A stretch of DNA of 26,093 bases from the IMG/VR virus record IMGVR_UViG_3300004457_000101, positions 1 to 26,093 of that record; one strand, given 5' to 3'. Both the position numbers and the translations under genes were made by a program. The notes beneath the pieces were generated by a model. It searched no databases and had not been told where the DNA came from. It saw only the letters and a list, made by a program, of their open reading frames with translations. This DNA comes from a virus. Positions 1 to 26,093 of the stretch are shown in pieces; positions within the stretch are counted from its first letter, which is position 1; the number at the start of each line of letters is the position of its first letter.

Positions 1-520
1 AACCAGCAACACCGCTTGCAGTAGGATCAAAAACCCCGCCTTCTTTAAGCGGTAACCCTTCTCCTGTTTTTGAGTATAAAGCAGGAACAAAAGAACTTAA
101 TGGAGTACGTGGAACGCCAGCCTTTTCAACTAACTCTCTACCGGTAGGAGCAAGCGCCGGATCAGCGCCTATTTGATGAATAAAAGCTTTTGGAACATCT
201 ACTGCGGACACTTCTGGCTTGTATAAGTCTTGCGCCTTACCGATAGCCGATCTTGCTGGAGCACCAGAATATCGATCAATGAAAGATCCAACTGGTTCAA
301 TAACATTTTTTAGTATAGCACCACCAAAGTCTTCGGGATTATATCCAGAAGCTAAAGGTGCGAATTTAGGATCCTGTTGTGATTGATTTTGCTGGTGCAT
401 AGCTAGCAACTCTTCAGTCGATAGCTTAGATAAGTCTGGACCTTCTTGAGTAGGAGCTTGCGCTTTCGCTTGATTATGAAGCGCTAACAATTCCTCTGTG
501 CTCATAGATTGAAGATCCAT
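1..520 (-). CDS. Internal virion / DNA-ejection-like protein, N-terminal part (cut by window edge)
   Basis: The open frame starts at an ATG at 520 and runs off the left edge with no stop, giving about 173 residues. Its ATG overlaps the stop of the upstream gene in a TAATG arrangement, so the two are translationally coupled. The N-terminus carries the same short motif twice, STEELLALH at residues 7-15 and STEELLAMH at 34-42, separated by a Gln/Pro-rich linker. Motifs of this kind recur at the N-termini of large podovirus proteins such as ejected internal proteins and transglycosylases; this is from memory, not a search. The rest is rich in Pro, Ala and Gly without a catalytic motif in the visible part. 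Its place last in the tail-proximal operon fits an ejected internal protein. The function is an inference from position. Confidence 0.7.
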   Translation of the reverse strand, partial: MDLQSMSTEELLALHNQAKAQAPTQEGPDLSKLSTEELLAMHQQNQSQQDPKFAPLASGYNPEDFGGAILKNVIEPVGSFIDRYSGAPARSAIGKAQDLYKPEVSAVDVPKAFIHQIGADPALAPTGRELVEKAGVPRTPLSSFVPALYSKTGEGLPLKEGGVFDPTASGVAG

Positions 521-1776
521 TATTTAATAGCTCCTCTTCGTTTTAATTCTGCTTCTACTGATGCAGGATCAATTTGAGTTTTAGAGCTTGGAATTATTGG
601 TTCGGAAATGACTGCGCGTTTATTTTTAATCGCTCTGATTAAGTCTTGTTTTAATTTAGGATGATTTTCATAAATACTAGCATCTACATCTGCGCTTGCT
701 GCTAACTGTTTATCAAATTGATAAGATAAATTTTCTCTAGCGTTTTTAGATAATTGTTTCATATGCATAACAATATCGTTGTTTTGTGAAATGTCGGCAG
801 GTTTTCCAGTTATAAACTGAATAGCATCTGCTGTGTCTAATCCTAAAGACTTAAGATATGTGTGTTCTCGTTCCCCTACACTACCACCACCAGAAATACC
901 AAGAGATGATCGAACAGCTTGCTGAAATTCGTTTATTTGTTGTACTGTTAAATGATCAGCTTTCTCTACCAAAGCCAATGCGGAGTCTAATTGATTAATT
1001 TTTCCGATTTGTTCATTTAAAGCTGGGTTATGTTTTATTTCTTTTAAATTATTTTGATGTGTTTGAAGGTCACTTCTCTCTTGAAGCTTTCCCATGGTAG
1101 CGTTTGCAATTCCATTAGCAGTATCTATTCGTTCTTGTTGTTTTTGTGCTCTACCTTCAGGAGAATGCTCGTATAAATATTGATTATGTTTATCCGTTTT
1201 ATCTTGATAATCTAACTGTTCTTTTTCTGCTTTGCTTCGAACGTTAGGATCTCTTTGAAATGTTCCTAATCCTGGAATATTAAAAGAACCTTGAGTGGTA
1301 TCACCTTGATATTTAGTTTGTTGTGCAGCCGCTGGCAATATTTGTGCTACAGGTTTTGAATATACAGGAGTCTTTGTTGAAGCTACATCTTGTTGTGAGG
1401 TGTCTTCCGTTCTTAATGGGTATGGCCTTACATCTTCTGGCTTTCCAGCCATCGGATCAGTCAATGCTGCTAATCCTGTTTTTTCTTGAACAACTGGCGC
1501 AGGTTCATCAGGTGATGGTGTTTGGTCCACTTGCCCTAAAGCCGCAGCCCTTTGTTGTGGTAAATTAGTGTACCCAGCCTCACGAAACTTTAATATAGTC
1601 TCAGCTTTTTTTAGAGCATCCTCTGTTTGTTGCTTTTGAAGTGCTGCTTCACGAGCCTTTTGCTCCTTAATTGTGGTATCTAACCCGCCTAAAAAGGAAT
1701 TAATTTTTCCGAGTGGACTGTTATCAATCGCTATCTGTCTAGCCGCACCCTGATCACGTAAATCTATAAAAGCCAT
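520..1776 (-). CDS. Putative internal virion protein, coiled-coil and Gln-rich
   Basis: This 418-residue protein has a strong ribosome site (GGAG about 6 nt before the ATG). Residues about 30-75 form a charged, Lys/Glu/Gln-rich helix. A Pro-rich low-complexity stretch follows at about 85-180, then a second helical, Gln/Lys/Glu-rich part to the end. No enzyme motif, signal peptide or membrane segment is visible. Long helical proteins of low complexity after the tail nozzle gene are typical of ejected core proteins in podoviruses, so that role is likely from position and composition. It is coupled to the downstream partial gene by a TAATG overlap. I do not recognise a specific family. Confidence 0.7.
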   Translation of the reverse strand: MAFIDLRDQGAARQIAIDNSPLGKINSFLGGLDTTIKEQKAREAALQKQQTEDALKKAETILKFREAGYTNLPQQRAAALGQVDQTPSPDEPAPVVQEKTGLAALTDPMAGKPEDVRPYPLRTEDTSQQDVASTKTPVYSKPVAQILPAAAQQTKYQGDTTQGSFNIPGLGTFQRDPNVRSKAEKEQLDYQDKTDKHNQYLYEHSPEGRAQKQQERIDTANGIANATMGKLQERSDLQTHQNNLKEIKHNPALNEQIGKINQLDSALALVEKADHLTVQQINEFQQAVRSSLGISGGGSVGEREHTYLKSLGLDTADAIQFITGKPADISQNNDIVMHMKQLSKNARENLSYQFDKQLAASADVDASIYENHPKLKQDLIRAIKNKRAVISEPIIPSSKTQIDPASVEAELKRRGAIK

Positions 1777-1831
1777 ATATTACTCCTCAAAAGAACCAAC
1801 ATTACCTCTTGGGCCATTCGAATTAAACCCC

Positions 1832-2431
1832 CTAGGGACCCCCCGCAGTCGAGTTTGTTGTTTGGCCGCCGCCTTTTAAATTTCCTATAATACTAGCGCC
1901 TTTTCCAGCAATATCAAGCAATCCAACACCACGTTTTTTAGTATTATCGGTTGCGATATAATTAGGAGCATACGCATTTGCAACGGCATCTGTAAGCGGA
2001 AGTAATGATCTAACTCTATTCTGTCTAGCTTCTTCAATGCGTCCAGGAATGCTAGCACGAATAGCTGCTATTTTTGTAGACATGTCTTGATTAGCATTAG
2101 CTTCTTGATTTAAGCCAAGTGAAGAATTTTGTAATCCACGTTGTGCAATAGATTGTCTTAATTGCATTAGTCGATCATTATAAGTTCCTCTTACGCCAGC
2201 CATTTCGACATTAGCTTGCTCATTGATCCCAATATCTACAGGTCTATCATACTCTGCACGCACATCTGTTAATCCGCGTTTTGACAAAATAGATGCCATA
2301 TTTCTGGCTTCTTGGTCATCTCCAGAGTTCATGTTTGTTATGTTAGGTGGCGGCGCTTGTTCATTTTTTCCAAGCAATACGTTTCCAATTCCACCTATAA
2401 CACCGCCAGCTGCTTTTGCAACACCACCCAT
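1832..2431 (-). CDS. Putative internal virion / ejection protein, Gly-rich termini
   Basis: A 199-residue protein with an AAGGAG ribosome site 10 nt before the ATG. The N-terminus is a glycine/alanine-rich, membrane-active-looking helix (residues about 1-22). The middle (about 60-150) is a predicted long amphipathic helix rich in Gln, Asn and Arg, and the C-terminus is again Gly-rich. This resembles short ejection proteins of P22-like phages, which cross or line the cell envelope during DNA entry, but the resemblance is of type and position and not of identifiable sequence. A 55-nt gap with no clear terminator separates it from the next gene. Confidence 0.65.
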   Translation of the reverse strand: MGGVAKAAGGVIGGIGNVLLGKNEQAPPPNITNMNSGDDQEARNMASILSKRGLTDVRAEYDRPVDIGINEQANVEMAGVRGTYNDRLMQLRQSIAQRGLQNSSLGLNQEANANQDMSTKIAAIRASIPGRIEEARQNRVRSLLPLTDAVANAYAPNYIATDNTKKRGVGLLDIAGKGASIIGNLKGGGQTTNSTAGGP

Positions 2432-2434
2432 AAT

Positions 2435-2770
2435 TTATATCTCCTTAACGTAAGTTATTAAATTTCTGTCAGCACCGTTTATTTTAAAACCATAATTAAT
2501 AATAGCTAATAATGAAATTTCTGGGTTTTTTGTTCGAACGTCAGTTTGACAGTGAACAGTTGTGCATCCTTTTTGTTTCGCTAATAAAATAAGTTGATCA
2601 ACAAGCGAATAACAAATTCTGGCTCGTCTAACCGTAGGCGCTACCCAAACATCTAACAAAAAAAGATGAGACGATTCTATTTTATACGCGACAAATCCAT
2701 GTTCACTTTTATGAAAGTCTATGCCTTCGCGTTCTTTCATGTATTGCTCATATGGACTTACTTGGCTCAT
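2435..2770 (-). CDS. GNAT-fold acetyltransferase-like protein
   Basis: A 111-residue protein whose central part reads like the acetyl-CoA binding core of the GNAT family: a beta strand (LLDVWVAP), then a basic turn RRARICYSL in place of the usual Q/R-x-x-G-x-G/A loop, then a long helix and a strand ending in a GF-type motif (INYGFKI). It is shorter than a typical GNAT protein, as are similar proteins seen in podovirus tail modules. The loop lacks the usual glycines, so cofactor binding may be weakened. Its ATG overlaps the stop of the fibre-like gene (TAATG). The substrate is unknown. Confidence 0.6.
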   Translation of the reverse strand: MSQVSPYEQYMKEREGIDFHKSEHGFVAYKIESSHLFLLDVWVAPTVRRARICYSLVDQLILLAKQKGCTTVHCQTDVRTKNPEISLLAIINYGFKINGADRNLITYVKEI

Positions 2771-3813
2771 TAATTAATCCTCGTAAATTCTAATTGTGTG
2801 TATACTTCGCGTTCACCAGTAGACATGGAGGTGTTTGCAGTCGCATTTTTTGTATAATAGATTTGTAACTGAAAGTTTTGAACAGTCGAAATGCTAACAT
2901 ATCCGTCAAGAACTACCTGTGAACCAACGCTCGCCGCGCCAGCATAATGGTTTACACCAGAAATTGTGGTTACGTTTGTTGTGGTGTTTCTTAATCGAAG
3001 TTTAGCCTGACCTGTGACGTTGTCATTGTTATACAAAGTAAAAGCATGAACTAAATAAGTTCCAGGATTTAAAGTCACAGTGTTTGAAGCAAGTGAAAGA
3101 ATGCCAGCACTATCTAAAAGCTCTGTATTGAGCGTAACAGTATTCCATGTACTAAGAGAAGAAAGCGAATCACCTTGAACACCTGAAGCTCTAGAGTCTT
3201 GTACGATTGCTACTTTTTGAGTGATAGGCAATAAACTGTTTGTCACAAACTGTTCTATATTGTCGGTTGCAATGTCACCAGCCGGGTCGTTGTAGAATCT
3301 TCCTAATACTTTTGAAGTTCCTGAGTATCCATTTGAATCAGGAGCAGTTGTTGATATTAATAAGTCTAAAGTGGAACCAGTTTTCGCATAGACATAATAG
3401 GCGGTATTTGTGGTTTCAGCCGAGCAACCCGAGCAACCAAAGGCCACGTTTGTTAAACCTGTCGTTGTTATCCAATTACCATTAACCGCAATTCTGCATT
3501 TATCAACATCAATGGATGATGCGTTGTTATAAGTAACTTTACAGCCTTCTTTTATCCCGTTTAATGGTACTGAAAAATCAGTCGTATTTACGGCTGCTTT
3601 TTCCAGCGTCCCATCGGTAACACAACCACCATCTAAGGCGTTGACTGCGGTGTAAACGGTATTTAAATCTAAATTATATTTAGTCGACGTGAGCACTGCG
3701 TTCGCAGAATTATTAGTTCTAGAAATACTTGTGCATGTTCCAGCTAGTACATCTTTTGCTCCGAAAACTACAAAAAAGAGTAGTATTGGGTATAAAAAAT
3801 ATAGTTTTTTCAT
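2770..3813 (-). CDS. Fibre-like receptor-binding protein with a Sec signal peptide
   Basis: A 347-residue protein. Residues 1-24 form a textbook signal peptide: two lysines, a long hydrophobic core and a VLA-G cleavage site. All six cysteines of the mature part lie in the first about 115 residues, which fits disulfides formed outside the cytoplasm. The last about 140 residues form a beta-rich domain with the pattern L-N-P-G-T-Y-L-V-H-A near residue 250 and a closing VYTQLEFTRI strand. This is the C1q/TNF-like jelly-roll seen at the tips of many phage fibres (recognised by pattern). It sits just after the tail nozzle gene, where a fibre or spike gene is expected. A signal peptide is unexpected for a protein normally assembled in the cytoplasm. 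An AGGAA ribosome site precedes the ATG. Confidence 0.7.
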   Translation of the reverse strand: MKKLYFLYPILLFFVVFGAKDVLAGTCTSISRTNNSANAVLTSTKYNLDLNTVYTAVNALDGGCVTDGTLEKAAVNTTDFSVPLNGIKEGCKVTYNNASSIDVDKCRIAVNGNWITTTGLTNVAFGCSGCSAETTNTAYYVYAKTGSTLDLLISTTAPDSNGYSGTSKVLGRFYNDPAGDIATDNIEQFVTNSLLPITQKVAIVQDSRASGVQGDSLSSLSTWNTVTLNTELLDSAGILSLASNTVTLNPGTYLVHAFTLYNNDNVTGQAKLRLRNTTTNVTTISGVNHYAGAASVGSQVVLDGYVSISTVQNFQLQIYYTKNATANTSMSTGEREVYTQLEFTRIN

Positions 3814-3817
3814 AAAA

Positions 3818-5716
3818 TCAGTTCCTATTTTTATTCTTGCTAAAATCTAACTGCGCACTAACTAGGTTCATGTTGCTGTTAATTATATCCTGATAAAAGC
3901 CTACGAGCAAACTTTCCCCGCTTCTGTTTATATCAACTTTTGCACTTACAACAGTGCGACCATCAGAAAAAACACCTTCATCCAATAATGATACATCTAG
4001 GATAAATCCACTATTAGGATCTGTGAAGTCGAAACTGTAATTATCCACGTCCTGAAGATTAAAATTAACAAAAGCCTTTACAGTTAACGTGTTACTAGAC
4101 GCAGTTGCTCTTAAAATAAGATCTCTAAAATTATAAGTAGTTGCAGAATCTTCGCCGTCTATCCACGACAATAAAGCAAACGCCGGAATGCTTTTAGCCG
4201 CTCCAGAACTATCGTAATCAGATCTATCTTCCTGAATGCTGTGTGAATATAAAAACCCGTTTGCATCACCAAATAAAACTACTTCATTCCCGCTCGCGTC
4301 TTCTGCGCTACAACCACAAGTTGCATTAGAATAAAAGCTGTAAGGCTTAAAGCCAGAGGAGTCTATTTCATAAACATAAGTTTTTCTTAATGTGTTATCA
4401 GATCCTTCGCTAACCCAGGTCATGTATTGATTTAATTGACCATAATATACGCTGAAAAAGTTAGACATGTTAGATTTGTTTAATTCATAAACAAAACCTC
4501 TTGATCTAAAAATATCATCTATGTCGCTAGCTCCTAAAGTTATTGGGTTTTGATTAAGATCTTCGATCATTTTTCCATTAACTATAATTCTCCACCCACT
4601 TTCTGAAAGAAAAACAACGTTTCCGTTTATAACTTGAATAGTATCGTGACTTACACACCCTATTTTTTCAGAAATACAAACGAATTTAGGAGAACTCGCT
4701 CTATTAGAGTAAACGTAGATTTGTCTTTTTTTAAAAATAACTAAATACGGATCAAGTGAAGCATTATTATAAAACCCAGTGCCAAGACCGGTAACATCAC
4801 CGTCGCCTGAAGCATGTAATAATGTTTGTGTAATTGTTTGATCTATCGAATCCGGAGTGCCAAGACCTGCGAAAAATATGTCGTTTTTATATGTAGAATT
4901 TCCAGCATAAACTAATGCTCCACCAAATTCTGCTAAATATTTACCCCCGCCCGCAATAGGAGGAGAGTTAGTTGTAGGAACTATGAACGTACTCGTTGAT
5001 TCGTCTAATATTGTATAGGTTGTTAAACCTATCGCTTGTTCTGTTATAAAATTATATGCGCTGTTTGCGTCTTCATCTCTTAAATAGATTCTAACTTTAT
5101 CTATGAATCCGTTCGCGGCAGTTGCATCAATACCGCTAACATTTATTTTATTACTTCCGGCGCCTGTCGTGACTATAGAACTAGATGCACTCCCATTTGA
5201 TTCAAATCCAAACGAACTAGAGTAAAAAGTTACCTTTACAGTCCATGTTCCATCGGCAAGGCTCCCGCCACCCGCAGCGGCCACAGAAACAGCACTAGGA
5301 GCCGCTTGACCTAAAGCAGTAAATGTTGTGCCATCAAAAGAAAACAATCCGTCAGACTCTATTGCGACAACATGACGATTATTTACAGTTTTTCCTCTAT
5401 GTTTTGTACTAGAAGAAAGCCCTGTTTTTATAGAAGTAGCAACCCCTACGTCGTTCACTGAATATAAAACAGTACCTACTTTTACTAAACGATATCGTAC
5501 ACCAGCGGTTGATTTAAAATAACTTACAGATAAAACAGGCCCACCCAAGGTGTTGGAGTTAAACCTGGAAGATCCGGGTCTTGTCTGTAATGTATTTTGA
5601 AGTGTAAAAACATTGAGTGCATCGACAAGCTTTTCTGGTCTCGCTTCGTAGAGCCTATAACTTACAGGAAAGTTGAAGTTCCTGCTTTTTTTACTTGCTC
5701 TACGAGACAATGACAT
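3818..5716 (-). CDS. Tail nozzle / packaged-DNA stabilisation protein (P22 gp10-like)
   Basis: A 632-residue beta-rich protein. The N-terminus (residues about 17-60) has the pattern 'pvsyrLYEARPEKLVDALNVF..LQTRPG', and residues about 255-300 contain a GGKYLAEFGGALVYAG stretch; both are typical of podoviral nozzle proteins that close the tail channel. Residues about 138-240 form an inserted beta-sandwich also found in the adjacent adaptor protein. The remainder looks like propeller-type repeats. It starts 3 nt after the adaptor gene stop. The assignment rests on pattern, length and position between adaptor and fibre genes. Confidence 0.8.
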   Translation of the reverse strand: MSLSRRASKKSRNFNFPVSYRLYEARPEKLVDALNVFTLQNTLQTRPGSSRFNSNTLGGPVLSVSYFKSTAGVRYRLVKVGTVLYSVNDVGVATSIKTGLSSSTKHRGKTVNNRHVVAIESDGLFSFDGTTFTALGQAAPSAVSVAAAGGGSLADGTWTVKVTFYSSSFGFESNGSASSSIVTTGAGSNKINVSGIDATAANGFIDKVRIYLRDEDANSAYNFITEQAIGLTTYTILDESTSTFIVPTTNSPPIAGGGKYLAEFGGALVYAGNSTYKNDIFFAGLGTPDSIDQTITQTLLHASGDGDVTGLGTGFYNNASLDPYLVIFKKRQIYVYSNRASSPKFVCISEKIGCVSHDTIQVINGNVVFLSESGWRIIVNGKMIEDLNQNPITLGASDIDDIFRSRGFVYELNKSNMSNFFSVYYGQLNQYMTWVSEGSDNTLRKTYVYEIDSSGFKPYSFYSNATCGCSAEDASGNEVVLFGDANGFLYSHSIQEDRSDYDSSGAAKSIPAFALLSWIDGEDSATTYNFRDLILRATASSNTLTVKAFVNFNLQDVDNYSFDFTDPNSGFILDVSLLDEGVFSDGRTVVSAKVDINRSGESLLVGFYQDIINSNMNLVSAQLDFSKNKNRN

Positions 5717-5719
5717 AGA

Positions 5720-6706
5720 TTAAATCTCGAATCCGTTTGAGTTTCCGATCACGTCACGCACACGCTGCGGGCCTTTTATAGATCGACCAAATCTAGAAAT
5801 TGCATTTTTAAGTTCTTGATCATACAATTTTTTCTTAATGTCTTGACCATCTCTATCTCTGTATTCATAACCCATAGCCAATACGCCAGCATTAATAACG
5901 TTCTTAAGTGAAATGGGAAGTTCTGGCTGTGAATCTACCGATGCGTACAGTCTAGATGGCATTTTAAAATAATAAAAACTAAGAGTATAAGCGATTGATG
6001 GTTTCGGATCTACTACGATCTTACCGTCACCAAAATCACTCCAAAAGAATGGGTCGCCAGTATCAATTACGCCTTGACGAATAAGTCTTATCTGATCAAG
6101 CGGCTTATAAACAAGCTGTGTACTAGGTGCCGTCTCAAAGAATGGGTTTCCATCTATTGTTTTAATCAGAGAGTAATCGGGCGGCTGCACCAATGAGCTT
6201 GTGTTAGCTGTTATACTTAGAGTTGTCGAAGTATTGTCCGAGATTGTTGAATATAATAAATAATTGCCACTACCAACAGCAATATAAACTTTTCGACCTG
6301 TCACCAATGGATCAGTGCTCACAGGAATATTCGTTAAGTTTATAGTTAAGTTTGCGCCTGAAGGTGTCGCTGTTGTAGTCGCTCCGAAAGTAGTTTCATA
6401 ACCGCTAACCGACTCAAAGAACGTTACGCCGATAGTGTACACACTACCGGATGTTAACGATCCTCCAGCGGCTACAGCCGCAGTAGGAGCGCCTGGCGCC
6501 GTTGGGTACAACGTTTGCAACTCACTCGATGCTGTTAAAAGCTTCTTGCCCTTCTGTCGCATGAACGGCCAATCATGTTTAGATGCTATGTCGTTTTGAA
6601 CGTCATTAATCCAACCCAAAACACGAGCTTTGAACGTTGTGGACTCGTCACTTAAAAGAGCTGCAAACTCGTTTTGTAGCGATAAGCCGTTCCAATCACG
6701 GCTCAT
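5720..6706 (-). CDS. Head-tail adaptor protein (P22 gp4-like)
   Basis: A 328-residue protein. Residues about 20-50 (the KARVLGWINDVQNDIASKHDWPF region) and the C-terminal half (PLDQIRLIRQG, then strands ending in YYFKMPSRL and a C-terminal helix) match the helical adaptor ring that joins portal to nozzle in P22-like tails. Between them, residues about 70-168 form an inserted beta-sandwich similar to one in the next gene product. A GAGG ribosome site lies about 10 nt upstream of the ATG. It is followed directly by the nozzle gene, as expected. Confidence 0.78.
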   Translation of the reverse strand: MSRDWNGLSLQNEFAALLSDESTTFKARVLGWINDVQNDIASKHDWPFMRQKGKKLLTASSELQTLYPTAPGAPTAAVAAGGSLTSGSVYTIGVTFFESVSGYETTFGATTTATPSGANLTINLTNIPVSTDPLVTGRKVYIAVGSGNYLLYSTISDNTSTTLSITANTSSLVQPPDYSLIKTIDGNPFFETAPSTQLVYKPLDQIRLIRQGVIDTGDPFFWSDFGDGKIVVDPKPSIAYTLSFYYFKMPSRLYASVDSQPELPISLKNVINAGVLAMGYEYRDRDGQDIKKKLYDQELKNAISRFGRSIKGPQRVRDVIGNSNGFEI

Positions 6707-6709
6707 CTG

Positions 6710-6982
6710 TTAACGCCCTCGAACTGTGATATTTACAGAGTCGCCACTTGTGTAGTTAGAAAGAAAAATGCTTCCTAACTCAGTAGTGGATACAGCTGAT
6801 TTGTTTTTTAAAGCTAATCCAACTGATGCAGTTGTTTGATTTTCTGCTTGGATTGCATCGATATTTTTTAATCCTGTTTTAAACGTCCCAGTCGTTACAC
6901 CTGAGCACACTACATCGAATGTAACATACACTGATCCGCCGCCTGTTGGTTCTTGTCTAACTTTCGTCACTACTAATGCCAT
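6710..6982 (-). CDS. Small beta-rich virion protein, possible head or joining protein
   Basis: A 90-residue protein with a good ribosome site (GGGGAGA 5-6 nt before ATG). It is composed almost wholly of predicted beta strands and Thr/Val/Gly, with no cysteine, signal peptide or enzyme motif. Its start lies inside the last 26 nt of the membrane-protein gene, and it ends 3 nt before the adaptor gene. A small beta protein before the adaptor gene could be a capsid decoration or joining protein, but I recognise no family. Confidence 0.6.
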   Translation of the reverse strand: MALVVTKVRQEPTGGGSVYVTFDVVCSGVTTGTFKTGLKNIDAIQAENQTTASVGLALKNKSAVSTTELGSIFLSNYTSGDSVNITVRGR

Positions 6983-8138
6983 TTTGTATCTCCCCTATAT
7001 CTATTTGTTTATTGTAATTAAGAACTGCACTAAAGGAAATGATAAATAACAAAGAAATTGCAGGAACATGTAAAGGAAAATTGCCCGCAGCATTTATGAG
7101 TATCGCCACCATAATAGACGAAAAAATAGGCTCATGCTTTGCTATATAAGCTATATACGACATAACAGCTGAAAAATAAAACAATCCTATCAACCCAAAT
7201 GCAACGTATAAATCTATGTATTCATTGTGGGCGTATACCCATTTAGGGCTCAACGGCATGAAAGTGTTAAAATTATCAAAGAAATAACCCAAACCCTTAC
7301 CCCAAATAATACTCGGACCACTCATCCATTCCATTGTTTTTGACCAAACCATAAAACGTCTTTGATCATCAAAAAAACCAAGATGATCCCATAAAGTGTA
7401 ACTTAAAACTAAAAAAACAGGCATTGACCATATTAAGATACGTTTTGAAATGTGACCTTTTAAAAATAAATAAGACAATGAACAAAAGCAAAACGCTATC
7501 CAAGTCATCGCGCTGCCCGATAAATAAAGTGCATACAGAATAATAGGTAGGGTATAATTCCACTTTTTACGAAAAAGAGCAGGGGTACTTGCTGCTAAAT
7601 ATGCTCCTGATAGCGTCTGCTGCCCAAGTGATCCCACAACGTTTGCGTAATCAACGCTCGACGGGGTCAATAATTTGCCAGATCCAACTAATATTTTTTG
7701 AAACTGATAGCCTTGCATTTGCAATATGTAAAGATATGGATCAATTCCTTTATTATTTAAAATAAACCATAAAGCCTGAAGCACGCATGAAACAGCAATG
7801 AAATTTAATATTACTTCTTTTTTAAAACAATCCCGAAGTTCACCTAACATTTGCATGCATAATAAAAATGCTACGTTAAGGCATATGAACTGGGTAATAA
7901 CAGCAAGAGAATAGTAATTATGCTGGTTAACAAAAGAGAGAAAAGAAATAACAGCAAAGGTCGGTACGATCGCATTTGTTTTATGTGTTCTTTCTTTAAA
8001 TCCAAATATAATAAAACTTAAAAAGCTGAAGCCTAAAAATAGACCTATCTTGATCAATCGAAGATCAGATACATCACTCATTCTTAAATAAAAAAGGGAG
8101 GTGAGTAACCCCACCCCCCAATAAGTGCAATACAACAT
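6957..8138 (-). CDS. O-antigen polymerase/ligase-like membrane protein (Wzy/WaaL type)
   Basis: A 393-residue protein with about 10-12 hydrophobic membrane spans. After a basic R-R at 260-261 it has a long periplasmic-type loop with GKGLGYF at 280-286 and HNEYID at 304-309, followed by a G-L-I-G-L-F span. This G-x-G-x-G...HNxY arrangement is the signature of O-antigen ligases and Wzy polymerases. Such phage proteins alter host surface polysaccharide and so block re-infection or change serotype. It is unusual here because it lies inside the virion operon: its ATG overlaps the preceding stop (TAATG) and its end overlaps the next gene. It would be made late with capsid proteins. Polymerase versus ligase cannot be told from sequence alone. 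Confidence 0.8.
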   Translation of the reverse strand: MLYCTYWGVGLLTSLFYLRMSDVSDLRLIKIGLFLGFSFLSFIIFGFKERTHKTNAIVPTFAVISFLSFVNQHNYYSLAVITQFICLNVAFLLCMQMLGELRDCFKKEVILNFIAVSCVLQALWFILNNKGIDPYLYILQMQGYQFQKILVGSGKLLTPSSVDYANVVGSLGQQTLSGAYLAASTPALFRKKWNYTLPIILYALYLSGSAMTWIAFCFCSLSYLFLKGHISKRILIWSMPVFLVLSYTLWDHLGFFDDQRRFMVWSKTMEWMSGPSIIWGKGLGYFFDNFNTFMPLSPKWVYAHNEYIDLYVAFGLIGLFYFSAVMSYIAYIAKHEPIFSSIMVAILINAAGNFPLHVPAISLLFIISFSAVLNYNKQIDIGEIQNGISSDES

Positions 8139-8659
8139 TATCGAAGTTGAATAAATGCTTCTACAGAACCTGTAGCAGACGCAGTGTCGTACCAGATACC
8201 AACTGGATAAACTAATCCTACAGCCGATGGATTGTTGGCAGGGTTAATACCTTGCCCGTAGCCCGCACGAGTTGTAGAAATATAAATAGCGTTCCCTGCA
8301 GTTGCCGCTTTATCAACTCCACCAAAAGCATCAAATAAGACACCATCAGCTTCGCGACCGTAGGTTTGACATTTGCCAATACCATTCGCTGCGATTGTTT
8401 CCATCACTACACAGAATGGAACCGCATTGCGGCTTGTAGAAGTCGTAACAGTTACACCATCATCCGCTGTAAGGTCGAGAATAACGATTGATCCGACAGC
8501 GAGTGATCCGCCAGATCCGTTTTTCACGCGTTCGTAGCACAATGGTTCGCTTTTTACTGCGCCAGTTGCGTCTAAGAATGCCGTATGTTGAATACAAACG
8601 TCGGCCATTGCAGATGCGCTAACAAGTGCAAGAGCTAAATATTTAATCATTTTTTTCAT
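8138..8659 (-). CDS. Head-decoration-like protein with a Sec signal peptide
   Basis: A 173-residue protein directly after the capsid gene. Residues 1-19 form a clear signal peptide (MKKMIK, hydrophobic core, ASAMA-D cleavage). The mature chain has four cysteines (residues about 22, 41, 82, 97), an even number compatible with two disulfides. The rest is a small beta barrel with alternating 'GSGGSLAVGSIVIL' and 'AGNAIYIST' strands, similar in character to DUF2190-type decoration proteins that follow major capsid genes. Position supports a capsid accessory role, while the signal peptide says export. Both cannot hold in the usual assembly route, which makes this protein notable. Confidence 0.65.
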   Translation of the reverse strand: MKKMIKYLALALVSASAMADVCIQHTAFLDATGAVKSEPLCYERVKNGSGGSLAVGSIVILDLTADDGVTVTTSTSRNAVPFCVVMETIAANGIGKCQTYGREADGVLFDAFGGVDKAATAGNAIYISTTRAGYGQGINPANNPSAVGLVYPVGIWYDTASATGSVEAFIQLR

Positions 8660-8684
8660 ATATATTTTCCTTTATCTTTATATA

Positions 8685-9653
8685 TTAGCTAGAGGCTTCA
8701 ATGTCTGACAAGAGGGCTTGTCGGCGACGTTGGTTACAAATAACGTTACCCATGAAGAAAATCTTCGTAAGCATCGCATTTTGTTTCTCTAAACTAGATA
8801 CTTTTTCAATTCTCATATCTTCGTCTTTATGAACAGCCAAGAAAAAGAAATTCTCATTTAGAATATGAATTTGGTTCGCAACCATGTTTTCATCTACTAA
8901 AATTACAGCTGAGTTGAATTTTTTAATTCCTTCAAAGCCGAGTTTTTCCATTGTTGGGTCATTGCCTACTTCAAGGCGTTGGTATGGTTGGTACAATGCC
9001 CACAATTGTGAGTAAATGTTACCTTTCATAACCATGACTGTAGGTTGCTCATCGCCATCTGAAGCAGATTGATAAGCGTCTTGTAGAAGGTTAAGAGTCA
9101 ATGCACGGTTAGTGCCTGAGTTTCCTTTTACTTGAGCTACCCAATCGGCCAAATCCGCAACTGCAATCGACGCGTAGGTTGAGCTAGTTGAAAGAACTGC
9201 TCTAGTACCAGTCAATTGAAGTGTAGTAGCTGCACCAGTTGCAGCAGTACCATCAGAATAAAGACCTTGAGTAAGTCTACGTTGGTAAGCGTACTCAGCA
9301 ATCTCTGCTTTAGAAGCAACCAATTGAAGTTTTCCAGAATCACCGCTGTTTTGTAAAAACTGTGAGCGTGAAATAGAAATAGGTTCAACCAATTGTTTCC
9401 ATGCAACAACTGCTTTAGTCATGTTCTCAGATGGAGTAATGTCGATTTGATCGAAACCACTGAAGTATGCTCCATTTGTAGAAACAGAAGAAACGATAGG
9501 TAACTCGATTTGAGTTCCACCGTCTAATAGTTTCTTTTTGCCTGGTCGTGATAGTCGAGCTAAAAACGGATGTTTATTAAACACGTTGTTAGCAAGGACT
9601 GGTATGATTTTAGAATGCGTAATCGCTTCTAATTGTCCGTATGTAAGTGCCAT
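8685..9653 (-). CDS. Major capsid protein (HK97 fold)
   Basis: A 322-residue protein with an AAAGGAA ribosome site before the ATG. The pattern is that of podoviral and siphoviral major capsid proteins lacking a long N-terminal scaffold domain: an N-terminal arm, the 'GGTQIELPIV' strand near residue 45, a 'WKQLVEPISISRSQF' segment near 85-100, an A-domain with 'VMKGNIYSQLWALYQPYQR' near 206-225, and the C-terminal helix. It lies directly after the scaffold gene, which is the standard order. No unusual insertion is seen. Confidence 0.85.
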   Translation of the reverse strand: MALTYGQLEAITHSKIIPVLANNVFNKHPFLARLSRPGKKKLLDGGTQIELPIVSSVSTNGAYFSGFDQIDITPSENMTKAVVAWKQLVEPISISRSQFLQNSGDSGKLQLVASKAEIAEYAYQRRLTQGLYSDGTAATGAATTLQLTGTRAVLSTSSTYASIAVADLADWVAQVKGNSGTNRALTLNLLQDAYQSASDGDEQPTVMVMKGNIYSQLWALYQPYQRLEVGNDPTMEKLGFEGIKKFNSAVILVDENMVANQIHILNENFFFLAVHKDEDMRIEKVSSLEKQNAMLTKIFFMGNVICNQRRRQALLSDIEASS

Positions 9654-9687
9654 TTGTTATGTTCCTTTTATTAAAGAGACATTTTAA

Positions 9688-10698
9688 TTAAACATCGTCA
9701 CGCAGAGCCATCGCAGCTATTTCAGAGTAACTGACGTTCTTTCCAGGGTAGTACGATTTATTTACATCGCCACTCTTTTTAAGTCCGCCAGAAGCTACTG
9801 GTTTTTTCTCAACGGCTTTTTTAGCTCCGTCAATTTTGCCACGTGAAGCAGAACGTTTTCTTAATTCGTCACCGTAAACGGCGTAGAATGCAGTTTTAAC
9901 GTCCTTTGCTCCTTCTTTCCAAGCATCTGTTACAGCTTCCCAATCTACGTTCATCTTTAATTGTTTCAATGCAGGGTCAAGCTCCGCTTTCACGTTAGCC
10001 ATTTCTGATTGAAAACTATTTCTGATTTTTTCGTAATTAATCTCTTCAAAGTTTTTCTTTAATGACTGGTTTTCTTGTCTCAAAGAATTTATTTGTTGAG
10101 AAATAATCGGGTTATTGTACAGACCTTGCATTTGCTGAAAACCATTAACAATGTGATTGAAAAGGTTAGGATCCGCAGTTTTAAGATTATTTAAATAAAC
10201 ATCCCAGGTTTGTTTTAGTTCTAATTCTTTTACGTTCGAGTCACGAAATGCTTCTAACTCTTGAACAGTTTGAGCAAGCTCTTGCTGATATGACGCTTTC
10301 TCGGCTTCAAAGATTTTGCGTTGTTCTGCAACTTGGGCAGTCTTGTACTGATAATCATGCCCTTTTTGTGCAAGTTCACGCATTTCTTCAAGCGATACTT
10401 GATGTTTTTTACCATCTCGAAGTAGTTCATAGACCTTGCCGCCGTCTTCAGACGTTTCTTCAGGCTCGGTTTCAGTTGACTCTTCGGTCGTCTCTTCTTC
10501 AGACATGCCTTTCATTACTGTTTCAAGGGCTGAGTCTTCCGCTCCCCCCTCAATAGCTGGCTCCGTTGCCGGTTGGCCGCTAGTTTTTACAATCGCAGTT
10601 TCTTCGTTCTTTGTTTCACTAAGTGCAGCGCTAATTACAGCGTCGTAGCTTTGTGATTCGCTGATTGATGGTGCGGTTGCTTGATTTGTTTCTGACAT
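9688..10698 (-). CDS. Capsid scaffolding protein
   Basis: A 336-residue protein. It is very acidic and Glu/Thr/Ser-rich over the first about 90 residues, has a long coiled coil over about 110-240, and ends in a basic stretch (about 270-315) that would bind the capsid protein. This composition and the place between portal and capsid genes are those of phage scaffolding proteins, which guide procapsid assembly and then leave. The only purine-rich ribosome site, GGAG, lies 13 nt before the ATG, longer than usual, inside a 17-bp element present twice upstream. Confidence 0.8.
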   Translation of the reverse strand: MSETNQATAPSISESQSYDAVISAALSETKNEETAIVKTSGQPATEPAIEGGAEDSALETVMKGMSEEETTEESTETEPEETSEDGGKVYELLRDGKKHQVSLEEMRELAQKGHDYQYKTAQVAEQRKIFEAEKASYQQELAQTVQELEAFRDSNVKELELKQTWDVYLNNLKTADPNLFNHIVNGFQQMQGLYNNPIISQQINSLRQENQSLKKNFEEINYEKIRNSFQSEMANVKAELDPALKQLKMNVDWEAVTDAWKEGAKDVKTAFYAVYGDELRKRSASRGKIDGAKKAVEKKPVASGGLKKSGDVNKSYYPGKNVSYSEIAAMALRDDV

Positions 10699-10760
10699 AG
10701 GTTGGCCGTAGCTCCTTTTTTAAGATTCACGCATTCGTTTACAAGGTTGGCCGTAGCTCC
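10699..10760 (-). repeat. Two 17-bp direct repeats upstream of the scaffold gene
   Basis: On the minus strand GGAGCTACGGCCAACCT occurs at 10715-10699 and again at 10760-10744, identical at all 17 positions with a 45-nt period. The near copy supplies the only ribosome-site-like GGAG and touches the scaffold ATG. The far copy is followed by TTG-TAA, a start codon directly before a stop. It could be a duplicated translation initiation region or a two-site RNA operator. The flanking sequence shows no other gene between 10699 and 10826. Confidence 0.75.
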
Positions 10761-10826
10761 GAGATCACAAATGTGTGTTCCTTACTTAAATTATATACAA
10801 ATCTTAAAAATGCAAAAGAAAATTAA

Positions 10827-12866
10827 TTATTGAATCGGCGTTTGCACAGGAACATGCTGCGACGAAGGCGGATTCGCTTGTGGATGCCCTGCTTCTTGAT
10901 CCAGCGATTGATGAACCTGCACTTGCGCCTTTAGCTCCTCGTTTTGTAAAGTAGCTTGCTCTAATTGTTGTCGCATTTGATCACGAGCGGCAATGTTTTC
11001 CAAAATATGATTTTTGTAAGGAAGATCCGTCATCTCCACTAACGTCTTTGCATCAATTGCTTGTGCTAAAAACAACTCTTTAGCTACTGCAAAGATTGAT
11101 TCTTTATCGAGTCCAGCAACGGAGCCCGGAGCCATTTTTACATCATATTTTAATTCTTGTAATCGTTCGGGATCAAAATCAATTCGTTTAATTTGCCCAT
11201 TCTTATCGTAGATTCGAAGTTGTCTTTCACTCGACCAATACTTTAAAATGCGTGAAGCTGTAAGCCATCCAAGTCTAAGCATAGAATACTGCGCAAGTGT
11301 GTTGGTTTTTAATCTAATTCGACCTATGCTTTGTTGCTGTAAAGCTTCAATTGCACGAGCTGCGGTAACTCCGGTTGGTCTACGACCTTGAGATGCCTCA
11401 TTGATCCCTGAAATGATTTCAATAGCTTGTCGATCGTAATTCTTTCTAGCTTCAAATTGTGGAGACACTTGGCCAGGAGAAAGCCTTTGCACTTCTGTTC
11501 CTGCTTTTTTCTTAACAACAATTCCTTGCTCGTTTGTTAATGTGTTTTGATCAACGCCGGACTCTTCGTCAACGACCCAACCACTGTTTGCATTTAACCG
11601 TAACCCTTGAAGCTCCATCCAGTCCATTTCGTTGAATGATTTCTGAACTGGAATAATGTTTTTAACTTCACCTATTCCGTAAATAGAGTTTTCGTGCTTG
11701 TAACAATAAATCGGAACTAATGGATAAAGACCATCATCCACGGGCGAATCGCCGTCATAAAGAATGGTGCTTCCTGTTTTCATTATTAGTCGCATGTTAT
11801 TTTTATATTTTGGCTTTAAACCTTGTGGGTTATCTTTTTGAAAAACTTTATGCATTTCAATGTGATCGTCCATCAAAGCAAACAACAAAGAATATGTAGG
11901 ATCTTGCGATAAAGCGTCCATTGCGTCTTGCCCAAGCATTTCCGGCGGAACACCCGCAGCTTCGCTTGCTAGCTTCATTTTGTGTTGAAGATGCGCTTGA
12001 ATATGGGCTTCGTGATCTTCGAATTTACCTACGTCCGGGTTTTCACCCTTTTCAAATTGCTGAGTTTCCTCAAGAATCATCTGCGCTGTTTCATCTTGTG
12101 GAATAGGTTCTTGAGAATAATCTTTAAGCCAACACTCGTTTATTAAACACATGTTATCTGACAAATATCTAGAAACGCTTTCTTCCCCGAATGAGCCATT
12201 TGTCCATCGTTTTTCATAGAATGAGCCTAGAGTGTTAGTAGGATCATCCGTCATTTCTTTATCGAGTTTTTGAGATTTAATTTGATCTGCTACTTCTGGA
12301 AATCTTCTTTTAGTGTGCTCTAAATTAGCAGGGATATTAATTAAAACATAATCAGCTTCGTCTATTTCGGTTGCAGATGGATCAACAAACACGCTTCTCC
12401 ATGGAATATTTTTAATAATACCCAAGCCCTGACCATTTTCTAGATCAGGATCAAAGTCAGTATAAAGCCAACCCGTGCCCGTGACTAAAGATGCACGAAC
12501 TCCTTGAGTGAGTTTTAAAAACAAATGATTTGCTTCATAAGTGTAATGGATACACGACTCTAAAATCTTCGCGTCATCTTGTTTTTCTTCTTCATAAGCA
12601 ATTACGTCTGTACTTGGAAGCGAGTCTGTAAGGACTGGCACCTCGGCCTCAACAATAGTGAATACAAAGTTTTTAGTCGGTCTTGGCTCCTGAATAGGCC
12701 ATTGATTGCCATTGTAAAAGTCTTCTGCTTCTTTCCAACCTTTTTCGAATTGTTTTCTATACTTAGCGCCTTCTTTTAAAAGCTTATCGACCTTCTTGGC
12801 TGGGTCTTCTTTTTCTTCTTTTTCGATCGGAGAAACATCATTATCTTCGCTTAAATTATTAATCAT
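10827..12866 (-). CDS. Portal protein (P22 gp1-like)
   Basis: A 679-residue protein. The N-terminal part has the P22-type portal pattern: 'FYNGNQW' near residue 51, a 'ENxxxR'-type RPTKNFVFTIVEAEVP stretch, 'TGTGWLYTDFD' near 129, and 'IPWRSVFVDPSATE' near 152-165. The stem and crown follow, with 'NSIYGIGEVKNI' near 395, 'GINEASQGR' near 490 and a Gln-rich coiled C-terminus that resembles the barrel helix. Portal rings thread DNA into the head and join the tail. No ribosome site is visible before the ATG at 12866, so the mRNA may start close to the gene. Confidence 0.9.
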   Translation of the reverse strand: MINNLSEDNDVSPIEKEEKEDPAKKVDKLLKEGAKYRKQFEKGWKEAEDFYNGNQWPIQEPRPTKNFVFTIVEAEVPVLTDSLPSTDVIAYEEEKQDDAKILESCIHYTYEANHLFLKLTQGVRASLVTGTGWLYTDFDPDLENGQGLGIIKNIPWRSVFVDPSATEIDEADYVLINIPANLEHTKRRFPEVADQIKSQKLDKEMTDDPTNTLGSFYEKRWTNGSFGEESVSRYLSDNMCLINECWLKDYSQEPIPQDETAQMILEETQQFEKGENPDVGKFEDHEAHIQAHLQHKMKLASEAAGVPPEMLGQDAMDALSQDPTYSLLFALMDDHIEMHKVFQKDNPQGLKPKYKNNMRLIMKTGSTILYDGDSPVDDGLYPLVPIYCYKHENSIYGIGEVKNIIPVQKSFNEMDWMELQGLRLNANSGWVVDEESGVDQNTLTNEQGIVVKKKAGTEVQRLSPGQVSPQFEARKNYDRQAIEIISGINEASQGRRPTGVTAARAIEALQQQSIGRIRLKTNTLAQYSMLRLGWLTASRILKYWSSERQLRIYDKNGQIKRIDFDPERLQELKYDVKMAPGSVAGLDKESIFAVAKELFLAQAIDAKTLVEMTDLPYKNHILENIAARDQMRQQLEQATLQNEELKAQVQVHQSLDQEAGHPQANPPSSQHVPVQTPIQ

Positions 12867-12915
12867 TGATAAAAGTCTAAACTATTATTAACTTTTGTTC
12901 AAAGGGGAACATTCT

Positions 12916-13350
12916 ATGTATTTTGATTTTAAATTCAGCGATGGTCACATCATATTTGGACAATTCGAGTGGGTTGGTCATCATTATGCGTTAGAAAACA
13001 AAGTAGAGATAGTTGAAAAAGAACCAGTTGGTTCTCGAAGTAACCGACCAAAGGTAGGAAACAAACCTGTTCGAGTGCGTGATACATTTCAGCCCGGTTG
13101 GCAACCAATGCTTAATCAATACGTAGATTCAGTGCAAGAGTATCGAAAGATATGCAAACAAAAAGGCATGAAAGAAATCGGCAATGAAAAAGTAGAGCCT
13201 CCTAAAAAGAAACATAAAAATACTTATTTCTCAGATGATAAGCTTAAAGAATACAAACAAGCTGGCGCACAGTTTAGTGACGTTGAAGCTGAAGTAATGA
13301 AAGCGGACGAGAAAGTCGGCAAACTCGATCGATTCGTAAAGCCTATTTAA
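12916..13350 (+). CDS. Conserved-looking phage protein of unknown function, opposite strand in the late region
   Basis: I chose the ATG at 12916, giving 144 residues, because AAGGGGA lies 7-9 nt upstream; a TTG at 12895 would add seven residues that contain that ribosome site. The protein begins with a small beta part, has a central 'FQPGWQPMLNQYVDSVQEY' stretch followed by RKICKQKGMKEIGNE, and ends Lys/Glu-rich. The phrase ending K-G-x-x-E-x-G-N-E recurs in small phage proteins near portal genes (from memory), with no known function. It is the only plus-strand gene among the minus-strand late genes, and its stop overlaps the stop of the converging ORF at 13347. Confidence 0.75.
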   Translation: MYFDFKFSDGHIIFGQFEWVGHHYALENKVEIVEKEPVGSRSNRPKVGNKPVRVRDTFQPGWQPMLNQYVDSVQEYRKICKQKGMKEIGNEKVEPPKKKHKNTYFSDDKLKEYKQAGAQFSDVEAEVMKADEKVGKLDRFVKPI

Positions 13351-13559
13351 TTTTTAAATTGATCATATTCCTCTAAGCTGGCTAACTTGTCAGGATCTCT
13401 AGTCGGGTAATAAGCGCGAGACTTGCCTTTGACTATCTCAATATATCCCTCTTCTTCGTCTGCTTTTTTTTCTAGAACTTCAGCTAGTTTATCGAGATTA
13501 AAATCTGTTGTGTCGTGATTGATCCAGCAATAAAACTTGTTTATTAATTTATTAAAAAT
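13347..13559 (-). CDS. Small ORF with no standard start: AUU start or frameshifted C-terminal extension of terminase
   Basis: The frame from 13559 to 13347 encodes about 70 residues with protein-like composition: a helical 'LDKLAEVLEKKADEEEGYI' region and a tail with 'YPTRDPDKLASLEEYDQF'. It contains no in-frame ATG, GTG or TTG after the terminase overlap; upstream in this frame lies only the antisense-looking reading of terminase. Two routes could express it. First, an AUU at 13559 sits 7 nt after AAGGGG. Second, the terminase frame ends TAT TTT TAA T, and a +1 slip of the UUU codon gives UUU AAU and enters this frame. The AGG before UAU resembles the prfB frameshift site. The product is unknown. 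Confidence 0.5.
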   Translation of the reverse strand: MFNKLINKFYCWINHDTTDFNLDKLAEVLEKKADEEEGYIEIVKGKSRAYYPTRDPDKLASLEEYDQFKN

Positions 13560-14238
13560 AACCTGACCCCTTCTTCCTTTGTTTTTCAAGATACAGCATA
13601 CGATCGATAAGCGAGTTGTGTTTCGGCTTATTGTCTTCTGCGGTCGGCGTAATCGCAGCGAACTTGTTACTATTAGCCTGCTGAATAGCCTGAATTGCAA
13701 TACACGCAGCGACAACACGGTCCTTGCCGTTGAGCTCTACGTTGCCATCTGCTTCTATTGAAAGCGTCATCATTTCTCGTAACAAATCCACATCCTTTAT
13801 TGTGACAGCGTTGTCCCTGTAAGCGGCTACTAAGCCGTTGAGCATCTCCATTTTAGTTTTTACATTAGTTTGCCAACCTAGTTTAGCAGTACGCTTGTTG
13901 CTAGACAGCTCGTCATCAACCATACGTGTGTAAATGTTTAAATATCCTAGCTCTTTTATTTTAAGAAGTGTACTCACACCCATTGCGTTTATTTCGGGAG
14001 CTAGTAACGCTTTATTGTAATACTCGCCAAGCCTAACGGCTATAATGCCCATTCTGTCGGGATCTTCTTTACCGAACCAGCTAGCAACTTGCTCGAGCTT
14101 TTTATTGATAACAAATGCGGTGCTAGCATCACCAGACTCAAGTCCTAAAGACAAGTCCATGCCAATAGCGTATGTCTCGCCTTGCTTGGGTTCTTGGAAA
14201 ATCTTTAAGCGTCCGTCATCTCTAAAATCTAAATGCAT
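13552..14238 (-). CDS. Terminase large subunit, nuclease domain (separate ORF)
   Basis: A 228-residue protein that matches only the C-terminal nuclease half of phage large terminases. Acidic residues expected for the RNase-H-like active site are present: D28 in 'AIGMDLSLG', E82 in 'LAPEINAMG' and D173 in 'NGKDRVVAA'. It cuts concatemeric DNA during packaging. Its ATG lies inside the last 10 nt of the ATPase ORF (ATGCATTTAG), one base out of frame, so re-initiation after the ATPase stop is likely. Terminases are normally one chain of about 450-600 residues. The alternative is a frameshift or a sequence error at the junction. Confidence 0.82.
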   Translation of the reverse strand: MHLDFRDDGRLKIFQEPKQGETYAIGMDLSLGLESGDASTAFVINKKLEQVASWFGKEDPDRMGIIAVRLGEYYNKALLAPEINAMGVSTLLKIKELGYLNIYTRMVDDELSSNKRTAKLGWQTNVKTKMEMLNGLVAAYRDNAVTIKDVDLLREMMTLSIEADGNVELNGKDRVVAACIAIQAIQQANSNKFAAITPTAEDNKPKHNSLIDRMLYLEKQRKKGSGYF

Positions 14239-15251
14239 ATTTCTGCTCTTTTGAATTCTTGTTTCTTACACCTTTCTATATCACTAAGTAGCTTTTCTAC
14301 ATTAAAAAGCGGACGACCTGAGCTGATAAACGCTTCTTCTGCACTAGTAGGGTATTCCTGCTTAAAACTATCATCCGCACTTAGAAACCCCTCGCGCACT
14401 TGTGACCTATCCGCAAGCTTTACACGTCGCCAGAATAGTTTGTCGAACGTAATGTCAGGGAACTTCTCTAATAGCTCCCACTCGTATTTAGTTGGTCTAA
14501 AGTCTTCTGGTGCTTTAAGTTGATAATCGTCGCACTCGAACCAAGGTATAAAAAAAGGAACAAATGCGGATTTGCCGTCAACGGCATCTTTCCATCGCTG
14601 ATAAAACTCCTCGCCCTTGCCTTGCATACCGTTCGCAGTAGACTCGATGATGATACTAGTTTTAGGCTTGTAAGGAACTGACTCGAATAACCCGTTCACG
14701 ACTTCAGCAGCATTAGGCCAGAACGCAAACTCTGTGCATAGTAAGTTGTGAATCGTGCCCGATCGACCTGCGCTGGCATCCATAGCAGTATCTACTTTAA
14801 TTTGTGACATCATACCGGGGTTGGTTCCCCTGTCGTATACGGCGGGGTTCTGAAACACTAATTCCTTGCGGTTACTGCGAGACTTCATTGGCTGGAGTAA
14901 CGGCTCTGATAGGTCGTAATATCTACAACACATATCGAATAAATTTAGAGAACGCTTTTGCTCATCTGCTATGATCAAGCTATCGGTGTAAGGGCTGGTG
15001 ACTGTGCGATTGTAAACGTAGGCTGCGCACACGGTACTAATGCCCATCTGTCGCGCTTTGAGTACGATAATTCTAACAGGCTTATTTTCTTTTTCTAGTT
15101 GTTCGATTAATTCGTAGAGCCTGAGTTGATAGCTGTTTAACTTAAGAGGAACTAATGTCCCCAACTTCGTCTTGATCTTGAGTGTTTTCTTCGCGAACGT
15201 TGGCAAGTGTCTCAATTGTTTCTTCAGAACTTCCCGATAGTGTGCTGCCAT
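14229..15251 (-). CDS. Terminase large subunit, ATPase domain (separate ORF)
   Basis: A 340-residue protein from the ATG at 15251, chosen because GAGG lies about 6 nt upstream; a TTG at 15263 would add four residues. Walker A is ARQMGIST (about 66-73), Walker B is LLCTEFAFW (about 170-178), and the coupling motif is ESTANG (about 203-208). It ends after 'YPTSAEEAFISSGRPLF', the usual end of the ATPase domain, and the nuclease domain follows in another frame. It powers DNA packaging into the head. The first 110 nt overlap the small subunit gene out of frame. Confidence 0.88.
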   Translation of the reverse strand: MAAHYREVLKKQLRHLPTFAKKTLKIKTKLGTLVPLKLNSYQLRLYELIEQLEKENKPVRIIVLKARQMGISTVCAAYVYNRTVTSPYTDSLIIADEQKRSLNLFDMCCRYYDLSEPLLQPMKSRSNRKELVFQNPAVYDRGTNPGMMSQIKVDTAMDASAGRSGTIHNLLCTEFAFWPNAAEVVNGLFESVPYKPKTSIIIESTANGMQGKGEEFYQRWKDAVDGKSAFVPFFIPWFECDDYQLKAPEDFRPTKYEWELLEKFPDITFDKLFWRRVKLADRSQVREGFLSADDSFKQEYPTSAEEAFISSGRPLFNVEKLLSDIERCKKQEFKRAEICI

Positions 15252-15621
15252 TTTTAACCTCAATAACTTCTCGTCTGTCTATATCTAGAAATAGTTCTTC
15301 TAAGGAAAGCGGTTTCATAGCTTCCTTGCTTACATTTAAATTAATATTAGTTTCCTGACCTAGCAAGTGTTTGCCCAAGTGCTTAAGCATGTCAACATTC
15401 CCACGCATAGCTACGTCTATTTGTTTTTTAAGTAGGTTGATTCTGAGCTTTGAGAGCTTAAGATCACGATACTCCCTAAACGTCATACCGAACGTTTCTT
15501 TGATCCTACCTTGCATGGTATCCGGTGATACGTCGCAAGTGTCTGCGCAGTCTAATAGGCTCCCGCCTATCCCTAAAATCGAATCTACAATGTCCCAACT
15601 GAACTCTTTACGTGGTCTCAT
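15142..15621 (-). CDS. terS: Terminase small subunit
   Basis: A 159-residue protein. Residues about 5-55 read as a helix-turn-helix: 'GGSLLDCADTCDVSPDTMQGRIKETFG'-type spacing (seen in two parts, GGSLLDCADTC and VSPDTMQGRI), then 'TFREYRDLK'. Residues about 70-95 have 'AMRGNVDMLKHLGKHLLGQ', a strong hallmark of one phage small-terminase family. The C-terminal 60 residues are acidic and Ser/Glu-rich. It recognises the packaging site and loads the large subunit. It lies just upstream of the ATPase ORF and downstream of the tRNA pair. No good ribosome site is seen before the ATG. Confidence 0.82.
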   Translation of the reverse strand: MRPRKEFSWDIVDSILGIGGSLLDCADTCDVSPDTMQGRIKETFGMTFREYRDLKLSKLRINLLKKQIDVAMRGNVDMLKHLGKHLLGQETNINLNVSKEAMKPLSLEELFLDIDRREVIEVKNGSTLSGSSEETIETLANVREENTQDQDEVGDISSS

Positions 15622-15670
15622 ACCTGACTAAAGTTTACGTCGAATAACTCTAGAAGTCAGCTTTTGTTTT

Positions 15671-15746
15671 TGGAGCGCTACGGTCGGATTTACACCGCCC
15701 TCTCCTGACCGGAAGTCAGGCACAACGTTATCTTTGCTTGTAGCGC
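15671..15746 (-). tRNA. Unusual tRNA-Gly (anticodon UCC) with altered elbow, encoded CCA
   Basis: Read on the minus strand. Acceptor GCGCTAC pairs perfectly with GTAGCGC, then U73 and an encoded CCA. Anticodon stem CCTGA/TCAGG has a 7-nt loop CTTCCGG, anticodon UCC. D stem GCAA/TTGT has an 8-nt loop AGATAACG. G1:C72, C2:G71, G3:C70, U73, C35 and C36 are all present; these are the known identity elements of bacterial GlyRS. Position 8 is A instead of U. The D loop lacks G18G19. The T loop is TGTAAAT instead of TTCAAAT, and the T stem has a bulged A. Staphylococcal tRNA-Gly(UCC) species used for cell-wall synthesis also show changes at 18/19 and 55. It should be charged with glycine but may bind EF-Tu poorly (inference). 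Confidence 0.8.
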
Positions 15747-15752
15747 ATATAT

Positions 15753-15813
15753 TGGTGGAGGAGCTAGGAGTCGCACCTAGATCGTTGTCAATCCCCACTC
15801 TTGGGGCTCCCCC
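15753..15813 (-). tRNA. Mini tRNA-like RNA without anticodon arm, with G3:U70 alanine signal and encoded CCA
   Basis: Minus strand. GGGGGAG (15813-15807) pairs with CTCCTCC (15763-15757), followed by A73 and an encoded CCA. A perfect T arm, CTAGG-TGCGACT-CCTAG, stacks on it. Only 26 nt lie between the 5' acceptor strand and the T arm, instead of about 41: a CCCC-AAGAGT-GGGG hairpin and 12 further nt. No normal anticodon arm fits. The third acceptor pair is G3:U70 and the discriminator is A73, the signals sufficient for alanyl-tRNA synthetase to charge minihelices. The T loop has G55 as in the adjacent tRNA-Gly. The two RNAs are 6 nt apart, so they are probably co-transcribed. Confidence 0.6.
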
Positions 15814-15882
15814 AATAACCCATTGTTGATCTCTTCTAAACGTCTCACTGTTCTTTGGAAATGGTAAGGTGTATTTTTTCAT

Positions 15883-16494
15883 CTAACTTATAATTATTTT
15901 ACATATTGGGTAAAAATAATAGTTTCTAAATGAATCAATAAAACTACCCTCACCATATAACGCAGCGGCTATCTTGTTTATATCCTTTTCGCCTTTTGGT
16001 CCCTTGCCAAACCTTAAGGCGTTTATAATGTTTTTGTATTCTCCAGCCCTAGTAAGGTAAAAATCATTGCACTTTTCTGTGCCTAAAAACATAAACCCTG
16101 AAGCTTGGTATACTATGCCACAATCCTTTTTACACCCACCGCTATACGTCCATATTACTTTTATATCTTTATAGTGACTTTTTATGGCTGCAATTATTAT
16201 TGAAAGAGTTTTACTTTCAGCGTTCTTGCCCAGTTGGTCAGACAACCATAGCCTTTGCATTTCTATTATTTCCGATTTCTTAACGTTGCCCTTAAACAGG
16301 TTTATCTTAGAATCGGTAGAGCTGCTTTTGCCAAACACCGCAACACCTAAAGCCGCCTTACTGTCTTCGTGTGTAATGCCAAAGTAAAGAAAAGCCCCAG
16401 CCGGGAATGTGCGCATGTAGTGGTTTTTTAAAACCATAGCCTTTGCTTGGTCTCTACTTATGGGGATGACTTTTATTTTGTTTATGTCGAGCAC
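15883..16494 (-). CDS. Mom-like DNA modification protein, second copy
   Basis: A 203-residue protein with the layout of Mom-like GNAT-fold enzymes: NHYM at 24-27, a 'FGI' strand near 38, 'EMQRLWL' at 78-84, 'KNAESK' at 90-95, then 'YSGGCKKDCGIVYQASGF' at 117-134. Mom of phage Mu modifies adenine N6 in phage DNA and protects it from restriction. Compared with its upstream paralog, the Asp after the aromatic strand is replaced (YSGG against FADA) and the Arg of ESR is Lys, so its chemistry may differ. It starts inside the last 13 nt of the first copy. Two tRNA-like RNAs follow directly. Family assignment is by motif pattern. Confidence 0.7.
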   Translation of the reverse strand: MLDINKIKVIPISRDQAKAMVLKNHYMRTFPAGAFLYFGITHEDSKAALGVAVFGKSSSTDSKINLFKGNVKKSEIIEMQRLWLSDQLGKNAESKTLSIIIAAIKSHYKDIKVIWTYSGGCKKDCGIVYQASGFMFLGTEKCNDFYLTRAGEYKNIINALRFGKGPKGEKDINKIAAALYGEGSFIDSFRNYYFYPICKIIIS

Positions 16495-17132
16495 TTTTTT
16501 CCCTTATACATTCTAGCGTTTTCTATTTCTATTTCTTTATAATCTAAAACATCGCAGAGTAGCTCTGCTTTTTTATCTAACAACCAGATATATCTTATTT
16601 GATAGCCATCAAGCGGCTGCCAAACATCCTTATTCCCGAAGTCTGTTATCATGTTATGGTATGCTGTCATCTGCTGCAAAACCTCGCCAGTTTTATTATT
16701 TCTTTTTAGTCCAACGTTTTTTTTAATGTTAGTTAAGTAAGCACCAGTGGCTCTATAGATGGTGCCATCGCCACACTGTGTGGCGTCTGCAAAAGTAACA
16801 ATCCATTTTATATTTGGTGCATGTTTTTTTATAAGTCTAAGACAAACAGCTATAGACCTGCTTTCACTGTTTTTAGGCAGGGCATCTAAAAAAACCATCC
16901 TGTTAAGCTCTAGGAAATCATTCCACTTTGTGTCTTTAACTAAGCCCAACATAAACTCTTTACGCATACAGGGACCAAACTGCAAGACGCCAGAGAGTTG
17001 ATTATTAAAGAATACGCCAAAGTGTATTTGGGAGTTTGGTACAACTTTTTTTGAGTAATGGTTTTTTTTAACAAAGCCATTTGCATCTTTTGCGCTTATG
17101 TTTTTTATTAAAAGATTTTTAACGTCTATCAT
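16482..17132 (-). CDS. Mom-like DNA modification protein, first copy
   Basis: A 216-residue protein matching the Mom family: NHYS at 24-27, 'IHFGVF' near 36-41, 'GVLQFGP' near 48-54, ELNRMVFLD at 75-83, 'KNSESR' at 87-92, 'WIVTFADATQCGDGTIYRAT' at 110-129. The pattern (Y/F)AD-x(4)-G-x-G-x-IYxAxG is the core of these proteins. Mu Mom attaches a glycinamide-like (carbamoylmethyl) group to adenine N6; the donor here is not known. Its start overlaps the ParB-like gene by 14 nt and its end overlaps the second copy by 13 nt, so the three are one translated unit. It probably modifies phage DNA to evade restriction. Confidence 0.78.
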   Translation of the reverse strand: MIDVKNLLIKNISAKDANGFVKKNHYSKKVVPNSQIHFGVFFNNQLSGVLQFGPCMRKEFMLGLVKDTKWNDFLELNRMVFLDALPKNSESRSIAVCLRLIKKHAPNIKWIVTFADATQCGDGTIYRATGAYLTNIKKNVGLKRNNKTGEVLQQMTAYHNMITDFGNKDVWQPLDGYQIRYIWLLDKKAELLCDVLDYKEIEIENARMYKGKKCST

Positions 17133-17724
17133 ATGTCAAATAAGTTTCACATATTCTAGCAATGGCGTTGCCGTTTTTGTTAGAGTTTATATCTTCTAAG
17201 TACGATCCTTTTGTAGACGCCAGCGCTAACGCTTTTTCTATCTCTTCTTTTTGATCCTGTGTAATTGTAAATGTAATCTGACAAATTGGACCCTTATCCC
17301 CTGTGGGCATCTCTGGAAACGGCACCTCTTCTGCTAAGTCTAATTTAAAATCTTTCAATCCCAACATTTCCAAATCAAACTCAGGCCCAAGCTCCGCTAA
17401 TTCTAAATTAATCGCGCTTAAATCTAACGTAGCCCATGTGTCTTTTCCTATGGCGTTGTCTGCTACCATATGAGCATAAAGCTGGTCTTGATCTTTAAAT
17501 TCTTGATATATAACCGGAACTTTTTTAAGTCCTAATTTCTTTGCAGCAAGCAGACGACCGTGACCACAAACAATTAAATCAGTCCCTTTTTCTGCTATGA
17601 TCGGAGTCCGAAAGCCTTGGTACTCAATAATCTTAACTAATCTCTCAATTTGTTCTTCACTGTGTACGTGCATGTTCTTTGGATGCGGTGCAAGCTCGTC
17701 TATCGCTATCATTTCTATTTTCAT
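17119..17724 (-). CDS. ParB/Srx-fold protein linked to the Mom-like genes
   Basis: A 201-residue protein. Residues 1-75 form the ParB N-terminal domain: 'IDELAPHPKN' then a helix, 'GFRTPIIAEKGTDLIVCGHGR' in parts, with the nucleotide-binding motif CGHGRLLAAKKLG at 53-65, followed by 'VPVIYQEF'. The middle (about 80-110) has 'AHMVADNAIGKDTW', common in ParB-type proteins fused to or paired with DNA methyltransferases. There is no DNA-partition helix-turn-helix after it, so plasmid-style partition is unlikely. The ParB/Srx fold includes CTPases and kinases. A role with DNA modification is inferred from the overlap with the first Mom-like gene. Confidence 0.78.
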   Translation of the reverse strand: MKIEMIAIDELAPHPKNMHVHSEEQIERLVKIIEYQGFRTPIIAEKGTDLIVCGHGRLLAAKKLGLKKVPVIYQEFKDQDQLYAHMVADNAIGKDTWATLDLSAINLELAELGPEFDLEMLGLKDFKLDLAEEVPFPEMPTGDKGPICQITFTITQDQKEEIEKALALASTKGSYLEDINSNKNGNAIARICETYLTYDRR

Positions 17725-17775
17725 TAAAAACAGGTTCTTATAAGTTCACACAATATGCAAGAATTAGTGAATGGG

Positions 17776-17858
17776 TCGCTGGACTGGGACTCGAACCCAG
17801 GTCTCTCGTGCTAAGCGTCCTTGCTCACGAGCGTAAAATGCCGCTCTACAATCCAGCG
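17776..17858 (-). tRNA. tRNA-like RNA with a 10-nt enlarged anticodon loop
   Basis: Minus strand. Acceptor CGCTGGA/TCCAGCG, A73, then CCC rather than CCA. U8, A14, G15, G18G19 and A21 are present in the D arm (stem GTAG/TTAC). The T arm is perfect and canonical, CTGGG-TTCGAGT-CCCAG. The anticodon arm is not: stem CTCGTG/CACGAG encloses 15 nt, AGCAAGGACGCTTAG, so the loop is 17 nt with a 5-bp stem instead of 7. Inner AGC/GCT pairing would make a longer bulged hairpin. No anticodon can be assigned. It lies in the gap between the phosphoesterase and ParB-like genes. Confidence 0.72.
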
Positions 17859-17861
17859 AAA

Positions 17862-18815
17862 CTATTCAAACGGAATAAAATGTGGCCCAAACTCTGAAAT
17901 ATAACCAACACCACGAGTCCATTTCTGTTCTCTCACTGGTGTATAATTGAAGCATACTTCTTCAGGCTTTCCAACATAACCCGCATTTAATTCCCAAAGC
18001 CATTTGTTATTTACTTTTTTCATGATCACACCGCCATTGTGTAAATGCCCAACAACCGTTGGGGTTTCAAACTTAAGCATATGTTGACCATGACCCATAA
18101 AACCGTGATGAAATGTAATTCCAGAGATGATTAGTTTTTCACGAGAGTCTCGAATTGTTTCACAGTAAGGGAAGTCAAAAAATCTTTCGAAATCAAAGAA
18201 TGGCATAAGCTCGGGCGCGGCTTCTATTAGGCGCTTTATAGGACGGATTGAATGATTGCCCTTTATGGCGTAAATTTTAGCTTTTGGTGCACGCTTATGT
18301 AGCTCACAGAACATTTCTTGTAACATTTTCTGAGCACTAGTAACTTCTTCATTTGGAGTAATGACGATTGTTTTAGGGAATTTAGATTGTGAGAAAAAAT
18401 CATATTCATCCCCCATGGTTACGATGAATTGCGGTTGTACTTTTTCCACTATCTCGTAAATCTTTTTAAGTGAGTCCTGACAAATCCAAGGTGCGTGTAA
18501 ATCACCTATAGCTATGATCCTCGGGTACGGTCCTAGTAACGGAAATTGTGGAGTAAAGATTTTAGAGGTTTCCTTTACCTCGTCTACGCTTTTAGAAATA
18601 AGATCTATATAGAAGTCATTGCTCTTTTGTTGTTTTTGTTTTATGTCTTTTGCGTCCATGCCAGCCATTTGCACGAACTGCAGCCAAGAGCCTGCTAAGT
18701 TCTCAAATTTCCAACCATAAACGGCAACAAACTCTCTGCGCGTTGGAAGTCGTCCTAGTTGATCACGTAATTCTTTTAGTTCGCTTATAGCTGTGTGTAA
18801 ATTTTCTTTACTCAC
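17862..18815 (-). CDS. Metallophosphoesterase (calcineurin-like)
   Basis: A 317-residue protein that starts at a GTG overlapping the preceding stop (GTGA). All metal-site motifs of the family are in order: GDLH (104-107), GDEYD (135-139), GNH (186-188), HH (236-237) and GHLH (256-259). Residues about 10-55 form a separate helical domain with a 'LGRLPTRREFVAVYGW' pattern, resembling a small DNA-binding motif found in some phage nucleases. Members hydrolyse phosphodiesters or phosphomonoesters with two metal ions. A DNA repair or nuclease role is possible; the substrate cannot be told. Confidence 0.82.
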   Translation of the reverse strand: MSKENLHTAISELKELRDQLGRLPTRREFVAVYGWKFENLAGSWLQFVQMAGMDAKDIKQKQQKSNDFYIDLISKSVDEVKETSKIFTPQFPLLGPYPRIIAIGDLHAPWICQDSLKKIYEIVEKVQPQFIVTMGDEYDFFSQSKFPKTIVITPNEEVTSAQKMLQEMFCELHKRAPKAKIYAIKGNHSIRPIKRLIEAAPELMPFFDFERFFDFPYCETIRDSREKLIISGITFHHGFMGHGQHMLKFETPTVVGHLHNGGVIMKKVNNKWLWELNAGYVGKPEEVCFNYTPVREQKWTRGVGYISEFGPHFIPFE

Positions 18816-19126
18816 AGAAGTTTAAGCTCCTTAAGATACCACAAGACAAATTCTTCGATGCGATACACGTCTTTGTGTTTAAAATGGAAATCTTTTTTCT
18901 TACCCTTTGGTGGGTTGCTGTGATCCCAAGCGTGGCAGGCTTCGTGTATGTGTGTTTTTAATAGCTCAACCCCGCTTTGATTAGGATTGAGAACGACAAT
19001 TCGTTTATCAACATTTGTATAACCTAGGTCAGGAGTGGCAGGGTCATAGAGCACGTCGAAGAAGACCTTAGGCGCAGGGTTGAGAGAATTCGGTAGAACG
19101 ATTTCGCGTGCCTTTTTCTTACCCAT
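18812..19126 (-). CDS. Small zinc metalloprotease-like protein
   Basis: A 104-residue protein with HEACHAWDH at 61-69, an HExxHxxxH zinc site. Helices predicted before and after and the short length resemble SprT-like or IrrE/ImmA-type domains reduced to their core. The N-terminus is basic. It may cleave a host or phage DNA-bound protein, but that is only inference from related families. It overlaps the phosphoesterase gene by 4 nt (GTGA). Confidence 0.72.
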   Translation of the reverse strand: MGKKKAREIVLPNSLNPAPKVFFDVLYDPATPDLGYTNVDKRIVVLNPNQSGVELLKTHIHEACHAWDHSNPPKGKKKDFHFKHKDVYRIEEFVLWYLKELKLL

Positions 19127-19171
19127 ACATAAAATGATACGGGTATCTTAGATTTAGTCTAGTGGAGAATG

Positions 19172-19501
19172 CTAGCGCCGCCCGTAGGAGCCGCGCTTAA
19201 CGCCGGGTCGTGGTCCCTTTTTCTTTTTAACAACTGGAACAACCTTTGTTAGGTAAGTTTCGTCTAGTTTAACGCTTACGAAGTATTCATTTATTCCTGC
19301 CATTTTTTTATGTGCAGCCTGGCACGTAGTAAATTTAGCCCGCACGTCTTTCAAGGAAGAATAAGAATTAAAGCATCTTATTAATTCAGTGGCTATAATT
19401 TCGCCTTTTGAGTCAACATCAAACATCTTAAAAAGATCGTTCACTGGGCCAATACTAATGGGTTCCATAAGCTGCTTGTATGGTTTTATTGTTTTTTTCA
19501 T
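19172..19501 (-). CDS. Unknown basic protein
   Basis: A 109-residue protein with no family I recognise. Residues 1-85 look globular and helical with two cysteines (44 and 60). The last about 20 residues are very basic and glycine-rich (KKKKGPRPGVKRGSYGRR), as in nucleic-acid-binding tails. It lies 1 nt after the SSB-like gene, which fits a role in DNA metabolism. The ATG lies at the junction and no strong ribosome site is visible; coupling is likely. Confidence 0.6.
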   Translation of the reverse strand: MKKTIKPYKQLMEPISIGPVNDLFKMFDVDSKGEIIATELIRCFNSYSSLKDVRAKFTTCQAAHKKMAGINEYFVSVKLDETYLTKVVPVVKKKKGPRPGVKRGSYGRR

Positions 19502-19502
19502 A

Positions 19503-19787
19503 TTAAAATGGTACGTCCGAAGCGTCTATTGGGTTAGCTTCCTTGTGATCCTTCAACGATACCGCAGGTTGCTGCTCGCGTTCACGCATGATCTTGTCAG
19601 CTTCAGCCATGTTGTCGTCCACTATAAGAGACACGCGTAGATCGGGCTCCTTATCGTTCTTCTTGCGATCATTAAACATAAGCACTACACGATGCACTTG
19701 ATTATTAATCTCGAACTTACCGCTAAAATATTCGCGTCCGTTCTTGTCTGTTTTTCTCCATAAGCCGCCCGCATTTAAAAAAGCCAT
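19503..19787 (-). CDS. SSB-like small OB-fold protein
   Basis: A 94-residue protein with AAGGAG before the ATG. Residues about 5-55 form a compact set of strands: 'GGLWRKTDKNGREYFSGKF', then 'VHRVVLMFNDRKK' and 'PDLRVSLIV'. This pattern occurs in small DUF736-like OB-fold proteins. The C-terminus ends ASDVPF, close to the acidic D-x-I/V-P-F tail by which bacterial SSB proteins recruit partners. It probably binds single-stranded DNA during replication. The OB call is by pattern; the tail is seen directly. Confidence 0.62.
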   Translation of the reverse strand: MAFLNAGGLWRKTDKNGREYFSGKFEINNQVHRVVLMFNDRKKNDKEPDLRVSLIVDDNMAEADKIMREREQQPAVSLKDHKEANPIDASDVPF

Positions 19788-19800
19788 TCTCTATTTCTCC

Positions 19801-20025
19801 TTATAAGAAACTGTTTAAGTGTGCAGTTGTTTTATTTATTCTGTGCAACGCTTTTATTAAGTCTGTTTTAACATAGTCCGCTTCATTAAAAAGCTCATCT
19901 TTTTCTATGTTACTTAAAAAAATAATAATACAGCCTTTAATAAGCTCCGCGCTTTTTAAAAGCTCTTGCACTCTATCGTAAGTTACTTGCCATTCTTCTT
20001 TTTTAGGTCTACCACGTTTTGCCAT
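19801..20025 (-). CDS. Unknown small protein with AT-hook-like N-terminus
   Basis: A 74-residue protein with AAAGGA before the ATG. It begins MAKRGRPKKE, an AT-hook-like RGRP core that can bind the minor groove of AT-rich DNA. The rest is helical with an aliphatic stretch (IKGCIIIFL) and no other motif. It is followed 13 nt later by the SSB-like gene. A DNA-associated role is plausible but unproven. Confidence 0.6.
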   Translation of the reverse strand: MAKRGRPKKEEWQVTYDRVQELLKSAELIKGCIIIFLSNIEKDELFNEADYVKTDLIKALHRINKTTAHLNSFL

Positions 20026-20089
20026 ATATTATCCTTTCAGTAACATTATAAAAATAATTACGCACAATAAAAATGTAATCATACACAAC

Positions 20090-20281
20090 TCATTTGCTAG
20101 GGTCATACGGGTTTAAGCTTGGATTCACGTTATTCCAACGATACTCGTCTGGCGTGGTTTTTAAGTGTGGCATTACGTAAGTTCCGTTTGATCGTGAGTA
20201 GCCGTGATTTATATAATAGCGTGCTGCGCTTGCTGAGAAAGATCCTGCAATTAAAGCGCATATCATTATTAGTTTATTCAT
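20090..20281 (-). CDS. Small secreted protein
   Basis: A 63-residue protein with an AAAGGAAAC ribosome site. Residues 1-19 are a signal peptide ending SASA-A. The mature part, 'NHGYSRSNGTYVMPHLKTTPD' and the closing 'NVNPSLNPYDPSK', matches a pattern common in short secreted proteobacterial proteins (YxxSNGTYVxPHxRT...NxNPY). The function of those is unknown to me. In a phage it may have been taken from a host. It has no cysteine, so it is not a lipoprotein. Confidence 0.65.
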   Translation of the reverse strand: MNKLIMICALIAGSFSASAARYYINHGYSRSNGTYVMPHLKTTPDEYRWNNVNPSLNPYDPSK

Positions 20282-20339
20282 TGGGTTGTTTCCTTTTTGT
20301 TGGTCGTTGTTTTTGTTATTCCCCCATGTATCCCAAAAA

Positions 20340-20573
20340 TCATAAATTACATCCTATCAGTAACTCAAGTATACGAGTCCATTCCTTTGGTTTGTCTGTT
20401 TTGTCTAAAAACATCCTATTCACTTTCATTTCAAAAGCGCTACGATCAAGGTTGTCGTTTTCGTTTATAAAAGATCTGCACAAGTTTTTTTCTTCTACTG
20501 AAAGCTTTGACATAGTTTTATGCATCATTGGATGCGTGCTATAAAGGTTGAATTTTTCTTTACGTGTGATCAT
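20340..20573 (-). CDS. Unknown small helical protein
   Basis: A 77-residue protein starting at an ATGA overlap with the preceding gene. It is charged and helical with a 'LSVEEKNLCRSFINEND' segment and no motif I recognise. It is the second gene after the promoter at 20787-20815 and is probably co-transcribed from it. A 58-nt gap separates it from the secreted protein gene. Confidence 0.55.
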   Translation of the reverse strand: MITRKEKFNLYSTHPMMHKTMSKLSVEEKNLCRSFINENDNLDRSAFEMKVNRMFLDKTDKPKEWTRILELLIGCNL

Positions 20574-20779
20574 AAGTCGTCCGCAATTTTTGCAAACTCA
20601 TTATTTAAAAACATAAGTTTTGTATATGCTTTATTGGTTAAAGCGTCTCCGTAAAGAGTTGTTAATTCTGGCGCAACGTCCATTATAGAGGATCTCTTTA
20701 ATGTTTCAATTTTATGAATCGAGGTCGCTATTTGTTGTATTATAAAGTCCGTTTTAAAAGCTGTTAGTGTGTTGTTCAT
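20570..20779 (-). CDS. Unknown small protein, probably translated from a leaderless mRNA
   Basis: I chose the ATG at 20779 (69 residues, MNNTLTAF...). An ATG at 20818 would lie upstream of a strong promoter whose predicted start site falls at the chosen ATG. No ribosome site precedes either. The protein is helical with no recognised motif. It ends in an ATGA overlap with the next gene. Confidence 0.55.
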   Translation of the reverse strand: MNNTLTAFKTDFIIQQIATSIHKIETLKRSSIMDVAPELTTLYGDALTNKAYTKLMFLNNEFAKIADDL

Positions 20780-20786
20780 ATATACC

Positions 20787-20815
20787 ATTATACTATGCAT
20801 TAGTATACAAGTAAA
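20787..20815 (-). promoter_or_regulatory. Sigma70-type promoter for the 20779-20340 genes
   Basis: Minus strand TTTACT (20815-20810), 17 nt, then a perfect TATAAT (20792-20787). The expected start site, 7-8 nt after the -10 box, coincides with the ATG at 20779, so the transcript would be leaderless. The same -35 sequence TTTACT recurs in the divergent promoters at 22226-22256. Confidence 0.7.
20789..20807. promoter_or_regulatory. Palindromic operator candidate over the promoter spacer
   Basis: TATACTA-TGCAT-TAGTATA is an inverted repeat with 7-bp arms. It covers the -10/-35 spacer and part of the -10 box of the promoter here, a place where a bound repressor would block RNA polymerase. The binding protein is unknown. 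Confidence 0.55.
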
Positions 20816-20842
20816 CATTTATTTTATGTAAAGCAAAGTGAT

Positions 20843-21421
20843 TTACTCGAATCGGTTACGCCAGTCGTCTTCGTATAAGTTGCTTTTGCCTAAGTTACAA
20901 TCTGCGCATAAAAGCTGTAAATTATTGATATCTAGCGCTAATAAAGGATGCTTACTGCGAGGTTTGATATGATCAACGTGTAATCTTCCCTCTTGAGACC
21001 CACAAAGCATACACATTTTTTTATTATTTCTTAGAACTTCGTATCTTACTCTAAGCCATGCCTCAGACCTATAAAAGTTATCGATATCGTTTTTCTTGAT
21101 AACAGGGCTTTTAAGCTTTTTTCTCTTTCGCTTTGCTTGTTTTCTGCAATTAAGACATAAGCCACGATTAAGTTTTGCTATTTTAGTGCAACCACTACAC
21201 TCTCTTTCAATTTTATTAAATAAAACCTTTTTAAAATTATTTAAACAACAAAGAGAACAACAGCCATCATATGATTTATATGCAGTTTTTTTATTACAAA
21301 CTTTACAAAGCTCAATTTCTGTTTTTGATATCTCTAAGGTTTTAAAACAATCATTTGAACAATACCCTTGATAAGATCTTGATTGATATTCTTTGTTACA
21401 CTGAATGTTTTTACAAATCAT
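20843..21421 (-). CDS. HNH endonuclease with N-terminal zinc fingers
   Basis: A 192-residue protein. Residues 1-95 hold several Cys pairs (3/8, 21/25, 39/42, 54-59, 75/78, 89/92) that would form treble-clef or zinc-ribbon units. A basic linker follows at 96-110. The HNH nuclease is at about 137-180: CMLC, HVDHIKPRS, NNLQLLCADCN. Such proteins nick or cut DNA; in phages they can be homing endonucleases or packaging helpers. Its place next to a long noncoding region fits a free-standing homing endonuclease, but this is inference. No ribosome site precedes the ATG. Confidence 0.8.
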   Translation of the reverse strand: MICKNIQCNKEYQSRSYQGYCSNDCFKTLEISKTEIELCKVCNKKTAYKSYDGCCSLCCLNNFKKVLFNKIERECSGCTKIAKLNRGLCLNCRKQAKRKRKKLKSPVIKKNDIDNFYRSEAWLRVRYEVLRNNKKMCMLCGSQEGRLHVDHIKPRSKHPLLALDINNLQLLCADCNLGKSNLYEDDWRNRFE

Positions 21422-22007
21422 TTAAAGTTAATATTACATGGTTAAAAAAAAATAAACTCATTAAAGATCTTTTTCATTAAGGGGTCTTCATAGATTGGGC
21501 GCACGAGTGCTTAAGAAGATTTAGTGTTTTTAAAGTGTCCTCGCACTGTAATTATAAGAATAAGCCTCTTTAAATCAATTCTTATCGTCTCTGTTTAAGG
21601 GTGAGACTTTCAATTGATCTAGTCTTTAATTTAAGAAGCAAGCTTCTTGTTTAAAGATCGTTTTCAGGGTTGGCCCACGCTTATTGTGTGTCAGCGGTAA
21701 TTATCTTTGTTCGTTGCAAAGTTACTAGGTTTGGTATGAACCCCGCCGTTGCTGCCCTTAAACTTGCTTCAATCATTAGGTTTCCCCATGAGTTGAGCGC
21801 TTTCGTCGTACCTTCCTTTATGCCCGTTTCGTTATTAGTCTAACTTAGGCTATGCTACTCGCTCAAGTGCAACGAGGAGGGACTCCGCATCCCCACGTAG
21901 GCATTCGATGACTAACTCATCCCACGCTTTAAGCTGTAAAGGAGCAACTCTAACTAAACTATAAATTATATTTTAAATTAAAATAAAACTAAAAAATGAA
22001 GGATTGC
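21422..22007. ncRNA. About 590-nt gene-free region rich in hairpins; candidate large structured RNA or origin
   Basis: I see no convincing gene here. Inverted repeats follow one another: AGTG/CACT at 21534-21547; ATAAGAAT/ATTCTTAT at 21554-21585; CTTTAA/TTAAAG enclosing AAGAAG/CTTCTT at 21624-21656; GC-TCAA-TCAT/ATGA-TTGA-GC at 21766-21798 with one bulge on each side; TAGTC/GGCTA at 21836-21852 with a 7-nt loop and a T·G pair favouring a plus-strand RNA; CTCG/CGAG at 21858-21876; GGAG/CTCC at 21876-21886. Large ornate phage RNAs such as GOLLD and ROOL are of similar size and are found near tRNAs, but I cannot match a consensus. A replication origin is the main alternative. Confidence 0.4.
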
Positions 22008-22217
22008 TTATTTTTTCTTTGCTATAAACTGATTCAGTTTATTAAACGCAGCTTCAGTTAAACCTAATCGCTTTAGTAGCTTAGCCAAGTACTTAGGCCC
22101 GGGATGTCTTTTGCCGTTCACTATAAGGCTGACGTGCATCTTCGAGCATCCCAATAGTTTCACTAAATCCTTTTGCTTTATGTTTTTCTCTAAGAGAAAT
22201 ATTTTAAAATCGTTCAT
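22008..22217 (-). CDS. Cro/CI-type helix-turn-helix regulator
   Basis: A 69-residue protein. Residues about 12-36 read as an XRE helix-turn-helix: 'IKQKDLVKLLGCSKMHVSLIVNG' in parts, followed by 'KRHPGPKYLAKLLKRLGL'. It is the length of a Cro-like protein and lacks a CI-type cleavage domain. It lies divergent to the early operon, with an operator between, so it probably controls the switch between divergent transcripts. The -10 box lies 9 nt before the ATG, so the transcript has almost no leader. Confidence 0.8.
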   Translation of the reverse strand: MNDFKIFLLEKNIKQKDLVKLLGCSKMHVSLIVNGKRHPGPKYLAKLLKRLGLTEAAFNKLNQFIAKKK

Positions 22218-22225
22218 TACTTATT

Positions 22226-22256
22226 AGTTTACTTTTAAACCGTTGAGAAGTAAAGA
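22226..22256. promoter_or_regulatory. Back-to-back overlapping promoters of regulator and early operon
   Basis: Plus strand: TTTACT (22228-22233), 17 nt, TAAAGA (22251-22256, weak -10), leading to the early operon. Minus strand: TTTACT (22254-22249), 17 nt, TAAACT (22231-22226), leading to the regulator. Each -35 box overlaps the other promoter's -10, so the two would exclude each other. Confidence 0.5.
22227..22240. promoter_or_regulatory. Operator candidate, GTTTA-N4-TAAAC
   Basis: GTTTA-CTTT-TAAAC is a perfect 14-bp palindrome with a 4-nt spacer, typical of XRE repressor sites. It overlaps the regulator's -10 and the early promoter's -35. A weaker related site (ending TTAAAC) lies at 22249-22262. 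The regulator at 22008 is the obvious ligand. Confidence 0.55.
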
Positions 22257-22284
22257 TTAAACATACAAAAGGAGCCCAGTACTT

Positions 22285-22911
22285 ATGCAATTCGACCCAA
22301 ACACTTATGAAACCGTTAAAGAACGTAAAAAGAGATTCTATGCCGATCATCCCGACGGACGCATAGTTCCTAAAAAAGTATATATCACAGAGGAACACGC
22401 TTGTTTCGAGGTCTACGTTTACCTGAATAAAGAAGATCAGTTAAATAACTTGCCCAAGGCTACGGGTCACGGGTTCGAAATGCGCGATAAAGAATTATCA
22501 GTCACTGCTTATGGCAAAAAGTACGAGTCCGTAAATTACTCAAGCTGGACAGAGAACTGTGAGGAATCCGCAGTAGGCCGCGCACTAGATAATGCTGGTT
22601 ACTCAAATAATAAGTGCTCAAAAGAGGAAATGGAGAAAGCCGCCAGAATTTCAAGCGTGTCGCAAAAGCCTCGGCCCCATCAAATTAATAATCTAACAGT
22701 AACCCAAGCGAGTGAGGAGCTAAGTAAGTCCCTAGACACGACCCAAGAAGAGCGCATTAGCCTAATAAATGCAATTACGACATGCATGAATTCACGTGGT
22801 GAAACTTTTGAACAAGTAAAGGATATGATGAGACACTTTTTCAACAAGGAATCCTCGCCACAACTTACAATCGATGAGCTCAGAAAACTAAAAACGGAAT
22901 ACACTAAATGA
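22285..22911 (+). CDS. Single-strand annealing recombinase-like protein
   Basis: A 208-residue protein with AAAGGAG 11 nt before the ATG. Residues 1-120 follow a pattern of a phage recombination family: 'VKERKKRFYADHPDGRI', beta strands, 'GHGFEMRDKE', then 'NCEESAVGRALDNAGY' at about 92-107. The ExSAxGRAL motif is typical of Rad52/Erf-like annealing proteins in phages. The C-terminus is a helical tail. It would anneal complementary strands in phage recombination. First gene of the early operon, followed by Gp157, a common partner. Confidence 0.68.
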   Translation: MQFDPNTYETVKERKKRFYADHPDGRIVPKKVYITEEHACFEVYVYLNKEDQLNNLPKATGHGFEMRDKELSVTAYGKKYESVNYSSWTENCEESAVGRALDNAGYSNNKCSKEEMEKAARISSVSQKPRPHQINNLTVTQASEELSKSLDTTQEERISLINAITTCMNSRGETFEQVKDMMRHFFNKESSPQLTIDELRKLKTEYTK

Positions 22912-23420
22912 AATCGCTTTACACCATATCAACCGAATTGGTTGAGTTAACGAACACACTAGAAGCTACGCATGGGGAGCTCACACCCGAGATCGAAAAA
23001 CTACTAGAAGTAAACGAAATTAGTTTAACTACCAAACTAGACTCATACGACAGGCTACTAGACGAGCTTAAGATGCGTGAGGAGTTTTTAAAGGAAAAGG
23101 AGCTCGCTTTTAAAGCCGCTAAGCAAGCCATGGGTAAGTGCCAGGATCGTCTTAAAACGAACATAAAGGCTTGTATGACGTTATTAGGGCTAAAGCGCGT
23201 GAACGGTAACGATTGCTCGTTCTTATTAAGTAACGCAGCTCCTAAGCTTAGTGTGGTGGATGATTCTAAGATTCCAAATAAATACTGGATAACTGAAACC
23301 ACGTTCAAGCTCGATAACGCCGCTTTGCTTGCTGATCTAAAGGATGGCGCTAAATTGGAAGGTGTCGGGCTAGAGGACGTGGTTTCTTTAAGAAGGTCGA
23401 TAAACAAGGAGACAAAATGA
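22908..23420 (+). CDS. Gp157-family protein
   Basis: A 170-residue protein with a long coiled coil at about 45-100 and a C-terminal part 'VVDDSKIPNKYWI' and 'LDNAALLADLKDG...LEGVGLEDVVSLRR', the hallmark of siphovirus Gp157 proteins (I-P-x-x-Y-W, then K-x-L-L-x-x-L-K-x-G-x-x-x-x-G). Gp157 genes lie beside recombination genes; resistance-related roles have been proposed but the mechanism is unclear. It overlaps its neighbours by ATGA. Confidence 0.78.
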   Translation: MKSLYTISTELVELTNTLEATHGELTPEIEKLLEVNEISLTTKLDSYDRLLDELKMREEFLKEKELAFKAAKQAMGKCQDRLKTNIKACMTLLGLKRVNGNDCSFLLSNAAPKLSVVDDSKIPNKYWITETTFKLDNAALLADLKDGAKLEGVGLEDVVSLRRSINKETK

Positions 23421-23680
23421 GTAAGGAACTTGAGCAACTTTTTAAGGGAATGTTAAAAGAGGTTACTGAGAATCGCGACTCAGAAGCGGACAAAATAGAG
23501 CGCGACGAGCTTGCTATAAAAAAACTTTGTTCAGAACTGAACTTAGGAAATACGTTTTTATTAATAAGCAACGACCACGAGAACGGGCGCAATGTTACAA
23601 ACATTCGTTCATCAACAATAGATAAAGTGGTTTTATTGGGATTATTGGAATTAACAAAGCATAGGATTATAAACTCGTGA
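23417..23680 (+). CDS. Unknown early protein
   Basis: An 87-residue protein, acidic and helical in its first half (KELEQLFKGMLKEVTEN), then strands with 'TFLLISNDHENGRN' and a helix. No family recognised. ATGA overlap with Gp157 upstream and a GTGA overlap with the next gene. Confidence 0.6.
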   Translation: MSKELEQLFKGMLKEVTENRDSEADKIERDELAIKKLCSELNLGNTFLLISNDHENGRNVTNIRSSTIDKVVLLGLLELTKHRIINS

Positions 23681-23904
23681 GTAAATTTATAAAAGTAAAT
23701 TTGTCTTTTTCTGAACATATTTTAATTAATTTTTCTAATGTTACTTACGTTGGCCATCCTGAACCAACACCAAGTAATCTAAGAGAAGACATCACGGATG
23801 ATTATCGGTTTTTTATAGCTTTTCCTAATGTATATAAAAGAGTCTATGGCGATAAAGAATTTGTAGAAAAAGAACATAAAGATTTAATAGAGAAGCTTCA
23901 ATGA
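23677..23904 (+). CDS. Unknown early protein, GTG start
   Basis: A 75-residue protein that begins at a GTG overlapping the preceding stop (GTGA). It is beta-rich at the start (FIKVNLSF, HILINF) with a charged C-terminus. No motif recognised. The coupling to both neighbours supports it being real. Confidence 0.6.
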   Translation: MSKFIKVNLSFSEHILINFSNVTYVGHPEPTPSNLREDITDDYRFFIAFPNVYKRVYGDKEFVEKEHKDLIEKLQ

Positions 23905-24161
23905 TTACCGAAAAAACATTAAATAATATGTCAGAGGTTATTGATTTTAAAAAACCCGGAGAAATGGTGCATCTCTTCGTAGAAGACTATATCGATCTCT
24001 ATAAAGCTGTTATTGATATGCGGTCAGCGCTTACCTTGATTGTTCAAACAGATAAAAAAGAATTAGAAAGCATGACCACAGACGATTTAATAAACGCGAT
24101 TACTTATGACGTAAATGAAGCTAAAATAACTCTAAAAGAACACTTCGAGACAAGAATATGA
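23901..24161 (+). CDS. Unknown early helical protein
   Basis: An 86-residue acidic, helical protein with no recognised motif and no cysteine. ATGA overlaps join it to the genes on both sides. Confidence 0.6.
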   Translation: MITEKTLNNMSEVIDFKKPGEMVHLFVEDYIDLYKAVIDMRSALTLIVQTDKKELESMTTDDLINAITYDVNEAKITLKEHFETRI

Positions 24162-24301
24162 GTGATTTGGATATCGTTGGTAGAATTATTTTTGCGTGGA
24201 TAGTGGCGAATCAGTTTAAACACTGGCAAGGCAACGCTAGCGCTGGAGCATTTATGTTTTGCTTGTTGTTTTTATTTATGCCCATGGTGAAAGAAAAATG
24301 A
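24158..24301 (+). CDS. Tiny membrane protein
   Basis: A 47-residue ORF (start MSDLDIVG) with a weak hydrophobic N-terminal segment and a strong C-terminal span (AGAFMFCLLFLFMPMV). Its ATG overlaps the previous stop (ATGA), and its stop overlaps the next start in the same way, which supports translation despite its length. Function unknown; superinfection or lysis roles are possible for such proteins. Confidence 0.6.
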   Translation: MSDLDIVGRIIFAWIVANQFKHWQGNASAGAFMFCLLFLFMPMVKEK

Positions 24302-24510
24302 TGCGCATTCACTGGATACCGCTTTATTTGTTACTTGGGATGAATTTAGCTGCTGTTTCTATCGCGATATACAAAACAATGACGAAACCAACAATGGCAG
24401 AACAGGCTTTTAATTCGTGTATGGAGCAAAAGGTAAGTGCGTATATGTGCTACATGTCTATGAGGAATCCTATTAATTTTAATGAAGCGCCTATGAGGAG
24501 AAAAAAATGA
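24298..24510 (+). CDS. Small single-span membrane protein
   Basis: The ATG at 24298 gives 70 residues and an ATGA overlap with the upstream stop; an upstream in-frame ATG at 24259 would lie inside the preceding gene. One membrane span at about 6-22 is followed by a soluble part with two close cysteines (CMEQKVSAYMC) and a basic end. Function unknown. Confidence 0.6.
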   Translation: MMRIHWIPLYLLLGMNLAAVSIAIYKTMTKPTMAEQAFNSCMEQKVSAYMCYMSMRNPINFNEAPMRRKK

Positions 24511-24743
24511 AACAAAAAATAATAAATTTGGCTTTTTGGTTACTTATTGCGGTTACTTTTGTTTTTATGCACAAAACCGTTAAAGATAATAAAAAGTTTA
24601 GCAAAAGAAACGCGGCACTAGAAGAGCTGTTGTCTAGATATGATAAAATAATAATGCAATGTACTGAGCCAAAATCCGAAGCAGAAGTTTTCGCAGAGAT
24701 GGACGAGCAATGCAAGAATGGCGGATGGGTGAGGAAGAGATGA
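24507..24743 (+). CDS. Small membrane-anchored helical protein
   Basis: A 78-residue protein with an N-terminal span (about 7-21), then a charged helix with coiled-coil character and two cysteines. This layout resembles inner-membrane spanins, but the early position and no partner gene argue against a confident call. ATGA overlaps on both sides. Confidence 0.6.
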   Translation: MKQKIINLAFWLLIAVTFVFMHKTVKDNKKFSKRNAALEELLSRYDKIIMQCTEPKSEAEVFAEMDEQCKNGGWVRKR

Positions 24744-25105
24744 AATTACGGGATTTTATAGCCGATAAGCCCATCGGATTTAAGTTTAGATGTGACGACC
24801 ATTTTAACAAACAATTTTATTATGTTTTATTATGTTTTGGCAAACACAGAGTTTTCATAAGGGATTCAAACGACACTGAGTGCTCGGAGCTTTTAGAGCG
24901 CGAGGAACAATGGCAAGAATACACGCCGCCAAAAAAGAAAATCAAAATGTACGCGTGGATGGTAAACAATCTAACCGCCACTGATCCAGATAAAATCATA
25001 GTTTACACGCACTTTTCTCCCGAAGAGTGGAAGTGCCCCGGGCACCCGTCGTCTACATTTAGAGCGCGCGTCCCGAGTATGGATGTTGAGGTGGAGGAGC
25101 TATGA
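24740..25105 (+). CDS. Unknown early protein
   Basis: The ATG at 24740 gives 121 residues, an ATGA overlap and a nearby GAGGAAGAG ribosome site; a start at 24710 would overlap the upstream gene by 34 nt. The protein starts MKLRDFIADKPIGF, is of mixed strands and helices, and has four scattered cysteines. No family recognised. Confidence 0.62.
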   Translation: MKLRDFIADKPIGFKFRCDDHFNKQFYYVLLCFGKHRVFIRDSNDTECSELLEREEQWQEYTPPKKKIKMYAWMVNNLTATDPDKIIVYTHFSPEEWKCPGHPSSTFRARVPSMDVEVEEL

Positions 25106-25437
25106 GCGAAAATGGATTGTGCTGTTATTCATGCAGTAGACCAAGCGCATACTATGATATTGAGCCGATGTGTAATGTGTGCCTTGAATCGTTTGAAGAA
25201 CATAAAACTAAGCTAGAAGAACTCCAGCGCAAGCTCGCCGACGCGAATGCGAAGTTGGGGATTTCGAAGGAAGCCTTAAGGTTTTACGGCAACATAGGCG
25301 AGTTTTATTCTGAAAACCAAACTAATGTTCACGGTTATGGTTTCCAAGAAGAAAAAGGCGCAGAGGAAGAATGGGGATTAATAGATGGCGGAGACAGAGC
25401 GCGTGAAGCTTTAAAACAAATAGAGGGCAAGAAATGA
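25102..25437 (+). CDS. Small phage protein with zinc ribbon and coiled coil
   Basis: A 111-residue protein. CCYSC and CNVC near residues 7-27 would form a zinc ribbon. A coiled coil follows at about 33-55. The C-terminal 'EALRFYGN...DGGDRAREAL' pattern recurs in many small early phage proteins of unknown role. ATGA overlaps on both sides. Confidence 0.65.
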   Translation: MSENGLCCYSCSRPSAYYDIEPMCNVCLESFEEHKTKLEELQRKLADANAKLGISKEALRFYGNIGEFYSENQTNVHGYGFQEEKGAEEEWGLIDGGDRAREALKQIEGKK

Positions 25438-25640
25438 AAACTATAACCATGTCATATGAAGAGTTTTGCGAGTTGCTTGGAGAAGCAAACAACGCGAAGG
25501 AAGAACACAACAACCTTTGTAATGCTATAAAGGAAGTTTATGGAACACACCACAGAGATGTTCTGGAAAGAGCTAACCAGCTCGAAAGAAACAGAGCAGA
25601 AAGCCAATTGCGCGCAATGAAGGCAGCGGGGATTATATGA
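25434..25640 (+). CDS. Unknown early helical protein
   Basis: A 68-residue protein, almost wholly helical and charged, Glu/Asn/Arg-rich with one cysteine pair in the N-terminal half. No recognised motif. ATGA overlaps join it to both neighbours. Confidence 0.58.
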   Translation: MKTITMSYEEFCELLGEANNAKEEHNNLCNAIKEVYGTHHRDVLERANQLERNRAESQLRAMKAAGII

Positions 25641-25831
25641 AAAACGAATGTGACCACCAATACGTAAAGCTATCAGAAATAGCACCTACACCCGATGGCG
25701 GTAGATATAACAACGTACACCTCATGACGTTTAGTAATTGGTCTGGCGATATACTTGCGGCGATGATTCCATATGTGTGCAAGAGATGTAACGAATGCAA
25801 GATGATGTATGAGGTGCGGAATGAAAAGTAA
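25637..25831 (+). CDS. Small CxxC protein
   Basis: A 64-residue protein with C4-x2-H7 at the start and CKRCNEC near residues 48-54, so it may bind zinc. Function unknown. It overlaps the upstream gene by ATGA, and the next gene starts 11 nt before its stop. Confidence 0.58.
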   Translation: MKNECDHQYVKLSEIAPTPDGGRYNNVHLMTFSNWSGDILAAMIPYVCKRCNECKMMYEVRNEK

Positions 25832-26045
25832 TAAAGACCTCGCCAAAGTTCAGCTTATAGAAATTATGGAGATCTTAGAGGATGCTTTATATATCGTTAG
25901 TGGCACCGATATGCAGGAAGAACAAATTATTAAAAATCTCAAGACATTTAAAAAACAGGAAATGATCGATGGTATAATGTCAGACGTGAGAGGTGCGCGC
26001 GAAACGCTTAGGCGTGTAGATAGGATTAAGAATGAAAAAAAGTGA
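25821..26045 (+). CDS. Unknown early helical protein
   Basis: I chose the ATG at 25821 (74 residues) because GAGG lies 7 nt upstream; an ATG at 25809 would include that ribosome site. The protein is helical and acidic with no recognised motif. Confidence 0.58.
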   Translation: MKSNKDLAKVQLIEIMEILEDALYIVSGTDMQEEQIIKNLKTFKKQEMIDGIMSDVRGARETLRRVDRIKNEKK

Positions 26046-26093
26046 AATGCTAGAAATTATGGACAAAGCCTGGAATGACATTCGGCAAACAAA
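26032..26093 (+). CDS. Start of a further early gene (cut by window edge)
   Basis: An ATG at 26032 opens a frame (MKKSEMLEIMDKAWNDIRQT) that runs off the right edge. It overlaps the preceding gene by 14 nt. Too short to identify. Confidence 0.5.
   Translation, partial: MKKSEMLEIMDKAWNDIRQT

Follow-up and report, generated by a model that had tools for sequence, protein, structure and literature searches.

What use would a virus have for a tRNA-Gly that keeps the elements needed for charging but has lost contacts used in translation? This question is raised by a stretch of viral DNA of 26,093 nucleotides (IMG/VR record IMGVR_UViG_3300004457_000101, positions 1 to 26,093; hereafter the window), which carries a tRNA-Gly(UCC) of 76 nt, including an encoded CCA end, on the minus strand at 15671..15746. 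Read from 15746 to 15671, the RNA is GCGCUAC AA GCAA AGAUAACG UUGU G CCUGA CUUCCGG UCAGG AGAG GGCGG UGUAAAU CCGACC GUAGCGC U CCA. Structurally, it forms a 7-bp acceptor stem (GCGCUAC/GUAGCGC), a 4-bp D stem, a 5-bp anticodon stem with the loop CUUCCGG, and a T arm (GGCGG-UGUAAAU-CCGACC) with one bulged A between positions 63 and 64. A first-pass annotation had listed G1:C72, C2:G71, G3:C70, U73, C35 and C36 as intact, and had noted the replacement of U8, G18, G19, U55 and C56 together with the bulged A of the T stem; all of these assignments are borne out by the sequence, in which U8 is changed to A, G18G19 to AA, U55 to G and C56 to U. Among the elongator features U8, G18G19, U33, T54U55C56 and an intact T stem, the window copy keeps only U33 and U54. 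The T-stem bulge is located inside the 49-65/51-63 region contacted by EF-Tu, and would be expected to reduce EF-Tu binding.

The minimum-energy fold (RNAfold) is the same cloverleaf, including the T-stem bulge, at -27.5 kcal/mol (z -2.21). Equally good folds were obtained for 7 of 200 shuffled sequences, and therefore the fold by itself is weak evidence for this RNA. The R1 covariance model matches it with 84.3 bits, a score from an alignment that includes the window sequence itself. The RNA is missed by ARAGORN and has no match in Rfam at E values up to 1. Comparison with relatives, as had been proposed in the first-pass annotation, settles at the level of sequence that this is a real RNA. 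Across 70 distinct relatives, 98.1% of the expected base-pair cells are standard pairs, and 348 two-sided changes are observed compared to 107 in shuffles (0/500), while slid controls collapse.

The genomic context of the RNA is distinctive. The order in the window is a ParB gene, two mom genes, the RNAs, a putative small terminase gene, whose identity is probable from its position, and a large terminase gene. The ParB N-terminal domain protein (17119..17724, minus strand; PF02195) is a conserved partner upstream of mom. Mom2 (16482..17132, minus strand) is a Mom-family DNA modification protein with a GNAT-like fold (PF25680, E 5.8e-47), and Mom1 (15883..16494, minus strand; PF25680, E 2e-34, supported by alignment with relatives) is a second Mom-family paralog with a GGCKxDCG motif; both are far above the curated cut-off of PF25680. 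The sequence of Mom2 matches that of the solved Mu Mom structure (8bv8) with E 1.6e-21, and its predicted model (pLDDT 89) has Mu Mom as its best fold match, followed by GNAT acetyltransferases. The GGCKxDCG motif of Mom1 occupies the place of an Asp in Mu Mom and Mom2. Both window proteins are thus Mom-family members with a predicted activity in adenine hypermodification.

Mom1 in the window carries an in-frame TAG about 25 amino acids before the C terminus seen in relatives. After this codon (15880-15885, minus strand), the missing C-terminal part of the relatives (KKYTLPFPKNSETFRRDQQW) continues in frame. The ORF list and the alignment place this continuation in an open frame (15628..15882, minus strand) that then runs through both RNAs; the beginning of this frame is homologous to the C-terminal end of Mom1, and what follows is probably no gene of its own. 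The TAG could be a nonsense change, a read-through site or a sequencing error, and Mom1 may be impaired here. A search with the window Mom1 as query found no relatives. Elsewhere in the window, an O-antigen ligase-like membrane protein (6957-8138, minus strand) is encoded among virion structural genes (Wzy_C, E 2e-6, below the curated cut-off). Upstream of ParB, a third tRNA-like element (17772-17859, minus strand; tRNA covariance match of 37 bits) has U8, G18G19 and the elbow UUCGAGU intact. In place of an anticodon arm with a 7-nt loop it has a long hairpin (CUCGUGAGC AAGGAC GCUUAGCACGAG), and a proline identity would be compatible with its C1:G72 and A73. As its elbow is intact and no relatives of it were found, this element was not grouped with the Mom-linked RNAs.

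To define the distribution of the RNA, a sequence pattern covering the T arm and UCC was scanned over 2.9 million viral contigs; a structure scan with loose rules gave mostly chance matches, and sequence patterns and the covariance model were used instead. The scan yielded at least 80 loci. Among the matches listed, a Mom ORF lies directly at the tRNA on the same strand in 76 of 80, with the other four comprising three loci with a truncated or disrupted mom and one without mom. The Mom profile used for this assignment was built from the window, Salinibacter phage B2_17 and loci fetched by Mom similarity, not from those 80, and representatives were verified as Mom by Pfam. Across 84,980 genomes of bacteria and archaea the pattern occurs in only three places, two of them with mom. 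In 61 of 72 loci, mom is immediately preceded by a ParB-like ORF. In total, the pairing of tRNA and mom is found in the window and about a hundred distinct related phage loci, which are related by descent, such that these linkage counts are not independent events. The Gly RNA is upstream of mom in two loci (L090, L202) and on the opposite strand in four (L366, L372, L378, L381), which argues that it acts as a trans RNA. The Mom-linked Gly RNA at L202 (295-367) is of another kind, with U8, UUCAAGU and the variable region UUGU; it is just upstream of a divergent Mom, and a tmRNA-like mini-RNA lies about 4.4 kb from it. We found no description of Mom-linked tRNAs in the open-licence literature.

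Because the first pattern imposed the anticodon and the T stem, the analysis was repeated starting from mom. The R1 covariance model was run over loci fetched with Mom proteins, with neither feature imposed, and gave 75 distinct RNAs; one Mom query (L066) bore a tRNA-encoded tail, which is a mild bias. In these RNAs, G1:C72 and C2:G71 are present in 75/75, G3:C70 in 69/75 (absent in six), U73 in 73/75 (A73 in the other two), and the CC of the anticodon hairpin (C35C36) in 74-75/75. This is the bacterial Gly identity set as published, in which U73 also shields Gly-tRNA from D-aminoacyl-tRNA deacylase (PMC9976931). The features used in translation are poorly kept: U33 in 26/55, U8 in 18/54, the D-loop GG in 19/54 and UUC at 54-56 in 16/75. 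Position 34 is A in 15/55, the D arm is wholly absent in 21/75, and anticodon loops differ in size and sequence. The argument made from the window copy, that random decay would not spare the synthetase elements, holds for these 75 RNAs, and decay was rejected because the GlyRS elements are near-invariant while the translation features drift or vanish. The accompanying logic, whereby charging is kept, translation contacts are lost and glycine would be diverted, likewise gains support from sequence comparison across the whole family.

Two cultured phages carry related RNAs. A blast search with this part of the window picked up a single cultured relative, in Salinibacter phage B2_17. The RNA there is annotated simply as tRNA-Gly, likewise follows ParB and an unannotated Mom gene, and has A8 and the T-stem bulge in common with the window copy. 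In Psychrobacter phage Y8A, two D-armless Gly mini-RNAs of 65-66 nt are arranged in tandem between mom and terminase (L349, 4662-4799). A second annotated Mom gene is found elsewhere in the Y8A genome (L393, 39393-40157). The R1 model detects only mom-linked RNAs in the two records, and ARAGORN finds no ordinary tRNAs in either. The paper describing Y8A reported no tRNA genes by tRNAscan-SE (PMC10434257). Since ARAGORN and Rfam fail to detect these RNAs and none was reported for Y8A, many more may be unannotated.

A second RNA in the window, identified by structure search and fold and by its equivalents beside Mom1, is a mini tRNA-Ala-like RNA of 61 nt including CCA (15753..15813, minus strand) that lies between Mom1 and the tRNA-Gly. 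It has an acceptor stem GGGGGAG/CUCCUCC with G3:U70, A73, and a T arm with the loop UGCGACU, and it has no anticodon loop. Equivalents of 49-74 nt (to A73) are found beside Mom1-type genes in 32 of 33 loci, all with G3:U70 and A73. The 14 distinct examples tabulated all have G1:C72, G2:C71, G3:U70 and A73, which is the complete AlaRS identity set, while covariation is seen at pairs 5-7 and across most of the T stem; charging with alanine is predicted. In the 240 Mom loci that lack the Mom1 motif, such mini-RNAs occur only in loci with a cut or variant Mom1, the one other match being an ordinary tRNA-Ala in a tRNA cluster. The gene order is Mom1-Ala-Mom2-Gly in two loci (L005, L008) and Mom2-Mom1-Ala-Gly in the window and the record of L085, while the Ala and Gly RNAs are together on the opposite strand in L372 and L381. 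The presence of a mini-RNA with Mom1 in 32 of 33 loci, in variable order, indicates that each Mom type travels with its own RNA, and the tracking of the second paralog by the mini-RNA suggests a dedicated alanine donor.

Identity of the window mini-RNA as a tmRNA was rejected, as its 61 nt form a single uninterrupted RNA, ARAGORN calls no tmRNA and Rfam has no match. Most other matches to the mini-Ala pattern are due to chance or are tmRNA-like mini-RNAs for which no partner gene could be identified, and were set aside. Stand-alone RNAs of 65-67 nt at 13 loci on phage contigs (L151, L171, L178, L190, L204, L205, L207, L219, L225, L230, L231, L265 and L266) resemble the tRNA-like domain of tmRNA (GGGG..AUCGAC..UUCAA..CACCUCCACCA, with G3:U70) and have no tag frame. 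The flanking genes checked there mostly have no Pfam family match.

In phage Mu, Mom converts adenine to carbamoylmethyl (glycinamide) adenine. PDB entry 8bv8 names the Mu protein a methylcarbamoylase, and a 2025 meeting report states in one sentence that Mu Mom hypermodification depends on tRNA-Gly for glycyl transfer (PMC12908700). A tRNA-Gly beside mom therefore has an obvious user, and its likely function is that of a private, translation-exempt glycine donor for Mom. The adjoining mom genes thus point to a destination for the glycine that the first-pass annotation had not named, namely putative DNA hypermodification rather than peptidoglycan. We consider it likely that the window tRNA-Gly is a dedicated amino-acid donor for the phage Mom-family enzyme. 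This model is based on the RNA structures, the selective conservation of identity elements and the tight linkage to mom, and from these we infer charging, escape from EF-Tu, use by these Mom proteins and the alanine chemistry.

In the proposed mechanism, host GlyRS would charge the tRNA-Gly via G1:C72, C2:G71, G3:C70, U73 and C35C36, and the altered T stem and elbow (in relatives also the lost U33 and D arm) would keep the Gly-tRNA from EF-Tu and the ribosome. Mom would then move the glycyl group to the adenine N6 of phage DNA, and an internal rearrangement probably would follow to give the Mu-type carbamoylmethyl (glycinamide) adenine, a modification that would block host nucleases. The mini-RNA would be the matching alanine donor for Mom1, presumably charged by AlaRS via G3:U70 and A73. 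With somewhat less assurance, we favor the broader proposal that each Mom paralog has its own private translation-exempt carrier, with tRNA-Gly serving Mom2 and the Ala minihelix serving Mom1, such that two amino acids would be put on viral DNA as adducts of the glycinamide and alaninamide types. The R1 model detects no such RNA in numerous Mom lineages, among them Mu, JD024, PAN70 and 15 distant viral loci, which indicates that a linked RNA is not universally required and that the host pool can suffice.

The relation of the RNA to the mom reading frame allows two other explanations. Of 79 distinct loci (L029-L147), 65 have a mom frame that continues through the tRNA, so that cutting by RNase P would take away the stop codon and a transcript may give either Mom or tRNA. 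Perhaps, then, the RNA is a cis element at the 3ˊ end of the mom mRNA that is cut by RNase P and controls mom expression. However, this is unlikely given the loci in which the RNA is upstream of mom or on the opposite strand, and processing would not need C35C36 and U73; a cis role may exist as a secondary one. A frame that is open through the RNA in most loci is also what a conserved Mom coding tail that merely resembles a tRNA would give. Stops or other frames within the RNA in at least 10 loci, and the inverted and upstream copies, are not explained by protein coding, and the two-sided base-pair changes far above shuffles refute this reading, to which we assign essentially no weight.

Two further explanations accept the RNA as a trans-acting tRNA. 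The complete cloverleaf, UCC anticodon and CCA end, and the annotation of the B2_17 copy simply as tRNA-Gly, would fit an ordinary phage tRNA that supplements host translation and has undergone some mutational drift. This is very improbable, because U33, U8, the elbow, N34 and the D arm are unconserved while the GlyRS elements are kept, because such tRNAs would not track mom, and because the Y8A and B2_17 isolate records lack ordinary tRNAs by ARAGORN. Phage tRNAs are known to counter host anticodon nucleases, and the RNA could instead be a decoy for tRNA-directed host defences or toxins, including anticodon nucleases and GNAT toxins that act on Gly-tRNA. TacT reads U73 and G71, both of which are kept here (PMC9976931), but a decoy leaves unexplained the mom linkage and the pairing of the Ala mini-RNA with Mom1, and the anticodon loops vary in size and sequence; we regard it as a shade more improbable still.

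If the donor model is correct, viruses encode aminoacyl-tRNAs that serve DNA modification and nothing else, and these would be natural RNAs in which evolution has separated charging from decoding. The Ala mini-RNAs would make this a tRNA-dependent DNA modification system using natural minihelix RNAs, and they would be natural counterparts of the laboratory minihelices at the centre of thinking about how the genetic code arose. Alanine minihelices are reportedly the work of Francklyn and Schimmel. Such minihelices and the tRNA-like domain of tmRNA likewise present G3:U70 and A73 on an acceptor/T-arm helix without an anticodon, whereas the Mom1 mini-RNAs are encoded as separate RNAs where a mom paralog ends and have no tag-peptide frame.

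The non-proteinogenic tRNA-Gly species of S. aureus, which are donors for the FemXAB peptidoglycan bridge, likewise have altered G18G19 and EF-Tu contact pairs, and their Gly-tRNA can leave translation (PMC4052509, PMC9976931). This parallel had been drawn in the first-pass annotation, and it stands for the G18G19 changes and the weak EF-Tu pairs (PMC4052509), while its U55 part found no confirmation. Compared to the S. aureus RNAs, those linked to Mom are phage-encoded, are joined to a DNA modification gene, have a T-stem bulge rather than weak pairs, and are often reduced to D-armless mini-RNAs with U33 lost. TacT-type toxins likewise have a GNAT fold and select Gly-tRNA by U73 and G71 (PMC9976931), but they acetylate the amino acid and thereby block translation, whereas Mom would, in the present proposal, transfer it to DNA. 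A further comparison is phage Mu Mom (methylcarbamoylase, 8bv8), which belongs to the same family (PF25680) and for which glycyl transfer from tRNA-Gly to adenine has been reported (PMC12908700). With no such RNA detected by R1, Mu would use the host pool, whereas the window phage appears to encode a private donor.

What the first reader, a model, noticed from the sequence alone, without database searches (positions are those of the whole stretch)
15753..15813. 58-nt mini tRNA with G3:U70, A73 and CCA but no anticodon arm
An acceptor stem of 7 pairs with exactly one wobble at 3:70, a perfect 5-7-5 T arm, A73 and CCA are present with only 26 nt between. AlaRS needs just this part of the molecule, so the RNA could be alanylated yet never decode. 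The T loop G55 is shared with the adjacent tRNA-Gly. Non-decoding mini tRNAs of this kind are not known to me in phages.
Basis: partly seen in the sequence, partly recalled or inferred. Interest (0 to 1): 0.8.

Follow-up and report, generated by a model that had tools for sequence, protein, structure and literature searches.

The report
Mini-tRNAs paired with DNA-modifying Mom enzymes
Next to genes for Mom, an enzyme that decorates viral DNA with an amino-acid-like group, phages carry stripped-down tRNAs that look built to be loaded with glycine or alanine but not to read codons, suggesting they feed amino acids to the enzyme that marks the DNA.

Summary
The 58-nt mini tRNA is real and conserved. 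It lies behind the second of two adjacent Mom-like genes (Mom: phage Mu's adenine hypermodification enzyme) and is followed by a deviant tRNA-Gly. In related viruses the first Mom type (my label MomA) carries a Gly-type RNA in 79 of 80 loci. All 30 loci with the second type (MomB) carry a second RNA, and none of the 50 without it do. That RNA is usually a 47-74-nt mini tRNA with G3:U70 and A73; one clade has a 60-61-nt form with G73. Of 101 distinct Gly-type RNAs, all keep G1, C2, C35, C36, G71 and C72 and 100 keep U73, nearly the published GlyRS identity set. Sixty-one lack a 7-nt anticodon loop with U33, and all carry an adenine that breaks T-stem pairing. The only Mom product known to me is a glycinamide on adenine. 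Best explanation: the RNAs are dedicated, non-decoding aminoacyl donors, Gly-RNA for MomA and Ala-RNA for MomB. Charging, transfer and the predicted alanine-bearing base are inferred. Mu and six other distant Mom phages showed no such RNA. I found no description in the papers I could search.

The parts
15753..15813 (-). mini tRNA, Ala type: 58 nt plus encoded CCA; G3:U70, A73; arms CCCC/GGGG, GATTG-ACAA-CGATC, T arm with G55
15671..15746 (-). Gly-type RNA plus encoded CCA: GCGCTAC/GTAGCGC, U73, loop CTTCCGG (C35 C36), A18 A19 in place of GG, T loop TGTAAAT (G55 U56), T-stem mismatch GGGCGG/CCGACC
   Evidence: CM R1 15674-15746, 75.4 bits, E 7e-16, not among the seeds; fold
16482..17132 (-). 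Mom-like protein, first type (labelled MomA here), 216 aa
   Evidence: PHROG 1384 E 2.1e-44; model pLDDT 90.2, VIA-align Z 21.5 to Mu Mom 8bv8
15883..16494 (-). Mom-like protein, second type (labelled MomB here), 203 aa, ended by an in-frame TAG at 15883-15885
   Evidence: PHROG 1384 E 1.7e-29; alignments; tree
15628..15882 (-). 84-aa open frame directly after that TAG, same frame; its start matches the C-terminal part of MomB in relatives (FRRDQQW), and the frame then runs through both RNAs
17119..17724 (-). ParB-like gene; also precedes Mom in Salinibacter phage B2_17 and Psychrobacter phage Y8A
15142..15621 (-). probable small terminase, by position (no PHROG match); followed by large terminase 14229-15263
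   Evidence: compare L002 and L003

Best explanation
The mini tRNA and the tRNA-Gly beside it are dedicated, non-decoding aminoacyl carriers for the two Mom enzymes encoded next to them. Host GlyRS charges the Gly-type RNA through G1-C72, C2-G71, G3-C70, U73, C35 and C36; host AlaRS charges the mini RNA through G3:U70 and A73. Features that normally serve translation (U33, a 7-nt anticodon loop, a regular T stem, G18-G19/U55, in the minis the anticodon arm itself) are lost or free to drift, which should keep the charged RNAs off EF-Tu and the ribosome. Mom, a GNAT-fold enzyme with a conserved serine (S124 in Mu), takes the aminoacyl group and places it on N6 of adenine in phage DNA. For glycine, attack of the glycyl amine on C6 with release of the old N6 as an amide would give the known glycinamide base (same mass as N6-glycyl). 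MomB would make the alanine homologue. Shown here: the RNAs, their conservation, the identity elements, and the tight linkage to Mom. Inferred: charging, EF-Tu exclusion, use by Mom, and the chemistry.
For: (1) Linkage. CM R1 gives 82 hits at E<=1 in 83 sources (568,746 b), all beside mom: 78 of 80 MomA loci, 79 with L063 from the scan. MomB-associated RNA in 30 of 30 loci with MomB against 0 of 50 without. In a second MomB set, 59 of 62 loci with enough sequence held (many contigs shared with the first set). Reverse search by RNA motif: Ala 13 of 13 and Gly 103 of 114 distinct elements have mom within 600 nt; 6 of the 11 misses have under 240 nt held upstream. (2) What is kept. 101 distinct Gly-type rows: G1, C2, C35, C36, G71, C72 in 101, U73 in 100, G3 in 91. 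The published bacterial Gly set is U73, G1-C72, C2-G71, G3-C70, C35, C36 (PMC9976931 Table 1, passage). Ala type: 32 of 32 G3:U70, 31 A73. (3) What is lost. Only 40 of 101 have a 7-nt loop with U33; position 34 is U70, A25, C6; a mispaired T-stem A in 101 of 101. The anticodon arm is gone or stunted only in RNAs of the AlaRS/SerRS kind, which need no anticodon, and kept in the Gly type, whose synthetase reads C35-C36. (4) Covariation. (5) Independent genes: in 18 loci the RNA lies on the strand opposite to mom, 8 with TAnnTTTG within 35 nt upstream against 1.9% of control windows, most followed by a hairpin plus T-run; in L073 both RNAs are inverted. (6) Mu Mom's product is a glycinamide of adenine (title in the reference list of PMC3874153). 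(7) The site of the inactivating S124A change of Mu Mom is invariant in 50 of 50 Mom rows of both types.
Against: No charging, transcript or DNA mass data. Mu and six other distant Mom phages (Elizabethkingia, Enterococcus, Paenibacillus, Porphyromonas, Acinetobacter, Arthrobacter) have no such RNA by R1 or R2; they would have to use host tRNA or another donor. 7 of 28 Mom loci in bacterial genomes and one IMG/VR locus (L018) lack a Gly-type RNA. Three Gly-type RNAs (L224, L237, L256) lie beside DNA methylase genes with no mom held. The window's MomB has an in-frame stop, so its mini RNA may be serving a damaged gene, or the stop is an assembly error. A published view names acyl-CoA such as glycyl-CoA as the donor (PMC7824862, passage). 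The fold matches shown for MomA below Mu Mom are mainly CoA-dependent GNATs; no aminoacyl-tRNA transferase was among the rows shown.
Confidence: 0.77

Rival explanations
1. Regulatory or inhibitory RNA: the tRNA-like RNAs bind Mom and hold it in check or sense aminoacylation, because Mom is toxic when expressed out of place, and do not serve as donors.
For: Tight one-to-one linkage of enzyme type and RNA type would fit an antitoxin-like pair; Mom is described as toxic when artificially expressed (PMC12707154, passage).
Against: Does not explain why exactly the GlyRS set is kept in 101 rows while decoding positions drift, why the Ala type keeps 3:70 and A73, or why the amino acid on the known Mom base is glycine.
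Confidence: 0.1
2. Ordinary or decaying translation tRNAs: phage tRNA-Gly genes that happened to sit beside mom, with mini forms as deletion remnants.
For: Phages often carry tRNAs; 40 of 101 Gly-type RNAs have a 7-nt loop with U33; ARAGORN in L001-L083 as tRNA-Gly or unknown.
Against: 61 of 101 lack a normal U33 loop; all carry the mispaired T-stem A; stems of mini forms still covary; 13 of 13 Ala-type elements found by motif alone are at mom.
Confidence: 0.04
3. Processing or stability element of the mom messenger (a tRNA-like 3' end cut by RNase P/Z).
For: In most loci the RNA follows mom on the same strand, and MomB stop codons lie inside the RNA (TAG of ACCAATAG in L008, L017 and others).
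Against: In 18 loci the Gly-type RNA lies on the opposite strand, often with its own promoter-like box and terminator; identity elements would be irrelevant.
Confidence: 0.05
4. Packaging signal or packaging RNA linked to the terminase genes.
For: The Gly-type RNA often lies between mom and the terminase genes.
Against: MomB-type RNAs lie between MomB and MomA and follow MomB presence; L103 and L105 have mom directly before terminase genes and no RNA by R1; in L008 other genes separate RNA and terminase.
Confidence: 0.03

Closest known systems
Phage Mu Mom (PHROG 1384; PDB 8bv8), adenine to N6-glycinamide adenine
   Same: Both window proteins match the family; MomA model superposes on 8bv8 (Z 21.5, 193 residues, rmsd 3.4); serine of the inactive mutant conserved
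   Different: Mu encodes a single Mom and no such RNA was found near it; here two Mom types each come with their own RNA type
Non-proteinogenic tRNA-Gly(UCC) of staphylococci used for pentaglycine bridges
   Same: Charged tRNA-Gly with altered D and T loops and poor EF-Tu recognition, used as amino-acid donor outside translation (PMC8007984, passage)
   Different: Full-length and chromosomal, serves cell-wall enzymes; here phage-borne, beside a DNA-modifying enzyme, often with a non-decoding loop or no D arm
tRNA-Ala minihelix and tmRNA acceptor domain
   Same: G3:U70, A73, acceptor plus T arm; the classic minimal AlaRS substrates (recalled)
   Different: A free-standing natural gene of 47-74 nt with a tiny D-like arm, not engineered and with no mRNA-like part between the halves
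GNAT-fold aminoacyl-tRNA transferases (Fem ligases, Leu/Phe-tRNA transferase; recalled)
   Same: Proposed reaction type: aminoacyl group moved from tRNA to an amine by a GNAT-fold enzyme
   Different: Acceptor would be a DNA base; no match to these was seen in the fold rows shown

Membership tests
Mom family (PHROG 1384) | profile match over most of the protein | tested here: met
   MomA E 2.1e-44, residues 2-213; MomB E 1.7e-29, residues 4-152
Mom family (PHROG 1384) | serine whose change to alanine inactivates Mu Mom (S124) | tested here: met
   MomA S91, MomB S94; 50 of 50 rows; S124A label from 8bv8; numbering offset of 10 inferred
Mom family (PHROG 1384) | makes N6-glycinamide adenine | not testable with these tools
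   needs phage DNA and mass spectrometry
Bacterial tRNA-Gly (identity) | G1-C72, C2-G71, G3-C70, U73, C35, C36 | tested here: met
   window RNA has all; 101 distinct rows: all invariant but U73 (100) and G3 (91); set from PMC9976931 Table 1
Bacterial tRNA-Gly (decoding) | 7-nt anticodon loop with U33; paired T stem | tested here: not met
   as a family: 61 of 101 lack the loop, 101 of 101 have the T-stem mismatch; the window member itself keeps a 7-nt loop with U33 but has the mismatch
Bacterial tRNA-Ala (identity) | G3:U70, A73, G2-C71, G4-C69 | tested here: met
   window; G3:U70 in 32 of 32 and A73 in 31 of 32
Bacterial tRNA-Ala (identity) | G20 in the D loop | tested here: inconclusive
   D-like loop too short to number; AGG kept in the 50-nt class
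tRNA-Ser (third RNA type) | G73, C72, G2-C71, R4-Y69, large variable arm | tested here: inconclusive
   G73 and acceptor pairs fit; the AACC...GGTT-like hairpin could be a variable arm; assignment is a guess
tmRNA | mRNA-like tag reading frame between the tRNA-like halves | tested here: not met
   only 26 nt between acceptor and T arm; ARAGORN and Rfam find no tmRNA
Fem/LFT-type aminoacyl-tRNA transferases | fold match beyond generic GNAT | tested here: inconclusive
   not among rows shown
Fem/LFT-type aminoacyl-tRNA transferases | uses aminoacyl-tRNA as donor | not testable with these tools
   needs biochemistry

The most novel reading that the evidence does not exclude
DNA is hypermodified from charged tRNA. 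Mom enzymes in general use aminoacyl-tRNA as donor; one clade has evolved private, translation-proof mini tRNAs, one per enzyme, so that phages write at least two amino acids (glycine, alanine, perhaps serine) onto adenine. Mu's Mom would do the same with host Gly-tRNA, which would answer the long-open question of where its glycinamide comes from.
Probability: 0.6. Interest if true: 0.97.

Novelty: categorically new. Interest (0 to 1): 0.93.

Why it matters
A link between tRNA charging and DNA base modification would be a new biochemical pathway and would supply the missing donor for Mom, known by its product since 1983. It predicts a new DNA base (an alanine homologue), gives natural AlaRS substrates of about 50 nt, and makes a clean test possible because the RNA and enzyme types are paired in the same genomes. 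It also means that standard tRNA finders overlook a class of phage RNAs: the paper on Psychrobacter phage vB_PmaS_Y8A reports no tRNA genes, yet two tandem Gly-type RNAs lie between its mom and terminase genes.

Tried and rejected
Ordinary decoding tRNA: rejected for the family (61 of 101 without a 7-nt loop with U33, T-stem mismatch in all). tmRNA: rejected, no room and no match. Anticodon-nuclease decoy (considered, no test run): the mini has no anticodon loop. TAG recoding to rescue MomB: not supported, since other window genes end in TAG. Packaging RNA: weakened by MomB-type RNAs lying between the two mom genes and by mom-terminase neighbours without RNA (L103, L105).

Led nowhere: TerL and MomB of the window as single-protein queries in viral contigs found no relatives. 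My first scans were too strict or too loose and the scan placed some elements wrongly (for example L052, L066, L071, L076, L078, L083); the CM search supersedes them. The scan imposed G1, C2 and U73, so those three bases of the 26 seeds are partly by selection; C35, C36 and the T-stem A were not imposed. A4 was misaligned by one base and not used. One R2 row (L183) has a wrong 5' boundary. Three weak R1 hits away from mom at E 0.066-0.87 were dropped as noise (L084, L096, L099). The 60 R1 hits were not checked one by one for distance to mom. Fem or Leu/Phe transferases did not appear in the fold rows shown, which is not evidence of absence.

Full report
What was reported and what is there. The 61-nt unit at 15813-15753 on the minus strand is as described: 7-bp acceptor with one wobble at 3:70, 5-7-5 T arm, A73, CCA. 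It folds with two further small hairpins. Six bases downstream lies a tRNA-Gly-like RNA (15746-15671 with CCA) with C35 C36, U73, AA in place of GG18-19, G55 and a mismatched T stem. ARAGORN and Rfam report neither.

Surroundings. Upstream are two Mom-like genes in a row (PHROG 1384, E 2.1e-44 and 1.7e-29), labelled MomA (16482-17132) and MomB (15883-16494) here, preceded by a ParB-like gene; downstream are the terminase genes. Salinibacter phage B2_17 has ParB-Mom-tRNA-Gly-TerS-TerL, its tRNA with G33 instead of U33. Psychrobacter phage Y8A has ParB-Mom-two tandem short Gly-type RNAs-TerS-TerL; its paper says no tRNA genes (PMC10434257, passages).

Survey of MomA. A covariance model from 26 elements found 82 hits in 83 sources at E<=1, all beside mom, and the window RNA, not a seed, at 75.4 bits. 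78 of 80 loci are covered, 79 with L063 from the scan; L018 has none. In bacterial genome contigs 21 of 28 mom loci have one, including Bradyrhizobium, Gallibacterium, Limnohabitans and Larkinella. Seven distant Mom phages including Mu have none.

Survey of MomB. Of the 80 loci, 30 have MomB. 19 of them have an Ala-type mini RNA by model R2 and the other 11 a third type; the 50 without MomB have neither (44 of these 50 have at least 1000 nt held upstream of MomA). Nearly all lie just behind MomB; in L073 both RNAs are inverted behind MomA. In a second set of 65 further MomB loci, partly the same contigs, 44 have the Ala type and 15 the third type; 3 are cut off too early, L145 and L146 have none, and L180 is truncated. 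The window's MomB groups with L179, L182 and L183 (98/94), which show the same order MomB-mini-Gly. The tree separates a Gly side (with Mu, weakly) from an Ala/third-type side; labels need 9 changes against 38.1 in shuffles (83 rows chosen by me from those held).

Reverse test. Searching IMG/VR by RNA motif alone, 13 of 13 distinct Ala-type and 103 of 114 distinct Gly-type elements have mom within 600 nt. Of the 11 misses, 6 lie at the edge of the held sequence, L211 has mom 1.3 kb upstream, L224, L237 and L256 have DNA methylase-like genes (by eye) and no mom held, and L275 is short.

Anatomy. Gly type, 101 distinct rows: G1, C2, C35, C36, G71 and C72 in all, U73 in 100, G3 in 91. Position 34 is U70, A25, C6. 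The anticodon loop has 7 nt in 77, 8 in 23 and 6 in 1; only 40 have a 7-nt loop with U33. A T-stem adenine faces G (87) or A (14) in every row. These kept bases are almost exactly the bacterial glycine identity set in PMC9976931 Table 1 (passages read). Ala type, 32 distinct, 47-74 nt: G3:U70 in 32, A73 in 31, CCA encoded in 10. The third type, 60-61 nt, has G73 and CCA, A3-U70 in most, and an extra AACC...GGTT-like hairpin; it fits a serine acceptor best, but that is a guess. The pattern is telling: the anticodon arm is lost or stunted where the synthetase ignores it (AlaRS, SerRS) and kept with C35 C36 where GlyRS reads them. Pairing is supported by changes on both sides: 17 of 21 pairs in A3, 7 of 15 in A5 (94.2% and 98.8% of cells paired, 0 of 500 shuffles as high; for A5 the count of pairs with changes on both sides was reached by 76 of 500 shuffles).

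Separate genes. In 18 listed loci the Gly-type RNA is on the strand opposite to mom. Eight have TAnnTTTG (Bacteroidota promoter box, recalled) within 35 nt upstream, against 1.9% of 35-nt windows in the same loci, and most are followed by a hairpin and T-run. The loci are related, so these are not 18 independent events.

Enzyme. The MomA model (pLDDT 90.2) matches Mu Mom 8bv8 best (Z 21.5, rmsd 3.4, 193 residues). The serine changed in the inactive Mu Mom mutant is invariant in 50 of 50 rows of both types.

How it most likely works. The known Mom base is a glycinamide of adenine (Swinton 1983, title seen in the reference list of PMC3874153); the RNA beside MomA is a glycine acceptor by its identity set. 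N6-glycyl-adenine and the glycinamide are isomers, and an intramolecular rearrangement would convert one to the other (my inference). So the simplest reading is that Mom takes its amino acid from these RNAs, and that MomB with its Ala RNA makes an alanine homologue. A passage in PMC7824862 names acyl-CoA, such as glycyl-CoA, as donor.

Novelty. Ten searches of open papers gave nothing on Mom with tRNA; listings and passages only were read, and bioRxiv and most subscription papers are outside the library. Non-decoding tRNA-Gly used for cell walls is known (PMC8007984, passage); natural mini tRNAs tied to a DNA-modifying enzyme are not known to me.

Limits. All evidence is comparative. E-values of the models are rough. 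Loci are related. The window's MomB carries an in-frame stop and its TerL a frameshift, so this genome copy may be damaged or misassembled; the inference rests on relatives.

Noticed in passing
window 17772-17859 (-): A further tRNA-like element upstream of the ParB-like gene: 8-bp acceptor, C73, CCA, normal T arm, ARAGORN reports a four-base anticodon 'gagc'. Not assigned.
   Followed up: partly
window 15883-15885: In-frame TAG in MomB; the following 84-aa frame holds the missing C-terminal motif. Other genes of the window use TAG as an ordinary stop.
   Followed up: partly
window 13552-15263: Large terminase split into two overlapping frames (14229-15263 and 13552-14238), a frameshift or assembly error.
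   Followed up: partly
L224 7082-7110, L237 3696-3724, L256 2976-3004 (RNA 3' part): Gly-type RNAs behind DNA methylase-like genes with no mom in the held sequence; perhaps mom lies elsewhere or another enzyme uses the RNA.
   Followed up: partly
L211 9259-11245 (-): A 435-aa gene of unknown kind sits between mom and the Gly-type RNA.
   Followed up: no
L006 1356-1416 and 25 further loci: Third MomB-linked RNA type, 60-61 nt, G73, CCA, with an extra hairpin; amino acid unknown, serine suspected.
   Followed up: partly
L095 near 4700-4790: Behind mom of a Tenericutes MAG lies another tRNA-like 3' end (T arm plus CCA) not matched by R1 or R2.
   Followed up: no
L003 6662-6799; L109 1499-1639: Two Gly-type RNAs in tandem behind one mom gene.
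   Followed up: no
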